This document shows positions 1 through 64,000 of a stretch of DNA of 64,000 nucleotides, one piece after another. Position 1 is the first letter of the stretch. Each line of letters starts with the position of its first letter. Location of the stretch: assembly GCF_021390675.1 (NCBI RefSeq), contig NZ_JAJEJV010000004.1, positions 682,001 through 746,000 on the forward strand, given 5' to 3'. The stretch comes from Dyella sp. 2HG41-7. GTDB taxonomy: Bacteria > Pseudomonadota > Gammaproteobacteria > Xanthomonadales > Rhodanobacteraceae. Both the position numbers and the translations under genes were made by a program. The notes under the pieces were generated by a model. The model saw nothing but the letters and a program-made list of their open reading frames with translations. It had not been told where the DNA came from and searched no databases.

Positions 1-867
1 CTCGCGCCCATCGTTCCCGTGCCGCTGCCGGTTGCGGCCACGGCCGCGACAACGACAACGAATGCAAACGGCAATGCGAACAACGCCGTCGGCGGCGTTT
101 CTTCCAATGGCACGGCAGGCAACGGCCTCGCTGGCGCCATGACCGGGCTGCAGAAAGATTCGCTATCCGGTCCCGATTTCAGCGCAAGCGGCGCCAATGG
201 CGGCGACGCGAATGCGGCGGCAACGGCACAAGCCTCGACCGACGCCACGGCGGCGACGCAAGGCGCGAATGACGTGACGCAAGCGTTGGCGGGCAGCATG
301 GTTGCGGCGACGCACACCTTCGCGGCGGCGGCATCCGCCATCACCGATAACACCTCGCAAAGCACGGCCGGCCTGACCGCGCTGGGCAATCTCACGGCGA
401 CCGCGCCCGTCGTGCCTACCGGCACGAACGCAAGCGGCGCGCACAATCTCGGCGTGAACGCGCAGGTCGGTTCGTCCGGTTTCGCGAAAGAACTGGGACA
501 ACAAATTACCTGGCTCAGCGGGCAAGACATCAAGCAGGCGCAGATACGCCTGAACCCGCAGGATCTCGGCCCGCTCGACGTGAAAGTGAGCGTGGAGCAC
601 GGTCGCGTGGACGTGTCGTTTATGACGCAGCATCCCGCAGCGACCGCCGCCGTGCAGCAGGGATTGAGTCAGCTCAACCAGATGCTGAGCGGCCAGGGTT
701 TGTCGCTCGGCCACGCCACCGTCGGTCAGCACGCGCAGCAGCAGTTCGGCGCGTCGCAGCAACAGCAAGCTTCGTATCAGGGTTCGGATGGCGCGGAAGA
801 AACGGCCGAGTCGCCGGTCGCTGCGATCACCCAGGCGGCTGTGGGTCTGGTCGACGCGTTCGCCTGA
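1..867 (+). CDS. fliK: Flagellar hook-length control protein FliK, C-terminal part
   Basis: The frame is already open at base 1, so the start lies outside the window. About 150 Ala/Thr/Asn/Gly-rich residues, typical of the poorly conserved FliK middle, are followed by a conserved C-terminal Flg_hook domain with the hallmark IRLNPQDLGPLDVKV and a Gln-rich tail. FliK is the exported molecular ruler that tells FlhB to stop exporting rod/hook subunits and start exporting filament subunits. A strong terminator follows the stop codon, so fliK ends a transcription unit and fliL begins a new one. Identification rests on the C-terminal domain plus the fliL-fliM neighbours. Confidence 0.9.
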   Translation, partial: LAPIVPVPLPVAATAATTTTNANGNANNAVGGVSSNGTAGNGLAGAMTGLQKDSLSGPDFSASGANGGDANAAATAQASTDATAATQGANDVTQALAGSMVAATHTFAAAASAITDNTSQSTAGLTALGNLTATAPVVPTGTNASGAHNLGVNAQVGSSGFAKELGQQITWLSGQDIKQAQIRLNPQDLGPLDVKVSVEHGRVDVSFMTQHPAATAAVQQGLSQLNQMLSGQGLSLGHATVGQHAQQQFGASQQQQASYQGSDGAEETAESPVAAITQAAVGLVDAFA

Positions 868-899
868 CGCCAACTACTTTCATCGCAAGCTCTCTCCTC

Positions 900-934
900 G
901 CTCCTTCCATTGCCCAATGGGGGAGCTTTTTTTT
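900..934 (+). terminator. Rho-independent terminator after fliK
   Basis: An inverted repeat with arms GCTCC/GGAGC and CCATTG/CAATGG closes a tight loop and is followed directly by eight T residues. It begins 33 bases after the fliK stop codon and isolates fliK from the fliL operon. The rest of the 868-1156 gap holds the fliL promoter. Confidence 0.85.
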
Positions 935-1068
935 GCCCGCGCGGCGCGTCGTGCCCATGACGTAATCGCCACGCGTGTCACGCGACTGCATCCCGTCGCG
1001 CGTCAATAAAACGCCGCAGGGCGTCGTCACATATCGCGCAAAGCCCGCCGTTATGCGGTTTTCGGGTG

Positions 1069-1084
1069 TGGCACGCCGCTTGCT
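1069..1084 (+). promoter_or_regulatory. Sigma-54 (RpoN) promoter for the fliL operon
   Basis: The sequence TGGCACG-CCGC-TTGCT matches the -24/-12 consensus TGGCACG-N4-TTGCW at every position. It sits 72 bases before the fliL start and behind the fliK terminator. In polarly flagellated gammaproteobacteria this class of flagellar operon is RpoN-dependent and driven by the FleQ enhancer-binding protein; FleQ control here is an inference. It is the only full match to this consensus I found in the flagellar run. Confidence 0.88.
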
Positions 1085-1156
1085 AAAACTCCCGTAGAAA
1101 AGTCCGCGTTGTCGCACGCGCGGCCTTATGTCTTTCACTGGAGTTGGGATTTTTTC

Positions 1157-1645
1157 ATGGCTAACGACGAGGTTGTCGAAGAAGCATCGGGCGCTCCCGT
1201 CAAAAAGAAGCGCAGCGGCTTGATCATGGTGATTGGCGCGATCGTGCTGCTCGGCGCGGGTGGCGGTTTCATGTTCACGCGTTCGCACGGCGCGCAAGCG
1301 GCGGCGAAAGCGGAAGCACCCAAAACACCGGAGTTGTTCCTGCCGCTGGATCCCGCTTTCGTGGTCAATTTCCAGGACCAGGATTCCACCCGTTATCTGC
1401 AGGTGGGCGTGACCTTGATGACGCACGATCCGGCCGCCGTCCAGGCGATGAAAGACAGCGATCCGGTCATCCGCAATGCGCTGGTGATGTTGTTCAGCAG
1501 CCAGACCTACGCGGGCCTGAGCAATGTGGCCGGCAAGCAAAAGTTGCAGCAGGAAGCGTTGGACGACGTGCGCAAGATCGTGGCCGACAAGACCGGCAAG
1601 CCGGATGTCGACGCGTTGTATTTCACCAGCTTCGTGATGCAGTAA
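1157..1645 (+). CDS. fliL: Flagellar basal-body-associated protein FliL
   Basis: This 162-residue protein has a short charged cytoplasmic N-terminus, one membrane helix at about residues 22-41 (LIMVIGAIVLLGAGGGF) and a periplasmic FliL domain containing LDPAFVVNF and a C-terminal VDALYFTSFVMQ. FliL sits around the stator units and supports torque. The ATG at 1157 is preferred over an upstream in-frame start at 1109, because the protein then begins MANDEVV and a GGAG lies about 13 bases upstream. It is the first gene after the sigma-54 promoter, and fliM follows after 13 bases. Confidence 0.9.
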   Translation: MANDEVVEEASGAPVKKKRSGLIMVIGAIVLLGAGGGFMFTRSHGAQAAAKAEAPKTPELFLPLDPAFVVNFQDQDSTRYLQVGVTLMTHDPAAVQAMKDSDPVIRNALVMLFSSQTYAGLSNVAGKQKLQQEALDDVRKIVADKTGKPDVDALYFTSFVMQ

Positions 1646-1658
1646 CGGAGACCGTTCG

Positions 1659-2675
1659 ATGAGCGACTTGCTCTCCCAGGAAGAAATCGACGCCCTGCTC
1701 AACGGCGTCGACGACGGCCAGATCGAAACCGAAAGCGATCTGCCGCCTCCGCCGGGTTCGGTGCTGGATTTCGATTTCACGCAGCAGGACCGCATTGTGC
1801 GCGGTCGCCTGCCGACGCTGGAAATGATCAACGATCGTTTCGCGCGCTTCTTCCGCACGCAGCTGTTCGGCGTGCTGCGCAAGACCTGCGAAGTGTCGGT
1901 GCTGGGCGTAAAGATGCAGAAGTTCAGCGAATACGTGCACGGCCTCGCCGTGCCCAGCAACCTGAACCTGATCAAGGTGAAGCCGCTGCGCGGCACCGCG
2001 CTGGCCGTGATGGAGCCGCGCCTGGTGTTCAGCGTGATCGACAACTTCTTCGGCGGCGACGGCCGTTATCACGCGCGCATCGAAGGTCGCGATTTCACGC
2101 CCACCGAAAATCGCGTGATCCAGATCTTGCTCAACGAAGTGTTCATTTCGATGGTCGAGGCGTGGGCGCCTGCGATGCATGTGCAATTCGAATTCATCAA
2201 CTCCGAAATCAATCCGCAGTTCGCCAACATCGTCAGCCCGACCGAAACGGTGGTCGTGTCGCGCTTCCATGTGGAGCTCGACGGCGGTGGCGGCGAAGTG
2301 CATCTCACCTTGCCGTACGCGATGGTGGAGCCGATCCGCACCATGCTCGACGCCGGCGTGCAGAGCGATCGCATGGGCGAGCGCGACGAGCGCTGGATCC
2401 ATTGCCTGCACGATGAAGTGCTGGATGCGGAAGTCGAAGTCAGTTCGCTGTTGCTGGAAACCGATATCAGCATCGGCGAGTTCCTCGGGCTGCGCATCGG
2501 CGATGTGATCCCGGTCAATCTGCCTGATATCACCACTGTGTTCGCCGAAGACGTTCCGATTTTTCGCGGGCAATACGGTCAATCCAACGGCCGTTACGCC
2601 GTACGTTACAAAACTGCGGCCGGACGTCGCGCGCCGCTTCCCAATCTCGAATTCACTCAAGACAAAAACGTATGA
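1659..2675 (+). CDS. fliM: Flagellar motor switch protein FliM
   Basis: The 338-residue length is normal for FliM. The N-terminal peptide LLSQEEIDALLNG is the site that binds phosphorylated CheY. It is followed by the CheC-like middle domain and a C-terminal SpoA-type domain that packs with FliN in the cytoplasmic C-ring. A GGAG motif precedes the ATG. The gene overlaps fliN by four bases (ATGA), indicating translational coupling. Two CheY proteins encoded in this window are possible partners. Confidence 0.96.
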   Translation: MSDLLSQEEIDALLNGVDDGQIETESDLPPPPGSVLDFDFTQQDRIVRGRLPTLEMINDRFARFFRTQLFGVLRKTCEVSVLGVKMQKFSEYVHGLAVPSNLNLIKVKPLRGTALAVMEPRLVFSVIDNFFGGDGRYHARIEGRDFTPTENRVIQILLNEVFISMVEAWAPAMHVQFEFINSEINPQFANIVSPTETVVVSRFHVELDGGGGEVHLTLPYAMVEPIRTMLDAGVQSDRMGERDERWIHCLHDEVLDAEVEVSSLLLETDISIGEFLGLRIGDVIPVNLPDITTVFAEDVPIFRGQYGQSNGRYAVRYKTAAGRRAPLPNLEFTQDKNV

Positions 2676-3028
2676 ACCAGAGCATCGACGCCCTCCATGG
2701 CGCATCCAAAAACGGCGAGCAACCGCTTGAGTTCGGTACCTTGAACGAGGCCGGCGGCGACAAGGCCGATGTCAGCCTGGACATGATTCTCGATGTGCCC
2801 GTGACGCTGGCGATGGAAGTCGGCCGCACGCGCATCAGCATCCGCAATCTGTTGCAGCTCAACCAAGGTTCGGTCGTCGAACTCGATCGCGCAGCCGGCG
2901 AACCGCTGGACGTGTTCGTCAACGGCACGCTGGTCGCGCACGGCGAAGTGGTGGTGATCAACGAAAAGTTCGGCATTCGCCTGACCGACGTGATCAGCCC
3001 CGCGGAACGAGTGCGCAAGCTGCGATGA
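2672..3028 (+). CDS. fliN: Flagellar motor switch protein FliN
   Basis: A 118-residue protein with a variable N-terminus of about 35 residues and one SpoA domain, recognised by DVPVTLAMEVGRT, QLNQGSVVELDR and INEKFGIRLTDV. FliN completes the C-ring with FliM and FliG and helps dock the export apparatus. Its start overlaps the fliM stop and its stop overlaps the fliO start, each by four bases. Confidence 0.96.
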   Translation: MNQSIDALHGASKNGEQPLEFGTLNEAGGDKADVSLDMILDVPVTLAMEVGRTRISIRNLLQLNQGSVVELDRAAGEPLDVFVNGTLVAHGEVVVINEKFGIRLTDVISPAERVRKLR

Positions 3029-3411
3029 GCATTGTCTCCAACATCTTGGCGCGCGCGCCGATGGCGAGCGTGCCCGATATCAGCGTGACCGGGGAATTGA
3101 TCCGCGTCGTGTTGAGTCTGGGCGCGATCGTCGCGCTGATCTTCGCCGCGGGTTGGCTGACGCGCCGTTTGCAGTCGCGCCAGGTCGTTGGCGGTCGTCG
3201 TTTGCGCTGCATCGAAACCATGCCGATCAGCACGCGCGAACGCGTGATGCTGATTGAGGCGGATGGCAAGCGTTTGCTGGTTGGGGTTGGCGCCGGTGGC
3301 GTGCGTGCGCTGCATGTTTATGAAGGCGAAGCGCCGGTGGACGTGACGCCCGCGTCTGCGCCGCTCCCGCCTTTTGCTGAGTTGTTGCGTCGCGTGGGGC
3401 GTAAATCATGA
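3025..3411 (+). CDS. fliO: Flagellar biosynthesis protein FliO
   Basis: A 128-residue protein with one membrane helix at about residues 27-47 ([18 protein letters not shown]) and a cytoplasmic domain with the FliO-typical [14 protein letters not shown] and [16 protein letters not shown]. FliO is a membrane chaperone for assembly of the FliP ring in the flagellar type III export gate. Its position between fliN and fliP, with ATGA overlaps on both sides, supports the call. Confidence 0.9.
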
Positions 3412-4331
3412 GCACGTTTCTCGCCGCATTGCTTCATTCCTCGTCGCCCCGGCGAAAGCCGGGGCCCAGTGACGTTACGGCCGCAAAGTCGCTGGACCCC
3501 GGCGTGCGCCGGGGCGACGGTGTATGGCGGTTTTTGTGTTGTCTCGTTGTGGTCTTGGGATTGGCGCTGACCTCGTTCGCGAGTCATGCGGCAACTACCA
3601 CGACCGCATCAACAGCCGTTGCTCCCATCGCACCTATCGCGCCGATTTCCCAATCGGCCGGCATCCCCGTGATGACCGTGCAAAACGCCGGCGGTGGCCA
3701 GAACTGGAGTCTGTCGCTGCAGCTGGTCGCACTGATGACGGTGCTGACGATGCTGCCGGCTGTGCTGCTGATGATGACGTCGTTTACGCGCATCATCATC
3801 GTGCTGAGCTTTCTGCGTCAGGCGCTCGCCACGCAATCCACGCCGCCCAATCAGGTTTTGTTGGGGCTCGCGCTGTTCCTGACGTTCTTCGTGATGTCGC
3901 CGGTGCTCAATCATGCGTATCAGGACGGCGTAAAGCCGTACATGGATCACCAGATCACCGCTGAGGCCGCGATTCCCGCGGCCGCGGCGCCGTTCAAGCA
4001 CTTCATGTTGGATCAGACGCGCGATTCTGATCTGCAGCTGTTTACGCATCTCGCCAAAGAACAGCCGTATGCGAGCAAGGACGACGTGCCGTTCCGCGTC
4101 GCGATGCCGGCATTCATGACCAGCGAATTGAAGACCGCGTTCCAGATGGGTTTTCTGCTGTTTATTCCGTTTCTGGTGATTGACGTGGTGGTGGCGAGCG
4201 TATTGATGTCGATGGGCATGGCGATGGTGTCGCCGTCGATCATCTCGCTGCCGTTCAAGATCATGTTGTTTGTGATGGTCGATGGCTGGTCGTTGCTGAT
4301 CGGCACCTTGGCGGGGAGCTTTTACACATGA
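3408..4331 (+). CDS. fliP: Flagellar export gate protein FliP, with a repeat-encoded N-terminal insert
   Basis: FliP forms the core of the export gate with FliQ and FliR. The body is typical: a signal-peptide hydrophobic stretch at residues 41-57, then membrane helices and motifs such as [19 protein letters not shown] and [17 protein letters not shown]. The 307-residue length exceeds the usual ~245 because a dispersed palindromic repeat (bases 3443-3518) is read in frame as residues ~12-37, giving SPRRKPGPS and PGVRRGD ahead of the signal peptide. The ATG overlaps the fliO stop by four bases, so translation probably starts there and reads through the repeat. No later in-frame ATG exists before the signal peptide; only weak TTG/GTG codons could replace it. 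Confidence 0.93.
3443..3518. repeat. Palindromic repeat (family B) inside fliP
   Basis: Two 31-base arms, 3443-3473 and 3488-3518, are inverted copies matching at 27 positions. Each arm contains its own hairpin (CCCCGGC/GCCGGGG). A second copy with the same layout lies at 15486-15561 in an intergenic gap. This type of repeat is normally found between genes; here it is within a coding sequence and in frame. Confidence 0.9.
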
Positions 4332-4597
4332 CGCCGGAATGGGTACTCCACTTTGGCCAGCACGCGCTTTACATCGGCATGCTGGTCGCCGCGCCGCTGC
4401 TGTTGACGGCGTTGCTGGTCGGTTTGCTGGTCGGCGTCATTCAAGCGGCGACGCAAATTCATGAAATGACGCTCAGCTTTATTCCCAAGCTGCTGGCGAT
4501 GGCGGCCGTCGGCTTGCTGGTCGGTCCATGGATGTTGCACACGCTGATGCAGTTTACGCACGACATCATCGTCGGCCTTCCGGATGCGGTGAAGTGA
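4328..4597 (+). CDS. fliQ: Flagellar export gate protein FliQ
   Basis: This 89-residue protein has two membrane helices (about residues 17-37 and 55-75) and the FliQ signature [20 protein letters not shown]. It packs around the FliP/FliR export gate. Start and stop overlap fliP and fliR by four bases each, so the three gate subunits are translationally coupled. Confidence 0.95.
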
Positions 4598-5361
4598 CGA
4601 TCGAGCTGTCCACGCTGATCCATATGTTGTCCGGCATGCTCTGGGCACTGGGTCGCGTGGGCGGCTTTTGCATGATCGCGCCGATCTTCGGCGCAACGGT
4701 GGTGCCGGCGCGACTGCGCGTGGCGATCATCGTGGTGCTGACGATGGTGTTGTCGCCATTGGCGCCCACACAGATGGATCTGTTGAGCGCGAGCGGTGTG
4801 GCGACGATGGTGTCGCAGATGCTGATTGGCGGCAGCATCGGCTTCGTGCTGCAACTGGTTTTTCAGGCGGTGTCGTACGGCGGCATTCTGATCGGTCAAA
4901 GCATGGGTCTAGGCTTCGCCGAAATGATCAGCCCCACCAGCAACACCAGCGTGCCGGTGCTGGGACAGTTTTACATGGTGATGGTCTCGTTGCTGTTTCT
5001 GGCGATGGACGGTCATCTGCAAGTGATTTCCTTGCTGGCCGACAGCTTTCGCAGCATGCCGCCCGGCGCGACGGGTCTCGACGAAAAGTCGATGTGGGCG
5101 ATCGTGTCGGCCGGTGGCGATTTGTTTTCTGGCGCGTTGCGCGTCGCGTTGCCGGCGATGACGGCGTTATTGCTGGTGAACATCGGCTTCGCCGCGACGA
5201 GTCGCGCATCGCCGTCGATGAATCTGTTCGCGGTGGGTTTTCCGATCAGCATCTGCATGGGCTTTATCGCGTTGTGGTTGGGTCTGCGCGGATTGGAAAG
5301 CACGTATTCGGCGCTGCAAGGCGCTGGTTGGGATTTGATGCGGCATTTGGTGGGGCTCTGA
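4594..5361 (+). CDS. fliR: Flagellar export gate protein FliR
   Basis: A 255-residue multi-pass membrane protein with the FliR features FGATVVPARLR near residue 30, GQSMGLGFAEMISP and a C-terminal IALWLGLRGLE. The GTG at 4594 overlaps the fliQ stop (GTGA), continuing the overlap pattern of the operon, and gives the normal FliR length; upstream in-frame codons would run back into fliQ. A palindromic repeat fills the gap before flhB. Confidence 0.93.
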   Translation: MTIELSTLIHMLSGMLWALGRVGGFCMIAPIFGATVVPARLRVAIIVVLTMVLSPLAPTQMDLLSASGVATMVSQMLIGGSIGFVLQLVFQAVSYGGILIGQSMGLGFAEMISPTSNTSVPVLGQFYMVMVSLLFLAMDGHLQVISLLADSFRSMPPGATGLDEKSMWAIVSAGGDLFSGALRVALPAMTALLLVNIGFAATSRASPSMNLFAVGFPISICMGFIALWLGLRGLESTYSALQGAGWDLMRHLVGL

Positions 5362-5397
5362 TGATGGATGCCCGAGTCTCTTGTCTCGCGCGCTCCA

Positions 5398-5517
5398 CTC
5401 CCTCCCCTGCTGGCAGGGGAGGGCTGGGTTGGCGTCAGTCGAATCTCGCGTTGAACTTCAAATCTGCGGCAAGCGCATGCAACCCCACCCTAAGCCTCCC
5501 CTGCAAGCAGGGGAGGG
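5398..5517. repeat. Paired palindromic repeat between fliR and flhB (family A variant)
   Basis: Two CCTCCCCTGC...GCAGGGGAGG-type hairpins (5398-5418 and ~5497-5517) face each other, with CTGGGTTGG on the inner side of one and CAACCCCACC on the other. The layout matches the elements at 8858-8991 and 18314-18447, including a central CGTTGA. It fills most of the 182-base gap, which has no gene. Confidence 0.75.
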
Positions 5518-5543
5518 TACGCATCTCGGCGCAGGTGTAAGCC

Positions 5544-6683
5544 ATGGCCGATACGGAAAACGAAGATCGCACCGAACGAGCGTCAGAAAAACGCTTACAG
5601 GACGCGCGCGAAAAAGGCGAAGTTCCCCGATCGCGCGATCTCTCCGGCGCGATGGTCGTGTTAGCCGGCGCCAGCATTCTGCTGTCTTACAGTTCCAGCA
5701 TGTTCGCGCATATGCGCCACATCTATGCGCTGGGCATGGCTTATTCGCGCGATGCATTGTTCAGCGATGCGCTGATGTCGCGCGCGATGCACGCGGCGAT
5801 GGGCGACATGCTCGGTTTGCTGCTACCGATTTTCGCGGCGACGATGATCGCCGCCGTCGGTTCGACGGTGGCGATCGGCGGCCTCAATTTCAGCTCGGAA
5901 GCGCTGGTGCCGAATTTTCAGCGGCTCGATCCGATCTCGGGATTCGGCCGACTGTTTTCGCTCAATGGCTTGATCGAGCTGGCCAAGTCGCTGTTGAAAG
6001 TCGCTTTTATCGGGGTGGCGCTGGTGGTGTTGTTGCGCCATGACGAAGCTGCGGTGATGGCGACCGATCGCGGCGCGGTCAATAGCGGTATTGCGCAGGC
6101 GTTGGCGCTGGTGGCGCATGCGGCGCTGATTTTTTCGGTGATCCTGGCGGTGATCGGCGGTATCGACGCGCTGTGGCAGCGTTTCGATTTCGAACGCAAG
6201 CATCGCATGTCCAAGCAAGAAGTGAAGGACGAGCACAAAGAATCGGAAGGCAACCCGCATCTGAAAGGTCGCATTCGCCAGATGCAGCATCAGTTGGCTC
6301 GCCGCCGCATGATCCAGGAAGTACCCAAGGCCGACGTGATCGTGGTCAACCCCACGCATTTCGCCGTGGCGTTGCGTTACGACGACTCGCGCATGCGCGC
6401 GCCGCGCGTGATTGCCAAGGGCGTCGACATCATGGCGCAGCAGATTCGCATGGTCGCCGAGGCGCATCGCGTGCCTTTGGTCGAAGCGCCGCCGTTGGCA
6501 CGCGCTTTGTATGCAACCACGGAGCTGGGACATGAAATTCCGTCCGCGCTCTACGTAGCCGTCGCGCAGATCCTTGCCTACGTCTACCAGCTCAAGCAGG
6601 CGACCGAGCGCGGCGGACCCATTCCCGACGTTCCGCATCCGGATATCGATCCGGAATTGCAGGGCCGTTACCGCCAACCGTAA
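5544..6683 (+). CDS. flhB: Flagellar export switch protein FlhB
   Basis: A 379-residue protein of normal family length. The N-terminus (ADTENEDRTERASEKRL, then AREKGEVPRSRDL) is the FlhB signature; four membrane helices follow, then the cytoplasmic FlhBC domain with the autocleavage motif NPTH at residues 269-272. Cleavage between N and P, triggered by FliK, changes export specificity from hook to filament. AGGTG lies upstream of the ATG. A second, detached FlhB C-terminal domain is encoded at 18432-18710. Confidence 0.97.
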   Translation: MADTENEDRTERASEKRLQDAREKGEVPRSRDLSGAMVVLAGASILLSYSSSMFAHMRHIYALGMAYSRDALFSDALMSRAMHAAMGDMLGLLLPIFAATMIAAVGSTVAIGGLNFSSEALVPNFQRLDPISGFGRLFSLNGLIELAKSLLKVAFIGVALVVLLRHDEAAVMATDRGAVNSGIAQALALVAHAALIFSVILAVIGGIDALWQRFDFERKHRMSKQEVKDEHKESEGNPHLKGRIRQMQHQLARRRMIQEVPKADVIVVNPTHFAVALRYDDSRMRAPRVIAKGVDIMAQQIRMVAEAHRVPLVEAPPLARALYATTELGHEIPSALYVAVAQILAYVYQLKQATERGGPIPDVPHPDIDPELQGRYRQP

Positions 6684-6713
6684 TTCACACCGTAAAAAAT
6701 CAAGGCGACACGC

Positions 6714-8804
6714 ATGGCAACCGCAAGCGTTCTGGATACCTTCAAGCAAGTCAGTCGACGCGGCGCAGGCGCGCCGATCGTGATGCTTGCGATGTTGGCG
6801 ATGCTGATGCTGCCGTTGCCGCCGTTCGTGCTGGACATTCTCTTCAGCTTCAACATCGCGTTGTCGCTGGTGATTTTGCTGGCGGTGGTCTACGTGATGC
6901 GCCCGCTGGAATTTGCCGCGTTCCCGACCGTGGTGTTGATGGGAACTTTGCTGCGTTTGGCGCTGAATATCGCTTCCACGCGCGTAGTTTTGCTGCACGG
7001 CCACGACGGCCCCGGCGCCGCCGGCAAGGTGATCGAGGCGTTCGGCGAATTCGTGATCGGCGGCAACTTCGCGGTCGGTTTGGTGGTGTTCGCGATCTTG
7101 ACCATCATCAACTTCGTGGTGATCACCAAGGGCGCGACGCGCGTGTCCGAAGTGACCGCGCGCTTCACCTTGGATTCGATGCCCGGCAAGCAGATGGCGA
7201 TCGACGCCGATCTCAACGCCGGTCTACTGACGCAGGAGCAGGCGCGCGAGCGTCGCCAGGAAGTGCGCGAGGAAGCGGACTTCTACGGCTCGATGGACGG
7301 TGCGTCGAAATTCGTGCGCGGCGACGCCACGGCCGGCATCCTGATTTTGTTCATCAATATCATCGGCGGCTTTTTCGTCGGCATGCTGCAGCACGGCCTG
7401 AGCGCCGGAGAAGCGGCGCGGACGTACACCTTGTTGACGATCGGTGACGGTTTGGTGGCGCAGGTGCCGTCGCTGATGCTGTCGATCGCCACCGCCGTGA
7501 TCGTGACGCGCGTGTCCAAGTCGCAGGACATGGGCAAGCAGATGGTCGGGCAGGTGTTCGCCCAACCGCGCGCACTGGCGGTTGCCGGTGTGGTGCTGGC
7601 GGTGATGGGCTTGATTCCCGGCATGCCGAACATCGCGTTTCTGATGCTGGCCTGCGTGTGCGGCGGCTCGGCGTGGCTGATGATTCGCCGTGAACAGGAA
7701 GCCAAAGAACGCCTCGCCAAAGCGTCGACCGAAGCATTGCCGACGCCGGCAGCCACCGAACGCCTGGAGCTGGGCTGGGAAGACGTCGCCAGCGTCGATC
7801 CGGTCGGCCTGGAAGTGGGCTATCGCCTGATTCCGCTGGTCGACAAAAACCAGGGCGGCGAATTGATGTCGCGCATCAAATCGGTGCGTCGCAAGTTGTC
7901 GCAGGAACTGGGTTTTCTGGTCGCGGCCGTACACATTCGCGACAACCTGGATCTGGGGCCCAACACCTATCGCATCTCGCTGATGGGCGTGCCGATGGGC
8001 GAGGCGGAGGTCTACAGCGAGCGCCATCTGGCGATCAATCCGGGCCGCGTGCACGGCACCTTGAACGGCGTCGCCACGCGCGATCCTGCGTTCGGGCTGG
8101 AAGCGGTGTGGATCGAAAACAATCAACGCGACCACGCGCAGGCGCTTGGCTACACGGTGGTCGATCCGGCGACGGTGATCGCTACGCATCTGTCGCACAT
8201 TCTGCAAAACCACGCGCACGAACTGCTCAGCCACCAGGACGTGCAGCAACTGCTGGATCGTCTGGCCCAGGGCGCGCCGAAACTGGTGGAAGACCTCGTT
8301 CCCAAGCGCCTGTCGCTGGGCGTGGTGGTGAAAGTGCTGCAAAACCTGCTCGCCGAGCGGGTGCCGATCCGCAACATGCGCAGCATCGTCGAGTCTTTGG
8401 CGGAGCACGCGAGCCAGAGTCAGGATCCTGGCGCGCTTACTGCCTATGTGCGCGTGGCGCTGGGTCGTCAGATCGTCCAGGAAATCGCGGGTTTGGGCAC
8501 GGAAATCCCCGTGCTGACGCTCGCTCCGGAGTTGGAACAGATCTTGCTCGGATCCCTTTCAAGCAGTGGTGCAGCAGGCGCCGCCGTGGAACCGGGTCTC
8601 GCCGATCGTCTGCAACAAAGCGTTGCAGAAGCGGCGCGGCGACAGGAAGCGAGCGGCGAACCGGCGGTGATGTTGGTGCAACCGCAACTGCGTCCGTGGC
8701 TCTCTCGCTTCACGCGCCACGTGGCCCAGAACCTGCATGTGCTGGCTTACAACGAAGTACCGGACAACCGTCGCGTGCGCTTGGTGCAAGCGATCGGACG
8801 TTGA
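6714..8804 (+). CDS. flhA: Flagellar export apparatus protein FlhA
   Basis: A 696-residue protein with eight or so membrane helices in the first ~320 residues and a large cytoplasmic domain. The conserved FHIPEP-family loop is present (PGKQMAIDADLNAG, then EEADFYGSMDGASKFVRGD). FlhA forms the nonameric export ring that docks chaperone-substrate complexes and uses the proton motive force. It lies 30 bases after flhB and is followed by a repeat-filled gap before flhF. Confidence 0.97.
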   Translation: MATASVLDTFKQVSRRGAGAPIVMLAMLAMLMLPLPPFVLDILFSFNIALSLVILLAVVYVMRPLEFAAFPTVVLMGTLLRLALNIASTRVVLLHGHDGPGAAGKVIEAFGEFVIGGNFAVGLVVFAILTIINFVVITKGATRVSEVTARFTLDSMPGKQMAIDADLNAGLLTQEQARERRQEVREEADFYGSMDGASKFVRGDATAGILILFINIIGGFFVGMLQHGLSAGEAARTYTLLTIGDGLVAQVPSLMLSIATAVIVTRVSKSQDMGKQMVGQVFAQPRALAVAGVVLAVMGLIPGMPNIAFLMLACVCGGSAWLMIRREQEAKERLAKASTEALPTPAATERLELGWEDVASVDPVGLEVGYRLIPLVDKNQGGELMSRIKSVRRKLSQELGFLVAAVHIRDNLDLGPNTYRISLMGVPMGEAEVYSERHLAINPGRVHGTLNGVATRDPAFGLEAVWIENNQRDHAQALGYTVVDPATVIATHLSHILQNHAHELLSHQDVQQLLDRLAQGAPKLVEDLVPKRLSLGVVVKVLQNLLAERVPIRNMRSIVESLAEHASQSQDPGALTAYVRVALGRQIVQEIAGLGTEIPVLTLAPELEQILLGSLSSSGAAGAAVEPGLADRLQQSVAEAARRQEASGEPAVMLVQPQLRPWLSRFTRHVAQNLHVLAYNEVPDNRRVRLVQAIGR

Positions 8805-8857
8805 GTAACGAAGAACGAGTGAGGTAGGCGACGATGATGTTCCGCATGCGCACGCTA

Positions 8858-8991
8858 CTCCCTCTCCCCTCCGGGGAGAGGGCTGGGGTGAGGGGTCAAC
8901 CTGGCGTTGAGCCGCAATCGAAGCGTGCTTCGAACGAACATCTCGGCAAGACCGGCCCCTCACCGCAATCCTCTCCCCAGAGGGGAGAGGA
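8858..8991. repeat. Paired palindromic repeat between flhA and flhF (family A)
   Basis: A CTCTCCCC-TCC-GGGGAGAG hairpin plus GCTGGGGTGAGGGG at the left faces GCCCCTCACCGCAATCC plus a CTCTCCCC/GGGGAGAG hairpin at the right. The centre holds TGGCGTTGA and GCAAGACC, both also present in the copy at 18314-18447. It fills most of the 208-base flhA-flhF gap and ends just before the flhF ribosome binding site. Confidence 0.85.
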
Positions 8992-9012
8992 AGTAAAAGT
9001 GAGGAATGCACC

Positions 9013-10341
9013 ATGAAGATCAAACGGTTCCTGGCTTCCGATATGCGCCAGGCCATGCGCGACGTGCGCGCGGAGCAGGGCGCCGATGCGGTGATCCTTT
9101 CCACGCGCCGTCTTGAGGAAGGCATCGAGATCATCGCCGCCGTCGACTACGACGAAGCGCTGATGCGCGAAGCTGCGCGCATCAACGCGCCGACGCCGGA
9201 AGCGGCCAAGCCGCCGGTGAAAGAAGTCGCGAAAGACGCGCCGAAAGAGCGCGTGAAAGAGATCGTCAAAGAAACGCCGAAAGAAGTCGTCAAAACCGTC
9301 GCGAAAGAAACACGCGCAGCCACGCCGCCGCCTCCTCCTCCGTTGCCGCTGCCGTCCAACGAAATCGCTGCGCTGCAGCCGATGCTGGAGCAGAACGCGC
9401 TGGAAACCGCGCGCATGCGCAACGAACTCGGCGGCCTGCGCCAGCTGCTCGAACAGCAGTTGTCGAGTCTCGCGTGGAACGATATGGAGCGCCGCAGTCC
9501 GATGCGCGCCCGCGTGTTGCGCGATATGTCGCGTCTGGGTATCGATACCGACGTCTCGCGTCAGCTCATCGATGAATTGCCGGAAGACATCAACGTCGAC
9601 CAGGCGCGTTATCTGCCGCTGGGTTTGCTCAGCCGCAGCTTGAAAGTCAGCGGCCGCGGTCTGGCCGACGTGTGCGGCGTCACGGCGCTGGTTGGTCCCA
9701 CGGGCGTGGGCAAAACCACCACAATCGCCAAGCTCGCCGCGTGCGCGGTGATGCATCACGGTCCGGCGAAGGTCGCGCTGGTGAGCACCGATCATTACCG
9801 CATCGGCGCTGCCGCACAGCTCGAACATTACGGTCGCCTGCTCGGCGTGCGCGTGTATCCCGCATACGACGCCGCAGGTCTTGCGCAAACGCTGCATCTG
9901 CTGCGCGATCACCACACGGTGCTGGTCGATACCGCTGGCGTGTCCGGCAACGATGCACGCCTGCAACAACAGATGGATGTGCTGCGCGACGCCGCCGCGC
10001 AAGGCGCCACGCAATTGCGTGCCTGCCTGGTGCTGGCGGCGAATGCGCAGTCCACCGCGCTGGACGAATCGGTGCGCGCGTATCTGCCGCTGCAACCGAG
10101 CGCGTGCATCGCGACCAAGCTCGACGAAGCGCCCAGTCTCGGCGGCTTGTTGTCGGTGCTGATCCGTCACCGCATTCCGCTGGATTGCACCACCGACGGT
10201 CAGCGCGTTCCCGAAGATATCAGTGCTGCCGATGCGCGCGTGCTTGTGTGCCGCGCCGCGCAGCAGCAACGCCGGCTGGGTCCGGCGGGTGAGGACCTCG
10301 ACATGGCCGATCGCTTCGGCCTGGCGGTGGCAGGATTATGA
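9013..10341 (+). CDS. flhF: Flagellar biosynthesis GTPase FlhF
   Basis: A 442-residue SRP-type GTPase. A basic N-terminus (MKIKRFLASDMRQAM) and a Lys/Glu-rich B domain with repeated KE(V/T/I)-type motifs lead into the NG domain, with P-loop GPTGVGKTTTIAKLA and the switch motif STDHYRIGAAAQLE. FlhF marks the cell pole for flagellum assembly and works with FlhG, encoded next, to set flagellar position and number; this supports polar flagellation. GAGGAA sits six bases before the ATG. A palindromic element begins at its stop codon. Confidence 0.95.
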   Translation: MKIKRFLASDMRQAMRDVRAEQGADAVILSTRRLEEGIEIIAAVDYDEALMREAARINAPTPEAAKPPVKEVAKDAPKERVKEIVKETPKEVVKTVAKETRAATPPPPPPLPLPSNEIAALQPMLEQNALETARMRNELGGLRQLLEQQLSSLAWNDMERRSPMRARVLRDMSRLGIDTDVSRQLIDELPEDINVDQARYLPLGLLSRSLKVSGRGLADVCGVTALVGPTGVGKTTTIAKLAACAVMHHGPAKVALVSTDHYRIGAAAQLEHYGRLLGVRVYPAYDAAGLAQTLHLLRDHHTVLVDTAGVSGNDARLQQQMDVLRDAAAQGATQLRACLVLAANAQSTALDESVRAYLPLQPSACIATKLDEAPSLGGLLSVLIRHRIPLDCTTDGQRVPEDISAADARVLVCRAAQQQRRLGPAGEDLDMADRFGLAVAGL

Positions 10342-10500
10342 GTCTGTCCCATACCCCTTCGTTGTCCGCACGGTGCCTGAGCGGCCGCCAGGCGGCAACG
10401 CGCGGCTTGACCAGACGGCCAGTCTGGCGCTGCGCCACGCGTCACCACCTGACGACCGCTCAGACCCCATGCGAACTACGCAGAAATATGGGACAGGCTC
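10340..10500. repeat. Palindromic element between flhF and flhG (family E)
   Basis: Outer arms GAGTCTGTCCCATA (10340-10353) and TATGGGACAGGCTC (10487-10500) pair with one mismatch. Inner arms TGAGCGG/CCGCTCA lie further in, and the centre holds the palindrome CAGACGGCCAGTCTG. The same core with the same CTTGA flank recurs in the element at 51694-51956. The left arm covers the last bases of flhF and the right arm ends just before the flhG ATG, so the element accounts for the whole gap. Confidence 0.8.
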
Positions 10501-10501
10501 A

Positions 10502-11455
10502 ATGACTTTTGGTACGAACGAGGCACTGCAAGTGAACCAGGCAGCAGGCTTGCACAATCTGTTTTCGACCGCCCGCGTGCATCGGGAAGAAACCGATGCG
10601 CTCCATCAGGCGGCAAGCTTACGGCCGATCGTTCCGCGTACGCGCATCACGCGCACGATCGCGGTAGCAGGCGGTAAGGGCGGTGTCGGCAAAACCACGG
10701 TCGCGGTGAATCTTGCGATGGCGATGGCGATGGCCGGGCGCGACGTGATGTTGCTCGACGCCGACATGGGCGTCGCCAACGTAGACGTGCACCTGGGCTT
10801 GAGCCCTGCGCGCCACGTGGGGCATCTGCTGGACGGGAAGTGCGCGCTGCAGGATCTGATCATGCCGGCGCAGCACGGTCTGAAAGTGGTGCCGGGCGGT
10901 TCGGGCATTCGCCGCTTGGCGAAGATGGGCAACGGCGAGCACGCGGCGGTGATCCGCGCGTTCGACGAACTGATCCAGCCACCGGAGTTTCTGGTGGTGG
11001 ATACCGCAGCGGGCGTCTCCGACAACGTGGCGATGTTCGCCGCCGCGGCCGACGACGTAGTGATCGTGGTGTGCGACGAGCTTGCGTCGCTCACCGATGC
11101 TTACGCCTTGATCAAAATTCTTGCCCACGACTTCGACGTGCGGCGCTTCCATATTGTCGCCAACATGGTTCGCCAGGCGGGCGACGCGAAAAAACTTTTT
11201 GAAAAACTGGCGCGTGTATGCGGCCGGTTCCTCGACGTGGCGCTCGACTACATGGGCATGGTGCCGCACGACGAATGGCTGCGGCAGGCGATCCGGCGCC
11301 AGGGCGCGGTGGTCGATCTGTGGCCATCCAGCCGCGCGGCGGTCGGATTCAAGCAATTGGCGGGTGCGGTCGATACATGGGGTAAACCCTCGTGCCCGGA
11401 TCTCGGACGGATTGCCTTTTTCAGCGGCCAGAGCGTGCCGGCTGCGGGGTGGTGA
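10502..11455 (+). CDS. flhG: Flagellar number regulator FlhG (FleN), MinD-type ATPase
   Basis: A MinD/ParA-family ATPase with deviant Walker A GGKGGVGKTTVAVNL, Walker B LLDADMGVANVDVHLGL and FlhG-typical VVDTAAGVSDNV and CDELASLTDAYALIK. FlhG (FleN) limits flagellar number, restraining FleQ and the polar action of FlhF. The long open frame extends upstream through the repeat into flhF and is not credible there. ATG 10502 gives 317 residues; GTG 10532, with GAGG eight bases upstream, is an equally good start (307 residues). Confidence 0.92.
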   Translation: MTFGTNEALQVNQAAGLHNLFSTARVHREETDALHQAASLRPIVPRTRITRTIAVAGGKGGVGKTTVAVNLAMAMAMAGRDVMLLDADMGVANVDVHLGLSPARHVGHLLDGKCALQDLIMPAQHGLKVVPGGSGIRRLAKMGNGEHAAVIRAFDELIQPPEFLVVDTAAGVSDNVAMFAAAADDVVIVVCDELASLTDAYALIKILAHDFDVRRFHIVANMVRQAGDAKKLFEKLARVCGRFLDVALDYMGMVPHDEWLRQAIRRQGAVVDLWPSSRAAVGFKQLAGAVDTWGKPSCPDLGRIAFFSGQSVPAAGW

Positions 11456-11456
11456 C

Positions 11457-12191
11457 ATGAATGTGGCTTCGGAATATCTGCAGCTGCAACGCGAAGATGC
11501 AGACCAATTAGTACGCAAGCATGCGCCGCTCGTGCGCCGCATCGCTTACCACCTGATGGGTCGCTTGCCTCCGAGCGTTGACGTAGGAGACCTGATGCAG
11601 GCGGGCATGATCGGCTTGCTGGAGGCGGCGCGAAACTTTACGACGGATCGCGCGGCCAGCTTCGAAACGTATGCGGGCATCCGCATTCGTGGCGCGATGC
11701 TGGACGAACTCCGACGCACCGATTGGACGCCGCGCTCCGTGCACCGCAAGGTGCGCGAGGTCGCCGAAGTGGTGCGGCAGATCGAAAACGAAACGGGCGC
11801 GGATGCGGAAACCGCCGAAGTGATGAAACGTCTCGGCATGACCGCCGAGGAATATCACCAGGTGATGTCCGACGCGACCAGCGCGCGACTGCTCAGCCTT
11901 ACGGCGCCGGACGACGGCGAAGGCGGCGAAGGCAGCGCGTTGGATGTGGTGGATCACGACAGCTTGGGGCCGCAAGACAGCTTCGAGCAGAACAACATGA
12001 GCGAAGCGCTGGCCGAAGCGATCAGCACGTTGCCCAAGCGCGAACAACTGGTGATGTCCCTGTATTACGAACAGGAATTGAACCTGAAAGAAATCGGCAT
12101 GGTGCTGGGCGTGACGGAATCTCGCGTCTGCCAGATCCACGGCCAGGCTTTGGTAAGGCTGCGCGCGCGCATGGGCGATTGGCGCGGCTAG
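11457..12191 (+). CDS. fliA: RNA polymerase sigma factor FliA (sigma-28)
   Basis: A 244-residue sigma factor of the FliA group. Region 2 is seen as [19 protein letters not shown] and [18 protein letters not shown], region 3 includes the FliA-typical [14 protein letters not shown], and region 4 ends [24 protein letters not shown]. It drives late flagellar and chemotaxis genes. The ATG is one base after the flhG stop, with a GGGG stretch upstream. Perfect FliA promoters occur at 19901-19927 and 20670-20696. The unrelated frame upstream of this ATG belongs to flhG. Confidence 0.96.
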
Positions 12192-12445
12192 CAACAACGT
12201 ACGAGCGAAGGAGCAGGCAACGAGTTTCAGCAATTAGCGACACCCAAGGCAACCGGCGCATCGATGCGTGCAAACCCCTTCCTTCGGAAGAGGGTTCGCA
12301 GGGGAACCAAGGTCAACGAAGCGCGTCCTGGCTTCACCGACCCGACCCATGCGGAACCTTCTTCCGAGGGAAGAAAACCACCCACGTTTCGCGCCTCACT
12401 CGTTTCTCGAATCCCTTCCCCGTTTCAAGCATCTGGAGAACGTGT
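12192..12445. other. Gap between fliA and cheY
   Basis: This 254-base gap has no gene I can support. It contains small TTCC/GGAA hairpins (near 12280-12296 and 12356-12376) but no recognisable sigma-28 or sigma-54 promoter and no T-tract terminator. cheY may therefore be read through from fliA or have a promoter I cannot recognise. Confidence 0.4.
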
Positions 12446-12853
12446 TTGGACAAGAACATGAAAATTTTGGTGGTAGACGATTTCTCCACCATGCGACGCA
12501 TCGTCCGCAACCTGCTCGTCGAGCTCGGTTTCAGCAATCCGCTGATCCAGGAAGCCGACGACGGCAACAACGCGTTGACGATGTTGAAGGCGAACAGTTT
12601 CGACATGGTCGTGACGGACTGGAACATGCCCAACATGACCGGCATCGAATTGCTGCAGGCGATTCGCGCCGAGCCCAAGCTCAAAGGCATGCCGGTGCTG
12701 ATGGTGACGGCCGAAAACAATCGCGAGCAGATCATCGCCGCGGCGCAGGCCGGCGTGAACGGCTACATCGTCAAGCCGTTCACCGCTGTGACGCTCAAAG
12801 AAAAGCTCGACAAAATCTTCGAGCGCCTGGCCGCCCGTGGAGCTTCCGCATGA
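12446..12853 (+). CDS. cheY: Chemotaxis response regulator CheY (F6 cluster)
   Basis: A single receiver domain of 135 residues with the CheY hallmarks [16 protein letters not shown], the acceptor Asp in [15 protein letters not shown] and the Lys of YIVKPFT. It carries phosphate from CheA to FliM. The TTG at 12446 is preferred over ATG 12458: GGAGA lies seven bases before TTG but about 18 before ATG, and the product [10 protein letters not shown] matches the usual CheY N-terminus. It overlaps cheZ by four bases. Confidence 0.93.
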
Positions 12854-13494
12854 ACGCTATTGCCAAACCCGTCGCAGCCGAAGCGCTACCGCCTGAAGTC
12901 ATCGACCTGCTCAACAGCAAAGACGGCGCCGCGTTCGAGCAAGCGCTCGACACGATGGTGCGTCAACGCGAGCAGCATTTGTTCCGCGCGCTCGGCGTGC
13001 TGGCGCGCGACCTGCACGGCGCGATGAGCCGTCTTGGCGCCGATCTCGCCAACGAAGGCATGCCCGACAGCATGATCAATGCGCGCAAGCATCTGGCCGA
13101 AGTGTTGGAGATGAGTTCGCAGGCCGCGCATCGCAGCCTGGATTTCGTCGACCGCATTCGCCCGGAAGCCGAAGCGCTTTCGCAGAACGCCGTTGCGGTG
13201 CTGGATTTCAACAACAGCGAGACCGACCCGGCCGCCGTGCTGGCGCGTCAGGCGCAGGTGTTCGCCAGCGCGTGCAGCGAAGGCCTCAACGACATGGTGC
13301 TGGTGCAGTCCTGGCAGGATCTCGCCGGTCAGCGCGTCAAGAAAGTGGTGACCTTTATCGAAAGCGTGGAATCGTCGCTGCTGGAACTGGTGCGCCTCAC
13401 CGGTGCGCTGGCCGGTCGCGAAGCGCCGATGGAAGTCGCCAAAGTTCACGACCAGGACGAAGTGGATCGTCTGCTGAGCGAATTCGGTTTTTGA
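12850..13494 (+). CDS. cheZ: CheY-P phosphatase CheZ
   Basis: A 214-residue helical protein. The active-site segment [13 protein letters not shown] keeps the Asp and Gln of the CheZ catalytic motif QDLTGQ. The C-terminal [10 protein letters not shown] is the tethered peptide that binds CheY-P. It removes phosphate from CheY, and its start overlaps the cheY stop. A CheZ partner is typical of the polar-flagellum (F6) chemotaxis system in gammaproteobacteria. Confidence 0.95.
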
Positions 13495-13519
13495 TCGTAA
13501 CCTGCGGATACAGACGTTG

Positions 13520-15457
13520 ATGGATGCGAACCTGGACAGCGAGCTGCGCGACGATTTTCTGGTGGAAGCCGGAGAATTGGTGCAACGGCTGGGCGAACAG
13601 CTCGTGGAGCTGGAAGCCTCGCCGCACGATCGCGAATTGCTCAATGCGGTGTTTCGCGTCTTTCATACAGTGAAAGGCGGCGCCGGCTTTCTCGGCATCG
13701 ATCCGATGGTGCAGTTGTGCCATTGCGCCGAAGAACTGCTCAACGACGCGCGCAACGCGAAGCTGGTGCTGAACTCGGCGCATATGGATGCGCTGCTCGA
13801 ATCGCTGGATCTGCTCAACGTGATGATGGCGGCGTTGACGAGCGGCGATGCGATGGCGCAGCCGCCCGCGAGTTTGCTCGCACGTTTGCAGCCAGTGGCG
13901 GACAACGCGCCTGCGGCGAACGCATCGGCGAAACCCGCACGCTCGGCCGATCCGATCGAGGCGGAATTCGAAGCGCTGCTCGATACGCTCTACGGCGAAG
14001 GCGGCGCGCCCGGCGCGACCAATCACGCCTCCAATGAAATCAACGACGACGAATTCGAAAGCTTGCTCGATGCTTTGCACGGCCAAGGCGCCGCGCCCGG
14101 CTCCGAAAAGCCGGTCGTCGACGAGAAGAAAGAAATCAGCGACGACGAATTCGAATCGTTGCTGGACAATTTGCACGGCAAGGGTGCGGCGCCAGGTCAA
14201 ACGGTTGCGGCGGCGCCCGCACCTGCGCCGGCTCCTATTCCCGCTCCCGCAGCGCGTACCGCCGCGCCGGCCAAAGCGCCCGCCGAAAATACCGTGCGCG
14301 TGGATACCGCGCGTCTGGATACCTTGGTCAGTCGCGCCGGCGAATTGGTGCTGCTGCGTAATCGCTTGTTGAGTTTGGCCACGCGCAGCGACAATGAAAT
14401 GTTGGCGACCATGGCGGGCGATCTGGATCGCGTATCCGACGATCTGCAAACCGCCGTGCTCGGCATGCGCATGCAGCCGGTCGGTCGTTTGTTTCAGCGT
14501 TTTCCGCGCATCGTGCGCGATCTCGCGCGTCAGCTAGGCAAAGACATCGAGCTGGTCACCGAAGGCGAAGATACCGATCTCGATCGCAGCCTGGTCGAAG
14601 CGCTGGCCGATCCGCTGATTCACTTGTTGCGCAACGCCGTCGACCATGGTCTGGAAGATCCGGCCGGTCGCGCACGCGCAGGCAAGTCGCCGAAAGGCAA
14701 AGTCAAACTGTCGGCCAGTCAGCGCGGCGAGCGCATCGTGATCTCCGTCAGCGACGACGGTCGCGGCATGGATCCGGAAGTGCTGCGTCGCAAAGCGGTG
14801 GAGAAGGGCGTCATCGACGAAACACAAGCGGCGCGCTTGTCGGAAGTCGAATGCTACGAATTGATCTTCCGTCCGGGCTTCAGCACCGCCGCCACGATTT
14901 CCGATATTTCCGGACGCGGCGTCGGCATGGACGTGGTGAAAACGCGCGTCGCCGAACTGGGTGGCACGCTGCAGGTGCAGTCGCGCCTGGGTCACGGCAG
15001 CACATTGGAACTCACCGTGCCGCTGACGCTCGCGATCTTGCGCGTGTTGATGGTGCGCGTCGGCGATCGCTTGTTCGCACTGCCGCTCAGCAACGTGAGC
15101 GAAGTATTCGAGTTGAATCCGCAGCACGATCACATGCTCGACGGCCGTCGCGTCGCCGCGCATCGCGGTCGCGCGCTGGTGCTGGGCGATCTCGCCGATT
15201 GGGCGGGCGTGCACGGCGCAGGCGGACGCAACGTGGTGGTGTTGCATGTCGGCCATATGCATCTGGGTTGCCTGGTGCATGAAGTGATCGGCCGCGAAGA
15301 CGTGATGGTGAAGCCGCTCGGTCCGTTGTTCGAAGGCGTGCCTGGCGTTGCTGGCGCGACGGTGACGGGTGACGGGCGTCTTGCGTTGGTGTTGGATCTC
15401 GCTGCGTTGTCGCAAGACGACGGGCGTCTTCTTCCTTCGTTAAAGGTGTCGGCCTGA
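13520..15457 (+). CDS. cheA: Chemotaxis histidine kinase CheA (F6 cluster)
   Basis: A 645-residue kinase. The Hpt domain carries the phospho-accepting His49 in FHTVKGG. Dimerisation, ATPase (NAVDHGLE, DDGRGMD, ISGRGVGMD) and CheW-like domains follow. Between Hpt and dimerisation there is no visible folded CheY-binding P2 domain; instead a linker (about residues 115-255) holds three copies of a unit like DDEFESLLDALHGQGAAPG at about 147-165, 176-194 and 208-226. A TTG codon just before ATG 13520 could extend it by one residue. The second CheA of the window does have a P2-like domain. Confidence 0.96.
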   Translation: MDANLDSELRDDFLVEAGELVQRLGEQLVELEASPHDRELLNAVFRVFHTVKGGAGFLGIDPMVQLCHCAEELLNDARNAKLVLNSAHMDALLESLDLLNVMMAALTSGDAMAQPPASLLARLQPVADNAPAANASAKPARSADPIEAEFEALLDTLYGEGGAPGATNHASNEINDDEFESLLDALHGQGAAPGSEKPVVDEKKEISDDEFESLLDNLHGKGAAPGQTVAAAPAPAPAPIPAPAARTAAPAKAPAENTVRVDTARLDTLVSRAGELVLLRNRLLSLATRSDNEMLATMAGDLDRVSDDLQTAVLGMRMQPVGRLFQRFPRIVRDLARQLGKDIELVTEGEDTDLDRSLVEALADPLIHLLRNAVDHGLEDPAGRARAGKSPKGKVKLSASQRGERIVISVSDDGRGMDPEVLRRKAVEKGVIDETQAARLSEVECYELIFRPGFSTAATISDISGRGVGMDVVKTRVAELGGTLQVQSRLGHGSTLELTVPLTLAILRVLMVRVGDRLFALPLSNVSEVFELNPQHDHMLDGRRVAAHRGRALVLGDLADWAGVHGAGGRNVVVLHVGHMHLGCLVHEVIGREDVMVKPLGPLFEGVPGVAGATVTGDGRLALVLDLAALSQDDGRLLPSLKVSA

Positions 15458-15485
15458 TGAAACCACTCAACGACACCGTTCACCC

Positions 15486-15561
15486 GTCGCCCCGGCGCAC
15501 GCCGGGGCCCAGTGACTTCGTTCCAGCAAAGACGCTGGGCCCCGGCGTGCGCCGGGGCGAC
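15486..15561. repeat. Palindromic repeat (family B) between cheA and motC
   Basis: The arms at 15486-15516 and 15531-15561 are inverted copies, each with a CCCCGGC/GCCGGGG hairpin. It is the same element as the one inside fliP at 3443-3518, here in its usual intergenic setting. It leaves only the motC ribosome binding region between it and the gene. Confidence 0.9.
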
Positions 15562-15590
15562 GAGTGCGAGGTTATTTGCGAGGCGTCGAC

Positions 15591-16331
15591 ATGGACGTCA
15601 TAAGCATCGCCGGCACCATCCTAGCTTTCGTCGTGCTGATCGTCGGCGCGATTCTCAAAGGCACAGACGTTTCCGCGCTGTGGAATCCGGCGGCTTTTGT
15701 GATCGTGTTTATCGGCACGATCTCTGCGTTGCTGCTGCATACGCAAGGCAAGGTGCTCAAGCGCGCGATCGGCATGTTGGGCATGGTGTACAAGCCGCCG
15801 CAATTGCAGCCTGCCAATTTGATCAGCCGCGTGATCGGCTGGAGCGAAATCTCGCGTCGCCAGGGTTTGCTGGGTCTCGAACCGCATATCGACGCCGAAG
15901 ACGATCCGCTGGTGAAGAAAGGTTTGCAGCTGCTGGTCGACGGCAGCGAGCCCGAAGCGATTCGCAGCGTGCTCGAACTGGAAGTGGAGACGCGCGAGCA
16001 AGCCGACCTGCACGCCGCCAAGGTGTATGAGCAAGGCGGCATCTATTCGCCGACCATGGGCATCATCGGCGCCGTGCTCGGTCTGATGGCGGTGATGCGC
16101 GATCTTACCGATCCGGCCAAGCTCGGCCACGGTATCGCCGCGGCGTTCGTCGCCACTATCTACGGCATCAGTCTCGCCAACTTGCTGTTGCTGCCGATCG
16201 GCGCGCGCTTGAAATCGCTGATCACCAAACAGACGCAAGTGCGCGAGATTTTGATCGAAGGTTTGATTTCGATTGCCGAGGGCGACAATCCGCGCCAGAT
16301 CGAAAGCAAGTTGCAGGGCTATCTCGTATGA
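15591..16331 (+). CDS. motC: Flagellar stator protein MotC (MotA/PomA family)
   Basis: A 246-residue stator subunit with four membrane helices: two near residues 3-46, and two in the C-terminal half containing YSPTMGIIGAVLGLMAVM and GHGIAAAFVATIYGISLANL. The MotA/TolQ/ExbB proton-channel region is therefore present. Its place after cheA and coupling to a MotB-like gene matches MotC/MotD of Pseudomonas rather than a lone motAB. ATG 15591 has GAGG seven bases upstream. It overlaps motD by four bases. Confidence 0.9.
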   Translation: MDVISIAGTILAFVVLIVGAILKGTDVSALWNPAAFVIVFIGTISALLLHTQGKVLKRAIGMLGMVYKPPQLQPANLISRVIGWSEISRRQGLLGLEPHIDAEDDPLVKKGLQLLVDGSEPEAIRSVLELEVETREQADLHAAKVYEQGGIYSPTMGIIGAVLGLMAVMRDLTDPAKLGHGIAAAFVATIYGISLANLLLLPIGARLKSLITKQTQVREILIEGLISIAEGDNPRQIESKLQGYLV

Positions 16332-17422
16332 GTCGCCGCCGCAAACACAAACACGAAGACCATCCCAATCACGAAGCCTGGGTGATTCCCTACGCGGATT
16401 TGCTCACGCTGTTGTTGGCGTTGTTCGTGGTGCTGTACGCGATGTCCAGCGTCAACACCACCAAATACCGCGCCTTGGCGCAGGCGATCTCGTCGGCGTT
16501 CAACGGTTCGCGCTCGGTGATTCAGCCGGTGACGCCGAATGCGCCGCAATCGAGCATACCGGTGCCGACCAACAAGCCAGCGCCGATTCCGCGCACGCCG
16601 CTTGCGCAAATTCTGTTGCCCGTGCTGACGCAACATATCCCGACGCCGGCGACGACGCCGGACACGCAATCCGACAAAGACAAAACGAAGATCAGCGACG
16701 AGCAGGAAAATCTCGACCGCATCCGCAGTCAGGTGGAACACGCGCTGCAGCCGCTGATCGACAAGAACCTTGTCGCCGTGCGCCGCACGCCGAACTGGCT
16801 GGAAATCGAAATCCGCACGGACATTCTGTTTCCCAGCGGCGTTGCGACGTTGTCGCCGTCGGCCAACGATGTGTTGACCAGTCTCGGTAGCATTCTTGCG
16901 CCGTTCGCCAATCCGCTGCGTGTGGAAGGCTACACGGACGATATGCCGATCAATACGACGGTTTATCCGTCCAACTGGGAACTCTCCGCGGCGCGCGCTG
17001 CGAGCGTGGCGCGGTTGTTCGCCGAACATGGCGTCGACCCGGAGCGTTTAGGCATTGTCGGCTGGGGCCAATATCGTCCCGCCGCCGACAACACGAGCGT
17101 AGACGGCCGCAACCGCAACCGCCGCGTGCTGGTGGTGGTGTTGAGCGACAAAGCTGCGCCGCGCCGCTTCTACACGAATAGCGACCAGGTCAATCAGACC
17201 GCCGACGCGAACGATGGCGCGACGCAGGATCAGGAAAACGTGCCGTCGCCCGCATCGGTCGCCGCCGCACAACCTGCGAAAACGGACCCGCCGCCGCCAT
17301 CGATCACGCCATCGTTGGCGCCAACGCTTCCCACGCCGTCAGTGATCACACCGGTGGCGAGTCTGGTGACCACGCCAAGCGACGCATCGACACATACGAA
17401 TACACCGGATACCAAGGGATAA
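16328..17422 (+). CDS. motD: Flagellar stator protein MotD (MotB family)
   Basis: A 364-residue protein with a basic N-terminus, one membrane helix carrying the proton-binding Asp in PYADLLTLLLALFVVLYAM, a linker rich in Pro/Thr, and an OmpA-like peptidoglycan-binding domain (VEGYTDDMPI, NWELSAARAASV, NRNRRVLVVVL). It anchors the stator to the cell wall. After the OmpA domain comes a Pro/Thr/Ser-rich tail of about 80 residues, longer than in most MotB proteins. It pairs with MotC just upstream. Confidence 0.92.
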   Translation: MSRRRKHKHEDHPNHEAWVIPYADLLTLLLALFVVLYAMSSVNTTKYRALAQAISSAFNGSRSVIQPVTPNAPQSSIPVPTNKPAPIPRTPLAQILLPVLTQHIPTPATTPDTQSDKDKTKISDEQENLDRIRSQVEHALQPLIDKNLVAVRRTPNWLEIEIRTDILFPSGVATLSPSANDVLTSLGSILAPFANPLRVEGYTDDMPINTTVYPSNWELSAARAASVARLFAEHGVDPERLGIVGWGQYRPAADNTSVDGRNRNRRVLVVVLSDKAAPRRFYTNSDQVNQTADANDGATQDQENVPSPASVAAAQPAKTDPPPPSITPSLAPTLPTPSVITPVASLVTTPSDASTHTNTPDTKG

Positions 17423-17431
17423 CCGCTGCGC

Positions 17432-17908
17432 ATGAGCCTTGTTCCCAATATCGAAGCGCTTGCACGCGAACCTTGGTTGTCTTTTCAATTGGACGGCCAA
17501 CATTACGCCGTGCTCTTAAGCCGCGTCAGCGAAGTCATTCGCGATGCATCGCCAACGCCCGTGCCCGGCGCGGCGGACGATCTGCTCGGCATCTGCCATT
17601 TGCGCGGCAATATCGTGCCGGTGATGGATGGTCGTCGTCGTCTCGGCTTGAGTCATAGCGAGCCGGGCGATCCGTCGACCGTGCGCATTGTGGTGTGCAC
17701 GCACGAATCGCATCGCGTCGGTTTGCGCGTGGATGCAGTGGGCGATTTGCTGCAGCCGAAGGCGGACGCCATCCAACTGCCACCGGCGCGCTCCGGGCGT
17801 GTGGACGATCCCGTGCAAGTGGTGATGGGCTGGCATGGCGGCTTTGTCGCGCTGCTCGACGTACCTACGTTGTGCCGCCTTCATAAGGAGTTGAAAGATG
17901 TGGCGTGA
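17432..17908 (+). CDS. cheW: CheW-like chemotaxis coupling protein (F6 cluster)
   Basis: A 158-residue protein that is essentially one CheW domain, with WLSFQLDGQHYAVLL, the conserved LLGICHLRGNIVPVMD and a C-terminal FVALLDVPTL. CheW bridges receptors and CheA. The position after motD, where related bacteria have ParP/CheW genes, leaves open whether this is the true coupling protein or a ParP-like variant; no second cheW lies in this cluster. It overlaps the next gene by 11 bases. Confidence 0.82.
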   Translation: MSLVPNIEALAREPWLSFQLDGQHYAVLLSRVSEVIRDASPTPVPGAADDLLGICHLRGNIVPVMDGRRRLGLSHSEPGDPSTVRIVVCTHESHRVGLRVDAVGDLLQPKADAIQLPPARSGRVDDPVQVVMGWHGGFVALLDVPTLCRLHKELKDVA

Positions 17909-18305
17909 TCTTGCGGTAATCGCAGCGCTTGTACTTCAGACCGTTGCGATTGCGTTGCTGATGTATCAGATGCGTCAGTTGAAAGGCGTAAAACGCGGTG
18001 ATACCGGTGGCGTTCCCGAGCTGCTGATCGTCAACGCGCTAAACAAGATCGATCATCGCTTGAGCGCGTTGGAAGGACGTTCGACGCCTGCTTCGGATGT
18101 GGTTGCGCCGCGCCGTTCGGTCGAAGTGCCGGCCACGCAGATGGGCGCGCTGCGCGCAGCCGCTCGCCAATCGCCCGCTAACGATTACGAATTGGCGCAG
18201 CAGCTAGCGCGCGAAGGTGGCGATGCGGAACAACTGATGTCGCGTTGCGGTTTGTCGCGACACGAAGCGGAGCTGGTGCTGCGTTTGTACGCCAAACGCG
18301 CCTGA
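17898..18305 (+). CDS. DUF2802 membrane-anchored protein
   Basis: A 135-residue protein with one N-terminal membrane helix (about residues 5-23, VIAALVLQTVAIALLMYQM), a coiled-coil-like stretch and a C-terminal DUF2802 domain containing LAREGGDAEQLMSRCGLSRHEAELVLRL, which resembles a small helix-turn-helix. DUF2802 genes are common at the end of polar-flagellum chemotaxis clusters, but the function is not established. It is translationally coupled to the CheW-like gene and is the last plus-strand gene of this run. Confidence 0.8.
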   Translation: MWRDLAVIAALVLQTVAIALLMYQMRQLKGVKRGDTGGVPELLIVNALNKIDHRLSALEGRSTPASDVVAPRRSVEVPATQMGALRAAARQSPANDYELAQQLAREGGDAEQLMSRCGLSRHEAELVLRLYAKRA

Positions 18306-18313
18306 CGCTTTTC

Positions 18314-18447
18314 TTCCTCTCCCCTCCGGGGAGAGGATCGAGGTGAGGGGACACACTGGCGTTGAACTTTATATACCCATTGTTCAAACAGAGTCCCCCG
18401 CAAGACCAGCCCCTCACCCCAGCCCTCTCCCCTACGGGGAGAGGGAG
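18314..18447. repeat. Paired palindromic repeat after the DUF2802 gene (family A)
   Basis: The hairpin CTCTCCCC/GGGGAGAG with GGTGAGGGG at the left faces CCCCTCACCCCAGCC plus an equivalent hairpin at the right. The centre shares TGGCGTTGA and GCAAGACC with the flhA-flhF copy. It lies between two convergent genes, and the right hairpin supplies the last codons and stop of the minus-strand flhB-like gene. Confidence 0.85.
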
Positions 18448-18710
18448 TTATCGCGTGATGCTTCGTAGATAGTCGCCAACACCGCCGCAGCGGCGGCGTA
18501 CAACTGCGGCGGCACATCCGCGCTCATGCGTAGCGAGATCAGCAACGCCGCGATCTGCGGATCGTGATGCAGCGGCAAACCAAGCGCTTGCGCGTGACGA
18601 AACAGATTTTCGACATCGCGCGCCGTACGACCCGATGAGGCTTGCGAGCCATCGCCGCCGGGCAAGCGAAGCACGACTTTGCGTTGCGGCGCGGGGAGCG
18701 GCGTACTCAT
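18432..18710 (-). CDS. Stand-alone FlhB C-terminal-domain protein (FlhX/YlqH type)
   Basis: A 92-residue protein resembling only the cytoplasmic end of FlhB: LFRHAQALGLPLHHDPQIAALL followed by SADVPPQLYAAAAAVLATIYE matches the ALYxxxxxGxxIPxxLYxAVA region of full FlhB. It has no membrane helices and lacks the NPTH cleavage site, so it mimics the downstream half of cleaved FlhB. The start overlaps the stop of the FliK-like gene by four bases. Its last residues (NSLSP) and stop codon come from a family A repeat, suggesting the original end was replaced. Confidence 0.8.
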   Translation of the reverse strand: MSTPLPAPQRKVVLRLPGGDGSQASSGRTARDVENLFRHAQALGLPLHHDPQIAALLISLRMSADVPPQLYAAAAAVLATIYEASRDNSLSP

Positions 18711-19837
18711 ACAGTGGCCTTCAAAAAGACGGCGCTCATGCTATTGCCGGCCTGCGGCAAACCGAACTGGCAGGTGAGCTGATCCAGAAACAATCCGGTG
18801 GCGTCGAGACGTTTTCGCACATGGTCGAATTGCGCTTCCAGCAGATCAACCGTGTCGCGAAGCTGCGCCCACAATCGCACCGATAAACGCAAGCCTCGCA
18901 ACTGCAACTCGCCGACGATCGGGCCGAGCGACGGCAAATCCAGCGAAAAGCCCATCGTCCAATCCTGCTGCGCATCTTCCTCGTGCTTGAGCGACAACTG
19001 CAGTACATCGGCGCCTTCGTCGTCCTGCACCGGAATTTCGACGATCCAGTGATTCGGATTGGCCTGCAATTGCGCCACTTCCAAACGCGCCAACGCGGCC
19101 TGCACATCGGTGTAGAGACGGGGCAGAAATTCCGTCGCGTCGTTCGTCGAGAGCAAATCCGGCGGCAACGGCAACCGACCCTGCGGCACGACACCCCGAT
19201 ACAGCAAAGGTGGATCCACTTCGTCCGCGCTGCTTTCGCCTAGCGTGGCCTGACCTTTGAGAATTGCCACTAGACGCAACATCGCGCCTTTCACATCGTC
19301 GTGCGCGGTATTGGCGTCGCTCGCCGGCGCATGCGCAAGTTGCGCTTCGAGAAACAGACCGCTGCGATTCACCGCCTGACGCAACCCTTCTCCCGTCGTC
19401 AATTCGCGCGGTGTGCTCATGCTGTGCTCCAGCAACGCCAGCGCCGAACGCAGATACGGCGGCAACTGCTTCGCGACCGACCACTGCGACAGCGCGCCCA
19501 CCGTGGCGAGCAACGGCGCGTAGCCGTTCTGCTGCGGCAAGCGCGCTCGTAGCGCCTGATGAACCGTCGTATCGAGTTGCGAATCCGCGCCGAGAATTTC
19601 CAACTGCGGCTGCGCGCCGACACTCAGCACGCGAACCTGGAATTGCGGTGGCAGCTTGGTGCCCGGCGCTTCGGTTTCGACCGTGATCGCGCCGACTTGC
19701 AACACCAGCAGCCCTTGTTCGTTCACGCCCAGCGGGCGCGCCGACAACACGCTGCCAATACGCCAGCCTTCGGAGCTGGCGCCGGCGGCGGCACCGAGCC
19801 AGGTCAGTGCGGCAACGCTGGTTGGCTGGATGATCAC
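18707..19837 (-). CDS. FliK-like protein (second hook-length/export control homologue)
   Basis: A 376-residue protein with a C-terminal region resembling the FliK Flg_hook domain: LGPIVGELQLRGLRLSVRLWAQ parallels the LGPLDVKV motif of FliK, followed by a helical end. The N-terminal two thirds are variable, with a beta-rich start (GLLVLQVGAITVETEAP). It differs from the FliK at the left edge and lies head-to-tail with an FlhB C-terminal-domain gene, pairing the two partners of the export switch. A perfect FliA promoter (19901-19927) lies 64 bases upstream. Its actual function is unknown. Confidence 0.75.
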   Translation of the reverse strand: MIIQPTSVAALTWLGAAAGASSEGWRIGSVLSARPLGVNEQGLLVLQVGAITVETEAPGTKLPPQFQVRVLSVGAQPQLEILGADSQLDTTVHQALRARLPQQNGYAPLLATVGALSQWSVAKQLPPYLRSALALLEHSMSTPRELTTGEGLRQAVNRSGLFLEAQLAHAPASDANTAHDDVKGAMLRLVAILKGQATLGESSADEVDPPLLYRGVVPQGRLPLPPDLLSTNDATEFLPRLYTDVQAALARLEVAQLQANPNHWIVEIPVQDDEGADVLQLSLKHEEDAQQDWTMGFSLDLPSLGPIVGELQLRGLRLSVRLWAQLRDTVDLLEAQFDHVRKRLDATGLFLDQLTCQFGLPQAGNSMSAVFLKATV

Positions 19838-19900
19838 GCTTGCGTCCTTGGTTGGCGGTGTGCCGGGTTTGGCACGGGTGGTCGCGAACCTTTGGGAAGG

Positions 19901-19927
19901 TTATCGGCGGGTGGTGGTTGGACTTTA
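19901..19927 (-). promoter_or_regulatory. Sigma-28 (FliA) promoter for the fliK-like/flhB-like operon
   Basis: On the minus strand the sequence reads TAAAG-N14-GCCGATAA, an exact match to the enterobacterial FliA core elements with consensus spacing. It points toward the FliK-like gene and ends 64 bases before its start codon. Confidence 0.85.
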
Positions 19928-19961
19928 GGGGTTTTTTTGTGTTTTTTTGGGGTGATTTGGC

Positions 19962-20610
19962 ATTGCCTGCGGCGCTTTCGGTCCGGAGGACCGAGTTACT
20001 TTTCTTTGCTTGCCCAAAGAAAAGTAACCAAAAGAAATGGCACCCCAAAGGGCGCGCTCTCCGGGCATCCTGCCCTCCGAGTACGCAGATGGGCTACGGG
20101 GTTTTTCGACAGGGCATCCTGCCCTGACGAAAAACTGGCCGGCATCCATGCCGGCCACCCTGCGGGCTTTCCTTCGCCCATCTGCCGCGCCCTAAGGGGC
20201 CCCACGTTGCGCACATCCATGTGCGCACTCGGTGCCGGCGCTTTGCGCCGGTAAGGGCATGAAGTTCTCCGCATTGCCATCGATTCCTGCAGTTTTGGCC
20301 GTGCCTGGGTTACCAGCGCAAAGCGCTGGCACCGAGTGCGCGCCACGACGGCGCGCTGCTCTACCCGGGGCCCCTTGGGTGCGGTGAAGGGCTGGCGGAT
20401 CAGGCCCCGATAGGGGGCATGGGCAGGACGCCCATGCCTTTTCGTCAGGGCAGGATGCCCTGTCGAAAAGCCCCGTCAGTCCTTCACGGACTTGGCGGGC
20501 AGGACGCCCGCCAAGCGCACCCTCGGGGGTGCCCTTCTCTTTGGTTACTTTCTCTTGGGCAAGCAAGAGAAAGTGACTCGGTCCTCCGGACCGAAAGCGC
20601 CGCAGGCAAT
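19962..20610. repeat. 649-bp imperfect inverted-repeat element
   Basis: The outer 34 bases at each end are perfect inverted copies (starting ATTGCCTGCGGCGCTTTCGG), and similarity continues for about 115 bases through GCTTGCCCAA and AGTAACCAAA blocks. Inside lie further nested palindromes: GGCCGGCATCCATGCCGGCC near 20141, GCGCACATCCATGTGCGC near 20207, and a cluster around GGCATGGGCGTCC. There is no convincing gene in it. It occupies the space between two divergent FliA promoters. Pieces with GCTTGCCCAA-AGAAAGTAACC are familiar from xanthomonad intergenic DNA, so it may be a dispersed element. Confidence 0.85.
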
Positions 20611-20669
20611 CTCAAAACCCGCGAAATATCGAATAGCGCGCACAACCAACACTTCAGCAACTCGCCACC

Positions 20670-20696
20670 TAAAGCTACCCAACACTGCGCCGATAA
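20670..20696 (+). promoter_or_regulatory. Sigma-28 (FliA) promoter for the second chemotaxis cluster
   Basis: TAAAG-N14-GCCGATAA matches both FliA core elements exactly with the consensus 14-base spacing. It lies 34 bases before the STAS gene that opens the F7 cluster and 59 bases after the end of the 649-bp inverted repeat. Confidence 0.88.
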
Positions 20697-20730
20697 AGGC
20701 AACAAGAGACCAACCCAGCGGACCCCCGCC

Positions 20731-21033
20731 ATGGCAACCAAAAGCAAAACCGAAACGCGGATAGCCATCCCCGCCGACTGCCGCATCGCCGACGTCGGCG
20801 ACCTGCACAAGCAACTCACCGGCGCCCTGGACTCCCCGCAAATCGTCCTCGACGGCTCCGCCGTGGACCGTGTCGACACGGCGGCGCTGCAATTGCTGGT
20901 CGTATTTCAACGCGAAGCGCAGAAGCGCGCGCGTCAGGTGAATTGGGCGGGCGCGAGCGTGCCGTTGCATGACGCAGCGACGCAGCTCGGGTTGGCACAG
21001 GTATTGGCACTGCCGACGAAACCGTCGGCCTGA
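20731..21033 (+). CDS. STAS-domain protein (anti-anti-sigma/MlaB-like), first gene of F7 cluster
   Basis: A 100-residue single STAS domain: IAIPADCRIADVGDLHKQL, IVLDGSAVDRVDTAALQLL and VNWAGASVPLHDAATQLGL. The phospho-acceptor position of SpoIIAA-type proteins is occupied by Thr in VDTAALQL. STAS proteins usually bind partner kinases or membrane proteins; the partner here is unknown. ATG 20731 follows the FliA promoter directly; the longer upstream frame runs into the 649-bp repeat and is not used. It is followed 14 bases later by cheY. Confidence 0.85.
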   Translation: MATKSKTETRIAIPADCRIADVGDLHKQLTGALDSPQIVLDGSAVDRVDTAALQLLVVFQREAQKRARQVNWAGASVPLHDAATQLGLAQVLALPTKPSA

Positions 21034-21047
21034 ACTTGAGGTGGAAG

Positions 21048-21410
21048 ATGGCAAAGATTCTTGCAGTGGACGATTCGGCATCGATGCGCGGCATGGTGGC
21101 GTTTACGTTGCGTAGCGCCGGCTATGAGGTGAGCGAGGCGGAGAACGGGCAGATGGCGCTGGATACAGCCTCGTCGTCGCGTTTCGATCTCGTATTGGCG
21201 GACGTGAATATGCCGGTGATGGACGGGATCAGCATGGTGCGCGAGTTGCGCACGCGCGCCGATTACAAGGGTGTGCCGATTCTTATGCTGACCACCGAAT
21301 CCAACACGGATAAGAAGATGGAAGGCAAGGCTGCGGGTGCGACGGGCTGGTTGGTGAAGCCGTTCGATCCGGAGCAGTTGCTGGCGACCGTCAAGCGCGT
21401 GCTTGGTTGA
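21048..21410 (+). CDS. cheY: CheY-like response regulator (F7 cluster)
   Basis: A 120-residue receiver domain with AVDDSASMRGMVAFTLRSAG, acceptor Asp in LADVNMPVMDGISM, LTTES and KPFDPEQL. It lacks an output domain, so it signals by binding. ATG 21048 has GAGGTGG six bases upstream and is preferred over an ATG 12 bases earlier. Its sequence differs clearly from the F6 CheY at 12446; whether it reaches FliM or serves as a phosphate sink is unknown. A repeat separates it from cheA. Confidence 0.92.
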   Translation: MAKILAVDDSASMRGMVAFTLRSAGYEVSEAENGQMALDTASSSRFDLVLADVNMPVMDGISMVRELRTRADYKGVPILMLTTESNTDKKMEGKAAGATGWLVKPFDPEQLLATVKRVLG

Positions 21411-21415
21411 ACTCG

Positions 21416-21543
21416 CCTCACCGTCATTCCGGCGAAGGCCGGAATCCAGTTCAAACACGTTGTGCGAAGCACTCAGAATCGATGTTGTGTCCTTCGGACG
21501 CATAGTCAAACTGGATTCCGGCCTTCGCCGGAATGACGTGAGG
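21416..21543. repeat. Palindromic repeat (family C) between cheY and cheA of the F7 cluster
   Basis: Arms of about 38 bases, CCTCAC plus TCATTCCGGCGAAGGCCGG at the left and its inverse at the right ending GTGAGG, pair almost perfectly. The centre carries TGTCCTTCGGACG, also seen in the related element at 32211-32358. Confidence 0.88.
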
Positions 21544-21581
21544 CATGAGCAGTATCAGGATTAATCCAGGATCCCCTTTCC

Positions 21582-23573
21582 ATGAGCAACATCAACGTCG
21601 CCCAATTCCACAAAGTTTTCTTTGAGGAAAGCCTCGAAGGCCTCGATACGATGGAGGCCGGCTTGTTGGCGCTCGACGAGGGCGGCGATACCGAGCTGGT
21701 GCACGGTATTTTCCGCGCGGCGCATTCGATCAAGGGCGGCGCGGCCACGTTCGGTTTTCCGGAAATGGCGGCGTTTACGCACGAAGCGGAGTCGCTGCTG
21801 GATCAATTGCGCGACGGCCGCAATTTCGGGCGTCGTGCGATCGATCGCACATTGGTGGAACTGTTGCTTCGCACCGTCGACTGCCTGCGCGCGATGTTTG
21901 CGCGCGCGCAAAGCGGTTTGCCGCTGGCCGACGAAACCAGCAATGCGTTGAAATCGCAGTTGGCGCTGGCGGCGGGACGCGATGCATCGGAAGTCGCTGC
22001 GAAAACCGCCGAGAAACCCACGGTTTCCAGCGGCTGGATTATTCAATTCCGTCCCCACGCCGGCATGTTGGCCGGCGGCAACGACCCGTTGCGTCTTATG
22101 CGTGAACTGGCTGCGCTCGGTCAGCTGGTCGTCGAGGCACAGTTGGATCGTGTGCCCGCGCTGGACGCACTCGACCCTTCCGAATGCCACCTTGCCTGGC
22201 GCGCCGAATTGACCGGTGCGGTCAAACGCGAAGCCATCGCGGCGGTGTTCGAATGGGTCGAAGACGAATGCGATCTGGTCATCGAGCCGCTCGTTGCCGC
22301 CGCGCCACCGCCCGCACCGCCGGTCGAAGCCGTTGCTGCGCCCGCCGGTGCGGGCGCCGCGGCAGGAACGGCGCGTGCGGCGGCGAGCAGCAACGATGCT
22401 GGCACCGTGCGTGTAGGCATCGACAAGATCGACGGCTTGATCGATCTGGTCGGCGAGCTGGTGATTACGCAGGCAATGCTCGATCAGTTCCGCGAGGATT
22501 TCGATCCGTCGCGTCTGGCGATGTTGCAGCACGGCTTGGCGCAGTTGGCGCGACACACGCGCACGCTGCAGGAAAGCGTGATGGGCATACGCATGTTGCC
22601 GATCGGTTCGGTGTTCAACCGCTTTCCGCGTCTGGTGCGCGATCTCAGCCAGAAGCTGGGCAAGCAGGTGAAACTGGAAATGGTTGGCGAGCAGACCGAG
22701 CTCGATAAAACGGTGCTCGAAAAGATCGGCGATCCGCTGGTGCATCTGGTGCGCAACGCGATCGATCACGGTCTGGAAACGCCGGAAAAACGCCGTGCGG
22801 CGGGCAAGGGCGACATGGGTACGCTGCGTCTGGAAGCGTTCCATCGCGGCGGTTCCATCGTGGTGGAAATCGTCGACGACGGTGCGGGTTTGAATCGCAA
22901 CGCGATCGTCGCCAAAGCGCTTGAAAAAGGCTTGATCAAGAGCGGCGAAGGGCTCAGCGACGAAGCGGTCGGCGAGTTGATTTTCCAGCCGGGTTTCTCC
23001 ACGGCGGCGGTCACGACGGATCTGTCGGGACGCGGCGTGGGCATGGACGTGGTTCGCCGCAACGTGGTGGATTTAGGCGGCAATGTTGCCATTCAAAGCC
23101 GTCCCGGCCAGGGCACTACCTTCACGATTACCTTGCCGTTGACGCTTGCCATCATCGACGGTCTGCGTGCGGCGGTGGGCGATGAGTGCTACATCGTGCC
23201 GCTGGTTTCCATTGTGGAATCGGTGCAGTTGAAGGCCGACCAGGTGCGCAGCGTGACTGGCGGTGGCGAGCTGTTCCGCTTCCGCGGCGAATACCGGCCG
23301 ATCGTGCGCTTGCATCAGCAGTTCGGTTGCGCCAATGCGCGACAGAATATCGAGGACGCGCTGGTGATCGTGGTCGAAGCGGATGGCAACCAAGTCGGTT
23401 TGTTGGTGGACGAATTGATCGGGCAGCAGCAGGCGGTGGTGAAGTCGCTGGAAGCCAATTATCGCCGTGTCGACGGCATCTCCGGCGCGACCATTCTTGC
23501 CGACGGTTCGGTGGCGTTGATCATTGATGTGGCCGGCTTGATTCGTCTGCAATCGCGTCGCAAGGCGGCGTAG
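21582..23573 (+). CDS. cheA: Chemotaxis histidine kinase CheA (F7 cluster)
   Basis: A 663-residue kinase with Hpt His48 in AHSIKGG, a CheY-binding P2-like domain at about residues 148-240 (WIIQFRPHAGM, LMRELAALGQL, AAVFEWVEDECDL), an Ala/Pro linker, dimerisation helices (VGIDKIDGLIDLVGELVITQ), an ATPase (HLVRNAIDHGLE, VDDGAGL, LSGRGVGMDVV) and a C-terminal CheW-like domain. It resembles the enterobacterial domain plan more than the first CheA does. It receives signals from the MCPs and CheW in the same cluster. Confidence 0.96.
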   Translation: MSNINVAQFHKVFFEESLEGLDTMEAGLLALDEGGDTELVHGIFRAAHSIKGGAATFGFPEMAAFTHEAESLLDQLRDGRNFGRRAIDRTLVELLLRTVDCLRAMFARAQSGLPLADETSNALKSQLALAAGRDASEVAAKTAEKPTVSSGWIIQFRPHAGMLAGGNDPLRLMRELAALGQLVVEAQLDRVPALDALDPSECHLAWRAELTGAVKREAIAAVFEWVEDECDLVIEPLVAAAPPPAPPVEAVAAPAGAGAAAGTARAAASSNDAGTVRVGIDKIDGLIDLVGELVITQAMLDQFREDFDPSRLAMLQHGLAQLARHTRTLQESVMGIRMLPIGSVFNRFPRLVRDLSQKLGKQVKLEMVGEQTELDKTVLEKIGDPLVHLVRNAIDHGLETPEKRRAAGKGDMGTLRLEAFHRGGSIVVEIVDDGAGLNRNAIVAKALEKGLIKSGEGLSDEAVGELIFQPGFSTAAVTTDLSGRGVGMDVVRRNVVDLGGNVAIQSRPGQGTTFTITLPLTLAIIDGLRAAVGDECYIVPLVSIVESVQLKADQVRSVTGGGELFRFRGEYRPIVRLHQQFGCANARQNIEDALVIVVEADGNQVGLLVDELIGQQQAVVKSLEANYRRVDGISGATILADGSVALIIDVAGLIRLQSRRKAA

Positions 23574-23699
23574 TTCGCTCGACGCAGCGTTGCGCAAAGG
23601 CGCAGCGCTGCAATGATTCTCGCGCGCGCAGTGCGCGGCGATGCATGGAACGCGTGGGGCTTCGCGCCCTGTTTCCCCATGTCATTGAAGGTTGTCGTG

Positions 23700-25352
23700 A
23701 TGATGTCCCCTTTGAAAATACTCGCGCGCCTGAGCCTGTCGGCCAGGGTGTGGCTGGTCATCGCCATCGTCGTGATCGGGTTGGTCGCGTTGACGGTGAT
23801 GTCGGCGATCGACAGTCGCGGCTTGCAGATGCAAGCGCGCGAGCGCGCGCTGAGCGACGAAGTGGCGACCGCCGTGTCGTTGATGCAGAGCTTTCACGAT
23901 CGCGCCGCGCAAGGCGAATTTAGCGATGCGGAAGCGCAGCGGCGCGCCTTGGTTGCGCTTTCCGCGTTGCGCTGGAACGACGGCACTGGCTACGTCTACG
24001 TGTTCGATTCCGGCTTGACCATGCGCATGCACCCGATCATGCCCAAGCGCGTGGGCGGCAGCATTCGCGACGACAAGGATTCCACCGGCAAATACATGTA
24101 TCGCCAGATGCTGGCGGCCGATCAGCGCGACGGTCACGGTCTTACCGAATACATGTGGCCGATGCCCGGCAGCAAGGGCGACAAGCACAAAATCACCTAC
24201 ACGTCCTTCTATAAACCGTGGGATCTGCACGTGGCGGCGGGCGCGTATTTCGTCGATATCGACGCGCAATTCCAGCAGATGCTGATGGGCAGCTTGTTGC
24301 GCGCGGGTCTAGTCGGGTTGCTGGTGATTCTGGTGGTGTGGGAATCCATGCGCAGCATTCGCAAGAGCATCGGCGGCGAACCGAACGACGCGTTGACGAT
24401 GGCGCAACGCATCGCCGATGGCGATCTGCGCAGTGACGACGTGCACGTCTTCACGCCCGGCAGCCTGCTCGATGCGCTCGCACGGATGCGCGGCAAACTT
24501 ACCGACGTGGTGGGCGAAGTGCAGCAGAGCGCACAGGCCGTGACGGCGGCGGCGCAGCAGATCGCGCGCGGTAACGACGACTTGAGCTATCGCACGCAGG
24601 AACAGGCTTCCAGCCTGGAAGAAACCGCCGCGTCGATGGAAGAAATGACCGCCACGGTCAAGCAAAGCGCCAGCAACGCCCAGCACGCCAGCCAGCTTGC
24701 GGCGGCGATGCGCATTCAGGCCGAACGTGGTGGCGAAGTTGCCGCGCACGCCAGCACGGCCATGCGCAGCATCCAGCAGGCCAGTGCGCAGATTGCGGAT
24801 ATCGTGGGCCTGATCGATGAAATCGCGTTCCAGACCAATTTGCTAGCACTGAACGCGGCCGTGGAAGCGGCGCATGCCGGCGCGCATGGTCACGGCTTCG
24901 CAGTGGTGGCGACCGAAGTGCGCAATCTCGCCCAACGCAGTGCGCGCGCCGCCAAGGAAATCAAAACACTGATCGGCGACAGCGCGGAAAAAGTGCAGGC
25001 CGGATCGCAGCTGGTGGACGAATCCGGCCAGGCGCTGGCGGGCATCATCGGCAGCGTCACGAAAGTCACCGACATCGTCAATGAGATCGCCGCGGCCAGC
25101 CAGGAGCAATCCGGCGGCATCGACCAGGTCAATGGCGCGGTGATGCAGATGGACGAAGCGACCCAGCGAAACGCGGCCCTGGTGGAAGAAGCTGCCGCCG
25201 CCGCGCGCGCCATGCAGGAGCAGGCCGACCGTCTGCACGCGCAGATGGGCTATTTCCGGGTTTACGGGACGATGCAGGGGACTCGCCCGGCGCCGAAGCA
25301 GGTCCCGGTGCGGACGCCGAACCTCGACGCCCTGGTCGCCGTCGCCGAATAG
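23700..25352 (+). CDS. Methyl-accepting chemotaxis protein with a Cache sensor
   Basis: A 550-residue receptor with membrane helix about 13-33, a periplasmic single-Cache (sCache_2-type) domain containing NDGTGYVYVFDSG, HPIMPKRVGG and WDLHVAAGAYFVDID, a second helix about 195-215 and a signalling domain with the hairpin-tip sequence [17 protein letters not shown]. Cache domains of this kind often bind small organic acids; the ligand is not evident. ATG 23700 has GAAGG eight bases upstream. The C-terminus (LVAVAE) has no CheR/CheB-binding pentapeptide, unlike the next receptor. Confidence 0.9.
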   Translation: MMSPLKILARLSLSARVWLVIAIVVIGLVALTVMSAIDSRGLQMQARERALSDEVATAVSLMQSFHDRAAQGEFSDAEAQRRALVALSALRWNDGTGYVYVFDSGLTMRMHPIMPKRVGGSIRDDKDSTGKYMYRQMLAADQRDGHGLTEYMWPMPGSKGDKHKITYTSFYKPWDLHVAAGAYFVDIDAQFQQMLMGSLLRAGLVGLLVILVVWESMRSIRKSIGGEPNDALTMAQRIADGDLRSDDVHVFTPGSLLDALARMRGKLTDVVGEVQQSAQAVTAAAQQIARGNDDLSYRTQEQASSLEETAASMEEMTATVKQSASNAQHASQLAAAMRIQAERGGEVAAHASTAMRSIQQASAQIADIVGLIDEIAFQTNLLALNAAVEAAHAGAHGHGFAVVATEVRNLAQRSARAAKEIKTLIGDSAEKVQAGSQLVDESGQALAGIIGSVTKVTDIVNEIAAASQEQSGGIDQVNGAVMQMDEATQRNAALVEEAAAAARAMQEQADRLHAQMGYFRVYGTMQGTRPAPKQVPVRTPNLDALVAVAE

Positions 25353-25362
25353 CGACGCCGGA

Positions 25363-25443
25363 CTCCCTCTCCCCTTCGGGACGCGGGGAGCGGCCATGGA
25401 TGGCCGCGCTTTGAGGAGCGAGGAAGAGGGCTGGGGTGAGGGG
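25363..25443. repeat. Family A palindromic repeat with an inserted hairpin, after the first mcp
   Basis: CTCCCTCTCCCCTTCGGG at the left and GAGGGCTGGGGTGAGGGG at the right are the two halves of the usual family A hairpin. The loop has been replaced by about 45 bases holding GCGGCCATGGATGGCCGC. Confidence 0.75.
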
Positions 25444-25461
25444 CCAATCTAGCGGGAAAAC

Positions 25462-25489
25462 GGCCCCGAAGCCTCGCTTCGACGGGGCC
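25462..25489 (+). terminator. Possible terminator between mcp and cheW
   Basis: GGCCCCG/CGGGGCC arms with an inner GAAGC/GCTTC pair form a strong hairpin, but only a short TTAT follows. It lies upstream of a FliA-like promoter, consistent with a transcription break here. Confidence 0.5.
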
Positions 25490-25553
25490 TTATCGACCCC
25501 CGCGCCTTCACATTTCACCCCTCCCCACACAGCCAAAAAAGCCAGCAAACGCC

Positions 25554-25580
25554 TCAAGTTTTGGCCAGCAGCGCCGATTC
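25554..25580 (+). promoter_or_regulatory. Sigma-28-like promoter upstream of cheW (F7 cluster)
   Basis: TCAAGTTT-N11-GCCGATTC keeps the exact FliA spacing. It differs from consensus at one base of the -35 element and two of the -10 element. It lies 49 bases before the cheW start. It may restart transcription inside the cluster after the repeat and hairpin. Confidence 0.6.
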
Positions 25581-25629
25581 CCTTTACGAACGGGGGCACC
25601 GTGTGGGTGCTCCAACGACGAGGCGAAAC

Positions 25630-26115
25630 ATGTCAGATCAGGCGCAGTACCTCACCGTCAACCTTGCGCACGAGGAATACGGTATCGACATCCTGGCCGT
25701 GCGCGAAATTCGCGGCTGGACTCCCGTGACGCGCATTCCGCAGTCGCCGCACTACGTGCTTGGCGTGCTCAATCTTCGCGGCGCGATCGTGCCGGTGATC
25801 GATCTGCGTTTGCGCTTCGGCCTGACGCGCGAGGAATACAACGCCACCACCGTCACCGTAATTATCACGGTCGGCAATCGCCAGTTCGGCGTGGTGGTGG
25901 ATGCCGTATCCGACGTGCTCGACGTGACGAGCGATGCGATACGTCCGGTGCCCGACATGGGCACCACGGTGGATACCGAATATCTGAAGGGATTGACGTC
26001 GGTCGGCGAGCGCATGGTGTTGCTGCTCGACGCAGACAAATTGTTGCAACCGCAGGATGCGCAGATGCTCGACGCCGCACTCAATGCGGCCAGTGACGTG
26101 AAAGCTGTGGCCTGA
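25630..26115 (+). CDS. cheW: Chemotaxis coupling protein CheW (F7 cluster)
   Basis: A 161-residue CheW domain: [39 protein letters not shown] and [13 protein letters not shown] are canonical. ATG 25630 gives the standard CheW length; an earlier in-frame codon would run into the promoter. CheW links MCPs to CheA. It lies 13 bases before the second mcp and after a FliA-like promoter. Confidence 0.95.
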
Positions 26116-26128
26116 AGGAATACAACCC

Positions 26129-27853
26129 ATGAAACTGCGTTTCCCAAAAATCAAGTTCAAGTCGCTCTCCATCCGGGCCCGCCTGATCATGCTGGTCGGC
26201 CTGCTCGGCGTAATGCTGCTAGCCGGCGCGGCCATCGGTCTGTATTCGATGTCGAAGCAGAACGCCGGCACACAGCACATTTACCAGTCGGAACTGGTTC
26301 CCTCGCAGTATCTGGACGTGGTGCGCAGCGATTCGCTGAAATCGTTCCTCACGCTCAGCGAAGCGGCGGCACTGGTCGGCAAGGCCGATCAAGTGAAGCA
26401 GAAGATGGCGGAATTCGATCGCTATCAAAAGGAAATGACCGATTACACGGGACGTTTCGCCAAACTCGACATGAGCCCTGCGGTCGCTGCAGCGAACAAA
26501 GATTGGCACTCTTCCGACAAGGATTACGAGCAAGCCAAGCAAGACGTGTTCGACGCGATCAAGCAAGCCGATACCGGCGCCTCCGACACCGTCGAGATGG
26601 AACTGCGCCCGCTGATGATGCAGCGCCAGGACGCGCTGTCGAAACTCGTGCAAGTGCAGAGCGACGAAGCGGGTCAGATCTTTGCCGATCAGATCAAGAG
26701 CTATCAGCGCATCCGCATGCTGACGCTGATCGCGCTGGCTGCCGGCCTGCTGTTCGCGCTGCTGCGTTCCACCTTGTTGATCCGCTCCATCTCGCGTGCG
26801 CTGAACCACGCCAAGAACGTAGCGAATGAAATCGCCGGCGGCAAACTCGGTCACGTATTCGAAGTGAAAGGCACCGATGAGCTAGCGCAATTGCTTAACG
26901 CGCTGCGCACGATGGATCAACGCCTGGTCGATATCGTCGGCGAAGTACGCCAGGGCTCCGATGCGGTAAGCACGGCGGCGCAGCAGATTGCGCGTGGCAA
27001 CGACGATTTGAGCCAGCGCACGCAGGAACAAGCGTCGAGCCTGGAAGAAACCGCGTCGTCGATGGAAGAAATGACTTCCACCGTGAAACAGAACGCGGAA
27101 AACGCCAGCCACGCCAACCAGCTCGCTCGCGGCGCACGCGAACAGGCCGAGCGCGGCGGCGAAGTGGCGGCGCAGGCAGTCACCGCCATGCGCGAAATCA
27201 ATAGCTCCAGCCGCAAGATTTCCGACATCGTCAGCCTGATCGACGAGATCGCGTTCCAGACCAACCTGCTCGCTTTGAACGCCGCGGTGGAAGCCGCTCG
27301 TGCCGGCGAACAAGGTCGCGGCTTCGCGGTGGTGGCGACGGAAGTGCGCAACCTCGCGCAGCGCAGCGCGGGTGCGGCGAAGGAAATCAAGCTGCTGATC
27401 AACGACAGCGCCGACAAGGTACGCACGGGTTCGGAGCTGGTGGATCAATCCGGCAAGGCGCTCGCCGACATCGTCGACAGTGTGAAGAAAGTGACCGACA
27501 TCGTGGCGGAAATCGCCGCGGCCAGTCAGGAACAATCCGCCGGCATCGACCAGGTGAACAACGCCGTGTCGCAGATGGATGAAATGACGCAGCAGAACGC
27601 CGCGCTGGTGGAAGAAGCCTCCGCCGCCGCACGCGCCATGCACGAACAGGCGGGCGAACTGTCGCGTCAGGTGAACTTCTTCCGTCTCGGCGACGAAGCA
27701 GCGGCCAGCGCATCGGCCAAGCCGAAAGCGGCAGAAATCATGGCCGAAACCGAAGCCGTGTTCGCCGCCGTGCGCCAGTCCGCACCGGCTGCTGCGCCGA
27801 CGCGCCGCCCCGCACCGGAAACCGCCGACAGCGGCGTGTGGAAAGAATTCTGA
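26129..27853 (+). CDS. Methyl-accepting chemotaxis protein, four-helix-bundle type, with CheR/CheB tether
   Basis: A 574-residue receptor with membrane helices at about residues 18-40 and 190-208, a helical periplasmic 4HB_MCP-like sensor between them, a HAMP region and a signalling domain with [22 protein letters not shown]. The protein ends GVWKEF; the last five residues (VWKEF) fit the xWxxF pattern of the CheR/CheB-binding pentapeptide (NWETF in E. coli). AAGGAA precedes the ATG. The nearby cheR and cheB genes supply the matching enzymes. Confidence 0.93.
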
Positions 27854-27884
27854 CGCATCGATTCGAGCGAAGGAAAAAACAAAA

Positions 27885-27905
27885 CCTCTCCCCGCGCGGG
27901 AGAGG
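27885..27905. repeat. Short family A hairpin between mcp and cheR
   Basis: CCTCTCCC and GGGAGAGG flank a five-base CGCGC loop. It is a single-hairpin version of the longer family A repeats in this window. Confidence 0.65.
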
Positions 27906-27948
27906 AAACAGAAAGCAAAGCTGATTTAAGCGCCCAGCAGGTTTGGCA

Positions 27949-28824
27949 ATGACGACGGCAACTCTCTCCGATACCAATTCGACATCTTCGATGAGTGGGC
28001 CGTTGCTGGGCGATGCCGAGTTCCAGTTTCTGCGCGACTTCGTTTATCAGTATTGCGGTATTTCGCTCAGCGACCAGAAGCGCCAGCTTGTGCAAGGCCG
28101 CCTGCAGCGCCGTCTGCGCGCCTTGGGATTGAAAGATTTCAAAGGCTACTGCGATCTGTTGCGCAGCGAGCCCGATGGCGAAATGGGCGAACTGGCCAGC
28201 GCCATCAGCACCAACGTCACATCGTTCTTCCGCGAAATGCACCACTACGATCTGTTGATCGACGAGCTGCTTCCGCGCTGGCTGCAGGAAAAGAAAGACG
28301 GCGGACGTCTGCGCATCTGGTCTGCAGGTTGCTCCACAGGCGAAGAACCTTACGCGTTGGCGATGGTGTTGGCCGAAGCGTTGGAACGCACCGGCAGCAA
28401 GGTCGATGCGCGCATCTTGGCGACGGATCTTTCGCCGCAGGCGTTGGAGCAGGCGCGCGCCGGTATGTATCCGCTCGATCGCATGGGCGGCATCAGCGAC
28501 GAACGTCGTCGCCGCTGGTTTCTGCGCGGCGAGGGACGTTACGAAGGCTACGCCTGCGTGCATCCGCGACTGCGCGAGCTGGTCACCATTCAGCCGCTCA
28601 ATCTGTTGAGCGATTGGCCGATGCGCGGTCCGTTCGACGCGATTTTCTGCCGCAACGTGGTGATCTATTTCGACAAGCCGACCAAGCAGCGTTTGTTCTC
28701 GCGCTATGCCGGCTTGCTCGAGCAAGGAGGCTATCTCTTTCTTGGTCATTCCGAATCGATGTACGGCCTTACCGATTCGTTCGAACTGGTCGGCCGCACT
28801 GTTTATCGGAAATCCGTCCCATGA
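27949..28824 (+). CDS. cheR: Chemotaxis protein methyltransferase CheR
   Basis: A 291-residue protein with an N-terminal helical domain (FVYQYCGISLSDQKRQLVQGR), the substrate-region motif TNVTSFFRE, the SAM-binding motif IWSAGCSTGEEPY and the late motif FDAIFCRNVVIYFD. It methylates glutamates on MCPs using S-adenosylmethionine. ATG 27949 follows AGCAGG by seven bases. The stop overlaps the cheD start. No other cheR lies in the window, so it may serve both systems or have a counterpart elsewhere. Confidence 0.95.
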   Translation: MTTATLSDTNSTSSMSGPLLGDAEFQFLRDFVYQYCGISLSDQKRQLVQGRLQRRLRALGLKDFKGYCDLLRSEPDGEMGELASAISTNVTSFFREMHHYDLLIDELLPRWLQEKKDGGRLRIWSAGCSTGEEPYALAMVLAEALERTGSKVDARILATDLSPQALEQARAGMYPLDRMGGISDERRRRWFLRGEGRYEGYACVHPRLRELVTIQPLNLLSDWPMRGPFDAIFCRNVVIYFDKPTKQRLFSRYAGLLEQGGYLFLGHSESMYGLTDSFELVGRTVYRKSVP

Positions 28825-29477
28825 CAGCACCACTGCCGGGCGTCGCCTTTGCGCCCAACACCGCTGCCCCCGTGTTGCCCGGATTCGAGCATATGCGTCG
28901 ATTCTGGGACCCCACGCACAGCTGCATGACCGTCAAGGTTTTGCCTGGCGAGTACTACGTCAGCGCGCAAGAAGAGATGGTTTCCACCGTGCTCGGCTCG
29001 TGCGTATCGGCGTGCATTCGCGATGCGGAACGGCGCATCGGCGGCATGAACCACTTCATGTTGCCCGAACCGATGAGCGGCGAGCGCAACGATTGGTCGG
29101 CCGCCGTCGGCCGTGCGGCGCGCTACGGCAGCGACGCGATGGAGCAGCTGATCAACGCCATTTTGAAAGCCGGCGGCAAGCGCGAAGCACTGACGGTAAA
29201 GATTTTCGGCGGCGGCCGCGTGCTGGCGCAGATGACCGATGTCGGCAAGCGCAATATCGCCTTCGTGACGCGTTATCTTGAAATGGAAAAATTGCCGCTG
29301 GTGGCGTCGGATGTGGGCGATATCTATCCGCGCCAATTGCAGTTTTTTCCGGCCAGCGGAAGGGTGCGCGTGCGCCAGTTGCGCAGCCAGCGCGACGCCG
29401 AATTGGCGGCCAACGAGCAACGTTACCTCAAGCGTTTGGCGAACGATCCGATAAAGGGAGAGGTGGAGCTGTTTTGA
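28821..29477 (+). CDS. cheD: Chemoreceptor glutamine deamidase CheD
   Basis: A 218-residue CheD. The catalytic Cys is in VLGSCVSACIRD and the His in GGMNHFMLP; AAFGGG-like KIFGGGRVLAQM is also conserved. It deamidates receptor glutamines so that CheR and CheB can act on them. It overlaps cheR by four bases (ATGA). The C-terminus is GEVELF, nearly the same as the GEIELF end of the mcp-like protein two genes downstream, which suggests a shared docking tail. Confidence 0.93.
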   Translation: MTAPLPGVAFAPNTAAPVLPGFEHMRRFWDPTHSCMTVKVLPGEYYVSAQEEMVSTVLGSCVSACIRDAERRIGGMNHFMLPEPMSGERNDWSAAVGRAARYGSDAMEQLINAILKAGGKREALTVKIFGGGRVLAQMTDVGKRNIAFVTRYLEMEKLPLVASDVGDIYPRQLQFFPASGRVRVRQLRSQRDAELAANEQRYLKRLANDPIKGEVELF

Positions 29478-29532
29478 AGCTCTTCCTTTGAACGAACACC
29501 TCACAGCCGATGCATAAAGCGAGTAAGCAGTA

Positions 29533-30630
29533 ATGGATAAAGTTCGCGTCCTGGTAGTCGACGATTCCGCCCTGGTGCGGAAGCTGTTGTCAGCCATGCT
29601 CGATTCCGATCCAGGCATCGAGGTGGTCGGCGTGGCCGCCGATCCGCTGATCGCGCGCGAGAAGATCAAGCAGCTCAATCCCGACGTGCTGACGCTCGAT
29701 GTCGAAATGCCGCGCATGGACGGGCTGACCTTCCTCGAAAACCTGATGCGTCTGCGACCGATGCCGGTGGTAATGGTGTCGTCGCTGACCGAGCGCGGCG
29801 CGGAAGTGACGCTGCGCGCGTTGGAAATCGGCGCGGTGGATTTCTTCACCAAGCCCTCCAGCGATCTGGCCAACTGTTTTGCGGAAAGCGCGCAGGAAAT
29901 TTGCGCAAAGGTAAAGCTGGCCGCACGCACGCGTCCGCGCGCCTTTACGCAAGTGCAGAAACTCGATGTGGCGCCGCGGCTTTCCGCCGATGTGGTGTTG
30001 CCGCGTTCGCAGTCGCCGGGTACGCGCGGTAGCACGCGCATCATCGCGGTGGGCGCATCCACCGGCGGCACGGAAGCGATTCGCGTACTGCTGGAAGCGA
30101 TGCCGCCCGATGCGCCGCCGATGGTCATCACCCAGCATATCCCCGCAGCGTTCAGCGGTCCGTTTGCGACGCGCATGAACAACTGCTCGGCCATGCGTGT
30201 GTGCGAAGCGCGTGACGGCCAACCGATTCAACCGGGCCACGCATACATCGCGCCCGGCGGCGAACATCTGCTGGTGATGTGGGACGGCGCCAAGCACGTG
30301 TGTCGCTTGCACGACGGTCCGCAAGTCAATCGTCACAAGCCCAGCGTGGATGTGCTGTTTCGTTCCACTGCGGCAAGCATCGGCGCCGCCGCCATTGGCG
30401 TGCTGCTGACCGGCATGGGCGACGACGGTGCGCGTGGCCTGCTGGAAATGCGCGAAAGCGGCGCACCTACGTTGGTGCAAGACGAAGCCAGCTCCGTGGT
30501 GTGGGGCATGCCCGGCGCCGCGTGGAAACTGGGTGCGGCCGACGAAAAGATGCCGCTGGAAAAAATTGCCGAGCGCCTGCTGGTGCTGGCGCAACAACCT
30601 ATCGCAACCGCACGACGCGCTGCGTCCTGA
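29533..30630 (+). CDS. cheB: Chemotaxis methylesterase/response regulator CheB
   Basis: A 365-residue protein with an N-terminal receiver domain ([16 protein letters not shown], acceptor Asp in [14 protein letters not shown]) and a C-terminal esterase domain with the catalytic Ser in [12 protein letters not shown], the His in [13 protein letters not shown] and Asp in [12 protein letters not shown]. It removes methyl groups from MCPs when phosphorylated by CheA. The 55-base gap from cheD has a GCCGATG motif but no convincing -35, so no promoter is claimed. Confidence 0.96.
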
Positions 30631-30646
30631 CGTATCGGAACCTCTT

Positions 30647-31828
30647 ATGTCCGTGATCATCCCCACCTCTGCTTCACGCCCTTACGTCGGCATCGGCGCG
30701 AGTCTCGTCGCCTTGCTGCTGGGCCTTGTCTGGCATCCTGCGTGGATGGCGCCGGTGCTGATCACCGCGCTGTGCGGTGTTTGGATTTTCGAGTGCCGCC
30801 GAATGGCCGCCGCCATCGTGGTGGAGGCGCCGCCCGCGCCCGACCATGCGCCGGTACGCGAAGCACTGGAAGATATTCGCGGCGCCCTGGTCGACGAACT
30901 CGGACATGCCTCGCGCGAATTGCATCAGGCGCTGGACTTGCTGCGCGACGCCGTCTCCGAACTTGGCGGCGGCTTCGACGGCCTGTCGCAGAAAACTGGC
31001 ATGCAGCAGTCGTTGTTGAAGCAGATTATCGGCACGCAGAACGGCGGCGTATCCGTACAGGATTTCGCCGCGCGCACCGGCGACCTGCTGCAGCATTTCG
31101 TCGGCCTGATCGTGCAGTTGTCGCGCGAAAGCCTGCGCATTGTCTATCGCATCGACGGCATGTCGAAGGAAATGGACGCGGTGTTTGCGTTGCTGAAGAA
31201 CGTGAATACGATCGCCGAAGAAACCAATCTGCTTGCGCTGAATGCCGCCATCGAAGCGGCGCGCGCGGGTGAAGCCGGCCGCGGCTTTGCGGTGGTCGCC
31301 GGTGAAATTCGCAACCTCGCTAGCCACTCCAACCAATTCAACGAACAGATCGGTAGCCACGTCGAACGCGCGCGCATCGCGATGGAACAGGTGCGTGGTC
31401 TGGTCGGCGATCTGGCCTCGCAGGATTTGAACGTGGCGCTGTCGGCGAAAGGCGGCATCGACGCGATGATGGAACACGTCACCGAAAGCGACGCGCGCAC
31501 CAGCGCCGTGGCCGATCAGGTTGTCGAGATCAATCGCGGCCTCGGCAACGACGTGTCCACCACCATCCGTTCGCTTCAGTTCGAAGACATCCTCAGCCAG
31601 CTGCTCAACCAGACGCGCGTGCGCCTGGTCGAACTGCAGGGCGTCGCCGCCGACACCACGCGCGATATCGAATCGCTGGCCTGCGAAAACTTTGATGTGC
31701 AGGTGCTGCGCCAGCATTCCGAACGCGTGCGCGAGCGCCTTGCCTTGCAGCGCGAAAAAGCCCGTATCCGGTCGCGTGGTCCTGCCTTGCAGAACACCAT
31801 GGACGCCGGCGAAATCGAATTGTTCTAA
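30647..31828 (+). CDS. Membrane-hairpin MCP-like signalling protein without a periplasmic sensor
   Basis: A 393-residue protein with two close hydrophobic segments (about residues 12-25 and 29-45) forming a membrane hairpin, followed by a cytoplasmic MCP-type coiled coil with [22 protein letters not shown]. There is no room for an external sensor domain, so any signal is internal or membrane-related. A helical C-terminal region ([18 protein letters not shown]) follows and the protein ends GEIELF, like CheD. ATG 30647 lies 16 bases after cheB. It may be an adaptor or an internal receptor; function is inferred. Confidence 0.82.
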
Positions 31829-31838
31829 GGAGACCGTC

Positions 31839-32144
31839 ATGAGCCTCAACGTCCAACATGACCTCGAACAGGATTGCGTGACCCTCCAGTTCGACAACCA
31901 CTTCGATTTCAGCGTCCACCGCAGCTTCCACGAAGCCTGCCTGGGCGACCGCAAACCCTCGCGCAGCTATGTGATCGATCTGGGCGAAGTGGACAGCATG
32001 GACAGCTCCGCGCTCGGCATGCTGTTGCTGCTGCGCGAACACGCGGGTGGCGATCGGGCGGAGATTCGCATCGTCAACGCGAGCAACTCGTTGCGCGGTA
32101 CGTTGCGGGTGGCCGGGTTCGATAAGCTGTTTACGTTGCACTGA
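31839..32144 (+). CDS. STAS-domain protein (anti-anti-sigma type), last gene of F7 cluster
   Basis: A 101-residue STAS domain: VTLQFDNHFDFSVHRSFHEAC, YVIDLGEVDSMDSSALGMLLLL and IVNASNSLRGTLRVAGFDKLF. The motif MDSSALGML keeps the Ser phosphorylated in SpoIIAA, unlike the Thr in the cluster's first STAS protein. AAGGAG lies eight bases upstream. It is separated by ten bases from the mcp-like gene and probably co-transcribed. No Ser kinase or PP2C phosphatase partner is visible in the window. Confidence 0.88.
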   Translation: MSLNVQHDLEQDCVTLQFDNHFDFSVHRSFHEACLGDRKPSRSYVIDLGEVDSMDSSALGMLLLLREHAGGDRAEIRIVNASNSLRGTLRVAGFDKLFTLH

Positions 32145-32210
32145 GCTAAGCATTTCGCCTTCCGCATACAGTCACGACGACTGCGCCCTTCGCGCGGATA
32201 ATTCAAACCG

Positions 32211-32358
32211 CCTCACCGTCATCCCAGCGAAAGCTGGGATCCAGCGTCTTTACGCACTCCAAAGTCATTGGATGATTCGCTGCGCTCACCCCTTTGGGGC
32301 TGTCCTTCGGACGTTCTCCGCGCTATGCGCTACGTCCAGCTTTCGCTGGGATGACGAG
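32211..32358. repeat. Palindromic repeat (family C) after the F7 cluster
   Basis: CCTCACCGTCATCCCAGCGA at the left and TCGCTGGGATGAC at the right are inverted arms, with AGCTGGGATCCAG inside. The centre carries TGTCCTTCGGACG as in the element at 21416-21543. It fills most of the 303-base gap between the STAS gene and the next gene. Confidence 0.8.
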
Positions 32359-32447
32359 CAAAAGCTGGGCGCCTCCGCCTTTCGACGCTTTCGACGCGCC
32401 CCCAAACTCGCTAGTCTTGCGCACGGATCGTTCTGGAGCCGGACGCG

Positions 32448-33113
32448 ATGCACATCGAGCTGCCTGAAAAGCCTCTGAAAGGAGTCAAAGACTTCCTAAA
32501 GCACTACCTGATGATCGTGCTCAGCATCCTGACCGCCTTGGGTCTGGAAGCGTGGATCGAACACATGCATCACGCGCATGCGTCATCCGCGGCCAGCGCG
32601 CAGCTCAGAGAAGAATTGCGCACGGACCTCGATAGCGTCCGCGGCGCGGTCGCCAAGAATGAAAAGGTTTTGCAGAAGCTGGACCGCATGGATGATCTGG
32701 TCGCTACCGCGTTAACCAACAACACGCCGGACGATGTCATCAACCAGCAAATTCATGCACATCGCGCCGACTACGAAATAAGTATCTTTTTCCCCGACAC
32801 CCCGGTCAACGCGTGGAACATGGCGGTCGCGAACCAGGCTGTGACGTGGATGCCCGCCGACCAGCTTCGCGCCTACTCGACCGCCTATACCGAACTCCGC
32901 GAGATACTCGACTGGGAACAACACGGTATCTACGCGGGAATGGATCTGCCCAAGGCCACCGACTTAAGAACGGATCTGCAGATCGGCAGACCCGTCGATC
33001 CGACCTCGTTTCTGCACACCGTGCGCCAGTTGCGCGGCACGCTGCGCGAAACGAATGCGAATCTGGTTTCCATGGAGAAAGATTTGTCGGCGGGTATTTC
33101 GGCCAATCCCTGA
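32448..33113 (+). CDS. Membrane-anchored hypothetical protein
   Basis: A 221-residue protein of no family I recognise. A basic segment (KPLKGVKDFLKHY) precedes one membrane helix at about residues 21-36 (LMIVLSILTALGLEAWI), then a His-rich stretch and helical, charged sequence likely to form coiled coils (LREELRTDLDSVRGAVAKNE and a C-terminal helix). With the N-terminus inside, the bulk would be periplasmic. GGAG lies about 11 bases before the ATG. It is flanked by a repeat and a broken gene, so its transcription context is unclear. Confidence 0.65.
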   Translation: MHIELPEKPLKGVKDFLKHYLMIVLSILTALGLEAWIEHMHHAHASSAASAQLREELRTDLDSVRGAVAKNEKVLQKLDRMDDLVATALTNNTPDDVINQQIHAHRADYEISIFFPDTPVNAWNMAVANQAVTWMPADQLRAYSTAYTELREILDWEQHGIYAGMDLPKATDLRTDLQIGRPVDPTSFLHTVRQLRGTLRETNANLVSMEKDLSAGISANP

Positions 33114-33180
33114 GGAGCAAAACGGGGGCATGGGCAGGATGGACTTTCTGTCGTTAGCTTTCGCGAAGCGAGAGGCCGAT

Positions 33181-33510
33181 CTATGGCAACGTACCTGGCC
33201 AGCAAAGATTCGAAGGTGCTGAAAGGCCAAATCGCTCGATGAGCGTGCACCGTGACCCTTGTTTTCGCTTCACCGTGATCGTAGGGCCATTGCCGCGCAA
33301 GCTGACGTCGGTGACGTTGAACGACAATGTCCCGTCGTACAGATTGATGTTTTCCCCGAACGGATGCTCACCCAACGGCTCGATGTTTCGATCGACCTGG
33401 ATCAGCTTCTGATATTCCTGGTCTGGGGTCGCCGATTGGGCACGACACAAACCGGAAAGCACCAACAACGCCGCCACCCACAGGCAGCTCCTTTGCCTAC
33501 ATGTACGCAT
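33181..33510 (-). pseudogene. Broken N-terminus of a secreted RHS-repeat-type protein
   Basis: This 109-codon remnant begins with a signal peptide (LWVAALLVLSGLCRAQS) and continues EYQKLIQVDRNIEPLGEHPFGE, INLYDGTLSFNVTDVSL and GNGPTITVKR. That order is typical of the start of large exported RHS-like proteins, which normally continue for over a thousand residues. The match stops near base 33265 and the frame ends after about 28 unrelated residues. AAAGGA precedes the start. It is most simply a deletion remnant of a larger locus. Confidence 0.65.
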
Positions 33511-33543
33511 CGAAATGTCCTTTTTCGCCTGCGCGCTGTGCAC

Positions 33544-33934
33544 AAGCTTGTTTTTACAAGCGACGTAAAGTCACTTATATCGTCTATCGCTAAATCCTCG
33601 CCCCGCTAAAGACCAGCTGGCTCGCGCCGATGGTCGTCTGGGTGTCGCAAGCATTCCGGTCGGGCCGAGAAACCACCAGGACGGCATTCGGCCCCTGCAT
33701 AGTTATTCACACCAATGCACGCGCGCCAACGGAGTGAAAGTAAGAATGCGGGTAGTCGCGGACTGTAATGTGCGGTAAGCGCTTTGGAGTTCCATGTACG
33801 AGCGCGCGTGATGGTCCTAGGGTGTGGAATCACACTGTCCTAAGAATTGCGCGCACGATTTACGTCGCCTGACGTTGCGTCAGAGGCACTGGTCATCGGT
33901 GATTGGCGCCTTAAAACGGATGACAGTGGGGGCG
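33544..33934. other. Gene-poor stretch of lower GC
   Basis: About 390 bases with no frame I can support. It contains a small AT-rich palindrome near 33545-33558 (CTTGTTTTTACAAG), probably in the promoter of the RHS remnant, and a GGCGCC pair near the end of the glucosidase gene. Base composition is visibly less GC-rich than the neighbours, in keeping with a scar of lost or transferred DNA. Confidence 0.4.
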
Positions 33935-35704
33935 CTATTTGGCGCCTGCTGAATCTCCGGCTCCGTCAACTTTGAACACCCACACCCCATAAGGCGGCAG
34001 GCTCACACCCTGTATCGACGTAGCGTGCTGCAGCTCGGGCGCTGTGGTGGCGAGCGTACGGATGTGGCTAGACGCAAGATTGGCGGCGAGCGGTTGCGCG
34101 AAGTCGGTGAAGTTCATTGCGACGATCACCGGTTCGGGGCCGTTGCGCCGGAAGGTCAGCACTTTGTTGTTGGCGTTATCCAAGAACTGCATGGTGCCAT
34201 CGCGCAAAGCCGGCTCGGTTTTGCGTAGCGCGATGAGTTGGTGATACCAGTTGAGCAGCGATTCGGGATCTTTCAGTTCGCTTTGCACATTGACCGTGCG
34301 GTAGTCACTGGCGATCGGCAGCCACGTTTTTTTCGCGCTAGAAAAGCCGGCCTGAAGACCGGTCGTCCATTGCATCGGCGTGCGTTCGCCGTCGCGGCCT
34401 TTTTGTTTCGGCCAGCCAGTGATGCCGATTGGATCGCGCACATCTTCTTTTCGTGTGGGCGTGGTGGTGACCATGCCGATCGGCGCGCCGTAATAGGTAA
34501 GGGCGCTGGCGCGGGTGGTGAGTAACAATGTCGCGATGATTTTGGCGCGCGCGACGTTATGCGCGCCGTCGCCGAAGCGGTCGATGGAGCGCGTGTTGTC
34601 GTGGTTGTCGAACACGATCAGCGGTTCGCCGGTTACTTGCTGCGACATCTGCAGCGACTGACGAAACCAATTCGCACTGAAGTTGGCGCCGTCACCGAAG
34701 CCGGGTTGCGTATCCATTGGCAGCTGCAATTCGTTTTGCTCTTTGCCGCCGTACCATTTCTCTAGTTCGGCGACGTTGGGCGTGTAGGTTTCGCCGATCA
34801 ATACGCGGTCGCCGGGATAGCTTTGCAGTACGGCGCGCAGGCGACGCATCACGTCGTGCACTTCCGGAAGATTGTCGCTGTATTGCGAGCGCAGATTCGG
34901 ATCGCCCTGATCGTTGGTGCCTGGCAACTCCGGATCGTTGTGCAGTTTTGGATCTTCGAACAGAGTGGAAATCGCATCCAACCGGAAACCGTCCACGCCG
35001 CGGTCGAGCCAGAAACGGATTGACGCGAACATGGCTTTTTCGACCTCAGGGTTTCGCCAATTGAGGTCGGGTTGCTGGATGTAGAAGCGGTGGTAGTAGA
35101 ACTGATGTCGCGCGGACACCCATTGCCATGCCGAACCGCCGAAGACCGATTCCCAATTGTTGGGTGGCACTTTGCCTTCATGCTGATAGCGCTTTTGGAA
35201 CGGCGTGATGCCGGACGCGTTGGCGTCGGCGCCGTCGTTCCATACATACCAGTCGGACTTTGGATTGCTGCGCGACGCCGCCGAGGCGATAAACCACGGA
35301 TGTTTGTCCGAGGTGTGGTTGAGCACCATATCCAGCAGCACCTTGATATGCCGTTGGTGCGCGGCGCCGATCAGTTTGTCGAAATCGGCCAGGGTGCCGT
35401 ATTGCGGGTCGACCGTTTCGTAATTGGAAATGTCATAACCAAAATCGACTTGCGGCGACGGATACATCGGAGTAATCCAGATCGCATCGATGCCCAACCG
35501 CTGGAGATAATCCAGATGTTGCGTAATGCCGTTCAAATCTCCGACACCGTCGCCATTGCTGTCGCCAAAGCTGCGCGGATAAATCTCGTAGAACACCGCG
35601 CCGTTCCACCACGGTTTGTCGGTCCGCGCGACGTTCCCGGTTTGCGCGATCGCGCACGTACTCAAGAAAGCGGTGGCGAGGATGATTCGGCGGATAAGTT
35701 TCAT
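33935..35704 (-). CDS. Exported GH13 alpha-glucosidase (oligo-1,6-glucosidase/amylase type)
   Basis: A 589-residue glycoside hydrolase family 13 protein with a signal peptide (IILATAFLSTCAIAQ). The barrel shows WWNGAVFYEIYPRSF, DMVLNHTSD, the nucleophile Asp243 in DGFRLDAIS, the acid/base Glu305 in LIGETYTPN and Asp369 in FDNHDNTRS. It should hydrolyse alpha-glucosidic bonds of short maltodextrins or isomalto-oligosaccharides in the periplasm. ATG 35704 with AAGGAA upstream is preferred over a start 39 bases earlier because the signal peptide then begins at once. It stands alone and is divergent from the next gene. Confidence 0.9.
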   Translation of the reverse strand: MKLIRRIILATAFLSTCAIAQTGNVARTDKPWWNGAVFYEIYPRSFGDSNGDGVGDLNGITQHLDYLQRLGIDAIWITPMYPSPQVDFGYDISNYETVDPQYGTLADFDKLIGAAHQRHIKVLLDMVLNHTSDKHPWFIASAASRSNPKSDWYVWNDGADANASGITPFQKRYQHEGKVPPNNWESVFGGSAWQWVSARHQFYYHRFYIQQPDLNWRNPEVEKAMFASIRFWLDRGVDGFRLDAISTLFEDPKLHNDPELPGTNDQGDPNLRSQYSDNLPEVHDVMRRLRAVLQSYPGDRVLIGETYTPNVAELEKWYGGKEQNELQLPMDTQPGFGDGANFSANWFRQSLQMSQQVTGEPLIVFDNHDNTRSIDRFGDGAHNVARAKIIATLLLTTRASALTYYGAPIGMVTTTPTRKEDVRDPIGITGWPKQKGRDGERTPMQWTTGLQAGFSSAKKTWLPIASDYRTVNVQSELKDPESLLNWYHQLIALRKTEPALRDGTMQFLDNANNKVLTFRRNGPEPVIVAMNFTDFAQPLAANLASSHIRTLATTAPELQHATSIQGVSLPPYGVWVFKVDGAGDSAGAK

Positions 35705-36012
35705 CGGCGAATTCCTTATGGCGGTCTTGGTTCGACAGGGCATTATGCCGTGTCGTTAGCGGCGGGGTATCGGTTTGACGAACGCAATGCGCAGTACCTG
35801 TCGCGCACAAGTGCCCAAACGTGTTGGATTGGTATATGCCACCTTGTCATGAGCGTCATGCATGATGACTCGGCTTACGCTTTTGACGATGTGGGTGATA
35901 CTGCGCTACTGAGATTGGCGTTTATGCCGCCTTGAGCCTTGGTCGATCGGTAGGCGCTGGTATGTGCGAAACCGAATCGCCATGCGGACTATTTAGTTAC
36001 AGGAGAAAAATC
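35705..36012. other. Divergent intergenic region (glucosidase / alpha-beta hydrolase)
   Basis: A 308-base spacer that must hold promoters for both flanking genes. I see a partial dyad near 35857-35871 (GTCATGCATGATGAC) that could be an operator, but no promoter clear enough to call. Confidence 0.35.
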
Positions 36013-37047
36013 ATGATCTGGAAAACGAAAGCGATGCGTCGCCGCATGCTTGGTGCGGCTGTTGTCGCCGTGTTAGTCGCTCAGGGCGGCATGATGGACG
36101 TGCATGCGCAATCCACGCAAGCGAACACGGCCAAATCCGTATCACAAGATCCGTGGGGTTCGCTAAAGCACGTCCACGCTGGCGTATTGGATGTGGCTTA
36201 CGCCGAAATGGGGCCGGCCGATGGCCCAGTCGTGATTCTTCTGCATGGCTGGCCTTACGACATTCACAGCTATCAGGCGGTTGCGCCAGCGCTGGCGGCG
36301 AAGGGTTATCGCGTGCTGGTTCCGTATGCGCGCGGCTACGGCGACACGCATTTCCTATCCGACAAGACGGCGCGCAATGCAGAGCCGGCTGCGTTGGCTC
36401 AAGACGTGATCGACTTCATGGATGCGCTGCATATCAAGCGCGCCGTGTTCGGCGGTTTCGATTGGGGCGCACGCTCGGCGGATATCGTGGCCGCGTTGTG
36501 GCCGGAACGCGTGAAAGCGCTGGTTACTGTGAGCGGTTATCTCATTGGTAGCCAGGAGTCCGGCAAGACGCCGCTGCCGCCGAAGGCCGAACTGCAGTGG
36601 TGGTATCAGTATTACTTCGCCACCGAGCGCGGTCGTCTCGGCTATGAGAAGAATCATCACGATTTCGCCAAGTTGATCTGGCAGCTGGCTTCGCCGAAAT
36701 GGAATTTCGACGATGCCACGTTCGAAAGAAGCGCACCGGCGTTCGACAATCCCGATCAGGTCGCCATCACGATCCACAACTACCGCTGGCGTTTGGATCT
36801 GGCCAAGGGCGAAACCAAATACGACGCATTGGAAAAACGCCTGGCGCAATTTCCCGCTGTCGCCGTGCCGACCATCGCGATGGAAGGCGACGCCAACGGC
36901 GCGCCACATCCGCAACCGGAAGCGTATGCGAAGAAATTCACCGGTAAATACCAGTATCGGCTGATCAGCGGCGGCATCGGGCATAACTTGCCGGAAGAAG
37001 CGCCGCAGGCGTTTACGCAGGCGGTGATCGACGCGGATCACCTTTAA
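36013..37047 (+). CDS. Exported alpha/beta hydrolase, epoxide-hydrolase-like
   Basis: A 344-residue protein with a twin-basic N-terminus and signal-like stretch (MLGAAVVAVLVAQGG, cleavage after VHAQ). The fold motifs are LLHGWPYDIHSY (oxyanion region), GGFDWGARSADI, which places an Asp at the nucleophile position as in epoxide hydrolases and haloalkane dehalogenases, and a final His in GGIGHNLPEEAP. It therefore probably opens epoxides or cleaves carbon-halogen bonds; the substrate is unknown. AGGAG lies seven bases before ATG 36013. A strong terminator follows. Confidence 0.85.
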   Translation: MIWKTKAMRRRMLGAAVVAVLVAQGGMMDVHAQSTQANTAKSVSQDPWGSLKHVHAGVLDVAYAEMGPADGPVVILLHGWPYDIHSYQAVAPALAAKGYRVLVPYARGYGDTHFLSDKTARNAEPAALAQDVIDFMDALHIKRAVFGGFDWGARSADIVAALWPERVKALVTVSGYLIGSQESGKTPLPPKAELQWWYQYYFATERGRLGYEKNHHDFAKLIWQLASPKWNFDDATFERSAPAFDNPDQVAITIHNYRWRLDLAKGETKYDALEKRLAQFPAVAVPTIAMEGDANGAPHPQPEAYAKKFTGKYQYRLISGGIGHNLPEEAPQAFTQAVIDADHL

Positions 37048-37055
37048 TAGAGGAT

Positions 37056-37097
37056 GCGCGAACGATCCGGTGCGATGCGGATCGTTCGCGCGGTTTT
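37056..37097 (+). terminator. Rho-independent terminator after the alpha/beta hydrolase
   Basis: Fourteen-base perfect arms GCGCGAACGATCCG/CGGATCGTTCGCGC flank an eight-base loop and are followed by GGTTTTC. It lies between convergent genes and may also serve the minus-strand operon. Confidence 0.8.
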
Positions 37098-37102
37098 CGA
37101 CG

Positions 37103-37291
37103 TCAGCCGTCTTTATCCACGACAGGTTTGGTCTTGCCGGCTTTCAATCTTCCGTTCTTGTAAAGCGCCTCGCGCAACACGAATTCGATTTGCGCGTTAA
37201 CGCTGCGCAATTCGTCGTCGGCCCATCGTTGCATGGCCTCTAGGACATGCGCGTTGATGCGCAATGGAAAAGGTTTTTTTTCGGTCGCCAT
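37103..37291 (-). CDS. Ribbon-helix-helix (Arc-type) protein
   Basis: A 62-residue basic protein with the ribbon-helix-helix pattern: beta strand [15 protein letters not shown] followed by helices [21 protein letters not shown]. Such proteins bind DNA as dimers. It starts seven bases after the SPFH stop codon, so it is probably co-translated with it. Small Arc-like genes next to SPFH genes are common and usually assumed to be regulatory; its target is unknown. Confidence 0.8.
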
Positions 37292-37298
37292 GTCGCCG

Positions 37299-38165
37299 TC
37301 AGTTATGCAACGTACCCGTATTCACCACGGGCTGTGTGGCGCGCTCGCCGCAGAGCACGACGAGCAGGTTGCTGACCATCGCCGCTTTGCGTTCTTCGTC
37401 GAGATCGACCACGCCTTGGCCGCGCAGTTTCTCCAGCGCCATGGCGACGATGCCCACCGCGCCTTCGACGATGCGTTGGCGAGCGGCGATGATGGCGCCG
37501 GCTTGCTGCCGTTGCAGCATGGCTTGGGCGATTTCCTGCGCGTAGGCAAGGTGGCTGATGCGTGCTTCGCTGATTTGCACGCCGGCCTTGCCGAGCCTGG
37601 CCTGGATTTCGTCGCGCAGGTGATTGTTGATTTCTTCGCCGTGGCTGCGAAGTGACGGCTGGCCGGCTTCGTGGGCGTCGTACGGATAGCTTTGCGCCAT
37701 TTGGCGAAGCGCGGATTCGCTTTGGATCGTGACGAAGTTTTCGTAGTTATCGACGCAAAACATCGCTTCGGCGGTATCGATTACTTGCCACACGACGACC
37801 GCCGCGATTTCGATCGGATTGCCGTCGCTATCGTTGACCTTCAACTTGCTGCTTTCGAAGTTGCGCGTGCGCAATGAAACGCGGCGGCGCGTACAGAACG
37901 GATTGGTCCAGCGCAAACCTTCCTCGCGAACCGTGCCCGCATAGCGTCCGAAAAGCTGAAGTACCTGTCCCTCGTTCGGCGCGACCTGGAAAAAGCCCTT
38001 CAGCCCGAACACTTCCGCCACCAACAAAACGATGCCGAGCAAGCGCGGCCCGGGCGATGCGTCGACTTCGAGATGAAACAGCAAGCCCAGCGCGACGAGA
38101 AAAAGCACCAGGCAGACAAAGACGAATGGGATGCCAGCTACCGAAAATCCGTTCCGTTCATTCAT
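37299..38165 (-). CDS. SPFH/band-7 (stomatin-like) membrane protein
   Basis: A 288-residue protein with two N-terminal membrane helices (about residues 10-31 and 38-55), then an SPFH domain: [52 protein letters not shown] and [15 protein letters not shown] helical C-terminal region follows with an [14 protein letters not shown] segment typical of the family. SPFH proteins form membrane microdomain scaffolds; the specific role is unknown. GGAGGT lies six bases before the ATG, and an AT-rich palindromic stretch (GATATATATC) is just upstream, likely in the promoter. Confidence 0.88.
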
Positions 38166-38265
38166 GGCGATACCTCCGGTGAGGTGGCCAGATATATATC
38201 AAAGTGATATCACTTGCCAGTGCCCTGAGGGAGGGGCTCTGGGGTAAACGAACAAGGGGTAAAAG

Positions 38266-38297
38266 AAAACGCCGGATCCGAAGGGATCCGGCGTTTT
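38266..38297 (-). terminator. Terminator after the Ala/Thr-rich exported protein gene
   Basis: Arms AAAACGCCGGATCC/GGATCCGGCGTTTT are a perfect 14-base inverted repeat with A and T runs on the outside, so it can work in both directions. It lies 46 bases after the stop of the minus-strand gene at 38343. Confidence 0.82.
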
Positions 38298-38342
38298 CAC
38301 TTCGCGAGCGCTTCGATAACTTCAACGCAAACGCGGCGCCGA

Positions 38343-38795
38343 TTAGTGCCCGCCTGCCGAGGCGTCGGCGTTCGCGCTTGCGCCCGTCTTGGCGCCGCTA
38401 GCAGTTGCGCTGCCATTGACCGACGCGCCGGCGTTGACGTTGCTGTTGGCGGCGGCCGCCGTATCGGTCGCGGCTTTGTCGCTCGCGCTTGCGGCGGTTT
38501 TGTCGACGGTCTTGGTGGCGTCGTTCGCCGAAACGGCGGCGGTATGCGCGGTCTTGTGCGCGGTGTGTTTCGCGATATGGCTCGCATGCTTCGCCGTGGC
38601 GTCGGTAGCCGCGACCGTGCTGCCTGCCGTTTGTGTCGCACTCTGCACGACGGGGCCTGGATTGAGCGTGTTCGGCGCATGGGCGCCAGCGCTCACACCA
38701 ACACCGGCACTGCCGCCGACGTGAACTTGAGCGAAGGCGGGAATGCTCAATACGCTGGCAGTGGCGATAGCAGCGACAAGAATGGACTTACGCAT
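38343..38795 (-). CDS. Small exported Ala/Thr/Ser-rich protein
   Basis: A 150-residue protein with a clear signal peptide (MRKSILVAAIATASVLSIPAFA). The mature part is low-complexity: Ala, Thr, Ser, Lys and His in short repeats such as KHASHIAKHTAHKTAHTAA, then a Gly/Asn/Ala tail. I recognise no family; the composition suggests a disordered or surface-associated protein. ATG 38795 is chosen because GGAGG lies eight bases upstream and the signal peptide starts there. Terminators on both sides make it a single-gene unit. Confidence 0.7.
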   Translation of the reverse strand: MRKSILVAAIATASVLSIPAFAQVHVGGSAGVGVSAGAHAPNTLNPGPVVQSATQTAGSTVAATDATAKHASHIAKHTAHKTAHTAAVSANDATKTVDKTAASASDKAATDTAAAANSNVNAGASVNGSATASGAKTGASANADASAGGH

Positions 38796-39089
38796 GGGTG
38801 TGGCCTCCATTGGGGATGTGCCGCGTTCGTGACGCGACGAGCCAGACGCTAGGCGATAAGCGCACACTGCATCCTGAACGAAATGGGGGCGACTTCAGGA
38901 ATCGGACAGCTCGCTGACTGCTGGACAACAACGCCGCATGGATCGATGGTTTGCTGCGACGCAAATCGGCTAAGCGATAGCGGTATACCGATACGATCAT
39001 CGAACGCGGCACGCGCAAAGAAACGAATTCGTCCGCGCATCGGAGCGAATCGCGAACACAACGAAACACGCACTCGTTTTATCGCGCGC

Positions 39090-39124
39090 AAAAAAAGCCG
39101 GCGGTATGGGCTAGCACCGCCGGC
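39090..39124 (-). terminator. Rho-independent terminator of the exported protein at 39156
   Basis: Read on the minus strand, GCCGGCGGT/ACCGCCGGC arms are followed by TTTTTTT. It starts 32 bases after the stop codon. The remaining 38796-39089 stretch is promoter space for the 38343 gene with no other feature seen. Confidence 0.85.
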
Positions 39125-39155
39125 AGGTTCACACACACTCTTTACCTAGACACGT

Positions 39156-39518
39156 TTACCAGGCGCGGACATCGACCACGCTGAGCGAATACGTCTGCAT
39201 ATCCGATTGATAATGCAGCAAGCGACCCATGTCGAAATCGACAGATTGACCGGGGCCGATATTGGTGGTGCCAGCGGGCCAACCTTGCTTGGAAACCAGC
39301 ACGTTGCCCGAACCGTCTTTCGCGTCGAGACGAATTTGAGCGGCGGCGGCGGAAGCGCAGTTGTTGACCAGCTTGGCCTTCACGCTGAGATGGGTGGCAA
39401 TGCCGGTGCCGGTGGCAGCGACTTTGACGTCTTGAATGGCGAAATCGGTAGCAGCGCAACCCGCATGGGCGGCGATGGGGGCGACCAGCAGGAGGGTCGC
39501 GGCAAGTACGGTTTTCAT
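39156..39518 (-). CDS. Small exported hypothetical protein
   Basis: A 120-residue protein with a signal peptide (LAATLLLVAPIAAHAG) and a compact beta-rich domain with two Cys residues (GCAATDFAI and VNNCASAAA) that could form a disulfide. The pattern IQDVKVAATG, HLSVKAKLVNNC, IRLDAKDGSGNVL and IGPGQSVDF looks like an immunoglobulin-like or FxLYD-type fold, but I cannot assign a family. AGGACC precedes the ATG and a terminator follows the stop, so it is a single-gene unit. Confidence 0.7.
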   Translation of the reverse strand: MKTVLAATLLLVAPIAAHAGCAATDFAIQDVKVAATGTGIATHLSVKAKLVNNCASAAAAQIRLDAKDGSGNVLVSKQGWPAGTTNIGPGQSVDFDMGRLLHYQSDMQTYSLSVVDVRAW

Positions 39519-39656
39519 TGTGTTGGTCCTCTGGCCGGAAACGCCACGAAACAGCGGCTTGATTCACTATCGGCGCGGACGGACCGAACTTTAGGGTCGA
39601 TTGCTGGGCGTTAATCGATGTGGTGGAGGCAACGCCCGATGCTTTGCGGCCACCAC

Positions 39657-39689
39657 AAAAAAAATCCCCCGGTCGCCCGGGGGATTTTT
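39657..39689 (-). terminator. Rho-independent terminator of the outer-membrane barrel gene
   Basis: ATCCCCCGG/CCGGGGGAT arms with A runs on one side and T runs on the other; read on the minus strand a T8 tract follows. It lies about 50 bases after the stop of the barrel gene. Confidence 0.85.
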
Positions 39690-39739
39690 GATACTGCAAG
39701 CGATAAAGCCCGCAGTGCGCTTCTACATATAAAGAGCGA

Positions 39740-40384
39740 TTAGAAGCGGTATTCCACCGAGGCGGAATAGGCCGCCACGTTGGTGCGGCCGTGGCCGGCG
39801 TCCACGTACTCGGAGCTGGTGCTGTTGCCCGACTGCACGCGGTAGTTGTCGTAGTTGAGACCGACACTGAAGTTGTTGGTCAGGTCGTAGCCAACGCCCA
39901 GGCCGGCATACAAACCGTTGTTCCAGGTCTTGTAGCGGGCGCCGAGATCGCCGGACACCTCATCGAACTTGGTCTGCGAACGCATGTAGCCGGCGTGACC
40001 GGTCACGAACCAGTTCTGATAGAAGTTGTACTTGGCGTTCACGCCCAGGGTAGCGGCGCGCGGCTTCACCGACAGCGACGTGCTGCCGTCACCGGTCACG
40101 TCCGTCTTCGGACGACCGAGGTACACGTAGCCGATTTCCGGACCGATCAGACCGTTCCAGCGCCAGCCGAAGCGCACGTTCTGGAACACGCTGTTGTCAT
40201 GGCTCAGATCGGCGGTGCGGAACTGAGTCTGGCCCAGCTGGCCGGCGACGAAAAAGTCGTTCTGCCAATTGGCGTAGTCGTTGGTGGTGACAGGGGTGCT
40301 GGTGTCGTCGGCGTGGGCGACCTGGGTCAGCACGGGGGACAAAGCAAGGGCGGCCACAGCGGCCGAAAGGGCGAGCTTATTCAT
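39740..40384 (-). CDS. Outer-membrane beta-barrel protein (OmpW/OmpX-like porin family)
   Basis: A 214-residue protein with a signal peptide (LALSAAVAALALSPVLTQVAHA) and alternating amphipathic strands such as FFVAGQLGQTQF, GPEIGYVYLG, LGVNAKYNFYQNWFVTGHAGY and NGLYAGLGVGYDLTNNFSVGLNY. It ends in VEYRF, with the terminal Phe needed for Bam-dependent insertion. The length suits an eight-stranded barrel. Function is unknown. ATG 40384 starts the signal peptide directly, with GGAG upstream. It is divergent from the M61 peptidase gene. Confidence 0.85.
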   Translation of the reverse strand: MNKLALSAAVAALALSPVLTQVAHADDTSTPVTTNDYANWQNDFFVAGQLGQTQFRTADLSHDNSVFQNVRFGWRWNGLIGPEIGYVYLGRPKTDVTGDGSTSLSVKPRAATLGVNAKYNFYQNWFVTGHAGYMRSQTKFDEVSGDLGARYKTWNNGLYAGLGVGYDLTNNFSVGLNYDNYRVQSGNSTSSEYVDAGHGRTNVAAYSASVEYRF

Positions 40385-40702
40385 GGTGGAAGACTCCATC
40401 TCTTTTTTCTTGGCCGACGGGGCGATGGGGAAGTCGCATCCGACGGGCCGCGCGGGGTGTCGCGGCGTAACAAGAATGTAACGTCCGTCCTGAACGAACC
40501 TTTGCCGTATGGTTTCGGCGGACTTGGTCGTTCAGTTTTGTCGATCCTTCGTGTGGCTTCTCAAAAAAGCTCGAATTCGAGGCGTGGCAAGGCCTGCGCG
40601 TGACCTCTGGCAGGGGAGCGGCGCGTGTGCACATGGCTAGGATCGTGGCCTTACGCCGCCCTCACGTTCATGTTGGCGGCTTGGTCGCACCAGGAGACGC
40701 CT
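40385..40702. other. Divergent intergenic region (outer-membrane protein / M61 peptidase)
   Basis: A 318-base spacer holding the promoters of both flanking genes. An ATG-initiated in-frame extension of the peptidase reaches back to 40670, but the signal peptide and ribosome binding site favour the downstream TTG. No repeat or RNA gene seen. Confidence 0.4.
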
Positions 40703-42607
40703 TTGAAACTCACCCCGCTTGCCGCCGCCACCCTCGCCATCGCGCTGGGAGGCACCGCCTTCGCCGTCTACGCCGACGACATCCCCGCACCGCAGAACAC
40801 GCCGTATGCGGCCGGTTCGCTGAAAATCGATGTGGACGCCACCGATGTCGCCCATCGCGTGTTCCGCGTCCACGAGGTGATTCCGGCGGCGGCGGGTCCG
40901 CTGACACTGCTGTATCCGGAGTGGATTCCGGGTCATCACTCGCCCACCGGTCCGATCGACAAGTTCGCCGGCCTCGTGGTGAAGGCCAACGGCAAAACGC
41001 TGGAATGGACGCGCGATCCGTACAACGTGTGCGCCTTCCATGTCGACGTGCCGCAAGGCGCGAGCAGCGTCGAGGTGGATTTCCAATTCCTCTCACCGCA
41101 GGACACCCGTCAGGGTCGCGTGGTGATGACACCGGAAATGCTCAACCTGCAGTGGAACACGGTCACCTTGTATCCGGCGGGTTATTACGCGCGTCAAATC
41201 CAGACGGATGCGAGCGTGACGTTGCCGACCGGTTGGCAATTCGGTTCCGCCCTGGATGTCGCTTCGCAAGACGGCAGCACCGTGCATTTCAAGCCGATCA
41301 ACTATGACGACCTGGTCGACTCACCGATTTACGCCGGTAAGTATTTCAAGCGCGTTGATCTCGATCCGGGCGCCGCGACGCCGGTGCATGTCGACATCGT
41401 TGCGGACGATCCGAAGTATCTGGAGATCACGCCGGAACAGCTGAAGATCCATCGCAATCTTGTGCAGCAGATGTACAAGATGTACGGCGCGCATCACTAC
41501 GATCACTACGACTTCCTGCTCTCGCTCAGCAACAAGATGAGCGGCAATGGCTTGGAACATCATCGCTCCAGCGAAGACGGCACACCCACCGGTTACTTCA
41601 CCGAATGGGACAAGAGCTGGATCATGCGCGATCTGCTCTCGCACGAATTCAATCACTCGTGGGACGGCAAGTATCGTCGCGGCGCGGATCTGGCCACGCC
41701 GAATTTCAATGTGACGATGGGCGACACGCTGCTGTGGGTGTATGAAGGTCAGACGCAGTTCTGGGGCCAGGTGATGGCCGCACGCGCCGGGTTGTGGAGC
41801 GACAAGCAATACATGGAAATGGTCGCCGCCGTCGCTGCGACGTACGACAAGGGCCGTCCGGGCCTCGCCACGTGGCGCAACGTGCAAGACACCACCAACG
41901 ATCCGACCATCGCTCAGCGTCGTCCGTTGCCGTATCGCAACTATCAGGCGAGCGAGGATTATTACTCCGCCGGCGAAATGATCTGGTTGGATGTCGACGG
42001 CAAGCTGCGCGAACTCACCGGCGGCAAGAAAACCATCGACGATTTCGGTAAAGCCTTCTTCGGCGTGAATCCGGGTGCGTGGGATGTCGATCCCTACACC
42101 TTCGAAGATGTGGTCAAGACGCTCAACGACATCGCGCCGTTCGACTGGAAGAGCTACCTGCGCACGCGTCTGGACGGGCACGGTCCGCTCACCGGCGGTC
42201 TGGAATCGCACGGCTGGAAGCTGGTCTATACCGACAAGCCGTCCGATGCGATCAAGGCGGCCGAAGGTTTCCGTCACACCGCCGATCTTACGTTCTCGCT
42301 GGGCGTATCGGTGGGCAAAGAAGGCGCGATCGGCGATGTGCTGTGGGACGGCCCTGCATTCAACGCCGGTCTCTCGCCGGGCATGACCATCGTGGCCATC
42401 AACGGCCGCAGCTACGATGCGGATGCGCTCAAGGACGCTGTCACCGCAGCGGCGAAGGACACCAATCAGCCCATCGAACTGTTGGTGAAGAACTTCGACG
42501 AGTACAAGACCGTGCGCATCGACTATCACGGCGGCCTGAAGTATCCGCATCTGGAACGCGATACCAGCAAGCCCGATACGTTGAGCCAGCTGATCAAAGC
42601 ACGCTGA
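40703..42607 (+). CDS. Exported M61 family aminopeptidase with PDZ domain
   Basis: A 634-residue protein with a signal peptide (LTPLAAATLAIALGGTAFAV). The M61 domain shows LLYPEWIPGHHSP near the start and the zinc motif HEFNH beginning at His314 (LLSHEFNHSWDGKYRRG), with a downstream WVYEGQTQFWG giving the third ligand Glu. A C-terminal PDZ domain follows (FSLGVSVGKEGAIGDVLWDG, AGLSPGMTIVAINGR). Family members are glycyl or broad aminopeptidases. TTG 40703 is chosen: AGGAG lies six bases upstream and the signal peptide begins immediately. Confidence 0.9.
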   Translation: MKLTPLAAATLAIALGGTAFAVYADDIPAPQNTPYAAGSLKIDVDATDVAHRVFRVHEVIPAAAGPLTLLYPEWIPGHHSPTGPIDKFAGLVVKANGKTLEWTRDPYNVCAFHVDVPQGASSVEVDFQFLSPQDTRQGRVVMTPEMLNLQWNTVTLYPAGYYARQIQTDASVTLPTGWQFGSALDVASQDGSTVHFKPINYDDLVDSPIYAGKYFKRVDLDPGAATPVHVDIVADDPKYLEITPEQLKIHRNLVQQMYKMYGAHHYDHYDFLLSLSNKMSGNGLEHHRSSEDGTPTGYFTEWDKSWIMRDLLSHEFNHSWDGKYRRGADLATPNFNVTMGDTLLWVYEGQTQFWGQVMAARAGLWSDKQYMEMVAAVAATYDKGRPGLATWRNVQDTTNDPTIAQRRPLPYRNYQASEDYYSAGEMIWLDVDGKLRELTGGKKTIDDFGKAFFGVNPGAWDVDPYTFEDVVKTLNDIAPFDWKSYLRTRLDGHGPLTGGLESHGWKLVYTDKPSDAIKAAEGFRHTADLTFSLGVSVGKEGAIGDVLWDGPAFNAGLSPGMTIVAINGRSYDADALKDAVTAAAKDTNQPIELLVKNFDEYKTVRIDYHGGLKYPHLERDTSKPDTLSQLIKAR

Positions 42608-42619
42608 TCCGTTTCCGCT

Positions 42620-42660
42620 CCTCCCTCTCCCCGTTGGGGAGAGGGCTGGGGTGAGGGGGC
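42620..42660. repeat. Family A palindromic repeat after the M61 gene
   Basis: CCCTCTCCCC-GTTG-GGGGAGAGGG followed by CTGGGGTGAGGG, a single-hairpin copy. It lies 13 bases after the peptidase stop codon and could act as a transcription attenuator, though no T tract follows. Confidence 0.75.
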
Positions 42661-42671
42661 TACGTTGCGCC

Positions 42672-42701
42672 TTGGGCGCCCCCGCCCAACTCCGCTATAC
42701 T
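42672..42701 (+). promoter_or_regulatory. Likely sigma-70 promoter of the tRNA gene
   Basis: TTGGGC and TATACT are separated by 18 bases and lie 53 bases before the mature tRNA start. The -10 element is good, the -35 moderate. Confidence 0.5.
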
Positions 42702-42754
42702 TCCCGTCCGCCTGACGCACATCCCTCGGATCGCACGCGTCAGCGCTTCGTCAC

Positions 42755-42831
42755 GCGCCCGTAGCTCAGCCGGATAGAGTAGTGGCTTCCGAAGCCATTG
42801 GTCGGGGGTTCGAATCCCTCCGGGCGCGCCA
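42755..42831 (+). tRNA. tRNA-Arg(CCG)
   Basis: A full cloverleaf can be drawn: acceptor arms GCGCCCG/CGGGCGC, D arm with GCTCAGCCGGATAGAGT, anticodon loop TTCCGAA (anticodon CCG) closed by GTGGC/GCCAT, T loop TTCGAAT and an encoded 3' CCA. It reads the CGG arginine codon. No integrase or attachment-site duplication is visible next to it. Confidence 0.95.
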
Positions 42832-42975
42832 TTTTCGTTGCTGCATCCGACGCTTTTCCCCATGGAAAGCGAGTACTTTCAGCACGCGAAACCATCGCTG
42901 GGCGAGCGCATCTTTAAGCTGTCATCCATCGCGTGCGAAATAGGTCAGGAGCTCCTACGACCGGAGGGCTTCGTG

Positions 42976-43722
42976 ATGTCGGATCTCGATTCGGAATCGT
43001 ATTCGCCGCTCGCGCTTGCGCGGATGCTCGGCATTCTGGCGCTGACGGGCATCGTGTGCGGTGCGTTCGATATCGGTTGCGTGCGCAACACGCTGATCGT
43101 CGATGGCGATGCTGCGGCGACGCTTCACAACATCATGGCGCACGAAACCTTGTTTCGCGCGGGGTTTGCCGCGCATCTCGTTTTGCTGCTATGTAACGTT
43201 CCCAACGAAATCATCGGTTTCATCCTGTTTCGACGCGTGAACGTGGTTATCGCAGCGGTCTCGATGGGGTGTGGGCTGGTCGGCACGGCGATCGAAAGCA
43301 TCGATATGCTCAATGCTTATGTGCCGTTGAAGTTAGCGATGGAAGGCGGTGCGTTGAGCGCTTTCAGTGCGCAGCAGTTGCAAACCTTGTCCTACGTGTC
43401 CGTGCAATTGCAGGATACAGGGCTGCTGATTTCGTTTCTGTTTTACGGCATCGACGAATTGTTGTTTGGATGCTTGATCTTCCGTTCGAATTTCTTGCCG
43501 CGCATCGTAGGCGTGCTGCTTAGTCTTTCCGGCCTGTGTTATTTCACCGACGGCTTCGTGAGTTTCATCGCGCCGAAACTGCACGCGCAATTGCTTCCGT
43601 ACCTGCTGTTCCCTTGCTTGCCGGGCGAAGGTCTGTGCGCGCTATGGTTTGCCATCAAAGGATTGAACGTGGAGAAGTGGCGGGCGTGGGGCGAGGGCAT
43701 GCGGCTGGCGCCGTCGCGCTGA
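42976..43722 (+). CDS. DUF4386 multi-pass membrane protein
   Basis: A 248-residue protein with about six membrane helices. The family-like features are ARMLGILALTGIVCGAFDI, an MAHETLFRAGFAAHLVLLLCN segment, VGTAIESIDMLNAY and a C-terminal PYLLFPCLPGEGLCALWF. DUF4386 proteins have no established function. ATG 42976 follows GGAGGG by seven bases; the longer upstream frame begins right after the tRNA and encodes a soluble stretch unlikely to be translated. Confidence 0.78.
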   Translation: MSDLDSESYSPLALARMLGILALTGIVCGAFDIGCVRNTLIVDGDAAATLHNIMAHETLFRAGFAAHLVLLLCNVPNEIIGFILFRRVNVVIAAVSMGCGLVGTAIESIDMLNAYVPLKLAMEGGALSAFSAQQLQTLSYVSVQLQDTGLLISFLFYGIDELLFGCLIFRSNFLPRIVGVLLSLSGLCYFTDGFVSFIAPKLHAQLLPYLLFPCLPGEGLCALWFAIKGLNVEKWRAWGEGMRLAPSR

Positions 43723-43836
43723 ATCGATCCATGCGTCGAACGCAGGTCGGCGAAATCGTGAAGGTCGTCGCTGATTTCCCGGCTATCGCAAACGAGGTGC
43801 GGGCGTTAATGTACGCAAGCCAAAACGGGGGCGGTG

Positions 43837-44718
43837 ATGGGACGACACGCGCGAGTTGAGTCGACGGCGGGACGCGGCGAAGCCGACGATGCGTCGTCGT
43901 GGATGACCATGGCCGACGGGCAACGTTTGTATGTGCGCGACTGGCCCAACGCATCGGCGCACAACGCCGTCTTGATCGTGCATGGACTGGGCGAACATAG
44001 CGGGCGCTACGAGACGCTCGCCAAATGGTTTGTCTCACATGGCTACGCCGTGCGCAGCTACGATCAGCGCGGTCACGGCCGGTCGCCGGGGCCGCGTGCG
44101 GCCTTGCGTCGCCGCGACGATTTGCTGAGCGACCTGGCGACGGTCTACGAGCGCTATGCCGAGGAGCTCGGAAAGCAGCCGGTGTTGCTCGGTCACAGCA
44201 TGGGCGGCCTGGTCGCATTGCGGACGGTACTGGACGGCCGAATCGAGCCGCCCCGACTGGTGCTGTCGTCGCCCGCGTTGCGCGCGTTCGAGGCGCCCTG
44301 GTTGAAGCGCTTGGCGGCGATCTTGGCGCGTGTGGCGCCGAATCTTCCGCTACGCAACGGTCTGCCGTTGGATGGTTTGTCGCACGATGAAAAAGTGATC
44401 GAGGCGTATCGCAACGATCCACTTTGTACGCGATGGGTGACGCCGCGCATGGCCGATTTTATTTTTCGCGCGGGCGCATCGAGCATTGCCGATGCGTGGC
44501 GCTTGCGTGTGCCGACGTTATTGCTGGCGGCAGGTAGCGATCGCCTGGCCGATCCGTCCGGCAGTCGGGATTTCGCCAACGGCGCATGGGCGACCAAGCT
44601 TCTTACCAGCCGATTCTTCGATACGCTGTACCACGAACTGTTCAACGAAACCGAAACCGGTCGCCATCAGGTGCTGGCGCAATTGAGCGAATGGCTGCGC
44701 CGCACGGCGTCGCTATAG
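43837..44718 (+). CDS. Alpha/beta hydrolase, monoacylglycerol-lipase type
   Basis: A 293-residue serine hydrolase. The fold motifs are LIVHGLGEHSGRY, YDQRGHGRSPGPR and the nucleophile elbow LGHSMGGLVALR, with the acid in LAAGSDRLADPS and the His in LYHELFNE. The pattern HGLGEHSGRY and DQRGHGxSxG is typical of monoacylglycerol lipases and lysophospholipases. ATG 43837 is used; ATG 43900 would also retain the domain. It ends overlapping the convergent acetyltransferase gene by six bases. Confidence 0.87.
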   Translation: MGRHARVESTAGRGEADDASSWMTMADGQRLYVRDWPNASAHNAVLIVHGLGEHSGRYETLAKWFVSHGYAVRSYDQRGHGRSPGPRAALRRRDDLLSDLATVYERYAEELGKQPVLLGHSMGGLVALRTVLDGRIEPPRLVLSSPALRAFEAPWLKRLAAILARVAPNLPLRNGLPLDGLSHDEKVIEAYRNDPLCTRWVTPRMADFIFRAGASSIADAWRLRVPTLLLAAGSDRLADPSGSRDFANGAWATKLLTSRFFDTLYHELFNETETGRHQVLAQLSEWLRRTASL

Positions 44719-45174
44719 CGCTTTGCGATAGACGATAAAGCCCGAGTTCTGCGCCATTTTGTCGTACAGCTGGCGCGCCGTCGTATTGGTTTCGTGCGTG
44801 TGCCAGTACACGCGTTGACAACCCGCATCCGCGGCGGCGCGATACACCGCTTCGATCAGCGCGCGTCCCACGCCGGTGCCGCGCGCGTTTTCATCGGTGA
44901 AAAGATCCTGCAGATAGCAGCTTGGTTCGATCTGCGTCGTGCTGCGATGGAAAAGATAGTGGGCGAGGCCGATCAGCTTGCCTTCGTGTTCGGCGACCAA
45001 GGCGTGCACTGGTTCGTACGCGTCGAAAAAACGCGACCACGTGGCTTGTGTGATCTCGGCTGCCAGCGTCGTTGGTCCCTGTCTTCCATAAAAGGCGTTG
45101 TAGCCATCCCACAGCGGCAACCAAGCTGCGTAGTCCGCTTTCCTGATCGGTCGAATGGCAGGCTGCGAGTTCAT
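44713..45174 (-). CDS. GNAT family N-acetyltransferase
   Basis: A 153-residue GNAT protein. The acetyl-CoA binding motif A is seen as LQDLFTDENARGTGVGRALIEAV, with the motif B region ending NTTARQLYDKMAQNSGFIVY. The N-terminal IRPIRKADYAAWLPLWDGYNAFY resembles small-molecule or amino-acid-type acetyltransferases, but the acceptor is unknown. It converges on the lipase gene with a six-base overlap of the two coding ends. Confidence 0.85.
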   Translation of the reverse strand: MNSQPAIRPIRKADYAAWLPLWDGYNAFYGRQGPTTLAAEITQATWSRFFDAYEPVHALVAEHEGKLIGLAHYLFHRSTTQIEPSCYLQDLFTDENARGTGVGRALIEAVYRAAADAGCQRVYWHTHETNTTARQLYDKMAQNSGFIVYRKAL

Positions 45175-45243
45175 ACGGGGCCTTTGGCCTATTGATGGCG
45201 GTCATGTCCGTGTCCATCCTAGTGAAGGAGGAATCGCAGGCCA

Positions 45244-46083
45244 ATGACCACTTCGCTGCAAAACACCGTTGATGCGTTGCTACAGGATCGATCGCTGCGC
45301 GAGCCGGATCAATTGGCGCGCCGCATCGATGCGCTGGATCGTCTGGAAGCATGGCTGGTCTACGACGAATCGTCGTTGGAGTCTTCGCTCTGTCAACGCG
45401 CCAACGCCGTGATGGCGGAATGGGAGGCGATCAATGAGCAGCTCTTTCAATCGATTCGCGACGATATTCGTCAAGGTAGTGGTGCGAAGTCGTTATGCGA
45501 TTGGGCCGAAGCGTTGCGGCAGCAAGATCGCGCCGAACGCTACGATCCGCTCGACGCCTTGGTCGCTGGCGTGCTGAATTTCGAAGCGCCCGGCGATGTT
45601 TCGGAACTGGCCAACGAGATGGTGTTTTATCAGCCCACGCCTGCGCGACATATTTTCGATTTCATCGCGCGCGCGCAGCTCGATGAGCGCGATGTGGTCA
45701 TGGATCTGGGTTCTGGACTCGGGCACGTCGCGTTATTGACGGCGATTTGCACGCCTGCGCGTTGCATCGGCATTGAATTGGAGCATGCTTATGTCGTGAG
45801 TGCGCGCCAATGTGCGCAGGCGCTCAACATCGGTCGAGCGTCGTTTATCGCCCAGGACGTAAGGGCCACCGATTTATCCGAAGGCTCGGTGTTTTATCTG
45901 TACACGCCATTTACTGGAACGTTGTTGCGCTCAGTGCTGGATGATTTGCGGCGCCAGGCGGAGCGGCGGACGATTCGGCTCTGGACGCTTGGGCCGTGCA
46001 CGACGGTGATCGCGAACGAGCCCTGGTTGGTCACTGAGGATCATGGCGATACGCATCGCGTGAGCGTGTTCCAAAGTCGTTGA
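45244..46083 (+). CDS. SAM-dependent methyltransferase (histone-Dot1-like fold)
   Basis: A 279-residue protein with a helical N-terminal half of about 130 residues and a class I methyltransferase domain. Motif I is VVMDLGSGLGHVALL, the acidic loop GIELEHAYVVSARQCAQAL, and the later motif GSVFYLYTPFTG. The YQPTPARHIFDFI stretch before motif I resembles the Dot1-like group. Substrate unknown. GGAGG lies about a dozen bases before the ATG. It is divergent from the acetyltransferase. Confidence 0.8.
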   Translation: MTTSLQNTVDALLQDRSLREPDQLARRIDALDRLEAWLVYDESSLESSLCQRANAVMAEWEAINEQLFQSIRDDIRQGSGAKSLCDWAEALRQQDRAERYDPLDALVAGVLNFEAPGDVSELANEMVFYQPTPARHIFDFIARAQLDERDVVMDLGSGLGHVALLTAICTPARCIGIELEHAYVVSARQCAQALNIGRASFIAQDVRATDLSEGSVFYLYTPFTGTLLRSVLDDLRRQAERRTIRLWTLGPCTTVIANEPWLVTEDHGDTHRVSVFQSR

Positions 46084-46101
46084 TGCGACGTTGCGAACGT
46101 A

Positions 46102-46131
46102 TGGCGCCACCACGAGACGGTAGTGGCGCCA
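46102..46131. other. Intergenic hairpin between the methyltransferase and DUF1328 genes
   Basis: Arms TGGCGCCACCAC/GTAGTGGCGCCA pair with one mismatch around a six-base loop. It lies between convergent genes but lacks a T tract on either side, so its role as a terminator is doubtful. Confidence 0.45.
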
Positions 46132-46140
46132 AAACACTCG

Positions 46141-46314
46141 TCAGAGTCGTGGACCGCGGCGAATGCCGCCAAAGATCAGCGACAACACGAACAGCACGAT
46201 AAAGACGATAAAAAGAATTTTCGCGATACTCGCCGCGCCAGCGGCGATGCCGCCAAAACCGAATACGGCGGCGATGATGGCGATGATAAAAAATACGGCT
46301 GCCCAATAGAGCAT
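46141..46314 (-). CDS. DUF1328 small membrane protein
   Basis: A 57-residue protein easily missed because of its size. It reads [20 protein letters not shown], then [20 protein letters not shown] and [17 protein letters not shown], with two membrane helices; this is the standard DUF1328 (YtjA-like) pattern. GGAG lies seven bases before the ATG. It stands beside two CsbD-like genes on the same strand, an association usual for general stress or envelope genes. Function is not established. Confidence 0.88.
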
Positions 46315-46404
46315 GATGATCTCCAGCGAAGGAAGGTTCGGAGAGCGCTGCTCCCCATGCGAAAGTTGCGGCGACCGCGCTGCGATGCGGATGCGACGCA
46401 GGGC

Positions 46405-46638
46405 TCAGTGGTGGCGCGGACTAGGCCTGTAACGGCTGATATCCAGATCCCGCTCGATCGCGCGAATTTGCCGTTGCGCGTCGGTGCGAGCCACCGCGAA
46501 ACGTTCTTGCATGCGGCCGGACAACATATCGGAGTGGCCTTCGACAACTTTCAAATCGTCGTGGGTCCACTTGCCCCATTGCTGCTTGATCCTGCCGCTG
46601 ATCTGCTTCCATTGACCGCTGATCGTGTCGCGATTCAT
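46405..46638 (-). CDS. CsbD-like stress protein
   Basis: A 77-residue soluble helical protein with the CsbD pattern MNRDTISGQWKQISGRIKQQW, GKWTHDDLKVVEGHSDMLSG and a charged C-terminal helix. CsbD proteins are general-stress-induced; their mechanism is unknown. AGGGA precedes the ATG. It is a close paralogue of the gene at 46968-47195, so the two probably arose by duplication. Confidence 0.88.
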   Translation of the reverse strand: MNRDTISGQWKQISGRIKQQWGKWTHDDLKVVEGHSDMLSGRMQERFAVARTDAQRQIRAIERDLDISRYRPSPRHH

Positions 46639-46877
46639 GTGGTTCCCTTAGATTCGGTCGTTAGGCGATGCAAGACGTGCCGCATCTCACGCAACCGATT
46701 CGACCAGCGTGCCCGTGAAAGGATCGTCCTTGTTGAGCAGGGCGATTCAGGCATGTGAAAAATCGCGCCACGAACGTTCACGCGATGACGGACGGCTCGC
46801 GTTGTTTTCGACGACGTATCGTCGACGCATGCAAGCGCAAGAAGTTGGGCAAAATTTCGTGAGCGCCGGATACAACA

Positions 46878-46952
46878 AGGCCAGCGCGATCGCTGGCCTG
46901 TTTCCCCGCACCAGCCCTAACGCGCTCGATAGTGGCGCGTGCTGGTGCGGGG
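46878..46952. repeat. Two adjacent palindromes between the csbD genes
   Basis: The first (46878-46903) pairs AAGGCCAGCG with CGCTGGCCTG; the second (46904-46952) pairs CCCCGCACCAGC with GCTGGTGCGGGG, a perfect 12-base stem. They lie just after the downstream end of the second csbD gene and could end its transcript. The rest of the ~330-base gap shows nothing else. Confidence 0.6.
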
Positions 46953-46967
46953 CCGCATTGGATGGAC

Positions 46968-47195
46968 TTAATGATGCGTTGTCGGACTATGCTTGCTGTC
47001 TAAGTGACGCTCGAATTCGCGTATTTGCTTTTCGGCCTCATTGCGGGCGATGCCGTAGCGTTCTTCGATCTTGCCCGCTAGGTACTCCGTGCTTCCCTCG
47101 GCGACTTTCAGATCGTCGTCGGTGAGCTTGCCCCACTGTTTCTTGATGTTGCCGGCAAGTTGTTTCCATTGACCCCGGATCATGTCCTGATTCAT
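46968..47195 (-). CDS. CsbD-like stress protein, second copy
   Basis: A 75-residue CsbD protein: MIRGQWKQLAGNIKKQWGKL, TDDDLKVAEGSTEYLAGKIE and a Lys/Glu-rich C-terminal helix. It shares the length, order and most key positions of the copy at 46405. GAGGT lies seven bases before the ATG. Its own promoter region (47196-47425) holds no gene. As with the first copy, a stress role is presumed from the family only. Confidence 0.88.
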   Translation of the reverse strand: MNQDMIRGQWKQLAGNIKKQWGKLTDDDLKVAEGSTEYLAGKIEERYGIARNEAEKQIREFERHLDSKHSPTTHH

Positions 47196-47425
47196 GGCGG
47201 TACCTCGCTAAATTGGCCACAGGTAGTGAGAGATCGCACTGGTGCGCATGCACACCGTGCATTGACCGATTTGATCACCTCGCTTGTAAATCATTCGTCT
47301 CTGCGGTGTGCACAGATGTCACGACGATTTAGCTTGGTGAAAAATGCGAAGTCGTCGACGCCGTTGCAGCGTCGCAGCGATGCTTGAGGCCGATATGCAC
47401 GCCGTAGTCATCGGCGCGCCATACG

Positions 47426-48226
47426 TCAGTGTGCGACGGGTGGTGTCGCGGAGGACGGATCGCCGGGAAGCTCGCCGATCATGCGCGTGGCGAGTCCGTC
47501 GTAGTTGTAATCGAAATGATGATCGCCGGGCATCACGTGCACCTTCACCCAAGCGGGCAGGTGCGGGTCGTTGCACACGGTGTCGTCGCCGTCGTCGCGG
47601 CCGTAGTAGCAAACCGTCGGCGGTTTATCCTGCAATGCGGTCAGCGCCGGCAACGCGGGATAGTGCGGCACCGGATTGAGCCATTGCTTGAGTTCCTGCA
47701 GGTGCGTCTTCAACCAGTTCTCGCGCACCATGATGTAGCCTTCCATCTCGATCTCGAAGTTCACATCCGTGCTTGGCGAGAGCAAGGTCATCTGCGTGAT
47801 GCGATCGCGATTGGCGGGGCTGAGTTTGCCGACGATGGTGGGCAGCACGTCCGCGCCGAACGAGAAGCCGATCAACCACACCTTCTGCTTGTGCAACTGC
47901 GTGGTGTACTTGGTAATCAGCGCATCGAGGTCGCGCGCGGACTCGTCCGCAGGGCGCAGACGCCAGTAGTAATCCAGACAGCTGACGCCAAGCACCGGAA
48001 TGCCGCGCGCTTGAAGGCGCGCGCCCATTTCTTTGTCCAGATCGCGCCAACCGCCGTCGCCGGAATAGAAAATTGCGACCACGTCGTCGTGACCGGCCGG
48101 CGCCGATGCGGTCGGCATCAGTTTGACCGTGGCTTCGTCCAGGCTGGGACGCGGAAACGGTTTCCAAATGAAGAGCGCGGCGACGACTGCCACAACGACA
48201 ACAGCAACAGCGACACGCAATTTCAT
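47426..48226 (-). CDS. virJ: VirJ/AcvB-type periplasmic hydrolase, likely lysyl-phosphatidylglycerol hydrolase
   Basis: A 266-residue protein with an N-terminal membrane or signal segment (VAVAVVVVAVVAALFIW) and the AcvB/VirJ domain: VVAIFYSGDGGWRDLDKEMGA, GVSCLDYYWRLRPADES and the Ser elbow IGFSFGADVLPTI, ending PGDHHFDYNYDGLA with the His. Homologues beside mprF/lpiA (AcvB, AtvA) hydrolyse or process lysyl-phosphatidylglycerol and support acid tolerance. The ATG overlaps the mprF stop by four bases, so the two are one operon. The upstream frame extension lies inside mprF and is not used. Confidence 0.88.
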   Translation of the reverse strand: MKLRVAVAVVVVAVVAALFIWKPFPRPSLDEATVKLMPTASAPAGHDDVVAIFYSGDGGWRDLDKEMGARLQARGIPVLGVSCLDYYWRLRPADESARDLDALITKYTTQLHKQKVWLIGFSFGADVLPTIVGKLSPANRDRITQMTLLSPSTDVNFEIEMEGYIMVRENWLKTHLQELKQWLNPVPHYPALPALTALQDKPPTVCYYGRDDGDDTVCNDPHLPAWVKVHVMPGDHHFDYNYDGLATRMIGELPGDPSSATPPVAH

Positions 48227-50826
48227 CGACGCACGACTCCGCTTAGGCCGCCCGAAATCAGGCTGGCGACATTGGTGAGCACCACCGGCAACGCAATGCC
48301 GCCCGGTGCTGCCAGGTACCGCGGCTCCCATTCGGGATCGAACTTGTCTTTGTAGCGGTGCAGGCCCTGGAAATTATAGAAGCGTTCGCCGCGGCCGAAG
48401 ATAAGCGCGCCGAAACGACTCCAGAGCGGCGCCAGGCGGCGGCTCTGCAAGCCCGAGAGCGGCGCCATGCCGAGGTTGAACCAGCGGTAGCCTTGCGCCT
48501 TGGACCACTGCATCAGCTCCACGAACAAATAGTCCATCAAGCCGGACGGCGCATCAGGCAGGTAGCGCATCAGATCCACCGACGCTTCTTCCATGCTTTC
48601 GCACAAGAACAAATTCGCAAATCCCACCGGCTTATCTTCCTGCCACACGACCGCCATGGGCGTGCGCAACAAATAGCGTTCTTCGAATGCGCCGAGCGAG
48701 AAACCTTTTTCGCGCACGCGTTTGTCGCGCAGCCATGCATCGGAGATGGATTTCAATTGCGGCAGCAGCGACGGTAATTGTTCGACGGGCACGATCTCCA
48801 CGCGCAGTCCGTCACGCGTGAGCTTGTTGACCGTATTGCGCAGCACCTTCTTCGATTTGCCATCGAGGTTGAATTGATCCAGCTGCACGCGCGCTTCTTC
48901 GCCGACTTTCAAGAGACTCATGCCGACTTCGAGATACAGATCCAGATCCGCCGGATTCACCTGATAGAACACCGGCCATCCGCCGGCGCGTTCGCAGCGT
49001 TCGCGGAAGGTCCACACGAGCTCTTGCCGCGCGCGATCGTCCAAACCGACCGGATCGCCCATCGCCACCCAGCTGCGGCCTGCGATGCCGTACATGATGA
49101 AGGCTTTGTTGTCCGGATCGAACAGCAGGCTTTTGTCGCCCATCAACGCAAGATGCGCTTGCGCGGAGGTGTAGTGCTTGATCAGCGGCAACGCGCGCGC
49201 GATGTCGGTTTCATTCGGCAGCGTTGGGCGCGCACGCGCCGAGCGAATCAGGGTGGTGAGCGAAAACAAAAACGCCACGCCGGTCGCGCCGACCAGGGCG
49301 CGCAACGCGCGTGGCGCATTGCCGTGATAGAAGCTGAATTGCCACCACAAGTCGTTGCGATATTCCACGTGCTGATAGCTGAAAAGCACCAGCCACGCGG
49401 TGCAGCCGAGCACCGTGGCGCAGGCCAGCACCCAGCCGAACGAAAAGCTCATGTCGAACATTGACGCGCGTCGATAGAACAATCGATGCGCGGGCGCAAG
49501 CGCGACGGCGAGCAACATCAGCAAGCCGGCTTCTTCGTAATCGATACCTTTGAGCAGCGACGCCACCGCGCCCGCCACCAGCAGCACCAAAGTCAACCAA
49601 TACGCCGCGTCGAGTCGGCGCTGCAATCCGCGCGCAAGTATCAACAGCGACATGCCGATCACGCTCGCCAAAAAGTGCGAGGCTTCCATCACCGGCAACG
49701 GCAGCAGATCGCTCAGCAATTCCAATCGACCCGGCAACACGGCAGTTGCGCCGGAGAACAGCAGCACCGCGCCGGATACCAGCGTGAGTCCGGCGAAAAA
49801 TGGCGGCAAAATGCCGTTGAACCATGGCGTAAGCAGCGCGGTTTGACGCAGACCACGCGCTTCGCGAATCACCACGGCGACCGTGGCCGCGCACAGCGGC
49901 AGCAAGTAATACACGCCGCGATACGCCGCCAACGCGCCAAGAATCGGCGCCGACAAGGCTTGATTACCGGTCGCGCCGAAGCCCGCCAACATCACCGCTT
50001 CGAACACACCCAAGCCGCCTGGCACATGACTGATCAGACCGGCGATCTGCCCCAGCGCAAAAATGGCGAGAAACGATCCGAAATGCAGCCCCAGCGAATC
50101 GGGCATCAAGGCATAAAGCACCGCCGCGGCCAGTCCCCAATCCAGCGCGCCGACGAAGACCTGCTGAAGACCCACCGACAATGGCGGCAACTGCATCTTC
50201 CAACGCCACACCTTGATGGGACGGCGAAGCATTGCGCCGCCGATCAACCACAATGACGGAATCGCACACAGCGCAATGCCCACCAGCAAGCGCTGATGAG
50301 AAAGCGGCAATCCTAGAGGAATCGGCACCAGCAACAACGTCACGCCGGTGATTGCAAACAGGCCCAGCCAAAAGCTGATCGTGCAGAACACCACCACCTT
50401 GGCGACATCCATCGTCGACAAGCCGGACTGGATATAAAAGCGATAGCGGATCGATCCCGACACCAGCATCGCCATGCCCAGCGTGTTGCTGAAGGCGTAA
50501 CTGATAAAGGAAATCAGCGCGACGCGCGGCGTCGGCAGTTTGCGGTCGATGGATTTCAGTGCGAACAAGTCGTACAGCGGCATCACCGCGTAACCGAGCA
50601 TCGTAAGCACGATCGCTTGACCGATGCGACCGCGACGCAGGCGATGCATGTATTCGCCCACTTGGTGATAGCTGACTTCGCCCGCCAGCCGATACAGCGC
50701 AAACAGCGCCAGGCCGAGCATCAATACCGATAGCGCAGGCCCGCCGAATCGGCGCAACCACACCGGGCCAGGCCGGCTCAAGGCGTTTTCCTGGCTAAGG
50801 ACTTCGGCCCCGCCTTGTTGCTCCAC
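48223..50826 (-). CDS. mprF: MprF: lysyl-phosphatidylglycerol synthase/flippase
   Basis: An 867-residue bifunctional membrane protein. About 14 membrane helices (the first ~530 residues, including LISHVPGGLGVFEAVML typical of the flippase part) precede a soluble DUF2156 synthase domain with GDKSLLFDPDNKAFIMYGIAG, VAMGDPVG, FYQVNPADLDLYLEVGMSLLKVGEEA and FNLGMAPLSGL. It transfers an amino acid from tRNA to phosphatidylglycerol and moves the product to the outer leaflet. The start is GTG 50826 with GAGAGG upstream, moderately supported. virJ is coupled downstream. Confidence 0.93.
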   Translation of the reverse strand: MEQQGGAEVLSQENALSRPGPVWLRRFGGPALSVLMLGLALFALYRLAGEVSYHQVGEYMHRLRRGRIGQAIVLTMLGYAVMPLYDLFALKSIDRKLPTPRVALISFISYAFSNTLGMAMLVSGSIRYRFYIQSGLSTMDVAKVVVFCTISFWLGLFAITGVTLLLVPIPLGLPLSHQRLLVGIALCAIPSLWLIGGAMLRRPIKVWRWKMQLPPLSVGLQQVFVGALDWGLAAAVLYALMPDSLGLHFGSFLAIFALGQIAGLISHVPGGLGVFEAVMLAGFGATGNQALSAPILGALAAYRGVYYLLPLCAATVAVVIREARGLRQTALLTPWFNGILPPFFAGLTLVSGAVLLFSGATAVLPGRLELLSDLLPLPVMEASHFLASVIGMSLLILARGLQRRLDAAYWLTLVLLVAGAVASLLKGIDYEEAGLLMLLAVALAPAHRLFYRRASMFDMSFSFGWVLACATVLGCTAWLVLFSYQHVEYRNDLWWQFSFYHGNAPRALRALVGATGVAFLFSLTTLIRSARARPTLPNETDIARALPLIKHYTSAQAHLALMGDKSLLFDPDNKAFIMYGIAGRSWVAMGDPVGLDDRARQELVWTFRERCERAGGWPVFYQVNPADLDLYLEVGMSLLKVGEEARVQLDQFNLDGKSKKVLRNTVNKLTRDGLRVEIVPVEQLPSLLPQLKSISDAWLRDKRVREKGFSLGAFEERYLLRTPMAVVWQEDKPVGFANLFLCESMEEASVDLMRYLPDAPSGLMDYLFVELMQWSKAQGYRWFNLGMAPLSGLQSRRLAPLWSRFGALIFGRGERFYNFQGLHRYKDKFDPEWEPRYLAAPGGIALPVVLTNVASLISGGLSGVVRR

Positions 50827-50931
50827 GCTACCAACGCCTCTCAGAAACCATACACAGGCTTACCCTAGACCGCGATGGTGCCATACCTGGCATGACAGGT
50901 AATAACTTGCGGTGGTGTTTCGCAAAACAAA

Positions 50932-50952
50932 GGGCGCTCCAATGGAGCGCCC
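50932..50952 (-). terminator. Rho-independent terminator of the lipoprotein gene
   Basis: GGGCGCTCC/GGAGCGCCC arms closed by a three-base loop and, on the minus strand, followed by TTTGTTTTG. It lies 24 bases after the stop of the lipoprotein gene. Confidence 0.75.
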
Positions 50953-50975
50953 CGGCATCGAACGTGTTGCGAGGC

Positions 50976-51578
50976 TTAGATCTTCTTGACTTCGAAGTTC
51001 TTGCTCGCGACCTGCTTGCCATCGACCGAGATGTCGACCTTGTACTTGCCTTCCGGCCACAGGTCCGGGTTCTGCAAGCGGAAGGTGGTGACGCTCGGGC
51101 TATCGGCCACGATCGACTGGCTGGTGCTCATGATCATCTGGCTCTTGTCCAGGTACGTCCACTTCGCATTGAGCGTGGCGCCCGGCGTGCTGCCGGTGGT
51201 TTCGACGCTGACGTAGATGGTCTTCTGGCTCGGCGAGAAGCTGCTCAGATCTTTCTTGACCTTGTGATCGGCATTGACCGTATCGCCCAACGTCACCGTG
51301 CTCACCTGGAAGCCTTCGGCGGTAGGCGCGGCGGCGGCAGCCGGCGCGGCCGTGCTGGCCGGTGCCGGCTGAGCCGGCGCGGCAGCCGTGGCGGGTTTGG
51401 CCGGTGCGGTGCTGGCCGGAGCCGGCTTGGCGGCGGTGCTGGCTGCGGCGGGGGCGGTGCTCGAGGCAGCCGGCTGATTGGCCGACTGTTGTTGCTCGTT
51501 CTTGCCGCAGGCGCTAAGGGCCAGCAGGCCAACCAAGGCGACGCTATAAACGGCGGCGGAACGTGCGGAAAGTTTCAT
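50976..51578 (-). CDS. Lipoprotein with Ala/Pro-rich linker
   Basis: A 200-residue protein. The signal peptide ends in the lipobox LSAC, so Cys24 should be lipidated. A Pro/Ala/Thr linker of about 60 residues (repeated AKPAPASTA-type units) leads to a beta-rich C-terminal domain (VNADHKVKKDLSSFSPSQ, IYVSVETTGS, LNAKWTYLDKSQ, GKYKVDISVDGK) resembling an immunoglobulin-like fold. Function unknown; probably periplasmic-facing. It is a single-gene unit with its own terminator. Confidence 0.78.
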   Translation of the reverse strand: MKLSARSAAVYSVALVGLLALSACGKNEQQQSANQPAASSTAPAAASTAAKPAPASTAPAKPATAAAPAQPAPASTAAPAAAAAPTAEGFQVSTVTLGDTVNADHKVKKDLSSFSPSQKTIYVSVETTGSTPGATLNAKWTYLDKSQMIMSTSQSIVADSPSVTTFRLQNPDLWPEGKYKVDISVDGKQVASKNFEVKKI

Positions 51579-51693
51579 GGGCGGGATTCCGAAAATAAGG
51601 AAAAACGTGACCGGAGACCGGCGGTTTCGAATGCAGTTGTTAAGGCTAGCGCCAGCGATCTGAAGTGCCGATGACCGGGGCGCAGAGTTTAGG

Positions 51694-51956
51694 ATGCTCT
51701 GATCAATTCTGCACGGGCGTCACCGGTTCTATCCGTTCGCAGACCACAGGGTCATCGGCGAAGGCAGACTGGCTGTCTGTCGAGACGATGGGCCGAAGGG
51801 ATGCGGACGGATAGAACCGGCCCGAAGGGTGATGTTCAGAAGGCTCGCAGGCTGCGCCGCGCGTCTTGAACAGACGGCCAGTCTGCCCTGCGCCGCGCAA
51901 CACACCCTGCGAGCCTTCTGAACATCATGCCGCCCGCGCAGAATTGATCAGAGCAT
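51694..51956. repeat. Branched palindromic element (family E) after queF
   Basis: Outer perfect 19-base arms (51694-51712 and 51938-51956; ATGCTCTGATCAATTCTGC and its inverse) enclose two complete hairpins: one with 13-base arms at 51723-51735/51808-51820, the other with 21-base arms at 51831-51851/51906-51926. The loop of each hairpin holds a related palindrome (GCAGACTGGCTGTCTG and CAGACGGCCAGTCTG). Folded, it would be a three-way junction. The core matches the element between flhF and flhG. It ends ten bases after the queF stop codon. Confidence 0.88.
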
Positions 51957-51965
51957 ACTCCGGGA

Positions 51966-52790
51966 TTACTGGCGCACTGCGCGAGAGTTGCCCGGCAAGG
52001 CGGCATCCGTACTCCGGAACGGGTTGATATCCAACCCACCCCGACGGGTGTAGCGAGCATAGACACTCAAACGCTGCGGCGCGCAGCGCTTCATCACATC
52101 CACGAAGATGCGCTCCACGCACTGCTCGTGGAATTCATTGTGGGTGCGGAACGACACCAGGTAACGCAGTAATCCTTCACGATCGATCGGCGCACCGCGA
52201 TAAGCGATCTGCACGCTGCCCCAGTCGGGTTGCCCGGTGACGGGGCAATTGGAGCGGAGCAGATCGGAGACCAAGGTTTCTTCCACGATCTCTGCATCCG
52301 AGTTCGCGTGCAGGTAATCGGCCTTGGGCGGACCGTAGTCGTCGATGGCGACGGGCAGCTCGTCAATGGATTCGCCAGCCAGGTCGGCAAACGTGTGCTG
52401 CGCCACGCGTGGCGCGCGAATCGTCACGTTCACCACCGCGCCCGCGACGCGCGTGAGATCTTGCTGCAACAGCGCGCGCAATGCGGCCACGTTCGCCAGC
52501 GGTTCCTGCGCGAAACCGTTGAGATACAGCTTGAACGATTTGGACTCGATGATATTCGGCGAATTCGCCGGCACATGGAATTCCGCCACGCCCACCATCG
52601 GTTTGCCATGCATATCCAGCCACGACAATTCGTAGGCGTTCCAGATATCCACGCCTTGGAAGGGCAGCGGTTCGCGCACGCCGATTTCGTCGCGCTTGGC
52701 TTGGCGCGGAATCGGAAACAGCAGCGTGGGGTCGTAACGATCGGCGTAAGCGGTGTGCTTGCCGAGCGGGGAGTGTTCGGGGGTGGTCAT
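51966..52790 (-). CDS. queF: NADPH-dependent 7-cyano-7-deazaguanine reductase QueF
   Basis: A 274-residue long-form QueF. The family shows [19 protein letters not shown] near residue 90, the catalytic Cys in [13 protein letters not shown] and the late motif [13 protein letters not shown]. It reduces preQ0 to preQ1 in queuosine synthesis. ATG 52790 gives the usual N-terminus ([20 protein letters not shown]); the frame upstream runs through a family A repeat and is not coding. No other queuosine gene is adjacent. Confidence 0.95.
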
Positions 52791-52819
52791 CCAATAATTG
52801 TAATACGCGAGGTCCAATC

Positions 52820-52843
52820 CCCTCTCCCCTCCGGGGAGAGGGA
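52820..52843. repeat. Family A hairpin between ridA and queF
   Basis: CCTCTCCCC-TCC-GGGGAGAGGG, a single-hairpin copy, lies 29 bases upstream of the queF start codon and just after the ridA stop. Confidence 0.75.
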
Positions 52844-52858
52844 GTCGTGGTGCGATGA

Positions 52859-53254
52859 TCAATCCCTGCAAAGCGCCACCGCCTCCACCTCCAGCCATAC
52901 CGAAGGATGGAACAGCTTGCTCACCTGCACCGCCGAACCGGCCGCCGCATCGTCGGCGGCGATGTATTCGTTGCGGACCTCTCGATAAACCGGCAAATCG
53001 CGGGCGATATCCACGAAAAAAGCCGTCAGTTTCACGATCCGGTCGAACCCGCTGCCGCCAGCGAGCAGCACTTCGCCCAGATTCTCGAAGACCTGCTCGG
53101 CCTGCGCCCGAAAATCGCCGACGCCGACCAGCTCTCCGCCCGGACCCAGGGGAACTTGTCCCGAGACAAACAACACGTTCCCAACCCGGGTCGCGGCGCA
53201 GAGGCCGGGTATCGCAAAAACCGTTTCCGGTTGTATGCGCCTGATCGTGTCCAC
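52859..53254 (-). CDS. RidA/YjgF-family protein
   Basis: A 131-residue RidA-family protein with [58 protein letters not shown] and VEVEAVA-like [11 protein letters not shown] at the end. Family members deaminate reactive enamines and imines; the Arg needed for this activity, normally in a late IPxxxRxxxQV motif, is not seen at its usual place ([15 protein letters not shown]), so this may be a non-deaminating subfamily. GTG 53254 begins four bases after the aldo-keto reductase stop, implying co-translation. Confidence 0.82.
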
Positions 53255-53258
53255 GGAA

Positions 53259-54251
53259 TCACTTGACGACGTGTGCCATACCTTGCGGAGCATACCGCTC
53301 TCCGGCCACGGCTTCCGGCGGGAAAATGCGGTCGATCGATTCGAGCTCGTTCTTGTCCAGGCGCACCTTGAGCGCGCCGAGATTTTCATCCAGACGCGCG
53401 CTACGACGGGTGCCCGGAATCGGCACGATGTCGTCGCCTTGGGCCAGCACCCACGCCAAGGCCAGTTGCGCCGGCGTGCAGCCTTTTTCCGCAGCCAGCG
53501 TTTCCACTTGCTTCACCAACATCAGATTGCGCGCGAAATTTTCGCCCTGAAAACGCGGATTGGTGCGGCGGAAATCGTCATCGTCGAAATCTTCCGGCTT
53601 GGTGATGGCGCCGGTGAGAAAACCGCGGCCCAGCGGCGAATACGCGACGAACGCAATGCCGAGTTTGCGGCACATCGCTAACGATCCGTTTTCTTCCGGA
53701 TCGCGCGTCCACAATGAAAGCTCGCTCTGAAGCGCAGAGATCGGATGCACGGTGCTGGCGCGCTCGATGGTTTGCGCGGACGCTTCGGACAGGCCTAGAT
53801 AACGCACCTTGCCCGCCGTCACCAGTTCCGCCATCGCGCCGATGGTTTCTTCAATCGGCACGCTAGTATCTACGCGGTGCTGGTAATACAGGTCGATATG
53901 ATCGACGCCCAGTCGCTTCAGACTGCTGTCGCAACTGTTGCGCACGTATTCCGGCCGGCCGTTGACGCCGCGTTTGGTCGGGTCCGACGGATCGCGCATG
54001 ATGCCGAACTTGGTCGCGATAAACGCCTGGTCGCGACGCCCTTTGATGGCTTTGCCGACCAGTTCTTCGTTGATGTAAGGACCGTACATGTCGGCCGTGT
54101 CGAGCAAGGAGACGCCGAGGTCGAGCGCATGCTGAATCGTCGCGATGGATTCGGCGTCGTCGCGCGCGCCGTAAAAATCGCTCATACCCATGCATCCGAG
54201 ACCGATGGCGGAAACAATGGGGCCATTTTTGCCGAGCGTGCGTGTTTCCAT
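53259..54251 (-). CDS. Aldo/keto reductase
   Basis: A 330-residue protein of the AKR family. It shows LGLGCMGMS-type [12 protein letters not shown], the catalytic Tyr in [16 protein letters not shown], Lys in [11 protein letters not shown] and His in [15 protein letters not shown], then LGLSEASA and the cofactor-binding [14 protein letters not shown]. It reduces aldehydes or ketones with NADPH. It is followed by the RidA-family gene with a four-base gap, so the two form an operon; the true substrate is unknown. Confidence 0.9.
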
Positions 54252-54312
54252 GAAAATCTCGCGGGAGAGAGTGGGGACTATTTATTTTGAAATAGTCGCT
54301 GCATAAGCGAAG

Positions 54313-55062
54313 TCAACCCCGCGGCAGTCCGTGTTTTGCGATCAGGGTGCCCATCGTTTCGCAGGTCAGCGGCGCGCCCGCCGCCGCCAGCGCATCGCGT
54401 TGTTGCGCAAGCGGAATGCGCAGCATAGCGTCTTCCAGTCGCGCCAATTTCTGAAACGACGGCAACGCAAGCGTCCGTTCGACCAGCGACGCGGTGCGCG
54501 GCCATCGTGCGGGATCGACGACATAGCGCACGAACGAAGCGGTGCGGAAATAACAGGCAATGCTGATGTCGGCGATGGACAACGCGCCGAAGATAAAGCC
54601 GTCTTCCGGCAATTGCGTTTCCAGATAATCCAGCGCGGCGGGAATTTCCACGTCGCGCGCACGTTGCACGATGCTTTCATCGGCTTGTTCTTGAAACACG
54701 TGGCGACGAACGGCGACTTGATAGAACATCCGCCAGATCAACACATCCGCCAGATGCGTATCGGCGTATTCCTCCAGCCAGCGCGCCTTGGCGCGATCGG
54801 CCACGTCGACGGGATAAAGCGAGGGCGTGGGGTGCTTGTCTTCCAGATATTGGCAAATGACGGACGAGTCGTTGAGGATCAGGTCGCCGTCGATCAGCAC
54901 CGGGATGCGCCGCAACGGACTCAATCGGCTGAATTCGTCATTGCCGACGAAGGGTGCGATCGGGTCGACCTCATAGTCGAGCCCTTTCAACTCCAGGCAT
55001 ACCAAAGCCTTGCGTACATAGGGCGACACATAGTTGCCGATCACGGTTAGACGCATGGACAT
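54313..55062 (-). CDS. Glutathione S-transferase family protein
   Basis: A 249-residue protein with an N-terminal thioredoxin-like domain (LTVIGNYVSPYVRKALVCLELKG, SPLRRIPVLIDGDLILNDSSVICQYL, the SNAIL-like SSVICQYLE glutathione-binding region) and a helical C-terminal domain containing FGALSIADISIACYF. Family members conjugate or reduce with glutathione. GGAG lies eight bases before ATG 55062. It is near, but 61 bases from, the aldo-keto reductase gene and could share a detoxification role, which is an inference. Confidence 0.88.
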   Translation of the reverse strand: MSMRLTVIGNYVSPYVRKALVCLELKGLDYEVDPIAPFVGNDEFSRLSPLRRIPVLIDGDLILNDSSVICQYLEDKHPTPSLYPVDVADRAKARWLEEYADTHLADVLIWRMFYQVAVRRHVFQEQADESIVQRARDVEIPAALDYLETQLPEDGFIFGALSIADISIACYFRTASFVRYVVDPARWPRTASLVERTLALPSFQKLARLEDAMLRIPLAQQRDALAAAGAPLTCETMGTLIAKHGLPRG

Positions 55063-55269
55063 GATCAATCTCCGAATCAGGCGGCCACCAAGGGCGGCAC
55101 GGCGGTGGGGACGGCGCGCTACACAATAGAACGCCATGCTGCGTTCGCACAGTCTTGCAAGGACCTTTGGCAGGGGTGGCCGGGCGCGCCGGGCATTACG
55201 ATCAAAGGTTGTGACACGATTTTGGGGGAGGCCGCCGTCGCGGCCGCTCGTTTTTCATTGGGAGCAAAC

Positions 55270-57618
55270 ATGCATTCGATAAACGGCAGGTCGCGTCTTT
55301 ACGGCGCGCTGGTGTGCGGGCTGCTGGGCCTGGCATCGATTCCTGGCGGCGCGATGGCCGAAGGCCGCACGCTCACGGCGCAAGACTATGCGCAAGCTGA
55401 AAAGTACATGGTGTACAACACCATGCCGCTGGTGGATCACGCCGTGGTAATGGTGCATTGGATGGATGGCACGCACTTCTGGTACGTCGATCACGACGCC
55501 AAAGGCGACCATTACAAGCGTATGGACGCCACCAACGGCAAGGCCGAGCCGCTGTTCGACCAGGCGAAACTGGCTGCAGCGCTGACCAAGGCCGGCGACA
55601 AGAACGTCAAGGCCGACAAGCTCCACGTCATGGATTTTCGCGTCGCCGCCGACGGGCGCGACGACATTGTCGTAGGCGGCAAGCACTACTTGTGCGATCT
55701 GAAGAAAGCCGGCGATTGCCAGGACCAGGCCAAGCTGGTGAAAACCGGCAAGGAACCCGGCGTGTTGTCGCCCGATCGCAAGCAAGAAGCCTTTATCCGC
55801 AACTGGAACCTGTGGGTGCGCGACGTCGCCACCGGCAAGGAAACGCAGCTGACCACCGATGGTGTGGAAAATTTCGGCTACGCCACCGACAACGCTGGCT
55901 GGAAGCACTCTGACGAAGCGATTCTCGAATGGTCGCCGGACTCCAAGCAGATCGCGACGTTCCAACAGGATCAGCGCAAAGACGGCGACATGTACACGGT
56001 CACCACCAAGGTCGGCCACCCGGAATTGGAGGCGTGGAAATACCCCATGCCAGGCGATAAAGACATCACCATGATCGAGCGCGTGATCATCGATGTGCCC
56101 GCGCGCAAAGTCGTGCGTGTGAAGATGGATCCGGATCAACACCGCTCCAGCTTGTGCGACGACGTCAGCTGCGGCCGCAATGGCGGCTGGGACGATGTGA
56201 AGTGGGCGAAGGACGGCAAGACGCTCGCGTTCGTATCCACCTCGCGCGATCACAAGCACGAAACCTTCCGCATCGCCGATGCGAAAACCGGTGAAGTACG
56301 CACGGTGTTCCACGAAGACGTCGCCACGTATTACGAAAGCGGCAACGGCGAAGTGAACTGGCGTTACCTGCCCAATGCGAACGAAGCGATCTGGTTTAGC
56401 GAGCGCAACGATTGGGGCAATTTGTATCTCTACGATCTGAGCAACGGTCAGGTTAAGCACGCCGTCACCACGGGCGAAGGCAACGTCACCGAAGTGCTGA
56501 AGGTCGACGATAAAACGCGCACGGTGTGGTTCCGTGGCGTCGGTCGTACGCCGGGCGTCAATCCGTATTACCAGCAATTCTGGAAGGTGAGCCTGGACGG
56601 CGGTCAGCCGGTGCTGCTCTCGCCGGAATCGGCCGATCACACGATCACCATGTCCGACGACGGCAAATACTTCGTCGACAGTTACTCTACGGTCGACAAG
56701 CCGCCGGTTACGGTGCTGCGCGATGCGAACGACGGCCACACCATCGCCACCGTCGCCAAGACGGATATTTCGCGCCTGACCGCTACGGGTTGGCAGCCGC
56801 CGGAACAGATCGTGGTGAAGGCGCGCGACGGTAAAACCGATTTGTACGGATTGATGTACAAGCCCACGCATTTCGATGCGAGCAAGAAGTACCCGATCAT
56901 CGATTACATCTATCCGGGTCCGCAGACCGGATCGGTCGACAGCTTTGGTTTTGAGCTGGGATATGCCAACAATCAGTCGATGGCGGAGCTGGGCTTTATC
57001 GTCGTCGCCATCGACGGCATGGGCACGCCGTGGCGTTCGAAGACCTTCCACGACGTGTGGTACGGCAAGATGGGCGACAACACGTTGCCGGATCAAGTCG
57101 CCGCGATCAAAGAACTCGGCCAGCGCTATGCGTGGATCGACGTCAATCGCGTCGGTATCTGGGGTCACTCCGGCGGCGGCAATGCGACGGCGGATGCGCT
57201 ATTCAGCTATCCGGACTTCTTCAAAGTGGGTTGGGCTGAAAGCGGCAACCACGACAATCGCGAATACGAAGACGATTGGGGCGAAAAGTGGCAGGCGCTG
57301 TTGGTCACCAACAAAGACGGCACGACCAACTACGACAATCAGGCCAACCAAGACATCGCCAAGAACCTCAAAGGTCGCTTGATGCTGGTGCACGGCTCGA
57401 TCGACGACAACGTGCCGCCGTACAGCACCATGCTGGTGATCGATGCGTTGATCAAGGCCAACAAGAACTTCGACATGTTGCTTATCCCGAACGTGCATCA
57501 CGGCTATGCGGCGGCCACGCCGTACGCCACGCGTCGTCGCTGGGATTACTTCGTGACGAATCTGGCTGGCGATACCCCGCCGAACGAGTACGCGCTGAAG
57601 CCTTGGCCGTGGCGTTAA
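55270..57618 (+). CDS. Exported dipeptidyl-peptidase IV (S9 family)
   Basis: A 782-residue serine peptidase with a signal peptide (LYGALVCGLLGLASIPGGAMA), a beta-propeller N-terminal domain (repeated NLWVRDVATGKETQLT-type and EAILEWSPDSKQIATF strands) and a C-terminal alpha/beta hydrolase domain. The catalytic triad is visible: Ser634 in WGHSGGGNA, Asp712/713 in SIDDNVPPYS and His744 in NVHHGYAA. It cleaves X-Pro dipeptides from peptide N-termini. Close peptidase M61 and zinc-peptidase neighbours fit a peptide-scavenging lifestyle. ATG 55270 follows GGAGC. Confidence 0.94.
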   Translation: MHSINGRSRLYGALVCGLLGLASIPGGAMAEGRTLTAQDYAQAEKYMVYNTMPLVDHAVVMVHWMDGTHFWYVDHDAKGDHYKRMDATNGKAEPLFDQAKLAAALTKAGDKNVKADKLHVMDFRVAADGRDDIVVGGKHYLCDLKKAGDCQDQAKLVKTGKEPGVLSPDRKQEAFIRNWNLWVRDVATGKETQLTTDGVENFGYATDNAGWKHSDEAILEWSPDSKQIATFQQDQRKDGDMYTVTTKVGHPELEAWKYPMPGDKDITMIERVIIDVPARKVVRVKMDPDQHRSSLCDDVSCGRNGGWDDVKWAKDGKTLAFVSTSRDHKHETFRIADAKTGEVRTVFHEDVATYYESGNGEVNWRYLPNANEAIWFSERNDWGNLYLYDLSNGQVKHAVTTGEGNVTEVLKVDDKTRTVWFRGVGRTPGVNPYYQQFWKVSLDGGQPVLLSPESADHTITMSDDGKYFVDSYSTVDKPPVTVLRDANDGHTIATVAKTDISRLTATGWQPPEQIVVKARDGKTDLYGLMYKPTHFDASKKYPIIDYIYPGPQTGSVDSFGFELGYANNQSMAELGFIVVAIDGMGTPWRSKTFHDVWYGKMGDNTLPDQVAAIKELGQRYAWIDVNRVGIWGHSGGGNATADALFSYPDFFKVGWAESGNHDNREYEDDWGEKWQALLVTNKDGTTNYDNQANQDIAKNLKGRLMLVHGSIDDNVPPYSTMLVIDALIKANKNFDMLLIPNVHHGYAAATPYATRRRWDYFVTNLAGDTPPNEYALKPWPWR

Positions 57619-57622
57619 TCTG

Positions 57623-58588
57623 ATGGTCGCGAGCAGCAGGGCACGCGTTTTGGCGCTGCTGCTCGCAAGCTTGGCGCCTGCGTTACATGCGCAGGCGCCA
57701 TCCATCAGCACATCGTTTACCCGTTTCTGGTCTGACGCTGAAGGCAAGCCCTTCGAGCAACAGCAACAGGCCTGGGATCACGATATCGAAACGCCCCGTC
57801 GCGATATCTACGACGCGGTGGTTTGGGAAAAACAGCACGATCCCTACTGGCAGGCGCGCCGACAGATCTGGCTGCGTAGGCGGTTTACGCGATATCCCGC
57901 TTTGGCTGCGGATATCCCTGCAGAAGTTCGCTCATTGCAGGATGCGGTCGCGAAACAATCTGTGCGCTTCAAATCATTGTTTCCCGATGCCGATACGCAT
58001 CCACCGGTGACGATCCTGCTTGCGCCGAACTTCGATGCGAAGAGCGGCGTACTCGCCAACGGCAAACCGGTGTTGGCGTTCGCAGCGGACACCTTGCTGA
58101 TGGAACACGCCAATCTCGATATCGTGGTGCCGCACGAACTTTTTCATCTTTATCACGCGCAGCATGCCGGTATTCGCAACGATGGGGTGATGCCGGATGC
58201 GGAGCTCACGTTGCCGTTGTTCGAAGAAGGTTTGGCAACGTATGTCAGCGGATTGTTGGCTCCCGGGCACGCCGATGGCGAATTGTTGCTGCAGGACAAT
58301 CTGGGTCACATTCCTCAAGAAAAATTGCCCGAGATCGCGCAACGCTTTCTTGCGGACGCGCATGCCAAGGTCATCGACGTCCAGCATCCGGAGATGTTTT
58401 CGCGCTGGTTCAACGCAGCGCCGAAACCCTATCAATCCGGTGTGCCGAACCGCACGGGTTATTGGCTAGGCTTGCAGGTGATACGCCAATTGCGTCATCG
58501 CTATTCGTTGGTGGAGATCGCATCGTGGTCGCCGGCACAAGCGCAAACGCACACGCTCGACGCGCTGCGCGAGATGTCGGGTAAATAA
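57623..58588 (+). CDS. Exported putative zinc metallopeptidase (HELFH type)
   Basis: A 321-residue protein with a signal peptide (RVLALLLASLAPALHAQ). A zinc motif HELFHLYH (VVPHELFHLYHAQHAG) and a downstream Glu in LFEEGLATYVSGLL match the gluzincin layout of the DUF2268-type peptidases. The HEAFH/HELFH helix and glutamate suggest catalysis, but I cannot assign a known family with certainty. It begins four bases after the dipeptidyl-peptidase stop, so the two are co-transcribed. Function in peptide use is inferred from this. Confidence 0.72.
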   Translation: MVASSRARVLALLLASLAPALHAQAPSISTSFTRFWSDAEGKPFEQQQQAWDHDIETPRRDIYDAVVWEKQHDPYWQARRQIWLRRRFTRYPALAADIPAEVRSLQDAVAKQSVRFKSLFPDADTHPPVTILLAPNFDAKSGVLANGKPVLAFAADTLLMEHANLDIVVPHELFHLYHAQHAGIRNDGVMPDAELTLPLFEEGLATYVSGLLAPGHADGELLLQDNLGHIPQEKLPEIAQRFLADAHAKVIDVQHPEMFSRWFNAAPKPYQSGVPNRTGYWLGLQVIRQLRHRYSLVEIASWSPAQAQTHTLDALREMSGK

Positions 58589-58595
58589 GCCGCGT

Positions 58596-59813
58596 TCAAG
58601 CATTGCGTACGGCGACAACCGGTTGCACCGCCGCGGCGCGCAGCGCCGGACCCACGACGGCGAGTTGCCCGAGCAGCCACGATGCCAATGCGCCGGCCAG
58701 CAGATAAAGCGCAGGCAATCGCGGCAGTTCGTAGTGCGCCATCAGCACCAGATTCAGCGCATAGGCGAGCAGGCAGCCGGGCAGCACGCCGGCCGTGACG
58801 ATCAGGAAATTCTCGGTCTGGAAATAACGCAAGATGTCATGGCGGCTGGCGCCCACGGCTCTGCGAATACCAATGGAGCGCCTGCGTTGCTGCACCCAGA
58901 AACTCGCCAAGCCGGCAATGCCCAACGCGGTCACGAAAAGCAGGCACGTTGCGGCGGCAATCAGCAGCCCGATCATCGTACGGTCGTGGCGAAAGTAATC
59001 GGAGCGAAGTTGGGTAAAGGTCTGCGGATAGCGAAGGATGCGATCGCCATCGAGCCGATTCAGCGCATCCGCCGCTTGCTTGAGCACGCGTTCGCGATCT
59101 TGCGGCGCTGTGCGCAAGACATAGGTGATGCCGTTCGAATCCGGCAGCATCGGCAGCAGCGTCGCGAATTCGTTTTCGCCGTCGTCGCTCAATCGCGGTT
59201 GCAGCAGATGATCGACGACACCGACGATGCGCACCGGCTTTTCGGAAGGGTAAATCACCTTGCCGAGCGGATCCTGGCCAGGAAACAGTTTGTCGGCCAG
59301 CGCGCGGGTCACGATGGCGACGGATATGCGATCCAGGCCATTCCAGTCCTGCCCGCTGCCGACGGGTAGGTACTCGCTATCCAGAAAGTCTCGGCCCTCC
59401 ACCAGATGCAAGCCCAGTGTGGCGAGTTCGCCCGGCGTGCCGTTGTAAGCGGAGGCGATAGCGCGCGCGGGCGCATCGGGCACTAGCGAGATGCCGTTGC
59501 GCCAATCCATATGGCTGAAGGGCAGGGAGTCCACCGCCACCGCTGTTTTCACACCCGGTATTTGTCGTAGCGCCGCGACGTCGGCGTTATGTCGTGTCAG
59601 CGCCTGCGTCTGTTCTTTGAGATCCGTATTTTCGATCATCACCAGTTCGTCTTCGGCGACGCCGCTCGGCAAGCGCAGTTGCGCTACGCGATGCACGATC
59701 ATAAACGCCACATTGCAGACGATGGCGCAAGTCAGACCGACTTGAAGCGCGAGCAACAGCGCGGTGAGTTTATGCCGCGTAAGGCTCGCGATAAGGGGCG
59801 GAAGTTTGAACAT
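58596..59813 (-). CDS. FtsX-like ABC permease (second of pair)
   Basis: A 405-residue MacB/FtsX-type permease: an N-terminal membrane helix (ALLLALQVGLTCAIVCNVAF), a large periplasmic domain (VKTAVAVDSLPFSHMDW, LGLHLVEGRDFLDSEYLP, IVTRALADKLFPGQDPLG) and three C-terminal helices with RRRSIGIRRAVGASRHDILRYF. Such proteins form the membrane part of an ABC exporter or mechano-transmission system, but no ATP-binding subunit is adjacent. It follows the similar permease at 59821 by seven bases and converges on the zinc-peptidase gene. Confidence 0.88.
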   Translation of the reverse strand: MFKLPPLIASLTRHKLTALLLALQVGLTCAIVCNVAFMIVHRVAQLRLPSGVAEDELVMIENTDLKEQTQALTRHNADVAALRQIPGVKTAVAVDSLPFSHMDWRNGISLVPDAPARAIASAYNGTPGELATLGLHLVEGRDFLDSEYLPVGSGQDWNGLDRISVAIVTRALADKLFPGQDPLGKVIYPSEKPVRIVGVVDHLLQPRLSDDGENEFATLLPMLPDSNGITYVLRTAPQDRERVLKQAADALNRLDGDRILRYPQTFTQLRSDYFRHDRTMIGLLIAAATCLLFVTALGIAGLASFWVQQRRRSIGIRRAVGASRHDILRYFQTENFLIVTAGVLPGCLLAYALNLVLMAHYELPRLPALYLLAGALASWLLGQLAVVGPALRAAAVQPVVAVRNA

Positions 59814-59820
59814 GGCGACC

Positions 59821-61122
59821 TCACTGAGTTTTCATATGCAGAGCGGGCATCACGTTGCAGGCTCGCCACGCGGGCAGCAGCGCGGCAAGCACGCTGGCCA
59901 CAACGGCAAGCGCGAATGTGCCGAGCAGCATCGCGACATCCATATGCGCCAATTGCGCGTAGCCATCCGGTTGTCGGCGGATGCTCCATAAACCGAGTTC
60001 GGCGATAACCAACCCAAGCGCGCCGCCCGCGAAACCGACCACGGCCGATTCGATGCCAAGCTGCAGAAAGATGTCGCGCCGACGTGCGCCTAGTGCGCGG
60101 CGCACGCTGATTTCATTGCTGCGTCGAAGAAACTTGGCGAGCAACAAGGCGATGATGTTGACCATGCACACGCCGAGGAATGCGAGCGCAAGCCACAGTT
60201 GCATGCGCAGGTCGTCCGGAACCACGCGCTGATTGGCGAGCCAGTCCATCAAGCCGTAAAGCTGCGCATCGACGGGGCGGGGAAAGCGGCCGTGCGCCTT
60301 TTGATCGCGCCAATAGTCGTTGAGGTAAGTGCGATAAGCACGGACGTCGCTTGCGCTATCCAGCTGCACCCAGAACTGCAACCAAGTGCAGTGATCGCTG
60401 GTGCGTGCGTCGCCGTTGCTGCCCCAGCAGGCCATACGGCCGCCAGCGTCGAGTTTCAATTCCTGCGCCGTTTGCAAAGGCAGTAAGAACTGATCCGCGC
60501 GACCGAATGCGCGATCGTCGATTTGCGCGTAAAACGTGGGTTGCGGCTGCCAATTGCCCAATACGCCGATCACGCGAAAGTCGGTGTCTTTGAGGCGCAT
60601 CGTGCGGCCGACGGCGGGCGCCGTGCCGAACAGTTTGCGACGAAGCTCCTCGCTGATCACGATGACGCGCGCATGCGCTTGATCGTCCTGTGCCGTCCAG
60701 CCAGAGCCTTCGCGTAGCGGTACGCCAAACATGGGAAAGAAATCGGAGGTAACGAAATGTCCAAATTCGAAGAACGGATGCTCGGCGCTCTGCGCCGGAC
60801 GAATCGGTAAAACGCCCGCCACCATGGCGGCTTGCCGCTTTGCGCGCGCCGCTTTCAGAAGGTTCATCGCATCCACCCATGTCATATCGGCGTACGCGAT
60901 GTTGTTTTTCGATTTCTCGTGATCGAGTGGAAACGGATCGATCAAAGGCACAAACAACTGCCCACTGCGATCGGGTAACGGATCGCCCGACATCATGTGC
61001 ATAACAGTGATCATCGTCATGCTTGCGCCGATCCCCAGGCCGATCGCGGCAATCATCAACGCGGTGATGACTCGGCTGCGACGAAGGCTGTGAACGGCAA
61101 GCGTGAGGTAATACCCGAACAT
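59821..61122 (-). CDS. FtsX-like ABC permease (first of pair)
   Basis: A 433-residue permease of the same type: MFGYYLTLAVHSLRRSRVIT start, a membrane helix at ~14-38, a periplasmic domain (FVPLIDPFPLDHEKSKN, HFVTSDFFPMFGVPLREG, RVIVISEELRRKLFG, RTMRLKDTDFRVIGVLGNW) and three C-terminal helices with NEISVRRALGARRRDIFLQLG. GGAG lies eight bases before ATG 61122; a longer start at 61158 is less likely. The two permeases are probably a heterodimer. Their place after the BlaI/M56 genes suggests common regulation, but a hairpin (61219-61251) separates them. Confidence 0.88.
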   Translation of the reverse strand: MFGYYLTLAVHSLRRSRVITALMIAAIGLGIGASMTMITVMHMMSGDPLPDRSGQLFVPLIDPFPLDHEKSKNNIAYADMTWVDAMNLLKAARAKRQAAMVAGVLPIRPAQSAEHPFFEFGHFVTSDFFPMFGVPLREGSGWTAQDDQAHARVIVISEELRRKLFGTAPAVGRTMRLKDTDFRVIGVLGNWQPQPTFYAQIDDRAFGRADQFLLPLQTAQELKLDAGGRMACWGSNGDARTSDHCTWLQFWVQLDSASDVRAYRTYLNDYWRDQKAHGRFPRPVDAQLYGLMDWLANQRVVPDDLRMQLWLALAFLGVCMVNIIALLLAKFLRRSNEISVRRALGARRRDIFLQLGIESAVVGFAGGALGLVIAELGLWSIRRQPDGYAQLAHMDVAMLLGTFALAVVASVLAALLPAWRACNVMPALHMKTQ

Positions 61123-61218
61123 GACATCGCTCCGTGAAAGCGGGATAAAAAGACGCACGATCCCTGCCGCCCAGCAATGCGGGCGGTTGTCGGCTAGCTG
61201 CTTTGCGTGATGCGGGAG

Positions 61219-61251
61219 AAAGAGGTAAAGCCGATCGTGCTTTACCTCTTT
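61219..61251 (-). terminator. Hairpin after the M56 gene
   Basis: Perfect 12-base arms AAAGAGGTAAAG/CTTTACCTCTTT around a nine-base loop lie three bases after the M56 stop codon. The 3' arm is T-rich but no T tract follows. It could end or attenuate transcription before the permease pair. Confidence 0.65.
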
Positions 61252-61254
61252 GTC

Positions 61255-63177
61255 TTAAAGATGCGCGGGTTGCGCCAGGCCGCGCGCCTGCGCGTCTTTC
61301 ACAACTTCGTCCAGTTGTCGATCGGCCTCTTCCGTGGCGCGCTTTTGTTGCGCCGACATATCTTCCTGGCGCATGGAAAGATCGCGTTGCTGCTGTGACA
61401 GCGCTTCGCTCATTTGCTGAATTTTCTGATGCTCGCGATTGATCGCAGCTTGCTCGGCATCCATGCCCGCCATTTGGCCTTGCTCCAGAGCGGCTTGTTC
61501 CTGCCGATCCGAGGTAGCGGCGTTTTGCAGTGAAGCGCGTTGCGCGTCGAGGTTGGCGCGACGCGACGCGAGTTGCGCTTCGCGATCTGCCAGTGCGCCC
61601 TCTCGTGCGGCCAGTCCGGCTTGGCGACCCGCCAATTCGCCTTGCTTTCCTGCAAGTTCGCCCTGTGCGCGCGCTAGCTGATTGAGTGGCGCGTACGCTT
61701 CCTTGGCTTCGTGAATCAGTTTGGCGTCGCGCACGACATACGCCTTCTGGCCGTTGCGAATCCAGAGCATCGCATCGTTTTGCTTGCGCAGACGTTGTGC
61801 GTTGGCGACATCGATGTCGCTGCCGCTGATCATCACCGAGTCGCCATCGAACAGTGCAATGCCACGTGCCGCGTTTGCGTTGGTGTCGATGTCGATGTGG
61901 TGCGCGCCGCGTCCCGCGTCGTGAATGACCAGCGCATCGGGCGTAGGTGGTGTCGGCGGCGTTGGAGGCGTCGGCGGTGTGGCGGGCGTACGCGGTGTCG
62001 GCGGCGTGATGGGCGTCGGCGGCGTCACGGGTGTGGGCGGTGTGGCCGGTGTTGGCGGCGTGGCAGGCGTCGCAAACGACTGCGGCGTGGACGCGAACAC
62101 GAAAGCGGTTGTTGGCGGAGCCGTCGACTGCGATGCGGCATCGCCGGCGGTCACGCGATAAGGAAGAATGCCCACCGCAGCAATCGCCGCAACGAGCAGC
62201 CAACTGCGCACGCGCGGCGTGCCGTCGTTCACACTTTGCTGCAGCATGATCAATCGCCTCTTTAAATGGAGGAAGGTCGACGACGCGCCGGCAAGACTGG
62301 AATGCATCGGATCTACCACGCCCAGGCGCACCAGCAGATGCCCGTAGTGTTGGGGCGTTGCGTCGTGACGCTGCAGCACCTGCGCGTCGCACGCAGCTTC
62401 GCGGTACACCGCGTACTCGCGCATCGCCCACACGACCATCGGATGAAAAAAGAACAGGCGCTGCGCGACAGCGGGTATCCAGCCCAGCCACAAATCGCCG
62501 CGTCGGACATGCGCCAGCTCGTGCGCGATCGCCATCGACAATTCGTCCGACGACAACGTTTGTTCGGCGGGCAATAGCACGACGGGGCGCCAAAGACCGC
62601 TGACTTGCGGCGAGACGATCGCATCGGAGACACGCAGTGCCGGTATGCGACGCATGCCGAGCGCGCGCGCCTGATTCGAGTAAAGGGTCTGCAATGCGGC
62701 GCTTTCCGACGGTTTTGCTTCGCGCAGCAAGGCATGGCTTTCGAACCATTCCCGTGCGGTCAGCACGATCTGCAGCACGACAAAGGACAGCCACAGCAAC
62801 ACCAGCGCTTCCGACCACGACCACGCGGACGTCGCCACGTGCGACGCAGATGCGCTGCCGAACGCTGCCGTCGCGGACAGCGCGCGGGGAACGTAGGCAG
62901 GGTTGGTGGCGTGCACGTACTCGACGGCGACATGCGCCGAACTGTCCACGGCCACCGGTGCGGGCGTCAGCCATCGCAATTGCACCGGCGTTTTCACGGC
63001 CATGCCAAGCACGAGTTGCGCGGCGACGAGCCACCACAACATGCAACGAATCGAAGGCGCCAGCCGCGGCACGTAGCGCATCAACAACCACAATCCCGCG
63101 ATCAGCACGGTCGCTTGCGCCGTGGTCCAGATCAGGCGTGACAACAGCGTGTCGGCGAGAGGGATCAAGGTATCCAT
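61255..63177 (-). CDS. BlaR1-like M56 membrane peptidase (antirepressor)
   Basis: A 640-residue protein. Membrane helices lie near residues 12-32, 37-55 and 97-115; the gluzincin motif HELAH is near residue 218 (AIAHELAHVRRGDLWLG) with EACD downstream; and a fourth helix follows at about 310-326. The C-terminal part is not a penicillin-binding sensor: it has a Thr-Pro-rich repeat (about 376-414), a globular stretch and a long coiled coil rich in ALADREAQLASRR-type units (about 496-636). In BlaI-linked systems the peptidase destroys the repressor on signal. ATG 63177 has AAGGA upstream and lies one base after the blaI stop. Confidence 0.85.
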   Translation of the reverse strand: MDTLIPLADTLLSRLIWTTAQATVLIAGLWLLMRYVPRLAPSIRCMLWWLVAAQLVLGMAVKTPVQLRWLTPAPVAVDSSAHVAVEYVHATNPAYVPRALSATAAFGSASASHVATSAWSWSEALVLLWLSFVVLQIVLTAREWFESHALLREAKPSESAALQTLYSNQARALGMRRIPALRVSDAIVSPQVSGLWRPVVLLPAEQTLSSDELSMAIAHELAHVRRGDLWLGWIPAVAQRLFFFHPMVVWAMREYAVYREAACDAQVLQRHDATPQHYGHLLVRLGVVDPMHSSLAGASSTFLHLKRRLIMLQQSVNDGTPRVRSWLLVAAIAAVGILPYRVTAGDAASQSTAPPTTAFVFASTPQSFATPATPPTPATPPTPVTPPTPITPPTPRTPATPPTPPTPPTPPTPDALVIHDAGRGAHHIDIDTNANAARGIALFDGDSVMISGSDIDVANAQRLRKQNDAMLWIRNGQKAYVVRDAKLIHEAKEAYAPLNQLARAQGELAGKQGELAGRQAGLAAREGALADREAQLASRRANLDAQRASLQNAATSDRQEQAALEQGQMAGMDAEQAAINREHQKIQQMSEALSQQQRDLSMRQEDMSAQQKRATEEADRQLDEVVKDAQARGLAQPAHL

Positions 63178-63178
63178 A

Positions 63179-63565
63179 TCAAGCATCCTTGCGCCTGGAT
63201 TGCAGTTGCGCGACCAGCGCCTCGAGCTCGGCCAATTCGTTATCGCTGACGTCCGCCTTCTGCGACATCCACGCGACGAACGGCGAGAGCGAACCGGACA
63301 ACGTCTTCTCGACAAACTGACCCACGGCATTGTTCAACGCTTCGCCCGGTCCCGTCGCGGTGGTGTAGCGATAGACGCCTTCCACATGGCGGCGTTTCAG
63401 ATACGACTTCGCGCGCAAGCGCTCCATCATCGTCAACACGGTGGAGCGCGCCAGGCCACGCGACTCGCCGAAATCGGCGGCCACTTCGCCCACCGACGCG
63501 TGTTCGTGTTCGGCCAGGTAATGCAGGAGCGCGAGCTCCTGGTCGCCGATCGAGGGTTTGGTCAT
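63179..63565 (-). CDS. BlaI/MecI/CopY-family transcriptional repressor
   Basis: A 128-residue repressor with the winged helix LALLHYLAEHEHASVGEVAADF, STVLTMMERLRAKSYLKRRHVEG and a dimerisation helix at the C-terminus. Family members bind TACA-type dyads as dimers and are removed by an M56 peptidase encoded next. Two matching dyads lie upstream of its start (63582-63597 and 63611-63626), so it should repress itself and the M56 gene. Targets beyond this operon may include the divergent DUF2076 gene. Confidence 0.92.
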   Translation of the reverse strand: MTKPSIGDQELALLHYLAEHEHASVGEVAADFGESRGLARSTVLTMMERLRAKSYLKRRHVEGVYRYTTATGPGEALNNAVGQFVEKTLSGSLSPFVAWMSQKADVSDNELAELEALVAQLQSRRKDA

Positions 63566-63581
63566 GATGGTGCACTCGCCT

Positions 63582-63626
63582 GACTACAGTTGTAGTCAAC
63601 GCTACGCCATGACTACGCCTGTAGTC
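63582..63626. promoter_or_regulatory. Two BlaI-type operator dyads
   Basis: GACTACAGTTGTAGTC (63582-63597) is a perfect palindrome, and GACTACGCCTGTAGTC (63611-63626) is a second near-perfect copy with a centre-to-centre distance of 29 bases, close to three helical turns. They fit the TACA/TGTA core bound by BlaI-type repressors and lie between blaI and the divergent DUF2076 gene. Confidence 0.88.
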
Positions 63627-63779
63627 AATAGGCCTTTCGACCGCCGAAACTGAATGCGCTCCCGTCTGAGCGCCAAGGGACATAGCACGAAGGTCACCCC
63701 TTGAGGTCACACAAGCTGCGCATACTTTCTTCGATGCCTGCATCGTGCCGGCGCCCTTAGCAGTCCAACGGATATCCCC

Positions 63780-64000
63780 ATGACTCCCCAGGAACAAACT
63801 CTTCTCGACGATTTCCTTCAGCGCCTGGCCGCCGTCAACGGCGTGGCCAAGGACGCGCAGGCCGATGCGCTGATTCACCAGCGCCTGGCCGGTCAGCCCG
63901 ATGCGTTGTACTTGCTCGTGCAACGCAGCTTGTTGCAACAGCACGCGCTGGACGCAGCCAAGGCGCAAATTGCGCAGTTGCAAGCGAAAGCGGCGGGCCA
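63780..64000 (+). CDS. DUF2076-family protein, N-terminal part
   Basis: The gene starts at 63780 and continues past the right edge; only the first 73 residues are visible. MTPQEQTLLDDFLQRLAAV, then DAQADALIHQRLAGQPDALYLLVQRSLLQQHAL, followed by a Gln/Ala-rich coiled-coil-like stretch, match the DUF2076 N-terminal helical pattern. DUF2076 proteins are periplasmic or membrane-associated and of unknown function. It is divergent from blaI and shares its operator region. Confidence 0.82.
   Translation, partial: MTPQEQTLLDDFLQRLAAVNGVAKDAQADALIHQRLAGQPDALYLLVQRSLLQQHALDAAKAQIAQLQAKAAG

Follow-up and report, generated by a model that had tools for sequence, protein, structure and literature searches.

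Genes and predicted promoters of the locus

The analysed stretch of the Dyella sp. 2HG41-7 genome, 64 kb in length and referred to as the window, carries two gene units with flagellar and chemotaxis functions, which point away from each other across a shared spacer. The features around this spacer, and the gene for the sigma factor presumed to read it, are the following:

11457-12191, forward strand: fliA (sigma-28), presumed reader of both promoters (NF005413, 2.7e-87, above cut-off)
18432-18710, reverse strand: short FlhB-like protein of 92 aa (TIGR00789, 1.6e-6, and Pfam Bac_export_2, 0.021, both below cut-off)
18707-19837, reverse strand: FliK-like protein of 376 aa with a GTG start (Pfam Flg_hook, FliK C-terminal, 1.5e-12)
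19901-19927, reverse strand: predicted FliA promoter of the fliK-like/flhB-like pair (-35 TAAAG at 19923-19927, -10 GCCGATAA at 19901-19908; exact match)
19950-20620, no strand assigned: one copy of a dispersed palindromic repeat with two arms (19950-20254 on the left and 20310-20620 on the right)
20670-20696, forward strand: predicted FliA promoter of the STAS/chemotaxis unit (-35 TAAAG at 20670-20674, -10 GCCGATAA at 20689-20696; exact match)
20731-21033, forward strand: STAS-domain protein of 100 aa at the head of the rightward unit (Pfam STAS_2, 5.1e-14)
21048-21410, forward strand: CheY-like receiver (Pfam Response_reg, 1.2e-28)
21582-23573, forward strand: CheA-type kinase (Hpt, H-kinase_dim, HATPase_c and CheW domains)

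The FliK-like protein had a match in 76 of 147 genomes of the family and no NCBIfam match at 0.01. A second Flg_hook (FliK) domain, at 499-747, scored higher (78.9 compared to 50.2 bits), and the protein at 18707-19837 is therefore probably not the main FliK. A search of solved structures with the 92-aa FlhB-like protein returned weak matches only, including an FlhB chain at an E value of 0.37. The rightward unit was found in the order STAS, CheY-like receiver, CheA, MCP and CheW, followed by CheR, CheD and CheB; the CheR match was below its curated cut-off and those of CheD and CheB were above theirs. The STAS protein was matched in 78 of the 147 family genomes and was 72% identical to a protein of Dyella mobilis, the one named relative found. 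In one genome (G061, loci L149 and L150) the fliK-like and STAS genes are non-adjacent and lie about 11 kb apart. The sequence-only reading had described both flanking units and had placed fliA about 8 kb away, and both descriptions agree with the domain matches and with the distance of 7.7 kb between fliA and the left site.

Both sites match the pattern TAAAG-N14-GCCGATAA without mismatches and in divergent orientation, exactly where they had been reported. They are the only exact FliA-type sites in the window, in which six sites with up to two mismatches were found compared to 0.49 expected from shuffles. The whole genome (G000; 4,255,517 bases in four contigs) holds four exact sites, two of which are the divergent pair. 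The other two (L007 and L008) have no evident flagellar gene alongside. At up to one mismatch, 17 sites were found genome-wide compared to 10 for a reversed-pattern control, so that the pattern at this threshold is weak evidence when taken alone. Sites with one mismatch precede flgM (FlgM, 2.1e-15) and genes for CheW-domain, HDOD and hemerythrin proteins, which would fit a FliA regulon. A further FliA-like site with one mismatch (TAAAG...GCCGATAG) is present in the window at 39567-39593; it has no evident flagellar gene alongside and sits 48 bp before a gene for a predicted, secreted-looking protein of 120 aa with no family match.

Both sites of the divergent pair conform to the FliA form TAAA(G)-N14/15-GCCGATAA, each precedes a gene of late flagellar or chemotaxis function in a position kept in relatives, and the genome contains fliA with a match above cut-off. 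No sigma-70-like site was found in 19600-21100. The two -35 boxes are separated by 742 bp (19928-20669); a space of "34-735" bases, given earlier for this gap, has no clear meaning.

Conserved sites and a variable spacer in relatives

The STAS-side site was exact in 25 of the best 30 of 80 loci listed, with one mismatch in three and two mismatches in two, and none of 3000 shuffles reached one mismatch or fewer. In all ten Dyella loci scored, the fliK-side site precedes the start codon by 57-64 bp, with no mismatch in one locus, one mismatch in eight and two in one. This count leaves out G010, in which the fliK start was missed by the pattern and which has a site with one mismatch. None of 2000 shuffles reached one mismatch or fewer on this side, and two shuffles reached two mismatches. 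In loci outside Dyella, TCAAGTT...GCCGAT is frequent on the fliK side and usually departs from the full consensus by three mismatches. These footprints are strong evidence that the relatives share a putative divergent pair of FliA promoters, and both sites are presumably active and FliA-dependent.

The spacer between the sites varies in both length and content. In the nine Dyella spacers measured, the -35 boxes were between 82 and 742 bp apart; across all loci in which both sites had at most one mismatch, the shortest gap was 14 bp (G026) and the longest 742 bp. With the same limit, orthologous pairs lacking the full repeat were 14-229 bp apart, and a gap of 5 bp was obtained in G104 if two mismatches were allowed on the fliK side; the fliK-side sites of such short-gap cases are the best-matching ones of their stretch and may have arisen by chance. 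The table of spacers behind these values comprises 59 entries, without G005, G010, G016, G065 and G092, and includes G061, which has no usable spacer. No element conserved between the -35 boxes was found across the Dyella alignment.

REP-like palindromes, GTAG-like or CGTC-like by their ends, fill the spacer in several Dyella; the labels were assigned from the palindrome ends after an excerpt of PMC3733652. Palindromes of the CGTAGGTTGGG type are present in G004, G007 and G014, a related, weaker sequence of the AGGCTGGGAT type in G002 and G012, and a CGTCATTCCCGC palindrome in G009. The spacer of G001 holds a fragment of the repeat family of the window, and fragments of this family are located at contig ends within the spacer in G005 and G010. 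Matches to the family were also observed in the same spacer of another genus (G115 and G077). The spacer of G015, 82 bp in length, contains no recognised repeat and no palindrome beyond that of shuffles.

An inverted-repeat score of at least 14 (a cut chosen after the first scores had been seen) was reached by six of nine intact fliK|STAS spacers. Among divergent spacers taken as background, the counts were 3 of 40 for relatives and 6 of 46 for this genome, each from 20 stretches that were hand-picked at roughly regular intervals on larger contigs and not random. Fisher's test of 6/9 against 9/86 resulted in p=0.0004, with kinship ignored and the orthologous spacers counted as independent. Tandem spacers of the same flagellar cluster were also rich in palindromes (45 of 108; in this split by cluster, eight genomes were used and the fliK|STAS spacer scored 6 of 8), and at least part of this richness therefore belongs to the cluster as a whole. 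This weakens the case for an enrichment special to the fliK|STAS spacer. Among 11 other divergent spacers in the fetched regions, one had a score of at least 14, and it lies in a stretch fetched for its repeat copy. The gene calls used to class spacers, those around the repeat copies included, came from a custom codon-usage caller that overlooked the 92-aa flhB-like gene and probably further genes.

Palindromes were also seen elsewhere in the region. In the flagellar/chemotaxis region (window 722-32000 and L153-L171), 64 of 170 tandem spacers were palindrome-rich compared to 30 of 242 sampled elsewhere (Fisher p about 3e-9, with spacers treated as independent despite their relatedness). Between the cheY-like gene and cheA, at 21422-21538, lies a perfect 30-bp inverted pair, CGTCATTCCGGCGAAGGCCGGAATCCAGTT, a CGTC-like REP dimer; palindromes occur in this spacer in several Dyella relatives.

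The inverted repeat of about 650 bp

The large inverted repeat noted in the sequence-only reading proved to be real. Its arms, of about 305 and 311 bp, share 255 of 292 ungapped aligned bases (counted with gaps, identity is 76.8% across 306 columns), and its single-strand fold was 46.6 SD below 20 shuffles. The family occupies two places in this genome, the window copy and a half-length copy at C4:3162516; a hairpin-pattern search of the genome found the window site only. Matches to the family were observed in 40 of 61 genomes, this one included, with up to 36 in one genome, where one copy can count twice because both strands are matched. In many of the longer copies examined, the two arms run in opposite directions. 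The dispersal of the copies and their inverted ends agree with what is described for MITEs.

Of 44 copies outside the window, 11 were left unclassed because of a contig edge or the lack of a usable flanking gene, and the remaining 33 were located in 25 tandem, 7 convergent and 1 divergent spacers. Among neighbouring genes of these loci, 82 pairs were tandem, 17 convergent and 24 divergent. The position of the window copy in a divergent spacer is mildly unusual compared to the other copies. In 20 long copies, the mean score between arms of the same type from different copies was 189 and 186 for the two types, compared to 166 for the two arms within a copy and 128 for cross-genome pairs. These scores indicate that the arms are separate lineages with some similarity within a copy and, since arms of the same type score above the arms of one copy, that the pairing is not strongly co-evolving. 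No cross-genome pairing exceeded the match within the copy in six of the 20 copies.

No Rfam match was found within the repeat. The single match was at chance level and outside the repeat, and a known RNA family was rejected on these grounds. Seven terminator-like hairpins were found in 19600-21100 compared to 2.0 expected, and an internal sigma-70-like promoter in the repeat region was rejected, as no such site was detected there. A search for the Y1/RAYT transposase PF01797, a possible mobiliser of GTAG- and CGTC-tagged REP elements, gave no match in this genome; the control search was positive in 5 of 14 known genomes. Present mobility of the repeat driven by RAYT in this genome was therefore rejected, and an ancient or lost partner is possible. 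Visual inspection of the ends of both copies in this genome showed no target duplication. A literature search using the letters of the repeat returned only papers judged unrelated from their titles and the starts of their abstracts, and no title found in other literature searches describes this repeat or the divergent promoter pair.

Interpretation and comparison with known systems

The observations are best explained, with a probability of roughly 80%, by an ancestral pair of divergent, self-contained FliA promoters, with a copy of a dispersed repeat settled in a tolerant gap. The left promoter would serve the fliK-like/flhB-like pair and the right promoter the STAS-CheY-CheA chemotaxis unit. 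Export of FlgM frees FliA, upon which late flagellar genes are switched on, and both units should accordingly fire late, as FliA promoters await this export. Such promoters would need little upstream DNA; each would hold an almost constant distance to the gene it serves and the DNA between them would be dispensable, which is why the gap could tolerate insertions. Self-contained promoters would thus account for a fixed promoter-gene distance and a free spacer length, and would make insulation needless. Repeats that would be harmful to regulator sites in ordinary divergent spacers may persist harmlessly in this gap, where the copy leaves both promoters intact. Neither promoter should transcribe the repeat, since transcription from both predicted start sites leads away from it, and its effect on them is likely to be small. 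The repeat probably landed in the spacer by chance and was not built in as an insulator.

The sequence-only reading had combined two proposals. Its divergent FliA-type promoters of two flagellar/chemotaxis units are upheld by the footprints in relatives. Its spacer that isolates the units or changes supercoiling did not hold, as orthologous pairs lie 14-229 bp apart without the full repeat and the content of the spacer differs between species. A spacer required as an insulator was rejected, because both its content and its length vary among relatives (14-742 bp with at most one mismatch per site, and 5 bp with a two-mismatch site). A palindrome selected as an insulator, which would absorb negative supercoils from divergent transcription, for example as a cruciform, and so decouple the promoters, is unlikely. 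It would be in line with the excess of inverted repeats over the divergent background (p=0.0004) and with the different kinds of palindrome that hold the spacer in different species. However, orthologous pairs persist with short, palindrome-free spacers such as that of G015, tandem spacers of the same cluster are rich too, the orthologous spacers are not independent, and the cut was set after the first scores. Equally unlikely is a reading in which the sigma-28 pairs of Dyella repeatedly acquire unrelated palindromes since these are useful as topological buffers; if true, a palindrome buffer would let two late units fire together without interference.

The very strong fold, the excess of terminator-like hairpins and the higher scores within a copy than between genomes (166 compared to 128 in the 20 long copies) would suit a repeat that is expressed, or that works as structured RNA or as a terminator in both directions, barring stray transcription from both units. 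This was considered very unlikely, because the repeat has no Rfam match, lies upstream of both predicted start sites with no sigma-70-like site in 19600-21100, and has same-type arms that outscore those within a copy. Least likely of all is a chance origin of one or both matches, with the units driven by other promoters, such as RpoN/FleQ or sigma-70. Looser matches are indeed common genome-wide, and L007 and L008 are exact sites without an evident flagellar target, but position and sequence are conserved on both sides in relatives and no sigma-70-like site was found in the spacer region.

Some observations count against the self-contained promoter pair with a tolerant gap. Repeats or their fragments recur in this spacer in most of the Dyella examined, which could hint at use and not tolerance. 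The exact sites L007 and L008 lack an evident flagellar gene, and the genome-wide count at up to one mismatch is 17 compared to 10 for the control. In addition, the fliK-side site of loci beyond Dyella often has three mismatches. On the preferred reading, a well-footprinted late promoter pair is gained for a little-studied family, and the gap between divergent sigma-28 promoters is suggested to tolerate repeat insertion. A big palindrome in one genome need not be a regulatory design, as the relatives keep the promoters and swap the content of the spacer.

MITEs are dispersed miniature elements with long inverted arms and no recognised gene inside. The window repeat is likewise dispersed, with long inverted arms and without a recognised gene. 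It differs from MITEs in that the arms make up nearly the whole element, and no target duplication was evident by eye, nor did the PF01797 search yield a partner transposase. The GTAG- and CGTC-tagged REPs are described in an excerpt of PMC3733652 as dispersed intergenic palindromes of 20-40 bp, which sit mainly between tandem and convergent genes (section 15). The window repeat is also a dispersed intergenic palindrome, but with about 650 bp and two long arms it exceeds the REP size given in that excerpt. For the promoters, the consensus of Pseudomonas aeruginosa FliA quoted in an excerpt of PMC7286023, TAAAGTTT-N11-GCCGATAA, has a -35 core, -10 and spacing identical to those found here. According to an excerpt of PMC5550985, FliA up-regulates the fliS operon in Xanthomonas oryzae. 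Unlike the FliA promoters of Gammaproteobacteria, the predicted ones in the window are two exact copies placed back to back; like them, they have genes of the late flagellar/chemotaxis type downstream.
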